Of a stretch of DNA of 47,323 nucleotides, positions 1-47,323 are shown one piece after another. A model generated the notes under the pieces. It was not told the origin of the DNA, made no database searches, and worked only from the letters and a program-made list of their open reading frames with translations. Position numbers and translations under genes: made by a program. How positions within the stretch are numbered: the first letter of the stretch is position 1; each line of letters starts with the position of its first letter. This DNA is from an uncultured bacterium (GTDB lineage: Bacteria; Cyanobacteriota; Vampirovibrionia; Gastranaerophilales; Gastranaerophilaceae): the NCBI GenBank assembly GCA_947428835.1, contig CANENE010000014.1, positions 1 through 47,323 of the forward strand, in the 5' to 3' direction.

Positions 1-93
1 CTTACAAACTTTTTTGTAAAAAACGAAGAAACTATGGTACAATATGGCAATTTTTCTAAAATGTTGCGACTAAATATGCAAAGCCAAAAAAAA

Positions 94-115
94 GAGGCTT
101 TAAATTTAAAGCCTC
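94..115 (-). terminator. Intrinsic terminator of the two-repeat prepilin gene
   Basis: An 8-bp perfect stem (GAGGCTTT / AAAGCCTC) is followed on the minus strand by a run of T (the A-run at 83-93 on the plus strand). It lies just downstream of the stop codon at 138. The sequence leading into it on the minus strand (TGTGTTAGATTA-GAGGC) recurs before the terminator of the other large prepilin gene near 42336-42356. Confidence 0.8.
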
Positions 116-137
116 ATAATCTAACACAAATATTAAA

Positions 138-1745
138 CTAACTTTCTTCGCTTTCGACTTGCTTTAGCCCATCATATACACAGCGTACCGAATATGCCCA
201 GCCTCCGGTATTGCCGGCATATGTAGCTGTGGCATTTAATACATTTTGTGGATTGCCAAGGCCTAAGACATAATTTCCTTCGCCATATATATTTGCTGTG
301 TGGCAATAATCATAATCTGCTCCGGGGCAGCTGTATCTGCCGTAATAACACTGTACATTATTTCCGACAGTGCTTGCATTTGGGTTATAGGCGCAAAACT
401 GCAGGCCTTTTGAGCCCATATTGCTTGTTAAAATTGGTGTTCCTTTGAGGTCATAATTATTTATGGTAAGTGCCCATCCGTCAAGTTCTTCTTTGGTGGG
501 AAGTCTCCAGTATCCTTTATATTTCCCGTTGGGAGCCCAGCTTTCGCAGCTTATTTTCCCCGCTTTATGCTGACATGCCGCCCTGTTACAACCGCTATAA
601 GTGCTGTCTCCATTTGATCCGCCTGAACAGGCATCTGAAGTTCTGCCACCTGTCCAACAGCAATTTTGAGCACCGCATTTGCCACTTGATCCCCTGATTA
701 CTCCTTGCCCAAGTCCGGGGCCGCCTGAATCTCCTACATTGTATTTTGTGACACATACATTATGGAAACCATCGTTATATTTTTTTTCTATAAACATAAG
801 ATAAGGCGCGATTTTATCGCAATCCTCCTGACTTTGCGGACCTTTTTGTTCATCTTTTTCTTCACCTTGATTATTATCTAAATTAATATTTTCTATGATA
901 CTATCCAAAACACATCTGACTGACTGTGCATAATATTGGGGATTGCCCATTACACCAAGTTCACCATAGTTGCCATTGTTGGCCCACGTATCAAATCGTA
1001 TATAGGCTTCGCCCGAGTAATTGCCGTATGGTGTTAAATCTAATCCCCATAGAGTACAGGGGATACACCTTTTGTTTGTATCTGCATCCTTGCAGCCTCC
1101 CGTATTTCCTTGTTCACAGGTATTTATACCGGGGCTTGAATATCTGCTGCATAGCTGCAGACCTTCGCCTCCTTTTGAAACAGTAAGCTCTTGAAAATTG
1201 CTTTTCCAGCCGTTGAATTCTGCAGTTGTTGGAAGTCTCCAGTCTCCAACTTTGCTTCCTTCGGGTGCGTAATTTGCACAAGAAGCGTTTGCTGCTTTCC
1301 ATTGACAGACTGTTCTATTGCACCCTGAATAGTCTCCTTCGCCATCTGTACAGTTTGGTGAAGTAGCGCCTGTAAAACAGCAATATCCTCTTTTGTTGCT
1401 TGGACAATCTTGCCCGACCGCCACAGGCACAGTACTTTGAGACAAAGGAAGCCCGTTATCTCCCATATTATATTTCGTGACACAAATATTTTTAATTCCA
1501 TCGTTTAATGTTTTTGGAATAAAAATGGCATTAAATTTCTCGCAATCTTCCTTATTTGGTTGTCTTGTAATTATTCCAACTGTTTTATTGCTGCTATCAA
1601 AGCTTCCAACTGTAATATCGCTTGCTTTCAATTTTTTTGTGATTATTGGAGCAAAGGCGCTAATCAAAAGTGAAATTACAATGAGGCTTATAAGAAGTTC
1701 AATAAGTGAAAATGCAAGGCGCATTTTTCCGATACTTTTTTTCAT
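138..1745 (-). CDS. Prepilin-like surface protein with two Cys-rich WRLP/RCVYDG repeats
   Basis: A 535-residue protein. Residues 1-11 are a basic prepilin leader, followed by FSLIELLISLIVISLLISAF, a type IV pilin/pseudopilin N-terminal helix with Phe+1 and Glu+5. The residue before the cleavage site is Ala, where Gly is usual. After the anchor come two tandem units, at about residues 66-282 and 309-525. Each contains DC(E/D)K..., NxCVTKYN(M/V)GD, CC(F/W)TG, YSGCNR(T/A)(V/A)CQ, WRLPT and SVRCV(L/Y)D, with about ten cysteines. The WRLPT...RCV pattern resembles the DUF1566/Lcl and FISUMP domains, which have a C-type-lectin-like fold; this assignment is by eye. Expected location is outside the cytoplasmic membrane, with disulfides. 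A putative AGGAG ribosome site lies 12 nt before the ATG. The gene is paralogous to the one at 39249 and divergent from an XRE regulator gene. Ligand and role (adhesion, pilus tip or secretion) are unknown. Confidence 0.85.
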   Translation of the reverse strand: MKKSIGKMRLAFSLIELLISLIVISLLISAFAPIITKKLKASDITVGSFDSSNKTVGIITRQPNKEDCEKFNAIFIPKTLNDGIKNICVTKYNMGDNGLPLSQSTVPVAVGQDCPSNKRGYCCFTGATSPNCTDGEGDYSGCNRTVCQWKAANASCANYAPEGSKVGDWRLPTTAEFNGWKSNFQELTVSKGGEGLQLCSRYSSPGINTCEQGNTGGCKDADTNKRCIPCTLWGLDLTPYGNYSGEAYIRFDTWANNGNYGELGVMGNPQYYAQSVRCVLDSIIENINLDNNQGEEKDEQKGPQSQEDCDKIAPYLMFIEKKYNDGFHNVCVTKYNVGDSGGPGLGQGVIRGSSGKCGAQNCCWTGGRTSDACSGGSNGDSTYSGCNRAACQHKAGKISCESWAPNGKYKGYWRLPTKEELDGWALTINNYDLKGTPILTSNMGSKGLQFCAYNPNASTVGNNVQCYYGRYSCPGADYDYCHTANIYGEGNYVLGLGNPQNVLNATATYAGNTGGWAYSVRCVYDGLKQVESEES

Positions 1746-1803
1746 AAGTAATAAAATCTCCTAATGTTATTTTTGTGTAGAAAATAAAAATTATTTTAAA
1801 TAA

Positions 1804-1832
1804 ATAATATCATTTTAAAAATCATGATGCAA
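1804..1832 (-). promoter_or_regulatory. Sigma-70-type promoter of the two-repeat prepilin
   Basis: On the minus strand TTGCAT (1832-1827) and TATTAT (1809-1804) are separated by 17 bp, about 60 bp upstream of the prepilin start. The match is good but the region is AT-rich, so this is a prediction. Confidence 0.5.
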
Positions 1833-1841
1833 GTAAAAACA

Positions 1842-1870
1842 TGGATATACTGGAATTTAAACCATATAAT
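1842..1870 (+). promoter_or_regulatory. Promoter of the XRE regulator at 1926
   Basis: TGGATA (1842-1847, 4 of 6 consensus) and a perfect TATAAT (1865-1870) have a 17-bp spacer and point at the small XRE gene. The expected transcription start (about 1877) falls at the edge of the dyad at 1879-1905, which fits negative autoregulation. Confidence 0.5.
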
Positions 1871-1878
1871 TATACGTG

Positions 1879-1905
1879 ACTATTTGTCGGTAGATAACAA
1901 ATAGT
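1879..1905. promoter_or_regulatory. Dyad, candidate operator of the XRE regulator
   Basis: ACTATTTGT and ACAAATAGT form a perfect 9-bp inverted repeat around a 9-bp centre. Two further base pairs can form outside one mismatch. The dyad lies between the predicted promoter and the XRE start codon. It is AT-rich and not followed by a T-run, so an operator is more likely than a terminator. Confidence 0.5.
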
Positions 1906-1925
1906 AACCGTTTCATAATAAAATT

Positions 1926-2165
1926 ATGAAAACAAAAGTCAGGCTGAAAAGAAAAATTTTAAAGTCTTTGGGGCTTAAAATTAAAGAAATCAGGCTTCAG
2001 AAAGGGATTTCTCAAGAGAAGCTTGCTTTTCAAGTCGGAGTGGACAGAACCTATATAGGTGCAATTGAGCAGGGCACAAGAAGCCCTTCGATTTATTGCC
2101 TTTTTGTAATTGCAGAAAAATTGGGTATCCAATTAAAAGATACCCTTGATTTCACAATAGAATAA
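1926..2165 (+). CDS. Small XRE-family helix-turn-helix regulator
   Basis: 79 residues, almost entirely one HTH_3/XRE domain: IKEIRLQKGISQEKLAFQVGVDRTYIGAIEQGTRSPSIYCLFVIAEKLGI matches the five-helix Cro/C1-type fold, with recognition-helix residues around DRTYIGAIEQG. No effector domain is visible, so it is probably a simple DNA-binding repressor. No Shine-Dalgarno is seen before the ATG. The gene is divergent from the two-repeat prepilin and a dyad lies in its own 5' region, suggesting control of itself and possibly the prepilin. It ends 4 bp before the convergent metY stop codon. Confidence 0.85.
   Translation: MKTKVRLKRKILKSLGLKIKEIRLQKGISQEKLAFQVGVDRTYIGAIEQGTRSPSIYCLFVIAEKLGIQLKDTLDFTIE
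2123..2145 (-). terminator. Possible metY terminator embedded in the XRE gene
   Basis: GGGTATC / GATACCC form a 7-bp stem. Read on the minus strand, the stem is followed by AATTTTT. It sits about 25 bp past the metY stop codon, inside the 3' end of the convergent XRE gene. No other terminator is visible in the 4-bp gap between the two genes. Confidence 0.45.
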
Positions 2166-2169
2166 TTTT

Positions 2170-3429
2170 TTATTTTAATGCTTGATTAAAATCTTCAATT
2201 ATATCATCAATATTTTCAAGACCCACCGAAACCCTTACCATAGAAGGATTTATTCCGCAATCCATAAGCTGTTTGTCGGTTAATTGTCTGTGAGTAGCAC
2301 TGGCCGGATGCAAAACACAGGTTCTAATATCTGCAACGTGGACTTCTCTTGATGCAAGCTTTAGTTTATCCATAAATTTAATTGCATCGTCGCGGCTGCC
2401 ATCTATAGTGATACTCATAACGCCCGAACATCCTTTGGGCAGGTATTTTTGAGCTAAGTTGTAGTATTTATTGTCTTTTAGCCCGGGGTAATTAATTTCT
2501 TTGATTTTCGGGTTACTTTTAAAAAATCGGGCAAGCTTTAAACCGTTTGTTGAGTATCTTTCCATTCTTAAAGCGAGAGTTTCAAGCCCGAGATTTAAAA
2601 GAAAGCCACTCATTCCGCTTGGGTAGCAGCCAAAATCTCTCATTAATTGGCACCTTGCTTTAATTATAAAAGGACAATCGGGGTAATCTTTTGTGTAGAT
2701 TGTTCCATGGTAGGATTCATCAGGTTCAACAAATTCAGCAAAATTTCCTTTTGTAAAATCAAATTTGCCGCTATCTACTATAACACCTCCAACTTGAAGA
2801 GCATGGCCATCCATATATTTTGTTGTCGAATGAGTCACTATATCTGCACCATATTCAATGGGTTTGCATAATATTGGTGTCGGAAAGGTATTATCTACAA
2901 TTAAAGGAATGTTGTTTTTGTGTGCAATAGAAGCAAATTTTTCAATATCTAAAACTTGCAAGCTAGGATTAGTTAGAGTTTCACTAAAGATTGCTTTTGT
3001 GTTTGGTTTAATTGCATTTTGGATAGCATTTTCATCGCTATCAACATCAATGAAGTCAACAGTTATACCGAATTTTTTAAGCGTTATTGCAAAAAGATTG
3101 ACAGTGCCGCCATAAATAGCGCTTGTTGAAAGTATTCTATCGCCTGCGCTTGCCAAATTTAAAACAGAAATAAGATTAGCAGCCTGTCCTGATGTTGTAC
3201 ACATTGAAGCTATGCCTCCTTCGAGTTCTGCGATTTTCTTTTCAATGCAATCAACAGTAGGATTTGTAAATCTTGAATAAATATGTGCTTTTGTAGGGTC
3301 ATCAAAAACAGCCGCAATTTCTTCCGTTGAATCAAATCTAAAGGTTGTGCTTTGGTATATCGGCATGACACTTGCATTATATTTATCTTTGCTAAAGCCG
3401 CTGTGCAGGCATATGGTTTCATCTTTCAT
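2170..3429 (-). CDS. metY: O-acetylhomoserine aminocarboxypropyltransferase (homocysteine synthase)
   Basis: 419 residues, the usual length of the Cys/Met-metabolism PLP family. It converts O-acetyl-L-homoserine and sulfide to homocysteine in the cytoplasm, the direct-sulfhydrylation route to methionine. The Schiff-base lysine is K204 in HSTTKYMDGHA. YSRFTNPT near the N-terminus and a DNTFPTP segment (DNTF(P/A)TP family motif) are also present. The long insertion with FVEPDESYHG is typical of the MetY rather than the MetB/MetC branch. A strong GGAG ribosome site precedes the ATG. Methionine gamma-lyase is the main alternative. Homoserine for this pathway can come from hom at 22046. Confidence 0.85.
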   Translation of the reverse strand: MKDETICLHSGFSKDKYNASVMPIYQSTTFRFDSTEEIAAVFDDPTKAHIYSRFTNPTVDCIEKKIAELEGGIASMCTTSGQAANLISVLNLASAGDRILSTSAIYGGTVNLFAITLKKFGITVDFIDVDSDENAIQNAIKPNTKAIFSETLTNPSLQVLDIEKFASIAHKNNIPLIVDNTFPTPILCKPIEYGADIVTHSTTKYMDGHALQVGGVIVDSGKFDFTKGNFAEFVEPDESYHGTIYTKDYPDCPFIIKARCQLMRDFGCYPSGMSGFLLNLGLETLALRMERYSTNGLKLARFFKSNPKIKEINYPGLKDNKYYNLAQKYLPKGCSGVMSITIDGSRDDAIKFMDKLKLASREVHVADIRTCVLHPASATHRQLTDKQLMDCGINPSMVRVSVGLENIDDIIEDFNQALK

Positions 3430-3455
3430 CTTGCTTTCCTTCTCCTTTTTTACAA

Positions 3456-3461
3456 ATTATA
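3456..3461 (-). promoter_or_regulatory. Extended -10 element upstream of metY
   Basis: On the minus strand TGGTATAAT is an extended -10 (TGnTATAAT). It lies about 27-32 bp before the metY ATG, with no convincing -35 box. Confidence 0.45.
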
Positions 3462-3537
3462 CCATTTTTTGTTTGTTTATATTAATATAGTTATGTATTT
3501 TAAAAATTATCGGCTATTAGTATAAAAGGAGAGCTCA

Positions 3538-4239
3538 ATGAGTAAAATTCAATTAACTTCTGAAATTGAAGAAAAATGTTGTGTGGCTCGCGGCGTAAAA
3601 GGAAGTCCTGCGCCAATTCCACAAGAAGGTCTTTGGACAAAATGCAAAGAAATTAAAGATATTAACGGGTTAACCCATGGCTGCGGATGTTGTGCACCTC
3701 AGCAAGGTACCTGTAAATTAACATTAAACGTAAAAGAAGGTGTTATTCAAGAAGCTCTTGTTGAAACAATCGGATGCTCAGGTATGACACACTCTGCTGC
3801 AATGGCAGGTGAGATACTTCCCGGAAAAACTATTCTTGAAGCATTAAATACAGACCTTGTTTGTGATGCGATTAATGTTGCAATGAGAGAATTATTCTTG
3901 CAAATTGTATACGGAAGAACCCAAACAGCATTTTCTGAAAACGGGCTTCCTGTAGGTGCCGGCCTTGAAGACCTTGGAAAAGGCTTATGTTCAATGGTAG
4001 GAACAATCCATTCTACTAAACAAAAAGGTGTAAGATACCTTTCTTTGACAGAAGGTTATATCTTAGAACTCGGTTTGGATAAACACGATGAAGTAATCGG
4101 GTATAAATTTGTTAACCTTGGAAAAGTTATGGATGCAATTAAAGCAGGGGTTGACGCCAAAGAGGCTTATGAAAAAAATATAGGCACATACGGCAGATAC
4201 GCTGATGCCGTTAAATACATTGACCCTAGAAAACAATAG
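3538..4239 (+). CDS. NifU/IscU-like iron-sulfur scaffold protein
   Basis: 233 residues. Conserved cysteines occur in EEKCCVARG, THGCGCCAPQQGTCKL and ETIGCSGMTHSAA, and MAGEILPGKTILEAL matches the IscU/NifU_N scaffold fold. It is longer than a canonical IscU (about 130 residues) because of an added C-terminal part. This long variant is usually found directly before a GGGtGRT protein gene, as here (40 bp gap). AAAGGAG lies just upstream of the ATG. Likely role: assembly or transfer of an Fe-S cluster for a dedicated partner; the target is not known from this window. Confidence 0.8.
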   Translation: MSKIQLTSEIEEKCCVARGVKGSPAPIPQEGLWTKCKEIKDINGLTHGCGCCAPQQGTCKLTLNVKEGVIQEALVETIGCSGMTHSAAMAGEILPGKTILEALNTDLVCDAINVAMRELFLQIVYGRTQTAFSENGLPVGAGLEDLGKGLCSMVGTIHSTKQKGVRYLSLTEGYILELGLDKHDEVIGYKFVNLGKVMDAIKAGVDAKEAYEKNIGTYGRYADAVKYIDPRKQ

Positions 4240-4279
4240 GCATAGGTTAGTTAGAATTTTAATATAAGGAAAATATAAT

Positions 4280-5281
4280 ATGGCAAAATTTGAAGGACAA
4301 GATAGACGTAAAAGCACTTTAGACAAAGTTCTTAAAGAATACGGTTTTTCTTCACTTGATGAAGCTAACGAATTATGTCTATCTAAAGGAATAAACGTAG
4401 ATGAAATAGTTAAAGGTATTCAGCCGATTGCTTTTGATAATGCAAGTTGGGCTTATACCTTAGGCTGCGCTATTGCTCTTAAAAAAGGTATTACAAATGC
4501 AGCAGACGCTGCTGAAGTTTTAGGTATCGGCTTACAAGCTTTTGCAGTACCCGGGTCTGTCGGCGATACCAGAAAAGTTGGTATCGGGCATGGTAATTTA
4601 GGTGCAATGCTATTAAGAGAAGAAACAAAATGTTTCTGCTTTTTAGCAGGTCACGAATCATTTGCTGCTGCAGAAGGTGCAATTGGTATTGCAAGAAATG
4701 CAAACAAAGTCAGAAAAGAACCTTTAAGAGTAATCTTGAATGGTCTTGGAAAAGACGCTGCGCACGTTATATCCAGGATAAACGGTTTTACATCTGTTGA
4801 GACTGAATACAACTACAAAACAGGCGAATTAAAAATCACAAAAGAAACAGCATTTTCTGACGGCGAAAGAGCTAAAGTAAGATGTTACGGCGCTGATGAT
4901 GTATCAGAAGGCGTTGCAATTATGATTAAAGAAGGCGTTGATGTATCCATTACGGGTAATTCAACTAACCCAACTCGTTTCCAACACCCTGTTGCAGGTA
5001 CTTATAAAAAATGGGCAATTGAAAACGGAAGAAAATACTTTTCAGTTGCTTCAGGCGGCGGCACAGGCCGTACACTTCACCCTGACAACGTTGCAGCAGG
5101 TCCTGCCAGCTACGGTATGACAGATACTATGGGTCGTATGCACTCTGATGCTCAATTTGCAGGTTCTTCATCTGTTCCTGCTCACGTTGAGATGATGGGT
5201 GTAATCGGCATGGGAAATAATCCGATGGTTGGTGCTACAGTTGCTGTTGCAGTTGCGATTCAAAATGCAATGACAAAGTAG
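4280..5281 (+). CDS. GGGtGRT family protein
   Basis: 333 residues. The family signature ASGGGTGRTLHPDNVAAGP is present near the C-terminus, followed by SYGMTDTMGRMHSDAQFAGSSSVPAHVEMMGVIGMGNNPMVGAT. The protein is soluble with no signal peptide. The family's biochemical role is not established, but it is almost always paired with the long IscU-like scaffold, which precedes it here, so an Fe-S-related function is the best inference. A strong terminator follows, so the two genes form a closed operon. Confidence 0.85.
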   Translation: MAKFEGQDRRKSTLDKVLKEYGFSSLDEANELCLSKGINVDEIVKGIQPIAFDNASWAYTLGCAIALKKGITNAADAAEVLGIGLQAFAVPGSVGDTRKVGIGHGNLGAMLLREETKCFCFLAGHESFAAAEGAIGIARNANKVRKEPLRVILNGLGKDAAHVISRINGFTSVETEYNYKTGELKITKETAFSDGERAKVRCYGADDVSEGVAIMIKEGVDVSITGNSTNPTRFQHPVAGTYKKWAIENGRKYFSVASGGGTGRTLHPDNVAAGPASYGMTDTMGRMHSDAQFAGSSSVPAHVEMMGVIGMGNNPMVGATVAVAVAIQNAMTK

Positions 5282-5305
5282 AAGTTGCAGCTAACTAAAA
5301 TATTT

Positions 5306-5348
5306 AAAAGTCCATCTGTTAAGTTATCTTATAAGATGGACTTTTTTT
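5306..5348 (+). terminator. Intrinsic terminator after the GGGtGRT gene
   Basis: A 12-bp stem (AAAAGTCCATCT at 5306-5317 and AGATGGACTTTT at 5334-5345) runs into T7. It closes the scaffold-GGGtGRT operon. Confidence 0.9.
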
Positions 5349-5395
5349 GACTATGTTATGTATAATAATAGTTGATACAAAAAGGAGAAAATTAT

Positions 5396-5821
5396 ATGTG
5401 GCAGTTGTGGGTTTGTGTTGGAGTTTTATTTTTAATATTAGAAATTTTTACTCCATCTATGTTCTTTTTAAATTTTTCAATAGCCGCCCTTTTGGTTGCT
5501 GCTATGTCTTGTTATATACATAGTACAACAATTTTAGTTTTGATTTTTTGTGCTTTGTCGCTGTTATTTATTTTTACTTTAAGACCAATGTTAATTAAAC
5601 TCACAAGTAATTCTAAAAAGCATCAGACAGGAATTAATTCAAAATATATCGGGATGAAAGCAAAAGCAATCGAAGCGATTGATAAAGATAAAGGTACAAT
5701 TTCAATTTATGATGAAAGATGGCAGGCAAGAAACATGGAAGATTTTGAAATCCCTGTTGGTTCTCTTGTTGAAATTGTATCAAACGATAGTTTAGTAATG
5801 AATGTTAGAAAAATAGATTAA
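5396..5821 (+). CDS. NfeD-like membrane protein
   Basis: 141 residues from the ATG at 5396, chosen because AAAGGAG (5381-5387) sits 8 nt upstream; the TTG at 5372 has none. Two or three hydrophobic helices (WQLWVCVGVLFLILEIFTPSMFFL and the following segments) occupy residues 1-70. A soluble beta-rich C-terminal OB-like NfeD domain (IGMKAKAIEAIDKDKGTISIYDERWQAR...) follows. NfeD proteins partner with stomatin-family SPFH proteins, and the next gene encodes one 21 bp downstream. The role is probably membrane-microdomain organisation or quality control. The ClpP-like protease part of long NfeD proteins is absent, so this is the short NfeD1b type. Confidence 0.85.
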   Translation: MWQLWVCVGVLFLILEIFTPSMFFLNFSIAALLVAAMSCYIHSTTILVLIFCALSLLFIFTLRPMLIKLTSNSKKHQTGINSKYIGMKAKAIEAIDKDKGTISIYDERWQARNMEDFEIPVGSLVEIVSNDSLVMNVRKID

Positions 5822-5842
5822 TGTAAAAGAAAGGGGAGGCAA

Positions 5843-6811
5843 ATGCCGGTATTTTTAGTATTATTGCTTGTATTGATTATTCTTTTTGTTGTAAAAGGGG
5901 TAATAATTGTTCAACAGGCAGAAGTTGTAATTATTGAGTGCCTTGGAAAATATTCAAGAACTCTTGAATCAGGATTTAACTTTATAGTTCCGATTATTGA
6001 AGCTCCAAGAGGAGTTAATTGGAAAGTGACTCAAAAAGGGTTAGATGGAAGAAGCTATTCTTATATCAAAGAAAAGACTAAAATCGACCTTAGAGAATCT
6101 GTCTATGATTTTCCGCGTCAAACGGTTATTACAAAAGATAATGTTTCAATTTCAATCAATGCGCTTTTGTATTTCCAAATAGTTGATCCAAAGTCTGCCG
6201 TTTATGAAATTCAAAATCTTCCTGAAGCTATTGAAAAATTAACCCAAACAACACTAAGAAACTTGGTTGGTCAATTAGATTTAGATGAAACTTTGGTATC
6301 TCGTGACAAAATCAATGTTGAACTTCGCTCAATACTTGATGAAGCAACAAATAAATGGGGCGTAAAGGTAAATAGAGTCGAGCTTCAAGATATTATTCCT
6401 CCTGTTGATATTCAAACGGCTATGGAAAAACAAATGAAAGCAGAGCGCGACCGCCGTGCTGCAATTCTTGAAGCGGAAGGGCTTAAAAAATCTGCAATCC
6501 TGCAAGCAGAAGGTGAAAGAGAAGCTGCAGTTAATCAGGCAGAAGGTACAAAACAGGCAGAAATTCTCAAAGCCGAAGGCTATGCTAAAGCTCGTTTGAT
6601 TGAAGCGGAAGCTGAAAAAGAAGCAATCAAAAGAATAACGGAAGCATTCAATGGTCAAAGCGACCCTGCAAAATATTTAATTGCAATGAAATATCTTGAA
6701 TCACTGGGCGATATTGCAGAAGGTCAAAACAATAAAGTCGTTTATATGCCATACGAAGCAACAGGAATATTGTCTTCAATCGATGGAATAAAGCAAATTC
6801 TGACAAAATAG
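5843..6811 (+). CDS. SPFH/band-7 protein, stomatin/paraslipin family (QmcA-like)
   Basis: 322 residues. It has an N-terminal transmembrane segment (residues 1-20), then the SPFH domain (VIIVQQAEVVIIECLGKYSRTLESGFNFIVPII). A long Glu/Ala/Lys coiled coil at about 195-260 follows (LEAEGLKKSAILQAEGEREAA...), then a short C-terminal tail. The protein is expected to oligomerise on the inner face of the membrane with its NfeD partner. The ribosome site AAGGGGAGG is very strong. Paraslipin is the closest subgroup by eye; HflC/HflK are less likely because no paired gene is present. Confidence 0.9.
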   Translation: MPVFLVLLLVLIILFVVKGVIIVQQAEVVIIECLGKYSRTLESGFNFIVPIIEAPRGVNWKVTQKGLDGRSYSYIKEKTKIDLRESVYDFPRQTVITKDNVSISINALLYFQIVDPKSAVYEIQNLPEAIEKLTQTTLRNLVGQLDLDETLVSRDKINVELRSILDEATNKWGVKVNRVELQDIIPPVDIQTAMEKQMKAERDRRAAILEAEGLKKSAILQAEGEREAAVNQAEGTKQAEILKAEGYAKARLIEAEAEKEAIKRITEAFNGQSDPAKYLIAMKYLESLGDIAEGQNNKVVYMPYEATGILSSIDGIKQILTK

Positions 6812-6830
6812 AATGAAAAGCTTTAAATAT

Positions 6831-6868
6831 AAAACTGTTAAGAATTTTTTATCTTAACGGTTTTTGTA
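6831..6868 (+). terminator. Intrinsic terminator after the NfeD-stomatin operon
   Basis: AAAACTGTTAAGA (6831-6843) pairs with TCTTAACGGTTTT (6852-6864, one G-T pair) and ends in a T-run. Confidence 0.85.
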
Positions 6869-6946
6869 ATTTATAAATATAAAGCAAATATTTATTTGTT
6901 TTAGTTTTGTATTGTTAAGCTTTAAAATTTTCTGAAAGAAATTAAT

Positions 6947-7897
6947 ATGAAAATAACATCACTTGTGGGTAATTATATATTTGATAAATTTGGATTGATG
7001 ACAAAAAAGACTATAGCAAGAAAAAGCAGCCAAATTGGAGACGAAGTAGTTAAAATTGTGGGCCAAAAGCATACACTTGAACCTTATGAGATGCAGTCAA
7101 TTTTAAATGGAATTTTAGGTAAGCACGGAGATGCAGTTGATTTAGTTACAGACAAGGCTAAAACTGTTGAGCAATTAGTAAAAAGAGCAAATATGCCTCA
7201 AGGACAGGCGGCAATGTTTTATGACTGTTCAAAAAGTTTGGTTTTGCCCTCAAATAACAGTGATGGAATTTTATTAAATTTGCGTCTTGATAAAATGCAA
7301 GATGAGGAGCTTGTGAACGTAGCATCGCATGAATGCAGACATGCGCTGTCTTTTGCTTTTTCTTTTGGTAAAAAGCTGAATAAAATACTTATGCAAGTAC
7401 CATTCTGTAAAAATAAACTGCAGCAGTTAAGTGACAAATGGTCCCCTTTGGCTAATGAAAAAAATATACTTTGCCAACAATTTATTATAAGCAAATCTAA
7501 AGTTCCAACAGAATATGGACTGACGGATTTGGCAAATACTAAAGAAGCTTTTATTGAAAAATATGCAAAAGGTGATATTGCAAAATTCCGTAATGATATT
7601 AAAGTCGGGCTGAATCGTATAGGATTTTTTGCGCCTGCAAATTATAAACAAAATACGATAATTGCCGATGCAGTCCAAGGTGCTTTAAAAGAAGAAACAG
7701 AAGCATACAAAATCGGAGCGCAAGCCGAAAGAGCTTTTTATAAAGCTCAAGAAATTGATACAAAAGGTCGTGCAACCGTATCTGATATAAGATTTCGTTT
7801 TTATGACGAATATGTTAAGGTTTTGAAAAAAGAAGAGAAAGCAAATTTCATTAAATGGATAAAATCAAAATTCAACTTTAATAAACACTTGCAATAA
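6947..7897 (+). CDS. Lineage-specific protein with a HECRH (HExxH) zinc-protease-like motif
   Basis: 316 residues, family not recognised. LVNVASHECRHALSFAFS places a perfect HExxH motif at residues 128-132 in a helix-compatible context, after a beta-strand-like ILLNLRLD. This is the layout of zincin metallopeptidases. A candidate third ligand lies in the downstream acidic helix (EETEAYKIGAQAERAFYKAQE). The first 35 residues are short and basic (MKITSLVGNYIFDKFGLMTKK), with no classical signal peptide. The gene stands alone after a terminator, with a weak ribosome site. Substrate and location are unknown, and peptidase activity is inference from the motif only. Confidence 0.6.
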   Translation: MKITSLVGNYIFDKFGLMTKKTIARKSSQIGDEVVKIVGQKHTLEPYEMQSILNGILGKHGDAVDLVTDKAKTVEQLVKRANMPQGQAAMFYDCSKSLVLPSNNSDGILLNLRLDKMQDEELVNVASHECRHALSFAFSFGKKLNKILMQVPFCKNKLQQLSDKWSPLANEKNILCQQFIISKSKVPTEYGLTDLANTKEAFIEKYAKGDIAKFRNDIKVGLNRIGFFAPANYKQNTIIADAVQGALKEETEAYKIGAQAERAFYKAQEIDTKGRATVSDIRFRFYDEYVKVLKKEEKANFIKWIKSKFNFNKHLQ

Positions 7898-7902
7898 ATA
7901 AT

Positions 7903-8592
7903 TTATTTTTTCATATAGTATTCTTTTTTATCTTTTGGAACTCTTTCTAAAGAGTATCTTAAAGCAGTTCTTGGCATTTTTTTGTAGTTTTTATCCAAAA
8001 ATTCATAAAGAGATTCTATATCGATTTTGCCCATTTCTCTTAGCATCCAGCCGACTGCTTTATGTATTAAATCGTGTTTGTGGTCTGAAAATTTTTGCGC
8101 TAATTCAATCAAAAGCTTAAATTCTCCTGTTTTTATAATGCTCCATTGAGAAACAATTGCAATTCTATTGGACCAAAGGTGATTGGAATTTGCAAGGTTT
8201 TTAATTATTGAAGGGTCTTTGTTTATTAAATAATATTTTCCTATAATATGATGTGCCGTTAAATCAACTAAATCCCAGTTATTAATATTTTTGACATTTT
8301 TTAAGTAAAGGCCGATGATATCATCTTTTTTATCTGTTTTTTCAAATATCAAAACCATCATCAATAGGGCGCAAAGTCTTATTTCATGGTATTTATTATC
8401 AAGCATATCTTGAAGTTCATCAAATGAAATGGTTTTATAATATGTTTTTGCAATGTTTCTTGTAACGGGTACTTTTATTCCAAGAAATTTGTCGCCTTCA
8501 CCATATTCGCCTTTTGCAGTTTTAAAAAAACGAGACAGGTGCTTTGCTTGATTTTCATCTTTTAATTTTAACAGTTCTTCTTTTGCATTCAT
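7903..8592 (-). CDS. DNA alkylation repair protein, AlkD-like HEAT-repeat glycosylase
   Basis: 229 residues, close to the family norm. The pattern FLGIKVPVTRNIAK, HEIRLCALLMMVL, NINNWDLVDLTAHHIIG and HDLIHKAVGWMLREMGK is characteristic of the AlkD superfamily of HEAT-like repeat proteins. These excise positively charged alkylated bases (for example N3-methyladenine and N7-methylguanine). The WDLVD motif and the basic C-terminal helix are present. The gene converges with the HECRH gene (5 bp gap). It is probably monocistronic. Confidence 0.85.
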   Translation of the reverse strand: MNAKEELLKLKDENQAKHLSRFFKTAKGEYGEGDKFLGIKVPVTRNIAKTYYKTISFDELQDMLDNKYHEIRLCALLMMVLIFEKTDKKDDIIGLYLKNVKNINNWDLVDLTAHHIIGKYYLINKDPSIIKNLANSNHLWSNRIAIVSQWSIIKTGEFKLLIELAQKFSDHKHDLIHKAVGWMLREMGKIDIESLYEFLDKNYKKMPRTALRYSLERVPKDKKEYYMKK

Positions 8593-8693
8593 AGGAATAA
8601 TAATATCATAGATAGCAGTTTTTGTGTTATTACTGTTCTTTGTATGATGATTGTTTGGAATAATTCATATAGCCGTCACCTTTGAATTTGTTG

Positions 8694-9008
8694 TTAGTGT
8701 GCTAATTTTAGACCAACGGTGCCTAAAATAATTAATAGAATCGAGATAATCTTTAAAAAACTTACAGATTCATGGAAAAATATCATTCCAACGGTGCTAA
8801 CCAATAATATACCAAAAGCACACCAAATTGCATAAGCGATACTCATATCAACCGTTTTGAGGGTGAATGATAAAAACAAAAAACAAAGCACATAGCCTAT
8901 AATTGTTCCAATTGAAGGTAATAATACGGAAAACCCGTTTGACATTTTTAAAAGTATTGTGGATATTGTCTCAAAAATAATTGCAAGTATCAGATAAAGT
9001 CAACTCAT
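8694..9008 (-). pseudogene. SMR-family multidrug/EmrE-like transporter, interrupted by TGA at codon 3
   Basis: From the ATG at 9008, preceded by AAGGAG, the reading is M-S-TGA-LYLILAIIFETISTILLKMSNGF and so on, 104 codons in all, the normal SMR length. The TGA (9002-9000) sits where many SMR proteins have Trp (MSW...). Everything after it is intact: the essential TM1 glutamate (AIIFE), the YAIWCAFG motif and four helices ending GTVGLKLAH. An 83-residue ORF remains from the internal ATG at 8945, but it lacks the essential Glu and the first helix and has no ribosome site. The gene is a recent nonsense mutant, a read-through case or a sequencing error. TGA acts as a normal stop elsewhere in this window. 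Confidence 0.75.
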
Positions 9009-9323
9009 ATATAATCTCCTTTTTTATAAGAATAGCAGTTAGTTATTTAAATAAAAACACTAATGCGGTTGTTGTCAATTTGAAAATTCTGTGCGTAATG
9101 GAGATTATAAAAAAATTTATATTATAAAATTATTTTTTGTCTTGTTGTTTGGTATACAAAAATTTTTTAAACTTTAAATTTGCATATTTTTTAAAAATAA
9201 GCAAATCGGAACTTATACTTGTTGATGCAAGTTTCGTAAAACAGTTAGATTTTTATGTGTTTGCAAATGCATACAATTATTCGAGGCTGATTATTAACAA
9301 ATATAAATATTATTATCTTAATA

Positions 9324-9352
9324 TTGACAAATATATTTACATGACATATAAT
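9324..9352 (+). promoter_or_regulatory. Perfect sigma-70 consensus promoter of a candidate sRNA
   Basis: TTGACA (9324-9329), a 17-bp spacer and TATAAT (9347-9352) match consensus at all twelve positions. No protein gene follows on the plus strand before an intrinsic terminator at 9425-9457. Confidence 0.7.
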
Positions 9353-9358
9353 TTTTAT

Positions 9359-9458
9359 ACAAATTTGAATTAATTTTATAAGTTATTACTTTTTCATAAC
9401 TTCAAGCTATTCTTAATTCCAGACAGCCCGATAAGATATCTGTTTTATCGGGCTTTTC
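9359..9458 (+). ncRNA. Candidate small RNA of about 100 nt
   Basis: The start is predicted 7 nt after the consensus -10 and the end is set by the intrinsic terminator. The transcript would contain a first hairpin (AAGTTAT / ATAACTT, loop TACTTTTTC) near 9379-9401, a single-stranded middle (CAAGCTATTCTTAATTCCAGAC), and the terminator stem. It contains no plausible ORF. It does not resemble 6S, SRP, tmRNA or RNase P RNA in length or motifs. The 518-bp stretch 9009-9526 otherwise shows no supported gene. A trans-acting sRNA is the simplest reading. Confidence 0.55.
9425..9457 (+). terminator. Intrinsic terminator of the candidate sRNA
   Basis: AGCCCGATAA (9425-9434) and TTATCGGGCT (9445-9454) form a 10-bp stem with a 10-nt loop, followed by TTTTC. 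On the minus strand it could also end transcription coming from the gene at 9880-9527, but the T-run is better on the plus strand. Confidence 0.8.
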
Positions 9459-9526
9459 CATAAATCAAAACTAAATGGTTAAACAATTTTATCAATATTC
9501 TCAGTTGTAATATTTGCACTTCTACA

Positions 9527-9880
9527 TTAATCTATAATCTTGAGTTCAGCTTTATTAAAGAAATCGCTTATAGTCTCTCCCATTGTTTCTTCTTGATATG
9601 GCTCAATAATAGCTGTTATTTCTCTTGTTTCTTCGCCTTTTTTTATTTTGGCAGAAATATTGCCGTGCCCATCGATACAGCCATACTCAACTTTAACAAT
9701 TACATTATTTTTGCATTTATTTGCAAGACTATCCAACATTCGCATATTTACATCAAAGGCAGCCTCTGTCCGAGGGTTGCTGTCGGAAAGATACTTAATG
9801 CTTTGTTGAGTCTTTTCGTCTTTTGAATAACTTGCGCCTTTAAACGGCAGCATTGCAGCAGAAATTTTGCTAATTTGCAT
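9527..9880 (-). CDS. Small lineage-specific protein with MQISKIS...PFKG N-terminus
   Basis: 117 residues, not recognised. The N-terminus MQISKISAAMLPFKGASYSKDE is short and polar and ends in an F-K-G motif, like the NFGG at the start of the protein at 26879. The rest looks like a small alpha/beta domain (VIVKVEYGCIDGHGNISAKIKKGEETREITAIIEPY, an antiparallel sheet by pattern). There is no signal peptide or membrane segment. The gene is isolated and converges with the candidate sRNA. No function can be assigned. Confidence 0.6.
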   Translation of the reverse strand: MQISKISAAMLPFKGASYSKDEKTQQSIKYLSDSNPRTEAAFDVNMRMLDSLANKCKNNVIVKVEYGCIDGHGNISAKIKKGEETREITAIIEPYQEETMGETISDFFNKAELKIID

Positions 9881-9958
9881 TTTTATTCTTCTTGTTCACC
9901 TAACAACATTTATAACGTATGAGCAAAATAATATTTGCTTACAAATTTAAAAACAAAA

Positions 9959-10663
9959 TTAATCAGTATGTGTTAAATCTTTTACAACCTCGCTTGCAAT
10001 AGTAAGTCCAAAAGTAGCAGGGACAAAAATAGCTGATGCTATGATTCCATCTGTATCGTCTTTTGTTTTAATGGGTTTTTCTTTAGAAAAAACAACCTTT
10101 AAATCCTTTATTCCTCTTTTTTTAAGTTCATTTCGCAAAACTTTTGCAAGAGGACAATAAGATGTTTTATAAATATCGGATATTTCAACCTTATCAGGTT
10201 CCATTTTAAACCCTGCTCCCATGGAAGATATAATTGGCACATTTTCCTCTTTTGCTTTTACAATGAGTTCAATTTTTGATTTTAAACTATCTATAGCATC
10301 AACTACATAATCATATCGATGAAAATCAAATTCACCTTTGTTTTCTTCGCTAAAAAAAGTTTTAAAAATCCCGATTTTGACATTTTCGTTTATTTTAAGA
10401 GCGCGAGATTTAAGCAAATCTACCTTATATTGCCCGATTGTATTTTTATTTGCGATTATTTGACGGTTGATATTTGTGGGATTAACTGTGTCAAAATCAA
10501 CTATATCAATATTTTGAATCCCTGTTCTTATAAGCGATTCAAAAACATAACCGCCGACACCTCCAAGACCAAAGATTATAACTTTTGAATTTTGAAGCTT
10601 TTCAAAAGTGCTGTCATCAAACATCAAGCGGGTCCTATAAAAAATATCTTCATGTATCGCCAT
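9959..10663 (-). CDS. tcdA: tRNA threonylcarbamoyladenosine dehydratase (ThiF/E1-like)
   Basis: 234 residues, the normal length. The nucleotide-binding loop GLGGVGG is at residues 32-38 in a ThiF/MoeB/E1-like Rossmann fold. The following DFDTVNPTNINRQIIA is the family signature, with the adenylation Asp and Arg-Gln. The C-terminal part has SMGAGFKMEPDKVEISDIYKTSYCPLAKVLR, diagnostic for TcdA/CsdL. The enzyme cyclises t6A37 in ANN-decoding tRNAs to ct6A using ATP. Its start codon is 2 bp after the acyltransferase stop, so it is the last gene of a minus-strand operon. Confidence 0.9.
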   Translation of the reverse strand: MAIHEDIFYRTRLMFDDSTFEKLQNSKVIIFGLGGVGGYVFESLIRTGIQNIDIVDFDTVNPTNINRQIIANKNTIGQYKVDLLKSRALKINENVKIGIFKTFFSEENKGEFDFHRYDYVVDAIDSLKSKIELIVKAKEENVPIISSMGAGFKMEPDKVEISDIYKTSYCPLAKVLRNELKKRGIKDLKVVFSKEKPIKTKDDTDGIIASAIFVPATFGLTIASEVVKDLTHTD

Positions 10664-10665
10664 AC

Positions 10666-11766
10666 TTAAATGCCTAAAAACATTCTTGTATTTGTATCTT
10701 TATTGAAAAACAAAATAAGCCTCTTAAATACAAATAGAGAAATTAAAGATAAAGCAGTTACTGCAATAAATCTTATAAGTACAACGCCAAAAGTTATAAA
10801 AAGACTATCATATATAGGCACTTCTTTTATTTCAAAAATTTGATCATAAATAAAAAACCAATACCAATGAACGAAAAAGAGCCCGAAACTATATTTTGCA
10901 ATAAAATCCAAGGTTTTGTTTGTTTTTTTGTGGTTCAAAATAAATTCATCATAATGCTCAAGATAGGATAATAAAAGCATTGTTAAAAATATTTTTGAAA
11001 TTGTATAGTTTGAATAATTGTATCTGTATTGTATATATACATCTAAAATAGAAGTTACTATCATCAAAAACCAAAGCAAAAATCTTTTATTGTAAAATTT
11101 CTTGATTATGTTTTTATTTTTAGAACAATACATTCCAAAAACATAAAGTGACATAAAATGTACAAAATTCATCAAAATATATTTAACATAAATAAAATAC
11201 TTCGTCAGATAATCAAGTCCAATGGTGCTTTCATACTCTGCAACTCCTCTTGGTATAAATATTGTAATTAAAAATAAAAGAGGTAAAAGCTTATATAAGA
11301 TACCTTTCTTTTCAAGTTTAAGCAATGCCCAAGAAAAAATAAAGAATATCACAATCATTGGAATAAACCAAGTTGGAATATTATGGACTCTTCCAATGGT
11401 CAAATGCAGGGGAATTTGGATATATGGATTTAATCCTACAAAAGAATTTTTATAGGCAAAAGGACAGTACAAACAGAAAAACAACCCCGGAATTGAAGTT
11501 ATAAGATATGGCATAATAACATTTGTCCATTTTTTGCCTAAATATGATTTATATTCGAATTTGTATGATAAATGTTGAAACAAAAAACCCGAAATAAATA
11601 TAAATAAAGCTGTTCCTCCGCATACTGTTTCGCAATTTATAAAATGGAGCAAACTGTTGCTATCGCCAAATTGCATAGTGTGGCCCATAATAATTAATAA
11701 AATTGCAAGACCTCTAAAAACATTTATATAATTTAAAAAACTTTTCTTTTTGATTGTTTGTTCCAT
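10666..11766 (-). CDS. Integral-membrane acyltransferase (acyltransferase-3 / OafA-like)
   Basis: 366 residues with about ten hydrophobic helices. The N-terminus NYINVFRGLAILLIIMGHTMQFG carries the R...H pattern of the Acyl_transf_3 family, in which the His in the first helix is needed for acyl transfer. LFFVHWYWFFIYD near the C-terminus is also typical. These enzymes move acetyl or other acyl groups onto surface or exported carbohydrates. It sits 12 bp after the exported GH13 gene, so a cell-envelope glycan substrate is plausible but unproven. Confidence 0.8.
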   Translation of the reverse strand: MEQTIKKKSFLNYINVFRGLAILLIIMGHTMQFGDSNSLLHFINCETVCGGTALFIFISGFLFQHLSYKFEYKSYLGKKWTNVIMPYLITSIPGLFFCLYCPFAYKNSFVGLNPYIQIPLHLTIGRVHNIPTWFIPMIVIFFIFSWALLKLEKKGILYKLLPLLFLITIFIPRGVAEYESTIGLDYLTKYFIYVKYILMNFVHFMSLYVFGMYCSKNKNIIKKFYNKRFLLWFLMIVTSILDVYIQYRYNYSNYTISKIFLTMLLLSYLEHYDEFILNHKKTNKTLDFIAKYSFGLFFVHWYWFFIYDQIFEIKEVPIYDSLFITFGVVLIRFIAVTALSLISLFVFKRLILFFNKDTNTRMFLGI

Positions 11767-11778
11767 AAATAAGCCTTT

Positions 11779-13818
11779 CTACAACTCAAGCCAAAGCACC
11801 TGATAAGGTGCAAGCCTTAAGTGCATTGTTCTATTTTGCATAGAAATATTAACTTTAATATTATCGTTATTAATTAAATTTTTAAGACTTGTTATCTGCC
11901 CCTTATTTTTAAGTACAATGTCTGCAGGCAGCGTAACTTCCGCTATAAGTTTTTCTTTAGATAAATTATTAATCACAAGTATCGTTTTATCTTTGGTTTT
12001 TCTAATATAGGCAAAGTTGCTTTTTGATTTTGTTTTTAAAATTTCAAAACTGCCCCTTGTTAAAGGCAAAAGCTGCTTTCGAAGGCCGATTAGATGTTTT
12101 ACTCTTTTATATATTTTTGAATTAAATTCATAATAGCCTTTTGTTGAACCATAGAAAAGCTTCATTGGGACATTTCCTCTGTGGATGTCTCTTGAATCAA
12201 AACAAGATAAAAGATTTGGAAAAGCTTTTTTAGAAGCTGTATTTTGCTCACGTATTTTTTCGGATTTTTTGGCATTTTCAAAGTTATTTCTAACTCCAAC
12301 TTCATCTCCATAATAAATAATCGGAATACCCGGAAGCGAGAACAAAACAGAAAATGCTTCTTCGATTCTATCAGGATTATTATCCAAAAAATTTGCCATT
12401 CTGCCGCTTACGCCAAAGCCTTTTCTAAAACTTGCACCTTTTTCTACAAGGTTGTCAAAGACAATTTCTCTAACTTCGGGGCTTACCATTTCAAGAGTAA
12501 GCTCATCGTGTACTCTTAAAAACATCCCCCAAGAAGCGCTGTTTGGGATTTCGGGAGTTTTTTTATAAGCATCCGTGAAATATTTTTTATCTTCCGTTAT
12601 AAATGTTGCCCAAAGAGCCGGCATATAAGGAAAATGATAGGCAATTTGAGCTTGTGATGTTCTTTTAACTTCTTTTGCTTCTTCATCAATTTTAAGTTCA
12701 ACCGTTCTTTCTTTTCCAAAATAGGGAAGTATTTGAGGTGGCGGCTCACAAGCTTCCACCTGAATTACGGTTGAAGGTGCGGTAAGTTGAATATAATTAC
12801 TTAAAAGTGTAAGTATGCTGTGGGTTTTAGGCTGATTTTCGGCATTTGTTCCTTTGTCTTTAGAAAGATAAGGAATTGCATCCATTCTAAAAATATCAAT
12901 TCCAAGATTGGTCCAGTTTGTAATTGTATCGAGAACATAATATAAAACATCAGGATTTTGCCAATTTATATCAAGCTGAAAAGGATAAAAAGTATGATAC
13001 AGGTAATAGTCTTCACCTTTGACGTTGACTTTCAGCCAGTTGTTTTCCGTATTATCCGGAAAAATCAGCCTTCTTTTTGAAATAGAACCGTCATCTTCCA
13101 AGTATTCAATAACAGTACCAAGTTTTGGGTCAACGTATTTTTTATACTCAGGCATTTCTTTTCTGTAGACAAAGTATTCCAATGCTTCAATGTCACCTTT
13201 TTCAAGTCTTTTAAACCACTCATGTTCTATTGAAAAATGATTTAATACTAAATCTGCCTTTATTTTAAAACCTCTTTTTTTGGCTTCCTTGATGAAATCT
13301 TTAAATTCTGCCATACCTCCCAAATCAGCCCTTACGCTTTTTGGATTTTTAACGTCAAAGCCCGCATCTTTCATTGGGCTATCTGCAAAAGGAAGCATAT
13401 ATAAAGTAGTTACACCCAAATCTTCAAGATAATCAAACATCATTTTTGTATCTTTGAATGTGTTTTTACCATCTTCTTTAACAACGCCAAATTGATCAAC
13501 ATAGAACATGTAGATTATTTCATCTTTATACCAATCATCTTTTCGCGTTTTATCTTCTTTAATAAGCTCTTTCGGGCGTGATTTAACAGCTTTTTGGACA
13601 TGCGAAATATAGTTTTCATATATTGTATCAGCGTCTTCTTTACCGTAAATTTGAGCTATTGCATCTTTTATTTCTTTATTTATTTTAGGTGAAATTTCAA
13701 AAGCTAAAACTTCTAGTTCTGCTTGGTTTTCTTGAGTTAATTCCTGTGCAAACGTATGGTTTGCAAGTATAAACACAGATAATACAAACACCAATAGAAT
13801 TTTATATAAACTTTTCAT
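11779..13818 (-). CDS. Exported GH13 alpha-amylase-family enzyme, trehalose-synthase-like
   Basis: 679 residues from the ATG at 13818. A TTG two codons earlier is open but lies before the predicted transcription start. Residues 1-25 are a signal peptide (MKSLYKILLVFVLSVFILANHTFA) ending in an AxA-like site. The GH13 barrel follows: LVLNHFSIEHEWF, nucleophile D313 in GIDIFRMDAIP, acid/base E355 in VIQVEACEP and D438 in LRVHDELTLEM. The last motif and the VDQF/PFADSPMKDAGFDV segments are most like TreS/amylosucrase-type transglycosylases. A beta-sandwich C-terminal domain ends the chain. TreS is normally cytoplasmic, so an exported form is unusual; activity could be hydrolysis or transglycosylation of alpha-glucans or maltose. 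It is followed by the acyltransferase and tcdA. Confidence 0.85.
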   Translation of the reverse strand: MKSLYKILLVFVLSVFILANHTFAQELTQENQAELEVLAFEISPKINKEIKDAIAQIYGKEDADTIYENYISHVQKAVKSRPKELIKEDKTRKDDWYKDEIIYMFYVDQFGVVKEDGKNTFKDTKMMFDYLEDLGVTTLYMLPFADSPMKDAGFDVKNPKSVRADLGGMAEFKDFIKEAKKRGFKIKADLVLNHFSIEHEWFKRLEKGDIEALEYFVYRKEMPEYKKYVDPKLGTVIEYLEDDGSISKRRLIFPDNTENNWLKVNVKGEDYYLYHTFYPFQLDINWQNPDVLYYVLDTITNWTNLGIDIFRMDAIPYLSKDKGTNAENQPKTHSILTLLSNYIQLTAPSTVIQVEACEPPPQILPYFGKERTVELKIDEEAKEVKRTSQAQIAYHFPYMPALWATFITEDKKYFTDAYKKTPEIPNSASWGMFLRVHDELTLEMVSPEVREIVFDNLVEKGASFRKGFGVSGRMANFLDNNPDRIEEAFSVLFSLPGIPIIYYGDEVGVRNNFENAKKSEKIREQNTASKKAFPNLLSCFDSRDIHRGNVPMKLFYGSTKGYYEFNSKIYKRVKHLIGLRKQLLPLTRGSFEILKTKSKSNFAYIRKTKDKTILVINNLSKEKLIAEVTLPADIVLKNKGQITSLKNLINNDNIKVNISMQNRTMHLRLAPYQVLWLEL

Positions 13819-13825
13819 ATCCAAA

Positions 13826-13853
13826 ATTATACATAAAACACAATATATGGCAA
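13826..13853 (-). promoter_or_regulatory. Promoter of the GH13 gene, implying a leaderless mRNA
   Basis: On the minus strand TTGCCA (13853-13848), a 16-bp spacer and TATAAT (13831-13826) match 11 of 12 consensus bases. Seven nt after the -10 is about 13819, at the ATG codon 13818. No Shine-Dalgarno precedes that ATG. Confidence 0.5.
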
Positions 13854-13869
13854 GCTTATAGCAGAATCT

Positions 13870-14439
13870 TTATTTCAGCCTTTTAAGAGCAAAGAAAATT
13901 CCACACACGGTAGCAGAAGCTATTGATAGTTCTTTGTAATCAGAGTTTTTTATAAATTCTAAAATATCTTTGGCAGGAACCAAAAATCTTTCAACTATAA
14001 TCCCGCCATCTGTTACAGGCTGCTTGATAATATTATAATCATCCGCAATTGCAGTAATAAAAGTTAAAGTTTCGGAGCTCAACCCCGATGATGCCGATGA
14101 ATTTGTTAATTCAACAAACATTTTGTCGGCTATAAGACCTGCTTCTTCAAGAAGTTCTTTTTTAGCACACTGCATCAAAGATTCATTGCAATCCTCATCC
14201 GCTATAAGTCCTGCAGGAGATTCAAGACAATATTTTGCTTTGTTTTCTGCATATAAGGGAGGCCTTGAAGTTTTTAAGAAAAGGAAATTGTATTCTCCAT
14301 CTTTTTTAACAAGCGTTGTTATAACAACAGCACTATCGAGATTTGGCTTATCGTTTGTTCTTTTTACATAATACCAATCGGAATCTGATGGTGACTTTGC
14401 TTTTTTAAATTCCAAAAATTTTGTTTTATTTATTATCAT
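13870..14439 (-). CDS. NUDIX hydrolase, ADP-ribose-pyrophosphatase type
   Basis: 189 residues. ESPAGLIADEDCNESLMQCAKKELLEEAGL contains the Nudix helix, with Lys replacing the usual Arg of REUxEExGU. It is preceded by the E-x-PAG-x-I signature of ADP-ribose and nucleoside-diphosphate-sugar pyrophosphatases. The spacing between the Gly and the first Nudix Glu is three residues longer than the strict consensus, as is common in this subgroup. The gene overlaps the end of thiE by 14 bp and is translationally coupled to it. Confidence 0.8.
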   Translation of the reverse strand: MIINKTKFLEFKKAKSPSDSDWYYVKRTNDKPNLDSAVVITTLVKKDGEYNFLFLKTSRPPLYAENKAKYCLESPAGLIADEDCNESLMQCAKKELLEEAGLIADKMFVELTNSSASSGLSSETLTFITAIADDYNIIKQPVTDGGIIVERFLVPAKDILEFIKNSDYKELSIASATVCGIFFALKRLK

Positions 14440-15427
14440 TTTCTAATGCCTTTTTGAATAAATTAACGCTTTTTTCGATATCATCGGATTTCATCAAAGC
14501 ACGAATTACGGCAATTCTATCTGCACCTGCATTTTTTACATGAGATACATTTTCTGTATCTATACTTCCGATTGCAAAAAACGGAATATTAATATTTTCT
14601 TTTACCCATTTAACATATTCAAGACCAACAGGGTTTTTGTTTGGTTTTGTCGGAGTCTTAAAGACGGGGCCTGCACCAATGTAGTCTGCACCATTATTTT
14701 GGGCATTTATCGCATCATCGGGTTTATGGGTTGAAATACCGATTATCATATCATCACCAAGAAGTTTTCTTGCATCTTCTATATTTATGTCGTCTTGGCC
14801 TAAATGAACACCATCTGCTTCAATTATTTTTGCAATATCAATTCTATCATTCACTATCAAAAGCGCATCATACATAGAACAAAGCTGCCTTAGCTTTTTG
14901 CCTGTTGAAATCATTTGTGAGGCAGACATATTTTTTTCTCTGTATTGAATAAGTTTAACGCCGCTTTTTAAACACTTTGCAACAGTATCAAGAAATTCCT
15001 GTTCATCAATTCCATCGGAATTTGTAATTAAATATATGTTTTTATCTTTCAAAAGAAGGTTTTTGATATTTGTTTTTTCCATAATTTTCTTTTCTATCGT
15101 ATAAAGCTCGTATCTAAAGCAATCATTTAAATTTCCATATTCGCTCAATACCCTTAAGGCTTGCTCAACTCTTTTAATATTGGCTCTCAAGGGGTTATTT
15201 ATTTTTTCTTTAGATATATTTTTAATATCAATTCCAACATCATTTATGGTATCTCTAGATGCTACAAGGTTTTTATAGTTTTTTTCAAAATGAAGGAAAA
15301 TTTCATGGCGGATATTTTTAAGCTTATTTGTAAGCACCTTATCATCCATTATAAATCTTGTGTATTCTTCAATGCATCTCAATCCTTCAAGGCATCTGTT
15401 TAAATTAGCATCTATAATCCTAAGCAT
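14426..15427 (-). CDS. thiE: Thiamine-phosphate synthase with cyanobacterial-type N-terminal extension
   Basis: 333 residues. The C-terminal ~200 form the TMP-synthase barrel: YREKNMSASQMI, LIVNDRIDIAKIIEADGVHLGQDD, IIGISTHKPDDAINAQNNGADYIGAGPVFKTPTKPN, FAIGSI. It couples HMP-diphosphate with the thiazole phosphate. The N-terminal ~130 residues (RIIDANLNRCLEGLRCIEEYTRF...LASRDTINDVGIDI...NPLRANIKRVEQALRVLSEYG) match the extra helical domain found in cyanobacterial ThiE proteins; its role is unclear. No strong ribosome site is visible. It is divergent from the ECF sigma gene. Confidence 0.9.
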   Translation of the reverse strand: MLRIIDANLNRCLEGLRCIEEYTRFIMDDKVLTNKLKNIRHEIFLHFEKNYKNLVASRDTINDVGIDIKNISKEKINNPLRANIKRVEQALRVLSEYGNLNDCFRYELYTIEKKIMEKTNIKNLLLKDKNIYLITNSDGIDEQEFLDTVAKCLKSGVKLIQYREKNMSASQMISTGKKLRQLCSMYDALLIVNDRIDIAKIIEADGVHLGQDDINIEDARKLLGDDMIIGISTHKPDDAINAQNNGADYIGAGPVFKTPTKPNKNPVGLEYVKWVKENINIPFFAIGSIDTENVSHVKNAGADRIAVIRALMKSDDIEKSVNLFKKALENDNK

Positions 15428-15499
15428 TAATTAAATTACCAAAGTTACTATACATATTAGATTATAGTAAAAGATTAAAAAATTTAATAGTCTTAATTT

Positions 15500-16066
15500 A
15501 TGGATGAAGACAAAATAAATACCATAATACAAGCTCAAAGAGGCGAGCAGCAAGCGTTGACCAAGCTTATTAAGCAGGAGCAGAATAACATCTATGCAAC
15601 CCTTTTTTATCTTAAAAAAGATGAAAATGAAATATCTGATATTATGCAAGATATTTTAATTAAGCTTACAAGAAAAATAGGACAATTAAAAAACCCGAAC
15701 TACTTTAAAACCTGGCTAAATCAAATTATTGTCAATTCTTATTATGACTATTTAAGAAAAACAAAAAACACTCCAAAACCTATTGAAATTTCTTCAAAAG
15801 ATGAAAATAACGAAACCGATATAGCAGATAACAGCACAAATCCGCAGGAAGAGCTTTTAAAAGATGAGCTTGATTTTGTAATCAAAAATTCTATTTCAAA
15901 ATTACCCATACATTATAAAATTCCAATTACTTTAAGAGAAATTCAGGGGTTAAGCTATGGGGAAATTTCAAATATAACAAAAGCATCTGTTGGAACTGTA
16001 AAATCAAGAATTGCAAGGGCAAGAGCAATGATTAAAGATAGAATTAATAAATACTCAAAAGAATAG
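15500..16066 (+). CDS. ECF-type RNA polymerase sigma factor
   Basis: 188 residues. Region 2 is at about 10-90 (DEISDIMQDILIKLTRKIGQLKNPNYFKTWLNQIIVNSYYDYLRK). Region 4 is at about 130-185 (ISKLPIHYKIPITLREIQGLSYGEISNITKASVGTVKSRIARARAMIK). The linker is acidic. This is the group 4 (extracytoplasmic function) architecture with no N-terminal region 1. A small ORF follows after 14 bp, the usual place of an anti-sigma factor. The target regulon is unknown. Confidence 0.9.
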   Translation: MDEDKINTIIQAQRGEQQALTKLIKQEQNNIYATLFYLKKDENEISDIMQDILIKLTRKIGQLKNPNYFKTWLNQIIVNSYYDYLRKTKNTPKPIEISSKDENNETDIADNSTNPQEELLKDELDFVIKNSISKLPIHYKIPITLREIQGLSYGEISNITKASVGTVKSRIARARAMIKDRINKYSKE

Positions 16067-16080
16067 AAAAGGAAACCGTT

Positions 16081-16422
16081 ATGTTAAAAACTGCATCTTT
16101 AGATAATATTATAAGCGAATATTACGACGAAGAAATGAAAGATAGTAGTCTGTTAAATTATGAAGCAAGAATAGCTGTGTCAAAGGGAATCAGGGATTAT
16201 GCCAATGATACCTGTTTTGAGTACTTTAAAATAACAAATTCAATCAAAAGAGTTAAATTGAGAACAACCGAAAAGGCTGATTTTATAGTAAGAGATTTTA
16301 ATAAAAAACTAAGAAAAGAAAAAAGAAAAAGCCTACTCTATGTTAATTCCATTTTTCTTAAGCGCATCAATAAAAGACTGCGCAACCTGCTTTTGAATCT
16401 CAATGGGGACAACTCTCAATAA
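16081..16422 (+). CDS. Small protein after the ECF sigma factor, possible anti-sigma remnant
   Basis: 113 residues, not recognised. Its start (LDNIISEYYDEEMKDSSLLNYEARI) recalls the first helix of zinc-finger anti-sigma factors (xxLSAYLDGEL...). However, the HxxxCxxC zinc motif is absent (a single Cys at TCFEYF) and there is no transmembrane segment. The C-terminal 40 residues are strongly basic. The last 90 bp overlap the convergent gene at 16333-16653, which suggests a decayed, shifted or extended 3' end. Co-transcription with the sigma factor is supported by the 14-bp gap. Function is inferred from position only. Confidence 0.5.
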   Translation: MLKTASLDNIISEYYDEEMKDSSLLNYEARIAVSKGIRDYANDTCFEYFKITNSIKRVKLRTTEKADFIVRDFNKKLRKEKRKSLLYVNSIFLKRINKRLRNLLLNLNGDNSQ

Positions 16423-16653
16423 TTCAACAGTCTTTGAAATTACAATATCATCATCGTACCATCTTGAGCCGCCATTTATGGGTTTTGCAAGCTTGCAGAA
16501 TTTATCAATTGCTTCTTTTGAAACTTTAGATTCAACATTGCTTAAAAAAACTTCTGCTTGTTCATGAAGTTCATCTTTGTAGTCTTTCAACATATTTATA
16601 ACTTTTAAAAGCAGAGGGTCGTAATCATACCATCTTTTATACTCTTGTGCCAT
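16333..16653 (-). CDS. RWYD-repeat protein of unknown function, downstream of murA
   Basis: 106 residues made of two similar halves: KRWYDYDPLLLKVINMLKD...EVFL and SRWYDDDIVISKTVELLRV...SFID. Each starts with an RWYD(Y/D)D motif followed by an amphipathic helix pair. There is no membrane segment or signal peptide. The ATG lies inside the 3' end of murA (17-bp overlap), so translation is probably coupled. The 3' end overlaps the convergent sigma-associated ORF by 90 bp. The family is not recognised; the internal duplication suggests a pair of helical hairpins. Confidence 0.65.
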   Translation of the reverse strand: MAQEYKRWYDYDPLLLKVINMLKDYKDELHEQAEVFLSNVESKVSKEAIDKFCKLAKPINGGSRWYDDDIVISKTVELLRVVPIEIQKQVAQSFIDALKKNGINIE

Positions 16654-17959
16654 TGATACTTTCTACCTTCTTTTCTGCTGCTTTATCAACTTGTATTCTT
16701 TGAGCATCAACATTTAAAGCTCTCAATTTTTCAACAAATTTTTCATAGCCTCTATCTATATGATGTAGTGCGCCTATTTCTGTTTCACCCTTTGCCATAA
16801 CAGCTGCTGTCACCAATGCAGCACCTGCTCTTAAGTCAGTTGAAGTTACATTTGTGCCGACAAGACAATCAACACCTTTTATTATAGCATGTTTTTTATT
16901 AACTATAATATTTGCTCCCATTTTCCAAAATTCGGATATATGCATAAAGCGGTTTTCATATAAGCTTTCTGTTACAACAGAAATTCCATCCGCACAGCAT
17001 AAAAGCGCCATGGCAAGTGCTTGCAGGTCTGTTGGAAACCCGGGATATGGCTGGGTTATAAAATTCATTGCTTTTAGTCTTTGGTCGTTACTTACTTCCA
17101 TGGTATTGGGTTCAAGAAGTTTTATTTTTGCGCCCATCTCTAAAAGCTTGCCTGTAAAAAGTGTAAGGTGATTTGGAAAAATATTCTTAATAATTCCACT
17201 GCCGCGGGAAGCTATAATAATACTCATATATGTTCCGGCTTCAATTCTATCCGGAAGAGTTGTATAAGTAGAGCCTCTCAGGTCGGATTTTTTAACACCC
17301 GTTATGATAATTTCATTAGTTCCGGCCCCTTCAATTTTAGCACCCATTGATTTTAAAAAGTTTGCAAGATCAACAATTTCAGGTTCTTGTGCAGCATTTT
17401 GAATAACGGTAACTCCATCCGCTAAAACAGATGCCATCATAACATTTTCTGTAGCTCCAACTGATGGAATATCAAAGCATACGACAGCCCCAGATAATTT
17501 TGTTGTTTTTGCAACAACATAGCCATCCTCTATTTTACAGCTGCAGCCAAGAGCTTCCAAGCCTTTAAGGTGGAAATTAACCCTTCTTTCTCCAATTTTG
17601 CAGCCACCGGGCAGCGCTACTTTTGCTTCATTTAATCTGCCAACCAATGCCCCTAAAACACAGAAGCTTGCTCTCATTTTAGAAACAAATTCTTTTTCTG
17701 CTGTGCAGCTTGTAATGTTACTTGCATCTATTTCGATTTTTTTGGCAATTTTATCATATTTTGTTTTTGCTCCAAGCTGTCCTAAAACTTCAAGCATGAT
17801 TTCAACATCAGATAGTTCGGGAACATTATAAATTTCACATATTCCTGGGCACAAAAGAGAAGCTGCCATAAGCTTAAGAACGGAGTTTTTTGCACCGCTT
17901 ATACTTACTTCGCCTTTTGTAGGATTTAAGCCGCCTCTTATAATTAATTTCTCGCTCAA
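16637..17959 (-). CDS. murA: UDP-N-acetylglucosamine 1-carboxyvinyltransferase
   Basis: 440 residues, slightly longer than usual through a C-terminal tail. The protein starts EKLIIRGGLNPTKGEVSISGAKNSVLKLMAA with the UDP-GlcNAc-binding Lys-Asn. The catalytic Cys lies in ALPGGCKIGERRVNFH. PDRIEAGTY and the second EPSP-synthase-like domain (TDLQALAMALL, NRFMHISE) follow. It performs the first committed step of peptidoglycan synthesis, enolpyruvyl transfer from PEP, in the cytoplasm. Presence of Cys predicts fosfomycin sensitivity. The start codon is TTG, preceded by AAAGATGAG. The gene lies 44 bp after yidC on the same strand. Confidence 0.95.
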   Translation of the reverse strand: MSEKLIIRGGLNPTKGEVSISGAKNSVLKLMAASLLCPGICEIYNVPELSDVEIMLEVLGQLGAKTKYDKIAKKIEIDASNITSCTAEKEFVSKMRASFCVLGALVGRLNEAKVALPGGCKIGERRVNFHLKGLEALGCSCKIEDGYVVAKTTKLSGAVVCFDIPSVGATENVMMASVLADGVTVIQNAAQEPEIVDLANFLKSMGAKIEGAGTNEIIITGVKKSDLRGSTYTTLPDRIEAGTYMSIIIASRGSGIIKNIFPNHLTLFTGKLLEMGAKIKLLEPNTMEVSNDQRLKAMNFITQPYPGFPTDLQALAMALLCCADGISVVTESLYENRFMHISEFWKMGANIIVNKKHAIIKGVDCLVGTNVTSTDLRAGAALVTAAVMAKGETEIGALHHIDRGYEKFVEKLRALNVDAQRIQVDKAAEKKVESINGTRV

Positions 17960-18003
17960 GTTCTCATCTTTCTAATTGGTTCATTAAAATTATAGTATAA
18001 ATT

Positions 18004-19098
18004 TTACTTATCGTCTATTTTTGTATCAATAACTTTAGCATCAATTATACCTTCTTGTTTGTTTTTAGCTTCTTCTTTTTTATTTTCTTCAATTTCAAGT
18101 TGCTTATTAATAATTAAAGTTTGAAAAATCTGAAAAATATTACTTGTAACAAGGTATAACAATGCGCCTGCCGGAATTGGAATGAATACAAAAGTCAAAA
18201 TTATCATAGCAGGCATAATTGTACCCATTGATTTTTGAATGGCGGCTTGAGTCGGATCCTGGTTTTTAGCTTGAGTGGTTTTCATCATAATTTTTTGAGA
18301 AAACCAAATGGTCAGACCAAACAGAGCAACCAACAATATAACATCATAATGAATAGCATTTTGCGCAGGAATAGTAGGAACATCTGCTATTAAAATATCG
18401 CCTTTTCTGATAAAGGTTATGTTTTCAGTTTCTCTTGTTAAAATATTCATCACGGAAAGTTGTGCTTTTTGAACTTTATTTAATTCGGCAAATTTAAGAT
18501 TTAAGCTATCAAGAGCAAGTTTAAGTTCAACAGGTTCATTAGGGTCAATTTGCCCTTGGATGGTAACTGCCTTTTGGGGTTTTTCTATTTTAATATTTTC
18601 AAGAACTTTGCCGTCTAAGAAAACTTTTGCGCTTTTTCCTGCCTGAAATTGTGCGTTATTTGAAACACTAAATTTTCCATCGCCCGAAACACCGGCATTA
18701 GACTTAATTGTAGCATCTAATCTGTTTATAAAAAGAAAATGAGAATCACCCGCTCTTTGAATAAACATAGGATTCATCAAAGCGCTATATAGCATAATAA
18801 ATATAGGAATTTGAATAAGCATCGGAAGGCATCCGGCGGTCGGGTTAAAATTGTTTTCCTTGTAAAATTCCATCATTTTTTGCTGCATTAATTGAGGATT
18901 GTTTTTATATTTTTCTTGTATCATCTTCATTTTAGGGCTTAAATTTTGCATGTTTTTCATAGAACGCTGCTGCGATACATTTACAGGCCACAAGCACATG
19001 CGCATAATTATTGTAAAAATTATAATTGCCATACCGTATGAACCGGCATAATATGCTAATTTACTTAGTATTTCTATTGTTAAGCTTACAAAATCCAT
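18004..19098 (-). CDS. yidC: Membrane protein insertase YidC
   Basis: 364 residues. The conserved core has five transmembrane segments: AYYAGSYGMAIIIFTIIMRMCLWPVNVSQQRSMKNMQNLSPKMK, FNPTAGCLPMLIQIPIFIMLYSALM and GALLYLVTSNIFQIFQTLIINKQLE. The hydrophilic groove Arg is in the first segment. The loop between core helices (about residues 120-230) is unusually long and beta-rich, as in cyanobacterial and plastid-type proteins. The enzyme inserts and folds inner-membrane proteins with or without Sec. A GAGGAG ribosome site is present. Divergent from mnmE. Confidence 0.9.
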   Translation of the reverse strand: MDFVSLTIEILSKLAYYAGSYGMAIIIFTIIMRMCLWPVNVSQQRSMKNMQNLSPKMKMIQEKYKNNPQLMQQKMMEFYKENNFNPTAGCLPMLIQIPIFIMLYSALMNPMFIQRAGDSHFLFINRLDATIKSNAGVSGDGKFSVSNNAQFQAGKSAKVFLDGKVLENIKIEKPQKAVTIQGQIDPNEPVELKLALDSLNLKFAELNKVQKAQLSVMNILTRETENITFIRKGDILIADVPTIPAQNAIHYDVILLVALFGLTIWFSQKIMMKTTQAKNQDPTQAAIQKSMGTIMPAMIILTFVFIPIPAGALLYLVTSNIFQIFQTLIINKQLEIEENKKEEAKNKQEGIIDAKVIDTKIDDK

Positions 19099-19164
19099 TA
19101 TTCAAAATCTCCTCAAAATCGAATTTCTATATAAATTTTACTATAAACATGATAAAATTGTCCT

Positions 19165-20502
19165 ATGAATAACATTTTTGATACAATTTGCGCAATAATT
19201 ACACCAATTGCCTATGGAGCAGTCGGAATTATAAGAATATCAGGTGAAAACAGTTTTAAAATTGCAAAAGAAATTTTCTCTAAAGAAATTAAAATAGGCA
19301 GCTACACCTATGGCCACATTTTAGATGAAGACAGCTCAATAATTGATGAAGTCATCCTTCTTGCTTTTAAGGGCCCAAAAAGCTATACTGCAGAAGATGT
19401 TATAGAAATTCAAACCCACGGAAACCCTTCTATTTTAAATGCAATTTTAAATTTAATTATTAAAAAAGGTGCAAGACTAGCCGATAGAGGTGAATTTACA
19501 AAGCGCGCATTTTTAAATAAGAGATTAGATTTAACACAAGCAGAATCTATCCTTGATATTATTGAAGCAAAAAGTGAAAAATCAGCTAAAAACGCTCTTA
19601 TGGGGCTAAACGGCTACCTGAAAAAAGAAATAGAAGAGCTCAAAGAAGAACTGAAAACCTTGTATTCAAAACTTATTGCTTCCATTGATTTTCCTGAGGA
19701 TGTGGCAGAAGTTGAAAAAACATCAATCGAAACATTATGCAGCAAAACTATAGATAAAATTGATGAAATTATCCAAAATTCTAATAGTTATAATTATCTG
19801 AAAGATGGCATCAAAGCGGCACTTATTGGTGCACCAAATGTCGGCAAAAGCTCTCTTTTTAATGCGCTTTTAAATTATTCAAGGGCAATTGTAACGGATA
19901 TTGCAGGAACCACAAGAGATACAATTACAGAAAGCATTAATTTTAATGGTTATATTGTAAATTTCACAGATACAGCAGGAATTAGAGATAAAACAAAAGC
20001 AGATACGGTTGAAAAAATAGGAATTGAAAATTCAATTAAAGAAATTGAAGCATCCGATATAATTCTTTTTCTGTTTGAAAATAGCATTGATGAAATAGAT
20101 AAAAATCTTATAGAACTTGCAAAAAACAAAAAAACTATATTTTTAAAAACAAAAGCCGATATTAAATTTGGAACAAAACAAAGCGGAATTATTGAAATAA
20201 GCTCTAAAACAGGCTTTAATTTAGATATATTAAAAAATGAAATTGTTGAACATATTAAAACAATTGTTCCAAATGATACAAGCTATAGTGTAAATAAAAG
20301 ACAGCTATCATGTCTGATAAGGGCAAAAGAATCATTAAATAACGTACTAAAATCAATTAATGAAGATATCTTGCTTGATGGAGCCGACCTTTATGCAATA
20401 GATTTAAAGCAGGCAATTCTTGCTTTTGAAGAAATGTCAGGTGAAGTTTTTGAAGATAGTATTTTAGATAATATCTTTGATAATTTCTGTATCGGTAAAT
20501 AG
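19165..20502 (+). CDS. mnmE: tRNA uridine-5-carboxymethylaminomethyl modification GTPase MnmE
   Basis: 445 residues. The N-terminal folate-binding domain is followed by a helical domain containing the G domain: P-loop GAPNVGKSSLF, GTTRDT switch, DTAGIR and a C-terminal FCIGK with the catalytic Cys. With MnmG it builds cmnm5U34 in tRNAs. The NKxD motif is TKAD-like (LKTKAD), as often in this family. ATG start with upstream TATAAA-like sequence. It converges with gltX on a shared terminator. Confidence 0.95.
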   Translation: MNNIFDTICAIITPIAYGAVGIIRISGENSFKIAKEIFSKEIKIGSYTYGHILDEDSSIIDEVILLAFKGPKSYTAEDVIEIQTHGNPSILNAILNLIIKKGARLADRGEFTKRAFLNKRLDLTQAESILDIIEAKSEKSAKNALMGLNGYLKKEIEELKEELKTLYSKLIASIDFPEDVAEVEKTSIETLCSKTIDKIDEIIQNSNSYNYLKDGIKAALIGAPNVGKSSLFNALLNYSRAIVTDIAGTTRDTITESINFNGYIVNFTDTAGIRDKTKADTVEKIGIENSIKEIEASDIILFLFENSIDEIDKNLIELAKNKKTIFLKTKADIKFGTKQSGIIEISSKTGFNLDILKNEIVEHIKTIVPNDTSYSVNKRQLSCLIRAKESLNNVLKSINEDILLDGADLYAIDLKQAILAFEEMSGEVFEDSILDNIFDNFCIGK

Positions 20503-20509
20503 ATTTTAA

Positions 20510-20535
20510 AAAGGCTCTTTAATTAAAGAGCCTTT
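20510..20535. terminator. Bidirectional terminator between mnmE and gltX
   Basis: A perfect 11-bp palindrome (AAAGGCTCTTT / AAAGAGCCTTT, loop AATT) works on both strands. The gltX stop codon lies inside it at 20523-20525. Confidence 0.85.
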
Positions 20536-21968
20536 ACAATATTTAATCTGTTTATAATTTCTTCTTTTGGAAGAAGCTGGATAATTGCAGCCATATCAGC
20601 ACCTTTAGTTCTGCCTGTCAATGCTGCCCTTACTGCCCACATTGTTTCTTTTGGCTTATAGCCTTTTTGTTCTTTAAAGTATGTTCTAAAATCTGCAAGC
20701 TTATTGTGAATATCTTCATAATCATCAAGATTATAGTTTTCAATATCTTGCCTGAATTTTTCAAGAACGTCTTTAGAAAGCTCGCTGTTTAAAAGCTCTT
20801 TTACTTCATCATAATTTGGAGTTTCAAAGAAATATTGGGTATCGAATACTAAATCCTTAAGAAGCGTAATCGGTTCTCTTGTAATTTCTATAATGTGTTC
20901 CAACTGCTTTCTTGTATATTTATTTGTGTCATACATATTTAAAAATGGAAGCGCAAGATCAGTTAGGGCTGATATATCCATTTTCTTTATATATTGACCA
21001 TTCATCCAGTTTAATTTTTCATATTCAAAAATTGAATTAGAGCTGGATAATTCATTTATTCTAAAGTCAGCTGCAATAGCATCTACATCTTTAATTTCGA
21101 CTCCATCACTCGGCGCCCAGCCTAATAGTGCAACAAAATTTAATAAGGCATCAGTTAAATATCCTTCTTTGATAAAATCAGATACTGCAGTTGCGCCATG
21201 GCGCTTTGAAAGCTTACTTCTATCAGGAGCTAAAATCATACCTAAGTGCCCAAATTTTGGAACTTTAGCGCCCAATGCTTCATATATTAAAATTTGCTTT
21301 GGAGTATTTGAAATATGATCTTCGCCACGTATTACGTGAGTGATATTCATCAACATGTCATCTACAACTACAGCGAAATTATAGGTTGGAGTGCCATTTG
21401 ATTTCATTATTGCAAAATCGCCAATTAAGGATGTGTCGAATTTTAATTCACCTTTTACAAGGTCATTAAAAATGAGTTCTTTATAATCAACTTTAAATCT
21501 GATTGAAGGTTTAATTCCTTTTGCTTTTAATTCGGCTTTTTCAGCTTCGGTTAAATTTAAACACTTTCTTGAATATTTATATGGAACCTTGTTTTCTTTT
21601 GCAATTTCATGCTCTTTATCAAGGTCTTCATTGGAGCAAAAACATTCATAGGCATAGCCTTTATCAATTAGCATTTGAGCGTATTTTGGATAAATATCAA
21701 ATCTTTCTGATTGTTTATAGGGCCCATAGTTTCCGCCAACATCAGGACCTTCATCCCAATTCAGCCCCAAAGCTTTTAGGCTGTCAAAAATGTTTTGCTT
21801 GTATTCTTCCGAGCTTCTGTCTAAATCAGTGTCTTCAATTCTTAAAACATATTCACCGCCCATTTTTTTTGCAAAAAGAAAATTAAACAATGCGGTTCTT
21901 GCTGTTCCTATGTGTAAATTCCCCGATGGAGAAGGAGCAATTCTAACTCTTACTTTTTCATCACTCAT
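20523..21968 (-). CDS. gltX: Glutamyl-tRNA synthetase
   Basis: 481 residues, class I. The HIGH motif occurs in PSPSGNLHIGTARTALFNFLFAKK and the KMSKS equivalent in SKLSKRHG. VVDDMLMNITHVIRGEDHISNTPKQ is the typical mid-region. It charges tRNA-Glu and possibly tRNA-Gln if the indirect route is used. ATG start. Its divergent neighbour is hom. Confidence 0.95.
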   Translation of the reverse strand: MSDEKVRVRIAPSPSGNLHIGTARTALFNFLFAKKMGGEYVLRIEDTDLDRSSEEYKQNIFDSLKALGLNWDEGPDVGGNYGPYKQSERFDIYPKYAQMLIDKGYAYECFCSNEDLDKEHEIAKENKVPYKYSRKCLNLTEAEKAELKAKGIKPSIRFKVDYKELIFNDLVKGELKFDTSLIGDFAIMKSNGTPTYNFAVVVDDMLMNITHVIRGEDHISNTPKQILIYEALGAKVPKFGHLGMILAPDRSKLSKRHGATAVSDFIKEGYLTDALLNFVALLGWAPSDGVEIKDVDAIAADFRINELSSSNSIFEYEKLNWMNGQYIKKMDISALTDLALPFLNMYDTNKYTRKQLEHIIEITREPITLLKDLVFDTQYFFETPNYDEVKELLNSELSKDVLEKFRQDIENYNLDDYEDIHNKLADFRTYFKEQKGYKPKETMWAVRAALTGRTKGADMAAIIQLLPKEEIINRLNIVKAL

Positions 21969-22045
21969 TTATAATCGTCCTTATTAAAAATAGTTTCTTT
22001 TAATTTTATACTACATCAAAAAAATTTTTATGTTATTATTTTTCT

Positions 22046-23308
22046 ATGAATAATAAATTAAAAATCGGAATTATCGGGCTTGGAACCGTTGGGCAGGGAG
22101 TTTACAAAGTTTTAAAAAACTTTGATGACATAGAGATAGTTTCCTGTGCTGTAAAAAATTTAAACAAAAAAAGAGAAGTAGAGGTTAATAATTTAACCGA
22201 TGATGTTATGTCAATTGCAAAAAATCCTGATGTTGATGTTGTTGTTGAAGTTGCAGGCGGCATTGGAGTTTTTGATGCCTTAAAAGAAGCAATTAAAAAC
22301 GGAAAACACATAGTAACTGCCAATAAAGAACTTTTGGCCCGTCATGGGGCTGAATTATTTGATTTAGCCAAAAAATATAATACCGCAATTCTCTACGAAG
22401 CTGCCGTTGCGGGAGGAATTCCTATTATTCTTCCAATCAAAACAAGCTTGGCTGCCAATAAATTTTCTAAAGTTGCAGGTATTTTAAATGGCACAACAAA
22501 CTATATACTAACTAAAATGGAAGAAGAAAATCTGTCTTATGAAGATTGTTTGGCTAAAGCGCAAAAATTAGGATACGCCGAAACTGACCCTACAGGTGAC
22601 GTCGAAGGGTTTGATGCTATGTATAAAATAGCAATTTTGGCTAACATTGTTTTTGACAAAAGAATTGATGTCAATAAAATATATAGAGAAGGCATCACAA
22701 AAATTTCCGCCCAAGACATCAAAATTGCAGATGAGCTTGGCTATAAAATAAAACTTATTGCACAGGCAAAAACCTTTAATGATGATGAAAATACCCTTGA
22801 TATAAGAGTGCATCCTATGCTTGTTGATAAGAACAATTCTATTTCAGATATCAGAAATGCAACAAACGCTGTTATGCTAAATGGTTTTCCTGTTGATAAA
22901 GTTATGTTTGTAGGCCCCGGTGCCGGCGAATTTCCAACAGCAAGCTCGGTTGTAGGAGACATTCTTGCAATCAAAGCAGAAAACCACAGAAAAGATGATG
23001 TTCTTCCGATGATGGGCTGCAAGCACGAATCTTATGCTAATCAAATTAGCATAGAAGAAACAAAAAATTGCTATTATCTTAGAATTAAAGCAGATAATAC
23101 TCCGGGCGAAATCGGCAAAATCGGTACAGCCTGCGGAGAATACAAAATTAACTTATCTTGTATCATTCAAAGAGAACTTGATACAAAAGGAGATGCTACA
23201 ATCATTGTAATAACTGAAAAATGTCTTGAAAAAGACATGAATTCAATGATAACAAGCATTGAAAAAGACAGTAAAACAAAAGTACTTAACAAAATAAGGG
23301 TAATGTAG
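22046..23308 (+). CDS. hom: Homoserine dehydrogenase with C-terminal ACT domain
   Basis: 420 residues. Rossmann GLGTVGQGVYKVL lies at the N-terminus. The catalytic domain contains TANKELLARHG, YEAAVAGGIPII and NGTTNYILTKM with the GYAETDPTGDVEGFDA signature. The last ~80 residues (YYLRIKADNTPGEIGKIGTACGEYKINLSCIIQRE) form an ACT domain for allosteric, probably threonine, control. It reduces aspartate semialdehyde to homoserine. thrC begins at the very next base, so the genes are translationally coupled. Confidence 0.95.
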   Translation: MNNKLKIGIIGLGTVGQGVYKVLKNFDDIEIVSCAVKNLNKKREVEVNNLTDDVMSIAKNPDVDVVVEVAGGIGVFDALKEAIKNGKHIVTANKELLARHGAELFDLAKKYNTAILYEAAVAGGIPIILPIKTSLAANKFSKVAGILNGTTNYILTKMEEENLSYEDCLAKAQKLGYAETDPTGDVEGFDAMYKIAILANIVFDKRIDVNKIYREGITKISAQDIKIADELGYKIKLIAQAKTFNDDENTLDIRVHPMLVDKNNSISDIRNATNAVMLNGFPVDKVMFVGPGAGEFPTASSVVGDILAIKAENHRKDDVLPMMGCKHESYANQISIEETKNCYYLRIKADNTPGEIGKIGTACGEYKINLSCIIQRELDTKGDATIIVITEKCLEKDMNSMITSIEKDSKTKVLNKIRVM

Positions 23309-24361
23309 ATGAGATACTTAGGACTTATTGAAAAATACAGAAAATATCTTCCTGTCAGTGAAAACACTAAAATAATTTCACTTTGCGAAGGAAATACGCC
23401 ATTAATTAAAGCTGATAATTTGGCAAAAAGACTTGGCCTAAAAGCTGAAATATATTTAAAATATGAAGGCTTAAACCCGACAGGAAGCTTTAAAGACAGA
23501 GGCATGACAATGGCAGTTACAAAAGCTTATGAAAGTGGCTCTAACGCCGTTATTTGCGCTTCAACAGGTAACACTTCAGCTTCTGCTGCAGCGTATGCAG
23601 CCAGAGCTAAGATGAAATGCTATGTTTTAATCCCCGATGGACATATTGCAATGGGCAAACTATCACAAGCTATGATGTATGGCGCTAAAGTTATTGCAAT
23701 AGATGGCAACTTCGACGAAGCACTTGATGCTGTTCGCGAAATTTCATCAAAAGAACCGATTACCCTTGTAAATTCAGTAAATCCATATAGAATAGAAGGA
23801 CAAAAAACAGGTTCATTTGAAATAGTTGATGCACTTGGCGATGCCCCGGATTATCACTTTATCCCTGTTGGAAATGCAGGAAATATTACTGCCTATTGGA
23901 AAGGTTATAAAGAATATTTTGAAGATAAAAAATCAACTAAGCTTCCAATGATGATGGGCTTTCAGGCATCAGGTGCCGCTCCAATAGTTTTAGGTTACAA
24001 AGTAGACAATCCGGAAACTATTGCAACGGCAATAAGAATCGGCAATCCTGCAAGTTGGAAATTCGCTGAAGCCGCAAGGGATGAATCAAAAGGAGTCATT
24101 GATATGGTAGGGGATGAAGAAATTCTTGAAGCTTATAGAATTTTAGCCCGCGAAGAAGGAGTATTTGCTGAACCCGGTTCAATTGCTTCCATTGCAGGGC
24201 TTATTAAATACAAAGATAAAATAAAGGAAGGTTCAAAAATTGTTTGCATTCTAACCGGAAACGGTCTAAAAGACCCAAATACTGCAATTGAACATTCTGA
24301 TGCTGTCGTTCATAAAACGAGTGCAAAAATTGATGACATAATTAAAATCATAAAAGGCTAA
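23309..24361 (+). CDS. thrC: Threonine synthase
   Basis: 350 residues, PLP-dependent fold type II. The PLP lysine lies in [30 protein letters not shown] and [17 protein letters not shown] complete the phosphate- and cofactor-binding loops. It converts O-phospho-L-homoserine to threonine. The ATG follows the hom stop codon without a gap, and leuS begins 12 bp downstream. The homoserine kinase expected between Hom and ThrC is not encoded in this window. Confidence 0.95.
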
Positions 24362-24373
24362 AAGGTAATAAAT

Positions 24374-26845
24374 ATGCTTGAAAAAGAATACTATCCAAGT
24401 AAAATAGAAAAAAAATGGTTTGATATATGGGAAGAAACTAAACCCTATAAGGCAGATAATAATTCCGCTAAACCAAAATACTATGCGCTTTCTATGCTTC
24501 CATACCCATCAGGCAAATTACATATGGGACACGTTAGAAACTATACAATAACAGATGTTATTGCCCGCTTTAAAAAAGCGCAAGGGTACAATGTTCTTCA
24601 TCCGATGGGCTGGGATAGTTTCGGTTTGCCTGCTGAAAACGCAGCTATTGAGCATAATGCAAATCCTCAAACCTGGACATTGGATAATATTGCATATATG
24701 AAAACCCAGCTTAAGAAATTAGGCTTATCTATAGACTGGGATAGAGAAGCAACAACCTGTCTTCCTGATTACTATAAATGGACACAGTGGCTATTTTTGC
24801 AACTATACAAAAAAGGCCTTGCTTATAAAAAGACTGCTCCCGTTAACTGGTGCAAAAAATGCCATACTGTTCTTGCTAATGAACAGGTAATAGACGGTAA
24901 ATGCTGGAGATGCGATAGCGAGGTTACCAAAAAGAATCTTTCACAGTGGTTCTTTAAGATTACTGATTATTCCGAACAGCTTTTAGGCGACCTTGATAAA
25001 CTGGATGGTTGGGGCGATAACGTCAAAACTATGCAAGCTAATTGGATAGGTAAATCCGAAGGTACAATTTTAAAATTCAAAGTTAAAGAAATTGAAGGTC
25101 TTGAAATTCCCGTTTATACAACCAGAGCAGATACCTGCTATGGTATAACATATTTAGTTGTAGCTCCGGAGTACCCTGATATTGAAAAACTAACAACTCC
25201 TGAAAACCGCGAGGCTGTTGAAAACTATAGACAAAATGCTAAAAAGCTTTCTGAAATTGAAAGACTTTCTACAGAGAGAATTAAAACAGGCGTTCCTCTT
25301 GGAACACATATTATAAATCCTTTTACAGGACGAGTTTGCCCTGTATGGGTTGCTGATTATGCTCTTGTTGATTATGGAACGGGTGCTGTTATGGCGGTTC
25401 CTTACCACGATGAAAGAGACTTTGATTTTGCAAAAAAATACAATCTTGATATGGTACAAGTTGTAACGGGTCCTGATTTTGAAGCTGATAAAGTTTATGT
25501 AAATAAAGAAGGAACACTAATCAATAGCGGCAAATTCGATGGAATGAAATATGAGCAAGCCAAAAAGGCAATTAGCGAATATGCAATTGAACAAGGTTTT
25601 GGTGAATTTAAAACACAATACCGCTTAAGAGACTGGTTAATTTCCCGTCAAAGATATTGGGGCGCTCCAATTCCGATTGTATATTGTCCTGATTGTGGCG
25701 AAGTTGCAGTTGATGAAAAAGATTTACCTGTTCTTCTTCCAACAGATGTTGATTTTTCTGTCAAAGGAAAATCTCCTATAGAAACAAGTGAAAGCTTTAG
25801 ACATACAACCTGTCCTAAATGCGGCAACACCAAGGCTATCCGCGATATGGATACAATGGATACATTTGTATGCTCCAGCTGGTATTATATGAGATACACA
25901 GATGCTAAAAACGACAAAGAATGCTTTAATAAAGAAATTATAGACAAATGGATGCCGGTTGATCAATATGTAGGCGGCATTGAACACGCTATCTTACATC
26001 TTCTTTATTCAAGATTTTTCACAAAAGCCTTAAGAGATATGGGATTATTAAGCTTTGATGAACCTTTTAAAAATCTTTTAACTCAAGGTATGGTTCTAAA
26101 AGACGGCTCTAAAATGTCTAAATCTAAAGGCAATACGGTTGACCCTGATGAAATCTATAAAAACTTCGGAGCAGATACTGCAAGATTATTTATTCTATCT
26201 GATTCGCCTCCGGCTAGAGATTTTGACTGGACAGATGCAGGCGTTGAAGGATGCTTTAAATTCATCTGCCGCGTTTATAGATTGTATGAAAAATTCCAAA
26301 ATAACATCAAACTTGATTATAATTTTGATGTCAAAAATCTATCTAAAAAAGATGATGATTTTGTTCGTCAAGTTCATATTGCAATTAAGAAAATCACAAA
26401 CGATATTCAAAATGAATTTCAATTTAACACTGTAATTTCAAGCTATAGAGAACTTACAAATACAATCTATGAATATATCAAACAGGAAAATGAAATTAAT
26501 TATGACGTTTTAAGTTTCGCGCTTTTATCTCTTTTAAAATTAATTTCGCCTGTCTGTGTATTTTTATCTGAAGAAATTTATGCTTCTTTAGGCGGCAAGG
26601 AATCAATCCAAGAGCTTCCCTGGTGTAAATACGATGAAAATCTTGCAAAAAATTCAATGATTACTTTGATTATTCAAATTAATGGAAAAATCAAAGATAA
26701 AATTGAAGTTGAAAGCGATTTAGAAAATTCCAAGCTTGAAGAAATCGCAAAATCGGCACCAAAGACGGCTGAATTTATTGAAGGCAAGCAAATAGTAAAA
26801 ACAATTGTTGTTCCAAATAAATTAGTTAATATTGTTGTAAAATAA
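24374..26845 (+). CDS. leuS: Leucyl-tRNA synthetase
   Basis: 823 residues. HIGH variant LPYPSGKLHMGHVRNYT near residue 43 and KMSKSKGN around 579. The CP1 editing domain (YTTRADTCYGITYLVVAPEYP) and zinc-finger-like pairs (WCKKCHTVLANEQVIDGKCWRCD and CPDCGE...CPKCG) are complete. No T-box or leader lies in the 12-bp gap after thrC, so expression probably depends on the hom-thrC transcript. Confidence 0.95.
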   Translation: MLEKEYYPSKIEKKWFDIWEETKPYKADNNSAKPKYYALSMLPYPSGKLHMGHVRNYTITDVIARFKKAQGYNVLHPMGWDSFGLPAENAAIEHNANPQTWTLDNIAYMKTQLKKLGLSIDWDREATTCLPDYYKWTQWLFLQLYKKGLAYKKTAPVNWCKKCHTVLANEQVIDGKCWRCDSEVTKKNLSQWFFKITDYSEQLLGDLDKLDGWGDNVKTMQANWIGKSEGTILKFKVKEIEGLEIPVYTTRADTCYGITYLVVAPEYPDIEKLTTPENREAVENYRQNAKKLSEIERLSTERIKTGVPLGTHIINPFTGRVCPVWVADYALVDYGTGAVMAVPYHDERDFDFAKKYNLDMVQVVTGPDFEADKVYVNKEGTLINSGKFDGMKYEQAKKAISEYAIEQGFGEFKTQYRLRDWLISRQRYWGAPIPIVYCPDCGEVAVDEKDLPVLLPTDVDFSVKGKSPIETSESFRHTTCPKCGNTKAIRDMDTMDTFVCSSWYYMRYTDAKNDKECFNKEIIDKWMPVDQYVGGIEHAILHLLYSRFFTKALRDMGLLSFDEPFKNLLTQGMVLKDGSKMSKSKGNTVDPDEIYKNFGADTARLFILSDSPPARDFDWTDAGVEGCFKFICRVYRLYEKFQNNIKLDYNFDVKNLSKKDDDFVRQVHIAIKKITNDIQNEFQFNTVISSYRELTNTIYEYIKQENEINYDVLSFALLSLLKLISPVCVFLSEEIYASLGGKESIQELPWCKYDENLAKNSMITLIIQINGKIKDKIEVESDLENSKLEEIAKSAPKTAEFIEGKQIVKTIVVPNKLVNIVVK

Positions 26846-26878
26846 GCAAATTTCTAATTTTAGAAGTGTTATAAGACT

Positions 26879-27802
26879 ATGAAAATTAGCCCTTTGTCTT
26901 ATGCAAGAAATTATAATAATAAATATATGGTGTCGGATAAAAAGAAGGCATCATCATTAAGTACTCAGTTGAATTTTGGCGGCGAAGCAGAAATTAAAGC
27001 ACCACCTTATAAGGGTTATATGGTATGCGTTGGCACAAAACATGAAAAAGGTGCCGTAATTAAAAAAGGGCTGGTCTACAATAGGGATACAACCTCTTTT
27101 TTAAGAAGCGATTTGGATTGGCAAAAACTTGCTAAATATTTGGATAAAAAATATAAAGAAACTGAAAAAGTAAACGTGTATAATTATGGCTGCTCAAATG
27201 GAGCGGAAACATATACTTTGGCCTTAATATTATCCAATCTTACAGATAAAGATTCCGATAAATATTTTCCAATAATTGCAAAAGATATTAGAAAAAGTCA
27301 AATTGCAGATAATATTTTTAATAAAGTTATGGATGATATAGTTTTCTATGATAATTCTTCTAAAAAATCAGATATAATGACGCAGCTGCTTGCTGATAAT
27401 GAAAACCGCGATTACTTTTATTTTATTAATGACATATATAACACTCAAGAAATTCATATAAAGCCTAAACTTGCTAAAAAAGTTGAATTTACATATGGAA
27501 ATATCTTAAATGATGTTGATAAAATTGACAGTAAAGCTCCTTCTATAATTTTTTGCAGAAATATGTGGCAATATATAGATGAAAAAGAATATAGTGAATT
27601 TTTTGAAAAATTATATGAAAAATTAGCTCCAAATTCAATTATAATTATCGGATATTATGATATTGAAAATGATGCTCATCAAAGACATAAAAACGCAATT
27701 GATGATTATATTCTTGAGGCCGGCTTTGTACCATCAATTTCAGATGCTGCAAATAAAAGCTTATGCCCTGATATAAATTGTCTTGTATTTGAAAAGAATT
27801 AA
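26879..27802 (+). CDS. CheR-like SAM-dependent methyltransferase without the CheR N-terminal domain
   Basis: 307 residues. Residues 100-300 resemble the CheR catalytic domain. SAM-loop YNYGCSNGAETYTLALIL matches the CheR GCSTGEEPYSLAM pattern, and PIIAKDIRKSQI takes the place of the ATDIS motif. IIFCRNMWQYIDEKEYSEFFEKLYEKLAPNSIIIIGYYD matches CheR FCRNVLIYF...LxPGGxLxLG. The N-terminal all-alpha CheR domain is missing; instead there is a ~40-residue polar leader (MKISPLSYARNY...LNFGG) of the same style as the gene at 9527. No chemoreceptor genes are visible here. It could methylate a different protein. It ends 3 bp from the convergent response regulator. Confidence 0.65.
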   Translation: MKISPLSYARNYNNKYMVSDKKKASSLSTQLNFGGEAEIKAPPYKGYMVCVGTKHEKGAVIKKGLVYNRDTTSFLRSDLDWQKLAKYLDKKYKETEKVNVYNYGCSNGAETYTLALILSNLTDKDSDKYFPIIAKDIRKSQIADNIFNKVMDDIVFYDNSSKKSDIMTQLLADNENRDYFYFINDIYNTQEIHIKPKLAKKVEFTYGNILNDVDKIDSKAPSIIFCRNMWQYIDEKEYSEFFEKLYEKLAPNSIIIIGYYDIENDAHQRHKNAIDDYILEAGFVPSISDAANKSLCPDINCLVFEKN

Positions 27803-27805
27803 GCT

Positions 27806-28165
27806 TTAAGATAAATTTTCTTTAACAACTTTCAAAAAATTATTAATATCAATCGGCTTTGTTAAATAATTTTCAATTCCTAAAGCGAGAGCTTTTTGTT
27901 TATCCGCATCCATTGCACAGGCGCTGACTACAATAATTTTTGGATATTTTATGTTTTCATCTTTCAGTTTTTTAATTAAAGAAAACCCATCCATTTTGGG
28001 CAAAAGCATATCTAAAATAATTAAATCAAAATTATCGTGTTCTATTTTTTCAAAAGCATCAAGGCCGTCGAAAGCCTTGACAACATTGTAATTATTATAA
28101 CTTAGAACATCATAAAATAATTTCATATTCATATCGTTATCTTCGACAATTAGAATTTTTTTCAT
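27806..28165 (-). CDS. Single-domain response regulator (CheY/DivK-like)
   Basis: 119 residues, a receiver domain only. EDND acid pocket at residues 8-11, phosphoacceptor D52 in LIILDMLLPKMDG, S81 and K103 (LTKPID). There is no output domain. The ATG overlaps the kinase stop codon (ATGA), so the two proteins are made together. It could act by protein contact or as a phosphate sink, or with the winged-helix protein encoded at the head of the operon. Confidence 0.9.
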   Translation of the reverse strand: MKKILIVEDNDMNMKLFYDVLSYNNYNVVKAFDGLDAFEKIEHDNFDLIILDMLLPKMDGFSLIKKLKDENIKYPKIIVVSACAMDADKQKALALGIENYLTKPIDINNFLKVVKENLS

Positions 28166-29400
28166 AAAACAGCACCTTTAAAAATTATTTCAAAGGATGT
28201 ACCTTTGCCTATTTCGCTTTTAAGGTTGATTTTTCCTTTGTGTAATTTAACAAGTTCTTTTGTAATAGCAAGCCCCAATCCTGTTGAACTTTGGTTCTTA
28301 ATGCCGTTTTTGAAATTATCTTCAAGGTGAACAAATTTTTTAAAAATTTTATTATGGTGTTTTTTGTCTATACCAATTCCATAATCTTTTATTGTTAATA
28401 TATAATTATTTGCATTTTGGGCGGATGTTATTTCAATTTCCCCTTTTTCATTGCTAAATTTAATTGCATTTGAAATCAAATTATACAAAATCTGCTGAAA
28501 TTTTTGATAATCCGCATAAATAAGACCATCAAAATCAGATTTAAAATCTAAATTAATTTTTTTATCTTTTAAAAGCGGCTCAACTATATTTGCAACCTCT
28601 TCTATTGCTTGCTTTGGCGAGATTTCGGAAGGATTGAATTTAATTGCATTTGCTTCAATTTTAGATATATCTAAAATTTCATTTATCATTCCAAGCAGGT
28701 GCAGGCTTGAAATTTGAATATCTTTTATGTATTCGTTTTGTTTTTCATTCAAAGGACCAAAAATTTTACTGCTCAAAGCTTGTGAAAATCCAATAATTGC
28801 GTTAAGAGGGGTTCTTAATTCATGAGAAATATTTGCCAGGAATAAATTTTTTGTCTTATCGATTTCAAGAAGTTTTTTATGCTGTTTTTTAACGGTCAAA
28901 AGTGCATTTTCCTTTTCAATAAAAGCATCCTGCATAGCTTTTAACTGGATTTTAAAGACTCCGTTTAGTTCATAGTCTTTAATTTTATAACTCACAGTAC
29001 TGCACAAAGAGACAAATGCTGTTATCTCGTCTTCGGATGGCATTTTATCGAAGCTTAAAATACAATATCCGAAGATAGAATTTTTAATAGCAAGTCTGCC
29101 GACAAGCGTAAAGTCGGATAGTATTTTATCGCTTTTTGTTTCAAAAATTTTGGTTTTATTATCATAAAGACAAGATAGGAAAGTATCGTTTGCTTTATAA
29201 TTTTTGATTAACTTGCCATTTTTGCATCCTGATTTTAATACAGTCTCTATGTCTTGAAGAAAATAAATTAAAAAACTTTGATTATTAAAAATTGATGAAA
29301 TTTTTAAGGCAAGTTTATCATAAAACTTATCCGACTTTGCATCTTCACCATTAAGAATTTCATCAATTAAATTTAAGCTTTTATTTAAAATATCATTCAT
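28162..29400 (-). CDS. Soluble histidine kinase with N-terminal GAF-like sensor
   Basis: 412 residues, no transmembrane segment. Residues 20-140 look like a GAF-type sensor. A short coiled coil (150-185) leads to HisKA with phosphoacceptor H193 in NLFLANISHELRTPLNAIIGF. HATPase_c follows, with N box NLISNAIKFSNEKGEIEI, G1 DYGIGI and G2 SSTGLGLAITKELVKLHKGKI. The stimulus is cytoplasmic and unknown. The stop codon is TGA, one of the cases showing that TGA terminates translation in this organism. Confidence 0.9.
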   Translation of the reverse strand: MNDILNKSLNLIDEILNGEDAKSDKFYDKLALKISSIFNNQSFLIYFLQDIETVLKSGCKNGKLIKNYKANDTFLSCLYDNKTKIFETKSDKILSDFTLVGRLAIKNSIFGYCILSFDKMPSEDEITAFVSLCSTVSYKIKDYELNGVFKIQLKAMQDAFIEKENALLTVKKQHKKLLEIDKTKNLFLANISHELRTPLNAIIGFSQALSSKIFGPLNEKQNEYIKDIQISSLHLLGMINEILDISKIEANAIKFNPSEISPKQAIEEVANIVEPLLKDKKINLDFKSDFDGLIYADYQKFQQILYNLISNAIKFSNEKGEIEITSAQNANNYILTIKDYGIGIDKKHHNKIFKKFVHLEDNFKNGIKNQSSTGLGLAITKELVKLHKGKINLKSEIGKGTSFEIIFKGAVL

Positions 29401-29417
29401 ATATCAACCCAAAAGCT

Positions 29418-29906
29418 CTATATGTTAAAGATATAACCACCTTTAACAGCATTTTTTAGAATATCTTCGTTTATTTTTGTTCTTAGGTTTTTGATATATT
29501 TATAAACATAGTCGGTAGGTAAATTTAATAAAATTGCAAGGTCTTTAGCATATACAATTTTGCCTTTATTTTCGATAAAATGAGATAAAACCAAATTTTC
29601 TCTTTCAGTTAGATTCTTTTTGTATGTCAGTTTTGATTTAACTATTTCAAGAGCACTATTGCCTTTAAGGATTTCATTTTGCTTTTCTTGAGCTTTTGAA
29701 GCAACTTTTAATACCTGTTTTGCTGAAGATTGGTTTTTAGAAGTATAAAGTCTTTTTTCATTTTGCATTACAATGTCAATAATATCGCTGGTTTGCTTTT
29801 CTTCTTTTAAGACTTTACCTAATCTTTTTGCATAGTCCTCAAGAGTAATTTTTTCTAAAGAGCTTCTCCACATTTTGATTTCTTCTTTAGTTAAATATTG
29901 ACTCAT
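29418..29906 (-). CDS. Winged-helix (OmpR/PhoB-type) DNA-binding protein without receiver
   Basis: 162 residues. The C-terminal ~67 residues (LTERENLVLSHFIENKGKIVYAKDLAILLNLPTDYVYKYIKNLRTKI...VKGGYIFNI) match the OmpR/PhoB trans_reg_C winged helix, including YVYKYIKNLRTKI in the recognition-helix region and the GGYIF wing. The N-terminal ~95 residues are helical and charged (KITLEDYAKRLGKVLKEEKQTSDIIDIVM...), not a receiver; phosphorylation sites are absent. It is first in the operon, 17 bp before the kinase, with GGGAG before the ATG. It is probably the DNA-binding output of the kinase/receiver pair. Confidence 0.75.
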   Translation of the reverse strand: MSQYLTKEEIKMWRSSLEKITLEDYAKRLGKVLKEEKQTSDIIDIVMQNEKRLYTSKNQSSAKQVLKVASKAQEKQNEILKGNSALEIVKSKLTYKKNLTERENLVLSHFIENKGKIVYAKDLAILLNLPTDYVYKYIKNLRTKINEDILKNAVKGGYIFNI

Positions 29907-30038
29907 TTATATCTCCCAATAACAATTTATCTTTATTCTGTTATATCACAAGTAATCTCTGAAATCAGCAAATATTACATCATGTAATTTTTTTTTAAAA
30001 ATATTTAATATTAACTATTTTTCGCTTGACACAAAAAA

Positions 30039-30064
30039 ATGCCCGAAGTATAGACATCGGGCAT
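30039..30064 (-). terminator. Intrinsic terminator of fba
   Basis: ATGCCCGA / TCGGGCAT form an 8-bp stem, followed on the minus strand by a T7 run (A-run at 30032-30038). Confidence 0.85.
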
Positions 30065-30089
30065 GATTTTTAATAAAATTTTATATTAA

Positions 30090-31049
30090 TTAGTCCTTAG
30101 CATGACCTGCTGTTCCAAGAACGTCTCTCATCTTGTGTATAACCATTTCTTTTACAGCAGTTCTTCCCGGACCCATATATTCTCTAGGGTCGAATTTTTC
30201 AGGATGTTCTACAAAGAATTCTCTGATTGTTGAAGTCATTGCAAGTCTAAGGTCTGTATCAATATTGATTTTTGCAACACCATGTTGTGAGGCATATTTT
30301 AACATTTCTTCAGGAACTCCCTGTGCATTTGGAAGTTTACCGCCAAATTTATTACATTTAGCAACAAATTCAGCAGGAACTGAAGATGAACCGTGCAGAA
30401 CGATTGGATAATCGCCAAAACCTGCTTCTTTAAGAGCATCTTTGATTTCTTTCAATCTTTCGAAATCAAGTTTGGCTTCGCCGGCAAATTTATAAGCACC
30501 GTGAGAAGTACCAATAGCAATAGCTAATGAGTCACAACCGGTTTGTTTAACGAACTCAACAGCTTCTTTAACGTTTGTATATTTAGCATCTTTAGCATCT
30601 ACATTAACATCATCTTCAATGCCTGCTAATTTACCAAGTTCGGCTTCTACTGAAACTCCTCTTTCGTGAGCATATTCAACAACTTTTTTTGTAACAGCTA
30701 CGTTTTCTTCAAAAGAAAAACGAGAACCGTCTATCATAACTGAAGAAAAACCGCCATCAATACAAGCTTTACAAATTTCGAAATCAGCACCGTGGTCTAA
30801 GTGAAGTGCGATAGGAACAGTAGTTGTAGCTAAAGCTGCTTCAACTAATTTGATTAAATATGTTTGATTTGCATATTTTCTAGCACCTGCTGAAACTTGA
30901 AGAATAATAGGTGATTGCGTTTCTTCGGCAGCTTCTGCTATACCTTGTAAAATTTCCATGTTGTTAACATTGTAAGCTCCGATAGCATAACCACCAGCAA
31001 GAGCTTTTTTGAACATTTCGTTTGTTCCAACTAATTTTCTTTCTGCCAT
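30090..31049 (-). CDS. fba: Class II fructose-bisphosphate aldolase
   Basis: 319 residues. Zinc and substrate motifs: ALHLDHGADFEICKACIDGGFSSVMIDGS with the Zn-binding His and the catalytic Asp; SVEAELGKLAGIED; AIAIGTSHGAYKF; PIVLHGSSSVP; KINIDTDLRLA. It is the glycolytic/gluconeogenic enzyme splitting fructose-1,6-bisphosphate; a tagatose-bisphosphate activity cannot be excluded from sequence. It is monocistronic with its own terminator and divergent from rpiB. Confidence 0.95.
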   Translation of the reverse strand: MAERKLVGTNEMFKKALAGGYAIGAYNVNNMEILQGIAEAAEETQSPIILQVSAGARKYANQTYLIKLVEAALATTTVPIALHLDHGADFEICKACIDGGFSSVMIDGSRFSFEENVAVTKKVVEYAHERGVSVEAELGKLAGIEDDVNVDAKDAKYTNVKEAVEFVKQTGCDSLAIAIGTSHGAYKFAGEAKLDFERLKEIKDALKEAGFGDYPIVLHGSSSVPAEFVAKCNKFGGKLPNAQGVPEEMLKYASQHGVAKINIDTDLRLAMTSTIREFFVEHPEKFDPREYMGPGRTAVKEMVIHKMRDVLGTAGHAKD

Positions 31050-31126
31050 AGTTTTATCCTTTTAAAAAAGTACCTCTACAAATACTAATTTATCGCAAAA
31101 ATATTTTAGTTACAAGAAGATTGTAT

Positions 31127-31132
31127 TATAAT
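31127..31132 (+). promoter_or_regulatory. -10 element for rpiB
   Basis: TATAAT is preceded by TTAGTT at a 15-bp spacing and by no good 17-bp partner. Transcription would begin near 31139, after the upstream ATG at 31137, which supports the rpiB start at 31167. Confidence 0.4.
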
Positions 31133-31166
31133 ATATATGACGTTTTTAAAAAGGAAATATCAAACA

Positions 31167-31592
31167 ATGAAAATAGCGATAGCATCAGACCATGGTGGCT
31201 TTGTTTTAAAAAATGAAATATATAATTATTTAAAAGAAAAAAAATATGAAGTTATAGATTTTGGCACAAATTCAAAAGATTCCTGCGATTATCCGATTTA
31301 TGCTAAAAAAGTCTGCAATTCAATTTTAAATAATGAAGTCCAAAAAGGAATTTTAATTTGTGGGACGGGGCTTGGAATGCAGATTGCAGCAAACAAATTT
31401 AAAGGTATAAGAGCAGTATGTGTATCTAATTGCTATAGTGCAAAAATGTCAAGAAAGCATAATGATGCAAATGTTCTTGCACTTGGTGCAAGAGTATTAG
31501 GGGCTGATTTAGCTAAAGAAATTGTTGATGTGTGGCTTAAAAGTGAATTTGAAGGCGGGCGTCATCAAATTAGGTTAAATATGATTGAATAA
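31167..31592 (+). CDS. rpiB: Ribose-5-phosphate isomerase B
   Basis: 141 residues from the ATG at 31167, which has AAGGAAA upstream; the ATG ten codons earlier lies at the predicted transcription start. MKIAIASDHGGFVLKNEI, DYPIYAK, GILICGTGLGMQIAANKFKGIRA (with the catalytic Cys) and RKHNDANVLALGARV are the RpiB/LacAB signature. It interconverts ribose-5-P and ribulose-5-P in the pentose-phosphate pathway. Allose-6-phosphate isomerase is the close alternative. Confidence 0.9.
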   Translation: MKIAIASDHGGFVLKNEIYNYLKEKKYEVIDFGTNSKDSCDYPIYAKKVCNSILNNEVQKGILICGTGLGMQIAANKFKGIRAVCVSNCYSAKMSRKHNDANVLALGARVLGADLAKEIVDVWLKSEFEGGRHQIRLNMIE

Positions 31593-31684
31593 AAATACCA
31601 AAACATTCGTAATATATATTATTGTAATATAATAGTTTTCATTGTAGAATTTTATTATTAGAATTATTTATTAAGGTAGTTTAC

Positions 31685-34141
31685 ATGTTTGAAAGATTTA
31701 CAGAAAAGGCAATAAGAGTTATCATGCTTGCTCAGGAAGAATCTCGCAGGCTTGGTCATAATTTCGTCGGAACCGAACAACTCCTTTTGGGTTTGATTGC
31801 AGAAGGAACAGGTATTGCATCTAAGACCCTTAAGTCCATGGGTGTAAATATAAAAGATGCCAGAGAAGAAGTTGAAAAAATAATAGGTCGCGGCTGTGGC
31901 TTCGTTGCTGTTGAAATCCCTTTTACTCCAAGAGCAAAAAAAGTTTTGGAATTGTCCTGGGACGAAGCAAGACAGCTTGGACATAACTATATCGGAACGG
32001 AACATCTGCTTCTTGGCTTAATCAGAGAAGGTGAAGGAGTAGCTGCCAAGGTTCTTGAAAACTTAGGAGTGGATTTAAATAAATGCCGCTCAAATGTTAT
32101 TAAAATGCTTGGTGAAACAAAAACATCATCTTCAGGTATGTCGGGTGAATCTCGCCTTGCTGCAGCAGGAGTAAGCCAATCGAAAGTCAAAACACCATCG
32201 CTTGATGAATTTGGAACAGATTTAACTTTGGCTGCACAGGAACAAAGACTTGACCCTGTAGTTGGTCGTGAAAAAGAAATTGAAAGAGTTATTCAAATTT
32301 TAGCCAGACGCACTAAAAATAACCCTGTTTTATTGGGTGAACCCGGTGTTGGCAAAACAGCAATAGCTCAAGGTTTAGCACAAAGAATTGTTGATTGCGA
32401 AGTGCCTGATATCTTAGAAGATAAAAAAATTATTCAGCTTGATATGGGTCTTTTAATAGCAGGAACCAAATACAGAGGCGAATTTGAAGAGCGTCTCAAA
32501 AAGATTATGGATGAAATCAGACAAGCAGGAAATATTATTCTTGTTATTGATGAAATGCACACTTTGATTGGTGCAGGCGCAGCAGAAGGTGCTATTGATG
32601 CTGCAAATATCTTAAAACCTGCGCTATCCAGAGGCGAAATTCAGGTAATCGGTGCAACAACTCTTGATGAATACAGAAAATACATCGAAAAAGATTCAGC
32701 TCTTGAAAGACGTTTCCAAACAGTTATTGTTGATCAGCCGACAATTGAAGAAACAATTGAAATTATTAAAGGCCTGAAACCTAAATATGAAGAACATCAC
32801 AAGTTGATTATTTCAGATGAAGCAATTATTGCTGCAACGGAATTATCAAGCAAATTTATAACAGAAAGGTTTTTACCTGATAAAGCAATTGATATTTTAG
32901 ATGAAGCTGCTTCAAAAGTTCGCTTGAATGTTTCGGCGCTTCCTCCTGAAGGAAAAGAGCTTGATAAAGAATTAAAAGCAATCATTAAAGAAAAAGAAGA
33001 AGCAATCAGAAATCAGGAATTTGAAAAAGCTTCCGATCTTCGAGATGATGAAGCAAACTTAAAAGATAAAATTCACGAAATATCTGAAAAATGGCACGAA
33101 AAGCTTGATGAGAATAAGCCGACAGTTGGAGTCGAAGAAGTAGCACAAGTTGTAAGTACTATTACGGGTATTCCTGTAACAAAAATAACAGAAGCTGAAA
33201 GTGAAAAACTTCTAAGACTTGAAGATACTTTGCACGAACGTGTTATTGGTCAAAGTGATGCTGTAGTTTCTTTAGCTAAATCAATAAGACGTGCTCGTGT
33301 CGGCTTAAAAGCTCCAAATAGACCAATCGGAAGCTTTATATTCTCGGGGCCAACCGGTGTTGGTAAAACCGAGCTTGCTAAAGCTTTAGCCGAAGCTGTA
33401 TTTGGCTCAGAAGACAATATGGTAAGAATAGACATGTCTGAATTTATGGAAAAACATGCCACTTCTAAGCTTATTGGTTCGCCTCCGGGATACGTTGGCT
33501 ATGATGATGGCGGCAATATGTGTGAAATCATCAGAAAAAAACCATATTCTGTTGTTCTTTTTGATGAAATCGAAAAAGCACACCCGGATACCTTTAACAT
33601 CATGCTTCAAATCCTTGACGATGGCCGTTTAACAGATTCAAAAGGTCGCCACATTAATTTCAAAAATACAATAATCATTATGACTTCAAACGTTGGAGCA
33701 TCAATGATTACAAATACCCAAAAACTAGGTTTTTCTGTATCGGGCGATGACAAAAAAGACAGATATGAAAAACTCAAAGATACAGTAAATGAGGAACTTA
33801 AAAAGGCGTTTAGACCTGAATTTTTAAACAGAGTTGATGATATTATTGTCTTTGCTCACTTGAGCCACGAAGAAATCAGACAAATTGTTGAATTAATGTT
33901 AAAAGATTTATTCAAACGCTTGTCTGAAAGAGAACTTACTATTGAAGTAACAGACGCTGCTAAAGATTATCTTGCAAAAGAAGGATACTCGGAAGCCTAT
34001 GGTGCAAGACCTTTAAGACGCGTTATTCAAAAGAAAGTCGAAGATATTTTGGCCGAAGAAATTTTAAGCGGTAATTATAAACCAAATGACAGACTTTCAA
34101 TGGATTACAAAGAGGAAAAACTTGTAATTGAAAAAGTGTAA
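31685..34141 (+). CDS. clpC: ClpC-type AAA+ unfoldase of the Clp protease
   Basis: 818 residues. Two Clp_N repeats at 1-145 ([34 protein letters not shown], then a second copy). AAA-1 has Walker [14 protein letters not shown] and Walker [15 protein letters not shown]. The UVR motif near 420-455 ([23 protein letters not shown]) distinguishes ClpC from ClpA/ClpB. AAA-2 has [13 protein letters not shown] and [14 protein letters not shown]-terminal D2-small domain ends [13 protein letters not shown]. ClpC is the cyanobacterial/Firmicute general Clp ATPase working with ClpP. Monocistronic, with its own terminator. Confidence 0.95.
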
Positions 34142-34163
34142 ATCTAAGACTAAATAAATATTT

Positions 34164-34196
34164 AAAAGACCTTCCCGACATCAAAGAAGGTCTTTT
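34164..34196 (+). terminator. Intrinsic terminator of clpC
   Basis: AAAAGACCTTC (34164-34174) pairs with GAAGGTCTTTT (34186-34196), followed by T. The A-run on the other side also gives it activity for glgA in the opposite direction. Confidence 0.9.
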
Positions 34197-34213
34197 TATT
34201 TACAAAAAATATT

Positions 34214-35662
34214 TTATTTTCTTCCAAGTGCATCTAAATATAATAATTTATATTTAAGAGCCGACTCATCCCAGCTGAACCTTGCATCAATACAATTTTT
34301 GATGATATTTTTAAAATCATCTTTTCTATCATAATATGTCCAAATTGCATTTTTTATTTCATTTACCATAGATTGCGCATCATAACCGAGGAACTTAAAG
34401 CCTGTTGCTTTTGAATTAGGATAAGCGATAACGGTATCATCCAGACCACCCGTTGCTCTAACAATTGGAGCAGAACCATATTTCATCGCAATCATCTGTG
34501 AAATGCCGCATGGCTCAAACAAACTTGGCATCAAAAACATATCAGATGCTTTGTAGATTTTTTCGGACAGTTCTGCCTTAAAGTCTATCCAGGCACGCAT
34601 ATTGGATGAATTATTAGAAGACCAAATAAGCATATTTTGATAGCCGGCCTCTCCTGTTCCTAAAAATACAAAATCGGCAGGCAGATTCATTAAATCAAAT
34701 TTAGCAAAATCAACTAAATCCAGCCCTTTTTGGTAAACAAGACGGCTAATCATAGCAATTAAAGGACGATTAGGGTTAATTGGAAGTCCGAAGGCCTGTT
34801 GAATTTCTTCTTTAAATTTTGGTTTTTCTTTAATATTAAAAGATTTTTTATCATAGGTCGTGCCGTTTAAAATACCACATAGCTTGTATGTTTGCCCTCT
34901 TAAAGTATAGTCCATTCCTTCTCCAAAATCAGAGGTTAAAATTTCCTGTGCGTATCGGTTTGAAACGGTTGTAATCTTATCTGCGCAGTACAATGCGCCT
35001 TTTAGCCAATTTACTTTACCATAATGCTCTATACAATTATCATTGTATACATTATCCCATCTCATATTTGCAAAATCTATAATAGCCTTATCGCACTCGC
35101 CCTGATAAGCAAGGTTGTGAATAGTGAAAACAGATTTTGTATCTTTATAAAATTCATCATTTTTGTAATTTGATTTTAAATATACAGGAAGCATAGCAGT
35201 GTGCCAGTCATTAGCGTGGATTATATCAGGCTTAAAATTAAGAAGCTTGGCATATTCCAAAACCGCAAGCGAAAAAGCAACATATCGTTGCATTTCATAC
35301 ATTTCATCCGTCCACATAGGATAGACGACATTAAAGCAAGAAAAGTACTTTGGATTATCTACAAAAAACACTTTTATTTTTGTTTTTGGAATTGTTGTCA
35401 TTTTGAGCTTAAAAATGTGCCTTGTATGACCCATATCAATTTGCAAATCGGAATTTTGAAGTTCAATTATTTTATGTTTTGCTTCATCAATCATTCCATA
35501 CAATGGAGTAAAAATGGCACATTCTACATTTTGCTTATCTAAATATAAAGGAAGCTCTCCTGCAACATCAGCAAGTCCTCCCACTTTTGAATATGGAGCA
35601 ACCTCGCTTGAAGCAAATAGCACCCTTAAATCACTGTTATGTTTTTCAAATTTTTTTTCCAT
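34214..35662 (-). CDS. glgA: Glycogen (starch) synthase, GT5
   Basis: 482 residues. The ADP-glucose-binding SKVGGLADVAGELP lies in the first 45 residues. IIHANDWHTAMLPVYL, VFTIHNLAYQG and the C-terminal lobe motif MPSLFEPCGISQMIAMKYGSAPIVRATGGLDDTV with the catalytic Glu complete the GT-B fold. It adds glucose from ADP-glucose to alpha-1,4-glucan. The other glg genes are not in this window. Confidence 0.95.
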   Translation of the reverse strand: MEKKFEKHNSDLRVLFASSEVAPYSKVGGLADVAGELPLYLDKQNVECAIFTPLYGMIDEAKHKIIELQNSDLQIDMGHTRHIFKLKMTTIPKTKIKVFFVDNPKYFSCFNVVYPMWTDEMYEMQRYVAFSLAVLEYAKLLNFKPDIIHANDWHTAMLPVYLKSNYKNDEFYKDTKSVFTIHNLAYQGECDKAIIDFANMRWDNVYNDNCIEHYGKVNWLKGALYCADKITTVSNRYAQEILTSDFGEGMDYTLRGQTYKLCGILNGTTYDKKSFNIKEKPKFKEEIQQAFGLPINPNRPLIAMISRLVYQKGLDLVDFAKFDLMNLPADFVFLGTGEAGYQNMLIWSSNNSSNMRAWIDFKAELSEKIYKASDMFLMPSLFEPCGISQMIAMKYGSAPIVRATGGLDDTVIAYPNSKATGFKFLGYDAQSMVNEIKNAIWTYYDRKDDFKNIIKNCIDARFSWDESALKYKLLYLDALGRK

Positions 35663-35678
35663 TTTACACCACCATTTT

Positions 35679-36296
35679 TTAAAATACGGATAATACTTTT
35701 AAAACTTCTTTTAAAAGTTCCTCGGGGTCATCTTTTTTAATTTTATTTAATGTTTCAACAAGGACATCTTCGTATTCATTTTTATTATAACCAAGCGATT
35801 CTAGTACTGCAGTTGCCTGCGCAATTGTTGATTTTGAAATTTCGCTTTGGCTGCTTTGGGCTTTTGAAACAATAATTTCATTTGTAATATCTGTTTTTAT
35901 CAATTTGTCTCTAAGTTCAAGGACAATTTTCTGCGCTGTTTTTAGGCCAATGCCTTTGGTTTTGGAAATTAATTTGTAATCTTCATTAATGACAGCTGAA
36001 ACAAGCTCGGATGTTTCAAATTCATCAAGCAAAGTAAATGCCGCCTTAACGCCAATTCCTGATACGGAAGTTAAAATATCAAAAATCACCCTGTCTTCTC
36101 TTTTTTTAAACCCGCAATAAAACATATTATCTTCTTTGTGGATTAATTTTGTATAGATTTTGATTTCGCATCCAATTTCGCTAAGTTCAGCTAAAGTACG
36201 ATTATTAACATACAAAAGATATCCGATACCGTTATTTTCAATCGTACAATAAGGGAAATTTTTGTTAACCAAAATGCCTTTAATATAATCAAACAT
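35679..36296 (-). CDS. ruvA: Holliday junction branch migration protein RuvA
   Basis: 205 residues. N-terminal OB-fold (MFDYIKGILVNKNFPYCTIENNGIGYLL), two helix-hairpin-helix motifs (TSVSGIGVKAAFTLLDEF and SKTKGIGLKTAQKIVLELRDKL), and a C-terminal domain III (AQATAVLESLGYNKNEYEDVL) that contacts RuvB. It forms tetramers on four-way junctions. Upstream of glgA by 16 bp on the same strand, an unusual pairing for this gene. Confidence 0.95.
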   Translation of the reverse strand: MFDYIKGILVNKNFPYCTIENNGIGYLLYVNNRTLAELSEIGCEIKIYTKLIHKEDNMFYCGFKKREDRVIFDILTSVSGIGVKAAFTLLDEFETSELVSAVINEDYKLISKTKGIGLKTAQKIVLELRDKLIKTDITNEIIVSKAQSSQSEISKSTIAQATAVLESLGYNKNEYEDVLVETLNKIKKDDPEELLKEVLKVLSVF

Positions 36297-36413
36297 TACT
36301 ATAATACCTTATGTTGAGACCTTATAAACTCCATTTTTATTATAATTTAAACTTTCTTTATCATCACCTGATTTTAAAAAAATTTTACAATGTAGAAAAT
36401 ATTTGTATTTTAC

Positions 36414-36422
36414 TGCTATAAT
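36414..36422 (+). promoter_or_regulatory. Extended -10 promoter of ilvBN
   Basis: TGCTATAAT is a perfect TGnTATAAT extended -10, 37 bp before the ilvB start codon. No good -35 or attenuator-like leader peptide was seen in the 160-bp upstream gap. Confidence 0.5.
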
Positions 36423-36458
36423 TGAAACTATACTGAAAAATGGTTTAAGGAAAGTTAT

Positions 36459-38168
36459 ATGAATAAGACTATGTATACAGGGGCCGAAATATTACTTAAG
36501 TCTCTTTTAAAAGAAGGGGTAGAAGAAGTTTTTGGTTATCCGGGCGGAGTAGTTCTGCCTTTATACGATGCTCTTTATATGCAAAATGATATAAAACACT
36601 ACTTGGTGCGCCATGAACAAGCGGCAGTCCATGCTGCAGAAGGATATGCAAGAGTTTCAGGTAAACCCGGAGTTGCAATAGTAACATCAGGTCCCGGTGC
36701 CTGCAATACTATTACAGGGCTTGCAAATGCATATTACGACGGCACTCCCCTTGTTCTTATAACAGGGCAAGTTAATTCAAAATTAATCGGAGGCGATGCT
36801 TTTCAAGAGGCTGATGTCGTTGGTATTACGCGCTCTTGCTGTAAATATAATTATCTTGTAAAAGATGTTAAAGATTTAGCAAGAATAATAAAGGAAGCCT
36901 TCTATATTGCAACAACAGGCAAAAAAGGCCCGATTGTTGTAGATATTCCTGTTGATATTTTTAATGCAAAATATACATTCAATTATCCGAAAAATATAGA
37001 GCTGCCCGGTTATAACCCAACATATAAAGGACATCCTCTTCAAATAAACAGAGCTCTTGAAACGATATATGAGTCTAAACGTCCTGTTATAATTTCAGGA
37101 GGCGGTGTCGTTGGAGCAAACGCAAGCAAAGAATTAACAGAATTTGCAAAAAAACTGCAAATTCCTGTTGTGCATACTTTAATGGGCACGGGAACATACC
37201 CCGATAACCTTGAAAATAGTCTTGGAATGATGGGAATGCATGGAAACTACTGTGCAAATCTTGCAATATCTAATGCTGACGTTATTTTTGCGGTTGGAAC
37301 AAGATTTTCTGATAGAATTACAGGCTGTCTTAAAAAATTTGCAAGAGATGCTCAAGTTATCCATATTGATATCGATCCTTGTTCAATATCTAAAAATGTT
37401 AAAGCATCAATTCCAATCGTCGGTGATATCAAAAATGTTCTAAATGCAATGCTATCAGAAGTCAATAAGTCACGTTATAAAGTCGATACAGAACTTCGGG
37501 AAAAATGGTATAAAGATATAAACGAATGGAAAAAGAAGGTTGCTATACCTGTTAAAGCTTCCGAGAAATTGAGCGCTTTGACAGTTTTAAATACAATATA
37601 TAACTATACTAAAAAAGATGAACCTGTTGTTTCAACCGAAGTTGGGCAGCATCAAATGTGGACAGCCCAAAATTTCAAATTCAACGCACCAAGAAAACTA
37701 ATTACCTCGGGCGGCCTTGGAACAATGGGATTTGGTTTTCCTGCAGCAATGGGTGCAAGCGTTGCAAATAAAAATGAATATATCCTAAATATTGCAGGCG
37801 ATGGCTCAATTCAGATGAATATACAAGAGCTTATGACCTGTGTGGATTATAAATTCCATGTTATAAATTGCGTTATAAACAATGGTTACCTTGGAATGGT
37901 TCGCCAATGGCAAGAAAAAATCTATAATAAGCACTATTCGCAAACAAAGATATCATCGCCTGATTTTGTTAAACTTGCTGAAAGCTACGGCGCTCTTGGT
38001 ATAAGAGTAGAAAAAGAAGAAGATATTATTCCTGCCTTAAAAAAAGCTATAGAATATAAAGGTCCGAGTATCATTGATTTTGTTTGCGAAAACTTTGAAA
38101 TGGTTTACCCTTGGGTTTTGGCCGGCGAACCAATAGATAAAGTACTTCTTTCAAGAAAGGATAGCTAA
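36459..38168 (+). CDS. ilvB: Acetolactate synthase, large catalytic subunit
   Basis: 569 residues, ThDP-dependent. EVFGYPGGVVLPLYDAL and catalytic Glu in RHEQAAVHAAEGYAR; VTSGPGACNTITGLANAYYDGTPLVLITGQV; central FAD domain; ThDP motif GDGSIQMNIQELMTCVDYKFHVINCVINNGYLGMVRQWQE. It catalyses the first shared step of valine, leucine and isoleucine synthesis. AAGGA precedes the ATG. Its stop codon directly abuts ilvN. Confidence 0.95.
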   Translation: MNKTMYTGAEILLKSLLKEGVEEVFGYPGGVVLPLYDALYMQNDIKHYLVRHEQAAVHAAEGYARVSGKPGVAIVTSGPGACNTITGLANAYYDGTPLVLITGQVNSKLIGGDAFQEADVVGITRSCCKYNYLVKDVKDLARIIKEAFYIATTGKKGPIVVDIPVDIFNAKYTFNYPKNIELPGYNPTYKGHPLQINRALETIYESKRPVIISGGGVVGANASKELTEFAKKLQIPVVHTLMGTGTYPDNLENSLGMMGMHGNYCANLAISNADVIFAVGTRFSDRITGCLKKFARDAQVIHIDIDPCSISKNVKASIPIVGDIKNVLNAMLSEVNKSRYKVDTELREKWYKDINEWKKKVAIPVKASEKLSALTVLNTIYNYTKKDEPVVSTEVGQHQMWTAQNFKFNAPRKLITSGGLGTMGFGFPAAMGASVANKNEYILNIAGDGSIQMNIQELMTCVDYKFHVINCVINNGYLGMVRQWQEKIYNKHYSQTKISSPDFVKLAESYGALGIRVEKEEDIIPALKKAIEYKGPSIIDFVCENFEMVYPWVLAGEPIDKVLLSRKDS

Positions 38169-38708
38169 ATGCCGATTAATCATACAATTTCTGTTTTGGT
38201 TACAAATGAAATGGGGGTTTTATCAAGAATTGTAGACCTTTTTTCAGGCCGCGGATATAATATTGAAAGTTTGACTGTGGCTCCTACTGTTGATGATATT
38301 TATTCAAGAGTCACAATTGTGACACCAGGCGATAATGATGCAATAGAACAGATTTGCAAACAATTAAACAGATTAATCCCTGTTATTAAAGTTGCAAATC
38401 TTTCAATAGGTGAAGCTATAGAATATGAAATCGGGCTTTTAAAAGTTGCGGTTCAAGATGAAAACAGGGCAGAATTTATGAATATTGTAGCTCAAGCAGG
38501 TGCTAAAATTATGGATGTTGCCGAAAAAACATACACGGTTAAAATCGACGGCACGGAAAAAGATGTTCAAACATTTGTTGAGCTTGTCCGTCCATTTGGG
38601 ATAAAAGAATTTGTACGTTCGGGAAAAGTTGCAATAACGAAAAACAACCAATTCCAAACATTTAAAAAGCAAAAAGAAAATCCGCTTAAAATAAGCCTCA
38701 AAGGGTAA
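38169..38708 (+). CDS. ilvN: Acetolactate synthase, small regulatory subunit
   Basis: 179 residues. The N-terminal ACT domain HTISVLVTNEMGVLSRIVDLFSGRGYNIESLTVAPT has the valine-binding pattern. A second ACT-like half (KVAVQDENRAEFMNIVAQAGAKIMDV) and a short basic tail follow. It confers feedback inhibition by valine and stimulates IlvB. Start codon immediately after the ilvB stop. Confidence 0.95.
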   Translation: MPINHTISVLVTNEMGVLSRIVDLFSGRGYNIESLTVAPTVDDIYSRVTIVTPGDNDAIEQICKQLNRLIPVIKVANLSIGEAIEYEIGLLKVAVQDENRAEFMNIVAQAGAKIMDVAEKTYTVKIDGTEKDVQTFVELVRPFGIKEFVRSGKVAITKNNQFQTFKKQKENPLKISLKG

Positions 38709-38725
38709 AATTAAATATAAAAAAT

Positions 38726-39025
38726 TTATTTTGCAATTAAGTTCAATAACATTTCTTTGACCTTTATAGCCTCTTCTTTTGTAAAATTAATGCTAAGTTC
38801 ATAGTGCTTAGAATCACATGTCAAAAACATTTCTCCGCTACCTGAAAGAAGCCAGTTTATATTAACCTGCAGCTTAGTCAAAAGTGTTTTTAAAAAATTA
38901 TCAGGAAAGTTTTTTGTCTTATATTCGTAACCTCTATAAGTATTTAGTTCAACGTTCAGTATTTCTGCCATTTTTTGTTGACTATAGCCTAATTTTAATC
39001 TAATTTCTTTAAGTCGTTCTTTCAC
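38726..39025 (-). CDS. XRE-family regulator divergent from the giant prepilin
   Basis: HTH_3 domain at the N-terminus: KERLKEIRLKLGYSQQKMAEILNVELNTYRGYEYKTKNFPDNFLKTLLTKLQVNINWLLSG. A ~40-residue C-terminal segment (FTKEEAIKVKEMLLNLI) probably dimerises. The GTG at 39025 is chosen because AGGAG lies just upstream (4 nt). The ATG at 39040 and TTG at 39049 have no ribosome site and run into an operator-like dyad. From the GTG the protein has 99 residues; the longest reading has 107. Two dyads upstream, one within the prepilin promoter, point to control of both genes. Not closely similar to the XRE at 1926. Confidence 0.8.
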   Translation of the reverse strand: MKERLKEIRLKLGYSQQKMAEILNVELNTYRGYEYKTKNFPDNFLKTLLTKLQVNINWLLSGSGEMFLTCDSKHYELSINFTKEEAIKVKEMLLNLIAK

Positions 39026-39041
39026 GGAGCTCCTCGACATA

Positions 39042-39058
39042 TTATCCAAAATAGATAA
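39042..39058. promoter_or_regulatory. Operator-like dyad 1 (TTATCC-AAAAT-AGATAA)
   Basis: A 17-bp dyad with 6-bp arms (one mismatch) immediately upstream of the XRE gene. It is nearly the same as the dyad at 39074-39090, 32 bp away, about three helical turns. Confidence 0.6.
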
Positions 39059-39065
39059 ATAAAAC

Positions 39066-39094
39066 TTGACTTTTTATCTGAAATAGATAATAAT
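39066..39094 (+). promoter_or_regulatory. Promoter of the giant prepilin gene, occupied by an operator
   Basis: TTGACT (39066-39071), a 17-bp spacer and AATAAT (39089-39094), each 5 of 6 consensus. The start would be near 39101, giving a 5' UTR of about 148 nt. Dyad 2 almost exactly fills the spacer. Confidence 0.55.
39074..39090. promoter_or_regulatory. Operator-like dyad 2 (TTATCT-GAAAT-AGATAA)
   Basis: A perfect 6-bp-arm dyad between the -35 and -10 boxes of the prepilin promoter. Binding of a repressor here would block RNA polymerase. It shares its arms and spacing with dyad 1, consistent with one XRE dimer per site. Confidence 0.65.
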
Positions 39095-39248
39095 GAAATT
39101 ATTAGTAATATACTATCAAATTCACTATAACATGCATAAGCTAAATTTACCAAAATTTGCTTAGATTTTGTGCAGAAAAAATCCAACCGGATTACGTCAA
39201 TATTTTTAAAATTATTTAAAGCTAATACAAAAATTCAAGGAAACTAAC

Positions 39249-42200
39249 ATGAAAAAACAAACGGGGCTAAAAAGCCTATTTTGGCTTACTTTTGCTATGC
39301 CTTTGCGCATAATGCAACATAAAAAAACTTTGAGAGGGTTTTCACTTATAGAAATCCTGATAAGTTTAATCATCATCTCTCTTCTTATCGCGGCTTTTAC
39401 TCCAATTATCACAAAGAAGCTTAAAGCATCAGATATTTCAATAGGTTCTTTTGGAAGCGGAAGTAACATTAATATGACATTAGAAAGACAAGTCACAAAA
39501 GAAGATTGCGATAAGTATGATGCAATATTTATCCCTGCTGCAATGAATGGAGGAGTAAGGAATTTATGCGTCACAAAATACAACATGGGAGACAATGACC
39601 TTCCTCTTGCAAAAAGTGTAAAAAAACTCGATGCAGCAAACAGCTGCAGCGAAAAAGATAAAGGAAACTGCTGCTGGGGTGGGACTACTTCAACTGCTTG
39701 CGGTAATTCGGGAAATGGAGACAGCGATTATTCGGGATGCAACAGGACAGTCTGTCAGTTTCAAGCAGCAAATGCAAGTTGTGCCGCTTACGCTCCAAAT
39801 GATGAAAATGAAGGAAGTTGGAGACTTCCAAGTCAGGAAGAAATAAATAACTGGGCAGGTAACCTTGCTAATTTAAATAATAATAAAGGAAAAGAAGGTC
39901 TACAGTTGTGTGATTATTCTTCATCAAACAATGGAGCTGTTCAATGCTATATAAATCAAGGTAAATGTCAAACAGGAACAAGTAGTTCTGATTGTTTGCC
40001 AAACAGAATTTGGTCTATGACAATGCTTTTGGCAGATACTCATTTCAGTGACGGTATTGATGGAGGTGCATTTAATGGTGGAGGCAATATAGCAGATGCT
40101 GCGGGCTTGAGTGCAAGATGTGTTCTTGATAGCATAGCTGTTGATGTCTCTGAATTGCCAAACGGTGGCGGAATAAAAGATCCGACCACTGACCCTTTTT
40201 ATGGAGAACCCAAAGACCAAGCCGATTGTGATAAGATTGTTGCAATATTCATAGATAAAAAAATGTCAGGAGCAAACAGAAACATCTGTGTTTCTAAATA
40301 CAACGTAGGTGATGCAGGGCCTGACGGCTTTGGCCCTCCTGTTCCTGATAGTTTTAAACAATATATCATGAATGTATCACAAAGTTGTACGTATGCAGGT
40401 TCTTGTTGTTGGAAGGGTAAAACAACTTCAACTTGCGGCATTACGGGTAACGCAGGAGCAAATTACAGTGGCTGCAACAGGACTGTTTGTCAATATAACG
40501 CAGCAAATGCTGCCTGCAGACAATATAATGCCTTTGGTGCAACCGCAGTTGGAGCCTGGAGGTTGCCAACAAGCGCTGAGTTGAGTGTGTGGTGGCAGCA
40601 TATGAATGTTTTAAATAATAATAAAGGTGCTAATGGACTTCAATTTTGTACCCATGGCTCTGTTGCAGGATATGTACAGTGTTCTTATGTAGCAAGTTGC
40701 TTCGGCAGTGGTTCTTATGATGCTTACGGCTCAAGCACTAATTATTGTATGCCATCTTTGAATTGGACAAGCACTCCAACTGTCGTATATAAAACCGAAG
40801 GCGGTGCAACCGCTACAAACTTGTATGCTGTTGCAAGTGCAAGATGTGTTTATGATGGTATTACAAAGGCCAATAACTATGAAGAAGATTTAAGTGATTA
40901 CGATGATAGTAACGCTCCAAAAGATGAGCCAAAATCTCAAGCTGATTGTGACAAGCTGACAGCTATTTTCATTCATAAAAAGTACGCAGGTGGTGGCAGG
41001 AATATTTGCATAAGCAAATATAATGTAGGCGATAGCGGCCCAAGTGGAAAAGGTCCGACTCTTCCTTCTGCCTATAGTGGTTACATAGTAAATGCAGGTC
41101 AAAGTTGTCCTTATTCAGGATTTTGCTGCTGGAGAGGAGCTACGTCATCACCTTGCAGTATGACAGGCAATGCGGGAGCAGATTATTCAGGCTGTAACAG
41201 GACTGTTTGTCAATTTAATGCGGCCAATGAAGCTTGCCGCAGTTGGACAGCAAATGGCAAGACCCCTGCAGGCGCCTGGAGACTTCCATCACAAAATGAA
41301 TTTAACTCAATGTTTAGGTATTTGGATATTATAAATAATAACAGAGGCAAGGATGGTCTGCAGCTTTGCACCCATGGAACAAGTGCGTCCGGTTCCGTTC
41401 CTTGTAGTTATCTTCAATCTTGTATAGGTAGTGGCAGTTATGATGCTTACGGCTCAAGCACTAATTATTGTATGCCATCTTTGAATTGGACAAGCACTCC
41501 AACTGTCGTATATAAAACCGAAGGCGGTGCAACCGCTACAAACTTGTATGCTGTTGCGAGCGCAAGATGTGTATACGATGGTGCTACTAAAGCAAATAAC
41601 TATGAAGAAGATTTAAGTAACTATGATGATTCCAACGCTCCGACTGATGAACCTAAAAGTCAGGCAGATTGCGATAAATTGACAGCGATTTTTGTTCACA
41701 AAAAATACGCAGGAAGCACAAGAAATATTTGTATAAGCAAATATAATGTAGGCGATAGCGGTCCAAGCGGCTCAGGTCCTGTAATTACTGCTGAATATCA
41801 ACAATATATTAAAGGTGTTGGTCAAAGCTGTAATAAGTCAGGTAGTTGCTGCTGGAGAGGAGCTACGTCATCACCTTGCAGTATGACAGGCAACGCGGGA
41901 GCAGATTATTCAGGCTGCAACAGGACTGTTTGTCAATATAACGCAGCAAATGCTGCCTGTCGCAGCTGGACAGCAAATGGCAAAACCCCTGCCGGATACT
42001 GGAGACTTCCTTTGGAAACCGAACTTAATTCAATGTTTAATTACTTAAACATTATTAACAATAATAGGGGTAAAGACGGTTTACAACTTTGTAGTCATGG
42101 AATATCCACTATAGGTACTACTCCTTGCAGCTATGTAGCAAGTTGCTTCGGCAGTGGTTCTTATAGTGCTTACGGCTCAAGCACTAATTATTGTATGCCA

Positions 42201-42320
42201 TCTTTGAATTGGACAAGCACTCCAACTGTCGTATATAAAACCGAAGGCGGTGCAACCGCTACAAACTTGTATGCTGTTGCGAGCGCAAGATGCGTGTATG
42301 ACGGCTCAAAAACAGAATAA
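39249..42320 (+). CDS. Giant prepilin-like surface protein with four Cys-rich WRLP/RCVYDG repeats
   Basis: 1023 residues. A 30-residue leader ends LRG and is followed by FSLIEILISLIIISLLIAAFTPIITKKLKAS: Gly-1, Phe+1, Glu+5, a canonical prepilin-peptidase site. Four tandem units follow at about residues 83-295, 321-537, 560-778 and 801-1018. Each has ADCDK...IFI, NICVSKYNVGD, SCCW(K/R)G, YSGCNRTVCQ(Y/F)NAAN, WRLP, and GLQ(L/F)C, ending in ARCVYDG. The last three also share a Gly/Ser/Thr-rich tail (YGSSTNYCMPSLNWTSTP). Units are linked by acidic 25-residue hinges (NNYEEDLSDYDDSNAPKDEP). AAGGA precedes the ATG. The signature resembles DUF1566/FISUMP lectin-like domains; role unknown, probably binding at the cell surface. 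Paralogous to 138-1745. Confidence 0.85.
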   Translation: MKKQTGLKSLFWLTFAMPLRIMQHKKTLRGFSLIEILISLIIISLLIAAFTPIITKKLKASDISIGSFGSGSNINMTLERQVTKEDCDKYDAIFIPAAMNGGVRNLCVTKYNMGDNDLPLAKSVKKLDAANSCSEKDKGNCCWGGTTSTACGNSGNGDSDYSGCNRTVCQFQAANASCAAYAPNDENEGSWRLPSQEEINNWAGNLANLNNNKGKEGLQLCDYSSSNNGAVQCYINQGKCQTGTSSSDCLPNRIWSMTMLLADTHFSDGIDGGAFNGGGNIADAAGLSARCVLDSIAVDVSELPNGGGIKDPTTDPFYGEPKDQADCDKIVAIFIDKKMSGANRNICVSKYNVGDAGPDGFGPPVPDSFKQYIMNVSQSCTYAGSCCWKGKTTSTCGITGNAGANYSGCNRTVCQYNAANAACRQYNAFGATAVGAWRLPTSAELSVWWQHMNVLNNNKGANGLQFCTHGSVAGYVQCSYVASCFGSGSYDAYGSSTNYCMPSLNWTSTPTVVYKTEGGATATNLYAVASARCVYDGITKANNYEEDLSDYDDSNAPKDEPKSQADCDKLTAIFIHKKYAGGGRNICISKYNVGDSGPSGKGPTLPSAYSGYIVNAGQSCPYSGFCCWRGATSSPCSMTGNAGADYSGCNRTVCQFNAANEACRSWTANGKTPAGAWRLPSQNEFNSMFRYLDIINNNRGKDGLQLCTHGTSASGSVPCSYLQSCIGSGSYDAYGSSTNYCMPSLNWTSTPTVVYKTEGGATATNLYAVASARCVYDGATKANNYEEDLSNYDDSNAPTDEPKSQADCDKLTAIFVHKKYAGSTRNICISKYNVGDSGPSGSGPVITAEYQQYIKGVGQSCNKSGSCCWRGATSSPCSMTGNAGADYSGCNRTVCQYNAANAACRSWTANGKTPAGYWRLPLETELNSMFNYLNIINNNRGKDGLQLCSHGISTIGTTPCSYVASCFGSGSYSAYGSSTNYCMPSLNWTSTPTVVYKTEGGATATNLYAVASARCVYDGSKTE
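40722..40834 (+). repeat. 113-bp exact repeat, copy in unit 2
   Basis: Identical over 113 bp to 41445-41557 and 42168-42280, including third codon positions. It encodes the C-terminal part of the repeat unit (from Y-G-S-S-T-N to the A-V-A before RCVYDG). Confidence 0.95.
41445..41557 (+). repeat. 113-bp exact repeat, copy in unit 3
   Basis: Second copy of the 113-bp block, 723 bp after the first. Downstream it also shares GCGAGCGCAAGATG with unit 4 but not unit 2. Confidence 0.95.
42168..42280 (+). repeat. 113-bp exact repeat, copy in unit 4
   Basis: Third copy, again 723 bp downstream. On its 5' side 33 bp (42132-42164) are identical to unit 2 (40686-40718) but not to unit 3, so copies are mosaics. 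Confidence 0.95.
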
Positions 42321-42349
42321 ATAAATTTGTTATTTATGTGTTAGATTAC

Positions 42350-42386
42350 GAGGCTCTTGTTGAATTAATCCGAGCCTCTTTTTTTA
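42350..42386 (+). terminator. Intrinsic terminator of the giant prepilin gene
   Basis: GAGGCTC (42350-42356) and GAGCCTC (42372-42378) with T7. The preceding TGTGTTAGATTACGAGGC matches the 3' UTR of the two-repeat prepilin gene with one difference. Confidence 0.9.
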
Positions 42387-42459
42387 TTTCCCGGATTGCC
42401 TTGTCCTCACTTCGTTTATTCTCACAATGATGTTATTATACATACATTCATACAACCTG

Positions 42460-42559
42460 TCACCCTGAACTTGTTTCAGGGTCTAACCAAGTTTATGTTA
42501 ACATATAAAATCTATTGCTACATAGCAACACATCAGATGCTGAAACGAGTTCAGGGTGA
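42460..42559. repeat. Inverted-repeat element (TCACCCTGAACTYGTTTCAG)
   Basis: The 20-bp motif at 42460-42479 recurs as its reverse complement at 42540-42559 with one mismatch, about 60 bp between them. Each arm is itself palindromic (CCCTGAAC...GTTTCAGGG). CACCCTGAAC-x-CGTTTCAGGGTC-type sequences are a widespread intergenic repeat in bacteria. This gap (42321-42594) has no gene besides the terminator. Confidence 0.7.
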
Positions 42560-42594
42560 TGTATGTAAACATCAATATTTATACTGCCAAGCCT

Positions 42595-44073
42595 TCACTC
42601 ATCAATCACAATTTCTTTTTCATTCCTATATGTGACATATCCGGGGTATGTATTTGGAGGTTTTCTAAGGTATTTTCTTTTTGTATAAATAATTGAAGCC
42701 TTATTTGAATCTTTGGCTTTGGAATTTTGTTTTACAAGCCTTGCACAATATTCTAAGACATCAGCTTCAGGTTGAATCTTTGAATTCAAAATTTTCAATA
42801 TCAAATGAGAGCTCGGAAATCCAAATCCGTGGAACCAAAGATCATCTTCTTTGGCAACTTTGGAGATAAGATAATCATTTTGCTTATTGTTTTTTCCAAG
42901 AAAAATTTCAAAACCTTGATATTCAAATTTTTGTACTTTTGCTTCGGCTTTTATTTTTTGTTCGTTTGAAATTAAGCCAAAATCAATCATCTCATCTTTG
43001 ATTTGCTTAAGTTCATGAAAGTTTGAGGCGTTTTCTATCGAAAACACTATATCTTCAAAATATTTAAGCTTTTCTTTTGCCTGATTATATCTTTCCATCT
43101 TATGTTCATTTGAGGTTTTTTCTTTTTTATAAAGAGCATAGTATTTTTGCGCGTTTTGATTTAGGTTTAAATCTTTATCAAGCTTAATTAAATTACCTTC
43201 AAGCTCAACTTCTTCAAGCCCTGATTGTAAATTATACATATTTGCCATAATCAAATCGCCAAACAGCTTATATTTTTCTTCTTTTTTAAAATCCGGTTCA
43301 AATGAAACTGTATTTTTTAATTTTTCCATATCTTTTTTGAGATACTTGTTTAGCTTCGTTTTCTTTTCTTTTAATTTATCAGCAAATATTATATCCGAAT
43401 AATAATCATCAATAGCGCCTGAAATTGTATCTTTTCCACCCCAATAGGAAATAATGCTGTTTTTATCATCACCCGAAATCAGCTTTTGAATAAAATCAAC
43501 CGATTTTCCTTCTGTAAGCTCACGCGCAAGATAATATGAGGTTTTCGCTTCAGGGTAGATATATTTTGCACCTCCGTAAACAACCCTAAAAGAGCTTTTT
43601 TCTTGTGAAATATTATGAATTGAGCCTAATATAATTTTATTTAAAGAATTATACAATATTATATTAGAATGTTTGCCCATAAGCTCAATTGTCAAGCAAA
43701 GCGAAGTTAATGAACCGATTTCATCAAAATAATCAAAATAAAATTCTAAAATTCTTTCAAATTCGACAAGCCTAAAATTCTTTATTTTTGAACCATTAAT
43801 ATACTTTCTAAGCTGCATGCAAAAAGCAGGAGGGCTTTTGAGGATTTTTATATCTCTTTTTTGGGCTGAAATATCATCTATAAAACAAATATGAGGATAC
43901 TTTGGATTTATATTTATATAAAGCTTTCTATTTTGTTTTAAATTCAGATTTCGAAGTGACATAATAACTTCGTATCTGCTTGGAAGCTGAATTTTTTGGA
44001 CGATTGCACCATTTATAAAATCGGAGTTTTCCAAAAAGAAATATTTTAGCGTTAAAGAATCAAGATTAATCAT
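42595..44073 (-). CDS. rqcH: NFACT-domain protein (RqcH/FbpA-like ribosome quality control factor)
   Basis: 492 residues from the ATG at 44073 (MINLDSLTLKYF aligns with the family start; an ATG seven codons upstream at 44094 is open). N-terminal NFACT-N (LPSRYEVIMSLRN..., PPAFCMQLRKYI, ELMGKHSNIILYN). A central coiled coil (about 240-370) leads to the C-terminal NFACT-R domain (FEIFLGKNNKQNDYLISKVAKEDDLWFHGFGFPSSHLILK). RqcH/Rqc2 binds split 50S subunits with peptidyl-tRNA and adds C-terminal alanine tails. The DLWFH motif has FGFPSSH instead of the usual AxxxPGSH. Stop codon TGA. Confidence 0.9.
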   Translation of the reverse strand: MINLDSLTLKYFFLENSDFINGAIVQKIQLPSRYEVIMSLRNLNLKQNRKLYININPKYPHICFIDDISAQKRDIKILKSPPAFCMQLRKYINGSKIKNFRLVEFERILEFYFDYFDEIGSLTSLCLTIELMGKHSNIILYNSLNKIILGSIHNISQEKSSFRVVYGGAKYIYPEAKTSYYLARELTEGKSVDFIQKLISGDDKNSIISYWGGKDTISGAIDDYYSDIIFADKLKEKKTKLNKYLKKDMEKLKNTVSFEPDFKKEEKYKLFGDLIMANMYNLQSGLEEVELEGNLIKLDKDLNLNQNAQKYYALYKKEKTSNEHKMERYNQAKEKLKYFEDIVFSIENASNFHELKQIKDEMIDFGLISNEQKIKAEAKVQKFEYQGFEIFLGKNNKQNDYLISKVAKEDDLWFHGFGFPSSHLILKILNSKIQPEADVLEYCARLVKQNSKAKDSNKASIIYTKRKYLRKPPNTYPGYVTYRNEKEIVIDE

Positions 44074-44131
44074 ACAATTTATTTTAAAATACAAAATATT
44101 TTTTTACACGTTTTTATTGTAATATAAAATT

Positions 44132-44746
44132 ATGAATTGTTATTTTTTTGGCACATTTGACCCTGTTCACAAAGGGCATATAGAAATTTCAAAACAAGTC
44201 AAAGAAAAAATAGGTTTTGACAAAGTTATATTTGTACCTTCCTATATGCCGCCACATAAGATTGCAAAAGGAATAACCTCTTTTGAACACAGATTAAATA
44301 TGCTAAAAGAAGCAATTGGGGCTGATTGCGTGATTGATATTGAAAGAAAGCTTTCTATCCCAAGCTATTCTTATAAAACAATTCAAAAACTTATTGAAAT
44401 TGATAAAACTCAAAAAATCAATTTTATTCTTGGTTTCGACCAGTTTTTTACAATTGAAAACTGGAAAGAGCCGCAAATTTTAAAAGAACTGATCCGTTTT
44501 ATAGTAATCCCGAGGAAATTTGAAAACGGGCAGGTGATGTCCGAAAAGGCATTTGATTATTTTAAAAATAAAGGCTATGATTTTGAAATTGTAGATATTG
44601 ATTTTTTAAATGTTTCGTCGAATAAAATCAGATTAAATCTCAAAAACAACGAAGATATACTGGAATTAACAACCAAAGAGGTAAAAGACTACATTGAAAG
44701 AAATGGACTTTATAATACATTGGCTCGAAAGAAAACTTTCAGCTAA
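44132..44746 (+). CDS. nadD: Nicotinate-nucleotide adenylyltransferase
   Basis: 204 residues. Nucleotidyl-transferase motif FGTFDPVHKGHIEIS near residue 7, FVPSYMPPHK with substrate contacts, FILGFDQFFTIENWKEPQ and the C-terminal VSSNKIR (ISSTxIR). It makes deamido-NAD from NaMN and ATP. Its 3' end overlaps yqeK by about 44 bp, the common nadD-yqeK arrangement. Confidence 0.95.
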   Translation: MNCYFFGTFDPVHKGHIEISKQVKEKIGFDKVIFVPSYMPPHKIAKGITSFEHRLNMLKEAIGADCVIDIERKLSIPSYSYKTIQKLIEIDKTQKINFILGFDQFFTIENWKEPQILKELIRFIVIPRKFENGQVMSEKAFDYFKNKGYDFEIVDIDFLNVSSNKIRLNLKNNEDILELTTKEVKDYIERNGLYNTLARKKTFS

Positions 44747-45302
44747 AAGATACGCTCATTCATTGGGATGTGCTGAAACTGCAAAAAAACTTGCGCTGCT
44801 TTATAATTTAGATGCAAAAAAAGCCTACATAGCGGGGCTTATTCATGATTGCGCGAAAAATTTTGAAAACGAAGAACTTATTAATATCATAAGAAACGAA
44901 ATCAAAACAGGCTTTGACGAAACAGAGCTTAAAAACCCAAAAACATACCATGCTATAGTCGGCGCCCATTTTGCAAAAGAAATTTTTGAAATAGAAGATG
45001 CTGAAATAATAAATTCTATAAGACGTCATACAATTGGAAGCGTTGATATGACAACCTTTGATAAGATAATTTTTTTAGCGGATAAGATTGAACCAAATTC
45101 AAGAGATGAAAAATATTCCAAAAAAATCTTTAAGCTTATTGAAGATAATAAAGGCATAATAGGGCTTGATGTGGCGATTTTAAAATGTTTTACGGAAACT
45201 ATAAAAAGCCTTGTTAAAAAGAAGCTTTATATATGCCCTTCAACAATTGATGTATATAATATTTTGCAGCAAAAAGTAGGCGAACTTTTAGAAGATGACT
45301 AA
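44703..45302 (+). CDS. yqeK: HD-domain symmetrical Ap4A hydrolase YqeK
   Basis: 199 residues from ATG 44703; a TTG at 44694 would add three. HD-domain motif: RYAHSLGCAETAKKLALLYNLDAKKAYIAGLIHDCAKNF carries the H...HD metal ligands, with YHAIVGAHFAKE and FLADKIEPNSRD completing the set. YqeK proteins split diadenosine tetraphosphate to two ADP. Translation is probably coupled to nadD. The stop codon is followed directly by the tRNA on the other strand. Confidence 0.9.
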   Translation: MDFIIHWLERKLSAKRYAHSLGCAETAKKLALLYNLDAKKAYIAGLIHDCAKNFENEELINIIRNEIKTGFDETELKNPKTYHAIVGAHFAKEIFEIEDAEIINSIRRHTIGSVDMTTFDKIIFLADKIEPNSRDEKYSKKIFKLIEDNKGIIGLDVAILKCFTETIKSLVKKKLYICPSTIDVYNILQQKVGELLEDD

Positions 45303-45312
45303 AAACAAAAAA

Positions 45313-45386
45313 TGCGCCCGATGGGATTCAAACCCACAGTCTTTGGCTTCGGAGACCAATGCTTTATTCAATTAAGCTACAGACGC
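45313..45386 (-). tRNA. tRNA-Arg(CCG)
   Basis: Cloverleaf of 74 nt on the minus strand. Acceptor GCGTCTG pairs with CGGGCGC (two G-U pairs); D stem GCTT/AAGC; anticodon stem TTGGT/GCCAA with loop CTCCGAA, anticodon CCG (reads CGG); T arm GTGGG-TTTGAAT-CCCAT. CCA is not encoded. A T-run follows the 3' end on the minus strand. Confidence 0.95.
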
Positions 45387-45450
45387 ATTATAAAAATATT
45401 ATATCTTAAAATATTTGTAATTTTTAAAAAGAATTTGGTAAAATATAGTT

Positions 45451-46047
45451 ATGGAATACACAAAACCACTTGCAAGATTAATAGAGTATTTTCAAAAACT
45501 GCCTTCAATTGGCCCAAAGACGGCTCAAAGGCTTGCGCTTTATGTAATTAAAATGAGTGAAAACGAAGTCAATAATTTTGCAAATGCACTATTGGAAGCA
45601 AAAGAAAAAATTTCATACTGCTCAAATTGTTTTAATATGTCTTCTAATAATCCTTGTGAAATATGCACGGACAACACAAGAAACAAGGGTCTAATCTGTG
45701 TTGTTGCAGAAACAAAAGATCTTATGGCAATAGAAAAAACAAATGAATACAAAGGATTATATCATGTTCTTCAAGGCTTAATTTCGCCGATAGACGGCAT
45801 TGGCCCCGATGATATCAGGATAAAAGAACTTTTATATAGAATTAATCAAAACGATATTAAAGAAGTTATATTGGCGCTGAATCCTTCTGTTGAAGGTGAA
45901 GCTACAACATTATATCTTCATAAGCTTTTAAAACCCTTTAATATAAAAATTTCAAGAATAGCATTTGGGCTGCCGATGGGAAGCGAGCTTGAATATGCTG
46001 ATGAAATGACACTTTTGAGGGCAATTGAAGGAAGAGTCGCAATTTAG
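45451..46047 (+). CDS. recR: Recombination mediator protein RecR
   Basis: 198 residues, standard length. N-terminal helix-hairpin-helix ([16 protein letters not shown]), C4 zinc finger ([16 protein letters not shown]), Toprim domain ([29 protein letters not shown]) and the C-terminal Walker-B-like region ([19 protein letters not shown]). RecR acts with RecO/RecF in loading RecA at gaps. It converges with the RelA/SpoT-like gene. Confidence 0.95.
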
Positions 46048-46085
46048 GTTTGGATTAAATTATTCAACCAGCTTCAAAGACTTGT

Positions 46086-46976
46086 CTAATCCTTCAGGGA
46101 GCTTGGGTTTAGGTACACTTCTAACCCCCCCCTTTTTTTATTGATAAATGCAAAATCTTGCATTCTTGCCCAATTATAACAATCGTCTATGTATTTGCTA
46201 TAAGTATCCATCTGTTCTTGGGTCATGCTTTTGAAAATTTTATTCATTTTTTTATCTATTTTGCCATTTTCAAATGCAGCACCTTTGGTTTTAAAATTGT
46301 AAAATTTGTGTTCTTTTTCAGCAAGCTTTGCTGTCGCAGTGCCTGTAATTTGAAGCTCAAAAGCGGGAACGTTGTTTTTTAAAAATGTTAAATTTGTTAC
46401 AGCGAAGTTTTTAGGTCCGCGGTTACTTTCTTTTACAAAAAATCCCATATTATCAAACACGCATGTTGCCAAAGGACCAAACATCGGATTTTCGCCTTTA
46501 TTTAGACATACTCCCGGTTCAAATTTAAAAGTTTCAATCATTTCTGCTATGTGTGATTGAATTAAATCCATATCATGAAAGTTATCCAAAGTTGCCCTAT
46601 AGGCGCAAATATCAGGTACTAATTTAAGCAATTTTTCTTCATCATAGTTAACAGGAAGTTTGCCGCTTCGTTTATTTAATTTAGATGCAATTGAAGAAGT
46701 GCTCTTGAGCCTGCCTGTAACTTTAACACTGTCATCAAAATCAAATACGGTTTTTAAAATTTTATAATATTCGTCAAAATTTTCTTTGCGGGTTTCATAT
46801 AATTGCTTACTGTAATTTGCAATTTTGTCAGAAATTTCAGTTACTTGTTTTTCAAAAATATCTGCTTGCAATTTGACGGATAATTTAGGTACGTCAGCTC
46901 TAGGGCAAACTTTAATGCCATTTTCGGCAAGTCTTAACAGTTGTTCTGTCGAGGAAGCTTTTAAGTATATTGCCAT
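46086..46976 (-). CDS. RelA/SpoT-fold nucleotidyltransferase-like protein with G8-tract C-terminus
   Basis: 296 residues as read. KVTGRLKSTSSIASKLNKRSGK (from residue 86) matches the GR(P/V)K...SI..K motif of (p)ppGpp synthetases. LVPDICAYRATLDNFHDMD (D122) takes the place of (I/D)DLxGIRI, and PAFELQITG...LAEKEHKFYN (E207, E219-H223) matches the (V/I)EIQIRT...AExEH..Y segment. The N-terminal ~80 residues are helical with no HD hydrolase. The GYxSxH motif is not evident. Synthetase or toxin-like nucleotide-transfer activity is possible but unproven. An A7G8 run (46139-46125) lies at residue 279-284: with G8 the protein ends LEVYLNPSSLKD; with G9 it would continue VRSVPKPKLPEGLDKSLKLVE and stop at 46060; with G7 it stops at once. 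Confidence 0.6.
   Translation of the reverse strand: MAIYLKASSTEQLLRLAENGIKVCPRADVPKLSVKLQADIFEKQVTEISDKIANYSKQLYETRKENFDEYYKILKTVFDFDDSVKVTGRLKSTSSIASKLNKRSGKLPVNYDEEKLLKLVPDICAYRATLDNFHDMDLIQSHIAEMIETFKFEPGVCLNKGENPMFGPLATCVFDNMGFFVKESNRGPKNFAVTNLTFLKNNVPAFELQITGTATAKLAEKEHKFYNFKTKGAAFENGKIDKKMNKIFKSMTQEQMDTYSKYIDDCYNWARMQDFAFINKKRGGLEVYLNPSSLKD
46125..46139 (-). repeat. A7G8 homopolymer tract inside the RelA/SpoT-like gene
   Basis: Minus strand reads seven A then eight G, giving codons AAA AAA AGG GGG GGG TTA. Each of the three possible G counts gives a different C-terminus. G-GGG-GGG is also in register for -1 slippage. The tract is a candidate contingency site or an assembly error. Confidence 0.85.
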
Positions 46977-47102
46977 TTTTTCTCCTGCTATAAGTATATA
47001 AAAACAGCTTTTATTTAAAAATTGCTAAAATTATAATTAAGGCAAATTAAACCATTGGTTGTAATAACTTTGTATTGTTTAAATAATAGAGAAGCTCTTT
47101 GT

Positions 47103-47157
47103 GCAAGCGTCTAAAAATCGCGTGTGTGCCAAGGATGTAATCCTGTCATAATAAAAA
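47103..47157. repeat. 55-bp direct repeat, copy 1
   Basis: Identical over 55 bp to 47269-47323, which is the last base of the window, so the true repeat may be longer. It contains a small hairpin (AGGAT-GTA-ATCCT). The stretch 46977-47323 (347 bp) has no supported protein gene. Confidence 0.9.
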
Positions 47158-47181
47158 AAGAAGGTATAAAAAACCTTCTTT
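47157..47181 (-). terminator. Intrinsic terminator between the 55-bp repeats, minus strand
   Basis: AAAGAAGGT / ACCTTCTTT form a 9-bp stem. On the minus strand the stem runs straight into T7 ending ATTATGAC, so it would stop a transcript entering from beyond the window edge. On the plus strand only TTT follows. Confidence 0.65.
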
Positions 47182-47268
47182 AAATGGTCGGGATGATGCC
47201 GCAGCCGTTAGCGAAAAATTTTAATTTTGAGCTTCACGGAAGCGGTATGCAGCCAGCTGATTTTTAGC

Positions 47269-47323
47269 GCAAGCGTCTAAAAATCGCGTGTGTGCCAAGG
47301 ATGTAATCCTGTCATAATAAAAA
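47269..47323. repeat. 55-bp direct repeat, copy 2, reaching the window end
   Basis: Second copy of the 55-bp sequence, 166 bp after the first. Immediately before it, GATTTTTAG at 47258-47266 can pair with CTAAAAATC inside the repeat, forming a hairpin that copy 1 lacks. The 111-bp spacer is more GC-rich than its surroundings. Confidence 0.9.

Follow-up and report, generated by a model that had tools for sequence, protein, structure and literature searches.

What is transcribed from a perfect promoter that stands alone in a gap between genes? In the window, by which is meant the whole stretch of 47,323 nucleotides that was analysed, an earlier note made from the letters alone had picked out such a site and proposed a candidate small RNA (sRNA) with a consensus promoter and an intrinsic terminator. 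The explanation that best joins the evidence described below, and one that is probably correct, is that the locus encodes a trans-acting antisense sRNA. It would be one of the three family copies that a model search found in the window's own genome (G000, an assembly 97.7% complete), and it would act on the start of the mRNA for a protein of roughly 95 residues.

The locus in the window

The promoter is as perfect as was claimed. Its two hexamers, 9324-9352 with the 17-nt spacer, match the consensus at 12 of 12 positions, and it is the sole perfect site in the 47 kb. The terminator also stands, with a stem of 13 pairs in the predicted fold (Table 1). Its tail consists of only about four T residues (CTTTTCC), while that of the paralogue on C1 reads TTTTTT, and because the tract is so short, a simple scan asking for five T in eight bases missed this terminator. 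The RNA from 9358 to 9460 (103 nt) folds with a z score of -4.54 relative to its shuffles, none of 200 being as good. Convergent coding on the far side was confirmed as well, in the form of a 117-aa open reading frame (ORF). The gap itself had been given as 518 bp and in fact measures 581 nt between the two flanking ORFs, 8694-8945(-) and 9527-9880(-). A 78-aa ORF at 9137-9373(+) overlaps the promoter and was given no weight, on composition alone. The locus has its own promoter, an intrinsic terminator, no ORF, and independence from its neighbours, the features by which a trans-acting antisense sRNA is recognised. Another recurrent feature of these genomes is a set of short proteins whose N-terminus bears an FKG/FKAG/FTG-like motif (LPFKG in the 117-aa ORF); many are divergent to the sRNA.

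Table 1. Features of the sRNA locus and its surroundings, in window positions
Feature	Position	Strand	Basis or remark
-35 hexamer TTGACA	9324..9329	+	sequence; same in paralogue G000:C1
-10 hexamer TATAAT, 17-nt spacer	9347..9352	+	sequence; same in paralogue G000:C1
Putative sRNA transcript, ~100 nt	9359..9458	+	ends predicted from the positions of the -10 and the terminator
Extra 5' leader, missing from canonical family members	9359..9388	+	predicted fold partly masks the core
Family core CTTTTTCATAACTTCAAGCTATTCTTAATTCCAGACAG	9389..9426	+	sequence comparison; species-specific extra A is 9398 or 9399
Predicted seed 1, pairing with Shine-Dalgarno (SD) and AUG of target mRNAs	9389..9404	+	pairing profile
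Predicted seed 2 (CUAUUCUUAAUUCC), pairing at or upstream of target SD	9407..9420	+	pairing profile
Intrinsic-terminator hairpin, short T tract	9425..9458	+	fold; stem 9425-9437/9442-9454
Convergent 117-aa ORF, N-terminal LPFKG motif, without Pfam match	9527..9880	-	context only
Small multidrug resistance-type protein upstream, transcribed away	8694..8945	-	PF00893, 9.3e-19; context only

Strong expression, which the earlier note had expected, is what such a promoter suggests. How available the RNA would be for pairing is another matter. In the predicted fold of the window copy, leader and core pair with each other (9367-9373 with 9413-9419 and 9380-9386 with 9396-9402), leaving the two seeds partly masked, with predicted unpaired values of 0.55 and 0.41; the leader may, in this model, mask the core. 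The C1 paralogue has part of its leader in common with the window copy, and its lowest-energy fold is different.

To which family does this RNA belong? None had been recognised at first reading, and none was found in Rfam at gathering score over the whole window. The best match below threshold, rli38 (RF01470), reached 26.4 bits, and since this is far below the gathering score of 49, the likeness is taken as chance. Rfam has no model that fits this RNA family, which had not been catalogued before.

An RNA family of Candidatus Gastranaerophilales

A DNA search of 58 genomes showed that a short block, about 9370-9426, recurs in most relatives, the best rows having 77-95% identity. Sixty-five loci were fetched and read and 59 were aligned, leaving out L063-L065 (no full core), L042 (contig end), L053 (a variant), and L050 (a duplicate). 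One unit runs through the fetched loci: a promoter comes first, then the core AATCTTTTTCATACTTCCAGCTATTCTTAATTCCA(GACAG), and last a terminator, which has different letters from copy to copy. Over its length of about 35 nt the core hardly varies; the terminators and neighbouring genes do. The earlier note had named loss of promoter and stem in close relatives as a sign against the sRNA. As for the promoter, its perfect form is indeed lost, relatives using a palindromic box and TATAAT instead, while the RNA itself is kept.

How far does the family reach? From 26 of the 59 copies, hand-picked for diversity (28 core columns are invariant in these 26), a model of 48 positions using sequence only was made. 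With E<=0.01 as the limit, it matched the core in 367 of the 383 sampled genomes (96%) of the order, Candidatus Gastranaerophilales, and in 299 of the 306 of good quality, with 1 to 8 matches per genome. Nine of the 16 genomes without a match belong to family f3, whose tenth member has a weak one (E 0.007). Across 146 genomes sampled from the whole class, strong matches all fell in family f1 (52 among the matches listed). Weak matches outside the order, at E 7e-4 to 0.007, came from 8 of the 94 genomes other than those 52, and they are taken as chance because the terminator unit was not found in the four that were examined (L198-L201). At least 112 contig stretches match the family, with Candidatus Gastranaerophilales, Melainabacteria, and cyanobacterium among their titles; one contig titled Acinetobacter is taken for a mislabelled bin. 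The comparison shows an autonomous unit of predicted promoter, core, and terminator, spread order-wide in varying gene contexts, and so the candidate sRNA of the earlier note gains support from a core and terminator that recur across the order.

Copies of the usual form are simple in design, and their transcripts would measure about 60-75 nt. A rule-based scan found a hairpin and T tract in 161 of 166 distinct canonical copies, and a longer hairpin could be seen by eye in four of the remaining five. Their C/U-rich core is predicted to be single-stranded, with its two halves unpaired at 0.98 and 0.92. There is also a natural short copy, L196, in which the terminator follows a core cut down to its first part. 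Two sRNA copies lie 1.2 kb apart in L138 (3330-3357 and 4500-4527), and G101 has eight matches, several of them degenerate, a pattern that would fit local amplification and decay. The stretch L065 (G000:C4, about 149970-150112) shares only TCTTAATTCCAGACAG, followed by a hairpin and a T tract, and is perhaps a half-core relative.

What drives transcription of the canonical copies? Ahead of their -10 lies a palindromic box, TACCC-N4-GGGTAATTG. A stretch with at least 9 of its 14 fixed letters is present in the preceding 90 nt in 149 of 161 canonical copies (about 6% of shuffled stretches), and 132 of the 161 have a box of at least eight letters placed 24-42 nt ahead of the core. Reading across two separate tables, the commonest box-core and -10-core distances shift together, the box staying about 25 nt from the -10. 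A search of 117 genomes for the exact box gave 15 sites, and the reversed-pattern control gave none. Nine of these sites precede a standard core (L209, L210, L212-L216, L219, and L220) and two a variant core (L206 and L207); with most exact sites placed before the core, the box seems nearly dedicated to this sRNA family. Of the others, L208 and L218 are unrelated, and L217 is similar to the additional box next to an sRNA in L170. In L211, what follows a perfect box at 1500 (-) is an unrelated stretch that has a CCTCC motif and a terminator; the same regulator may control a second RNA there. The canonical copies would be switched by a DNA-binding regulator acting at the box.

The third copy in G000 lies at C12:8931-9007. 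The window copy and its C1 paralogue (G000:C1:122612-122746) lack the box, and both have the perfect sigma-70 promoter, a form of the sRNA seen only in G000. The two agree in their hexamers, in parts of the leader, and in the core, while much of the spacer and terminator letters differ; because C1 keeps both hexamers amid this divergence, the promoter in the window appears to be more than chance. Both copies would have exchanged box control for a consensus sigma-70 promoter, which would keep the sRNA in steady supply.

Another setting for the core is viral. Two viral contigs (L253 and L254:7378-8950) carry the same stretch, in which the core, up to TTAAT, stands immediately at a helicase gene's stop codon and is followed by a GC-rich hairpin and a T-rich tail. 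Neighbouring genes encode a second helicase, a primase, an endolysin, and a reverse transcriptase. A small phage protein has an NNFQPTFG motif, and similar motifs in the window's relatives hint that the host belongs to the Gastranaerophilales. The arrangement is likely that of a phage-borne 3'-end sRNA. In prediction, the phage core comes close to the canonical one in binding the targets described below (-20.0 vs. -20.7), while binding by the variant core of L206 is poor (-11.6). On a further viral contig, L255, a core match lies beside an SSB-like gene, and a terminator was not found.

A predicted target at the start of a 95-residue protein

Which mRNAs might such a core recognise? In 27 genomes of the window's genus, the complement pattern TGGAAGTATGAAAAAG, with up to two mismatches, occurs at 197 sites, sRNA genes included, and the reversed pattern at 84. 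Twenty chosen sites were fetched and examined for target candidates. There is no general energy excess over start regions, the first percentile being -21.6 vs. -21.2 (sd 0.9, 60 shuffles). Starts do hold a modest excess of 9-mers from UAUGAAAAA (56 vs. 25; 6 of 200 shuffles reach this). An extra AAG before TATGAAAAAG yielded nothing notable in G004 and G045, among the matches listed. A TolC-like gene has a similar complement site in two loci.

Two candidates were rejected. An M48 metalloprotease gene showed good single-site pairing (L107/L096), but just 4 of 45 family genomes have it. The second candidate encodes a secreted protein of 92 aa, and 10 fetched loci of the genus have AAGTATGAAAAAG at its start. 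It occurs in 6 of 107 genomes; the complementarity is not fully kept in L247, L248 (the window's genome), and L249, and within the genus the whole upstream region is conserved. In L225-L234 and L245-L246, TAATAT lies very near the ATG in this strongly conserved region, and the mRNA may be leaderless.

After these other candidates failed, matches in the window's own genus led to one predicted target, a signal-peptide protein of about 95 aa with two hydrophobic stretches and a WPGIGQ motif. Its gene was found in 69 of 146 genomes. The protein has no Pfam match, and NCBIfam LlsX came up at E 0.057, below the cut-off. Is the pairing more than composition would give? As RNAduplex values, which take no account of accessibility, and with start codons chosen by rule and orthologues that are mutually related, the first 30 orthologues gave a mean of -20.7 vs. 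-14.1 (sd 1.23) for shuffled cores, with none of 300 reaching it. The controls were -11.2 for 740 general start regions, -13.2 for 68 MK-start genes with an SD, and -7.9 and -13.4 for stretches flanking the site in the same orthologues. Leaving out the discovery genus (n = 23) made little difference (-20.6, 0/300, z -5.7), and a second, independently fetched f1 batch (n = 30) gave -17.4 vs. -12.9 (0/300, z -4.6); in that second fetch, 38 of 39 orthologues were used, L324 having given no start region. Cores of 39 or 40 nt were used, and the energies differ slightly accordingly.

The broadest comparison took 53 of the 60 f1 orthologues, keeping genus g31 and dropping the seven from the discovery genus. 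It gave -18.8 vs. -13.4 (sd 0.98), with 0 of 2000 dinucleotide-shuffled cores reaching this value (z -5.5), and the reversed core gave -13.0. For 30 control gene families of four or more members, z averaged -0.42 (sd 1.22), the lowest being -3.4. Conserved complementarity to mRNA start regions was found, then, for one gene family.

The pairing is not found everywhere. There was no excess in the f2/f4 orthologues (n = 4, z -0.4), from four genomes of which three carry the sRNA, and the f3 orthologues (n = 4) gave z -1.4, with 27 of 300 shuffles reaching this. Nor was there an excess in eight orthologues of g31 (L307 and L309-L315), in which the gene seems to lie closely behind another, with no clear SD and with the pairing lost. 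The gene is missing from half of the genomes, and g31 and f2/f4 do not pair, so this target by itself cannot explain why the core is so invariant. With the sRNA near-universal and the gene in 69 of 146 genomes, further targets are likely.

Where on the mRNA would the core sit? The pairing profile, like the insertion and phage-core comparisons, covers 52 of the 60 f1 orthologues, the eight of g31 being left out. In 90-98% of them UUUUUCAU is paired with the AUG and the codons that follow it; pairing of CUUCC and UUAAUUCC with the SD region is less frequent, at about 50-80%. Pairing over both the SD and the start codon of the mRNA for this membrane-type, presumably envelope, protein has computational support, and it would block ribosome binding. 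The window copy pairs more weakly with the average other orthologue (-17.2).

That copy carries a peculiarity of its own. An inserted A (CATAAC) occurs in one of 383 family genomes, G000, at both the window and C1 copies. The target gene of G000 itself, whose leader lies on C3 upstream of 24883, reads GGGAAGUUAUG, where several relatives read GGAAGUAUG, and the inserted A matches the extra U. On this target it improves pairing from -23.1 to -27.8 for C1 and from -19.6 to -24.3 for the window copy, a gain of 4.7 kcal/mol; when 97 distinct single insertions were compared, the best came out no more than 0.1 ahead of it. With 51 other orthologues, the extra A makes pairing slightly worse (-19.9 vs. 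-20.7). The U is shared by the target in L276, and among the 383 family genomes the altered sRNA was found in G000 alone; because L276 has the U without it, the matched change counts as one supporting event. The insertion would track a one-base change in the genome's own target.

Rival readings, known systems, and meaning

Could the conserved core mainly bind a protein or another RNA, as a sponge or the ligand of an RNA-binding protein, with pairing to the 95-aa mRNA a minor matter? Usual antisense seeds are shorter than the nearly invariant 35 nt or so seen here. The sRNA is also far more widespread than its one target, start regions show no general excess, and Hfq was not found in G000. These points give the idea some substance, but the specific pairing in 53 orthologues, the matched insertion, and the natural truncated copy that keeps only the first part of the core all argue against it, and it is rather unlikely.

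The remaining readings fare worse against the arrangement of the loci. A cis-acting leader or attenuator of a downstream gene might be suspected from the same-strand ORF found within 150 nt in 31 of 126 copies with a called downstream ORF. In 72 of these 126, however, the next ORF is convergent, as it is in the window, the upstream ORF points away in 102 of 129, and neighbours differ from copy to copy; the sRNA unit is thus no leader, and this reading, very improbable, is close to refuted. A conserved DNA element, such as an attachment or regulator site, would account for a short stretch strictly conserved at many locations, but not for a promoter before the core and a terminator of unrelated letters after it, nor for a core that stays while the promoter type changes. 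The phage core, placed at a helicase stop codon with its own terminator, likewise makes that idea unlikely, and little credence is left for it. What of chance, a promoter-like site and a hairpin meeting in AT-rich DNA? Shuffled windows are expected to hold 0.12 perfect promoters, and 11 of 100 held at least one; the T tract is short, too. The conservation of the family nevertheless refutes chance, and the paralogue has the same hexamers, so that next to nothing speaks for coincidence.

The trans-acting antisense sRNA, the preferred reading, has parallels in well-known systems. The enterobacterial envelope sRNAs RybB and MicA pair near the start sites of envelope protein mRNAs. They are Hfq-dependent and differ in sequence; here, in contrast, a search for the Hfq (PF17209) that an Hfq-dependent sRNA calls for was positive in 5 of 14 control genomes and negative in G000. 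Rfam holds models of LhrC and Yfr1, and the letters of the Yfr motif differ from those of the core. In Listeria, the LhrC siblings are described, in the part of the account drawn on here, as pairing with the SD region of mRNAs through a CU-rich loop and lowering surface proteins under LisR (PMC5880928). The likeness lies in several sibling copies per genome, three in G000, with C/U-rich single strands that in computation pair with the SD region, and in dedicated transcriptional control, LisR there and a putative box-binding factor here. The differences from that description are the phylum, the targets, and an unpaired 5' core in place of the CU-rich loop. No LhrC-type family appeared in Rfam scans of the window or of 9300-9480 at E<=5, and the sRNA may work like the LhrC siblings without being a member by sequence. 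In cyanobacteria, Yfr1/Yfr10 and Yfr2 resemble the present family, as far as the excerpt cited describes them, in being near-universal in a group of cyanobacterial lineage with one short invariant motif, and the surroundings of Yfr10 vary (PMC6778093). The Yfr1 motif is there single-stranded between two stem-loops, unlike the canonical form here, an unpaired 5' end with a terminator (PMC6778093). Membership in Yfr1 is not indicated, there being no Rfam match and canonical copies being predicted unpaired up to the terminator.

A wider picture can be offered only tentatively, as a possibility with more doubt than confidence attached: an order-wide, Hfq-free control of the envelope, in which a near-invariant sRNA would work under a dedicated regulator, with compensatory tracking of its target, species-specific constitutive rewiring, and a phage copy that reprograms the envelope of the host. 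For these relatives of cyanobacteria, which are uncultured, non-photosynthetic, and live in the gut, searches of the open-access literature found no description of a regulatory RNA. Into this setting comes an RNA family in 96% of 383 order genomes, for which a target is predicted and which shows a promoter signature, a rewiring specific to one species, and a copy in a phage. It would provide a concrete case of an sRNA and its target changing together, and of a phage carrying the core of a host sRNA.

Follow-up and report, generated by a model that had tools for sequence, protein, structure and literature searches.

Within-gene homogenisation acts mainly on the lectin-like half of repeated units in giant prepilins of a Gastranaerophilales genome

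Background

How can tandem units of a single gene agree at all silent sites across more than 110 bp of one half, and stand near silent saturation in the other? This question is raised by a giant prepilin gene on a stretch of DNA of 47,323 nucleotides (the window), which makes up the entire contig C14 of a 1.8-Mb, 24-contig Gastranaerophilales metagenome-assembled genome (MAG; G000). Here, we compare the units of this gene with one another and with those of its numerous paralogues, and weigh which process might have homogenised one part of the unit only.

Results

A giant prepilin with four lectin-like units

The window gene (Table 1) has the N-terminal motif G-F-[ST]-L-x-E and the hydrophobic helix of type IV prepilins, and its residues 29-49 are matched by PF07963 (24.4 bits, cut-off 21.2) as well as by TIGR02532 (20.3 bits, cut-off 16.3). 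Lcl_C (PF07603) matches in four stretches, with 53.4 bits vs a gathering score of 34.9. Furthermore, the genome encodes machinery for prepilin processing and assembly, with one match to Peptidase_A24 and four above cut-off to T2SSE (T4P-type ATPases). From these features we infer a very large minor-pilin-like adhesin, in which a type IV prepilin N-terminus precedes four lectin-like units, and giant prepilins of this kind would both bind a ligand and be assembled into pili. No RNA families were found near the window gene, and a sequence search for solved-structure relatives of its protein returned none.

Table 1. Coordinates of the features discussed (window positions, unless a locus of another contig is given).
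Feature	Position	Strand	Remarks
Xre-type HTH gene (HTH_19/HTH_3), divergent from the window prepilin	38726..39049	-	one of about 26 such partners of paralogues
Giant prepilin gene with four Lcl_C / C-type-lectin-like units	39249..42320	+	single intact ORF of 1,023 aa
Class-III signal and pilin hydrophobic helix	39333..39395	+	GFSLIE at 39336-39353; Pfam N_methyl, residues 29-49
Unit 1	39504..40130	+	separate clade in front and back trees; not part of the homogenisation
Unit 2	40224..40856	+	position-specific front to about 40634; gene-specific back 40635-40856
Unit 3	40944..41579	+	front to about 41354; back 41355-41579
Unit 4	41667..42302	+	front to about 42077; back 42078-42302
114-bp block, unit 2 copy (DAYGSSTNYCMPSLNWTSTPTVVYKTEGGATATNLYAVA)	40721..40834	+	identical across units 2-4
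Block copy in unit 3	41444..41569	+	126 bp identical to unit 4; three-way identical part 41444-41557
Block copy in unit 4	42167..42292	+	126 bp identical to unit 3; three-way identical part 42167-42280
DGR-type reverse transcriptase, bAvd protein and adjoining prepilin with variable C-terminal end	L029 5183-6352, 6373-6804, 6955-8307 (G000 contig C3)	-	
Repeat at template position downstream of the reverse transcriptase	L029 4818-5030	-	

An AlphaFold model of unit 3 (92 sequences) reached a pLDDT of 87 and a pTM of 0.87. Foldseek comparison of the unit model with the PDB gave no significant match (E above 1), and the VIA structural matches were mostly C-type-lectin folds (Mtd, rhodocetin, LLT1, PvdO; Z 4.7-6.4), so that the model lends modest support to such a fold. 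In the model, the homogenised block corresponds to residues 172-214, which form a loop of low confidence and the final strands. The ligand site of C-type lectins and of Mtd sits in the C-terminal loop/strand region.

Recent recombination among units 2-4

The initial annotation had described an exact 113-bp block shared by units 2, 3 and 4 at intervals of 723 bp; its spacing and exactness held, and its length became 114 bp on recomputation. Pairwise, the exact runs extend to 126 bp between units 3 and 4, 120 bp between units 2 and 3 (40715-40834 / 41438-41557), and 114 bp between units 2 and 4, for which 147 of the 149 positions over 40686-40834 match. Shorter exact links of 48 bp (41123/41846), 47 bp (40470/41913) and 33 bp (40686/42132) were likewise recovered at the starts originally given. 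When the codons of the unit alignments were shuffled 2,000 times, the observed run was not reached for any of the three unit pairs (0/2,000 for all three), the largest shuffled run being 59, which rules out chance. Synonymous difference amounts to 0.147 in each of the three pairs in the back of the unit (SGSY to end), vs 0.79, 0.52 and 0.67 in the front (start to WRLP), in agreement with the strong divergence of neighbouring unit parts already noted in the annotation; the few differences left among the backs are mostly synonymous (5 synonymous; dN 0.02-0.04). Since silent sites are identical over more than 110 bp while the fronts are near silent saturation, recent DNA exchange is needed, and the earlier proposal of gene conversion or unequal crossover is upheld by the homogenisation of silent sites, by tract ends that vary with the unit pair and by the extreme run test. 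Recent recombination, be it gene conversion or unequal exchange, is thus supported as having shaped units 2-4 of the window gene.

Whole-unit tandem duplication was considered as the sole cause and ruled out for unit 2 with respect to units 3 and 4, as the fronts stand at the synonymous divergence found between genes. Units 3 and 4 share tracts in their fronts as well in some genes, including the window gene (48 bp), so the boundary between front and back is not absolute.

A large paralogous family with divergent regulators

DNA and ORF searches of the genome revealed about 34 open frames of this family, some of which are two halves of one gene split at contig ends; we estimate the totals at roughly 13 giants, with no more than four units each, and some 20 smaller genes. 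Paralogues carry 4, 3, 2 or 1 units (L016, for instance, is a three-unit gene). A second family member lies in the window itself (138-1745, minus strand), with two units and 535 aa, and has a divergent HTH match at 1980-2135 (plus strand). The genome contains 67 HTH_3 matches, and a divergent, individually different Xre-type gene is located just upstream of 26 of the 27 prepilin genes whose 5' flank is intact. The same layout recurs in other species, where 18 of 25 multi-unit relatives have it, and suggests that each prepilin gene probably has a private regulator. Named relatives are Candidatus Gastranaerophilales MAGs, and comparable families are present in other members of the genus; searches of genome contigs with the whole window protein, and of viral contigs, confirmed no occurrence of the same species elsewhere.

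Fronts follow position and backs follow the gene

The units of the giants were aligned by codon, and units 2-4 of eight complete four-unit genes from this one MAG were compared. Nucleotide identity in the front block (alignment columns 0-51) was 0.773 between units at the same position of different genes, 0.671 between different positions of the same gene, and 0.652 where neither was shared; for the region from TAGGKT to WRLP the corresponding values were 0.755, 0.586 and 0.583. The back (GLQLC to RCVYD) gave 0.437, 0.709 and 0.435, and hence retains no memory of position. None of 2,000 label shuffles equalled the front or the back difference. In the front tree, the nearest neighbour of a unit was the same position in another gene in 18 of 24 cases and a unit of the same gene in six (6/24), and in the back tree it was a unit of the same gene in 23 of 24 and the same position in none (0/24). 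Unit 1 of the giants formed a clade of its own in both trees.

Exact matches of at least 40 bp, tallied between and within family genes, showed the same partition. Between genes, 70 matches fell into fronts or the N-terminus, and 61 of the 62 that could be classified joined units of equal number; six fell into backs, of which three were contig-end overlaps and two involved the suspect gene L010. Within genes, 16 matches were located in backs and six in fronts. Short between-gene matches in the fronts may reflect conservation, and those of 104-185 bp look like recent exchange. Within-gene homogenisation therefore acts mainly on the lectin-like half of units 2-4, and the front half keeps a positional identity common to the paralogues. 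As in concerted evolution, similarity within a locus, synonymous sites included, exceeds similarity between loci.

Long significant runs were found in the window gene, L011+4479, L014-1532 and L017, and those of L010 and L015 lie chiefly between units 3 and 4. The backs of L019 and L020, two of the eight genes, are alike in amino acids, their silent sites are near saturation (0.62-0.85), and there is little run signal. As this signal is uneven across genes, homogenisation appears to be episodic; in L019 and L020 it may be episodic or old, and selection alone could maintain the likeness.

Comparison with other species

Each species was covered by a single assembled genome. In G017, the three-unit gene L072 displays a back identity of 0.89 vs 0.60-0.70 in the front, with exact runs of up to 164 bp within and just before the back, and in G016, units 2 and 3 of L084 reach 0.82 in the back vs 0.55 in the front. 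The pattern was absent from the G021 genes, where back identity is below front identity, and many multi-unit genes of the relatives lack back homogenisation.

Discussion

A likely explanation is that conversion or unequal exchange inside the gene maintains a common specificity in units 2-4 of each adhesin, and that specificity differs from gene to gene. Sister units would convert one another in short tracts or exchange unequally, with similar flanks perhaps serving as a guide, and one lectin half would in this way spread over units 2-4. Exchange between genes, together with selection, would preserve front halves and a stalk that can be interchanged by position. Selection would favour one specificity per gene (multivalency). 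The resulting pili or pilus tips would form a set in which every member binds one gene-dependent ligand multivalently and is probably controlled by a divergent Xre-type regulator of its own. If a new specificity arose in one unit, a few events could carry it to the other units of the gene. More tentatively, and as a possibility to which we would not yet commit, the two halves of one unit might be inherited orthogonally, the scaffold half being exchanged between genes by position and the lectin half between positions within a gene; the genome would then hold a set of mono-specific multivalent pilus adhesins, each paired with a divergent regulator of its own, and copying across units 2-4 would fix a new specificity.

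Patchwork tracts that connect different unit pairs, a large paralogous family with tracts in common, and paralogues that differ in unit count might instead evoke antigenic or phase variation, either as in Neisseria or through the shuffling of units, in which segment exchange makes new variants within a population. However, exchange inside the gene makes its units alike and not different, and units that are alike within a gene and unlike between genes point to the opposite of within-gene diversification. Furthermore, the paralogues whose 5' end is intact each begin with a prepilin start and, nearly without exception, have a regulator of their own, and are thus not silent cassettes, and between-gene matches in backs are almost absent, most of them being contig-end overlaps or a possible misjoin; we regard this explanation as rather unlikely. 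That selection alone keeps the unit proteins of a gene alike, by the constraint of a common ligand and without recombination, would suit L019 and L020 with their nearly saturated synonymous sites, but several other genes are, like the window gene, identical at synonymous sites over 62-126 bp with significant run tests. For the window gene, selection alone is refuted by these identical synonymous sites, and as a general account we deem it highly improbable.

Collapsed or mis-joined short-read repeats could also simulate identity or unit order, and at least 11 of the 48 contig ends of the assembly appear inside the gene family (contigs C3, C4, C6, C9, C12, C17, C19 and C22). Several of these ends overlap by 51-55 bp, as would be expected from a k=55 assembly graph, and L010, at the end of C3, is a possible misjoin of two genes, its unit-2 back being that of backs on another contig and not of its own units 3-4. 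Nevertheless, the units of the window gene each have their own flanks and private differences within the back, ordinary reads or read pairs can bridge blocks of 114-126 bp, the same pattern occurs in L072 from a separately assembled genome of another species, and a misjoin would mix backs instead of equalising them. An artefact thus seems very unlikely as an explanation, and an assembly error in the window gene itself unlikely. The least credible alternative, to which we assign a nearly negligible probability, is a diversity-generating retroelement (DGR) that rewrites the lectin halves from one template and thereby homogenises the scaffold. It would draw on a DGR-type reverse transcriptase with bAvd that adjoins a prepilin/lectin gene in this genome, on variable ends that form a family among other prepilins, and on the position of Lcl_C/DUF1566 as the commonest Pfam domain among DGR targets (PMC6642488). 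Yet the template-like repeat near the reverse transcriptase matches the prepilins linked to that enzyme only and none of the giant units, those of the window gene included, for which no template repeat with adenine-specific differences was found; the differences among the window backs are mostly synonymous, the reverse of DGR adenine mutagenesis; and G017 carries a homogenised gene without this reverse transcriptase and bAvd family, although it has another, unclassified RVT_1 protein.

Several known systems resemble the intragenic homogenisation favoured here in part. Like Lcl_C/DUF1566 C-type-lectin proteins, to which DGR variable proteins and the Legionella collagen-like protein belong, the window gene has the Lcl_C profile over each unit and, in its model, a putative CLec-type fold with the Bordetella phage tropism determinant Mtd among its structural matches; unlike them, it has four units per prepilin and appears to vary by inter-unit recombination. 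With pilE/pilS antigenic variation in Neisseria it has in common a type IV prepilin and short recombination tracts in the exposed part. In contrast to that system, however, the family layout shows no silent, promoterless partial donor cassettes beside one expressed locus; the donors are sister units of the same gene, and the result is homogenisation within the gene. Recombination also exchanges sequence between repeats in mgpC of Mycoplasma genitalium (PMC2169797) and in the concerted evolution of tandem repeats in general, but here only half of the unit is homogenised and the other half is bound to its position across about a dozen paralogues. The FISUMP proteins (Fibrobacter succinogenes major paralogous domain, TIGR02145) similarly form a large paralogous family with a WRLP motif, and their profile matches weakly (E 0.0065); unlike them, the window gene scores 17.2 bits, below the cut-off of 41.65, and has the architecture of a multi-unit prepilin.

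If the favoured explanation is true, a repeat adhesin keeps the copies of its binding site identical while the paralogous family diversifies, and recombination runs in two ways in the two halves of one domain. Gut Gastranaerophilales would gain a large candidate adhesin repertoire with a one-gene-one-regulator layout. In addition, the prepilin family accounts for many of the breaks in the G000 assembly. Our literature search returned no paper that links Gastranaerophilales to pilin lectins or DGRs, and no open paper that joins "diversity-generating retroelement" with Melainabacteria or type IV pilin.

With regard to the retroelement locus itself, variable ends like that of the L029 prepilin are also present in prepilins on contigs C6, C10 and C17. 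The repeat downstream of the reverse transcriptase was rejected as a canonical DGR template, as it does not follow the adenine rule: mismatches are mostly on T for one partner (11-12 on T in comparison with the adjacent variable region) and involve mixed bases for others. This repeat resembles one more mutated copy, and the assembly may lack the true template. In G013, whose genome gave no match to RVT_1 or bAvd, L076-L081 are multi-unit prepilins with units that resemble DGR variable regions (VWSSTLYSSSSAY...).
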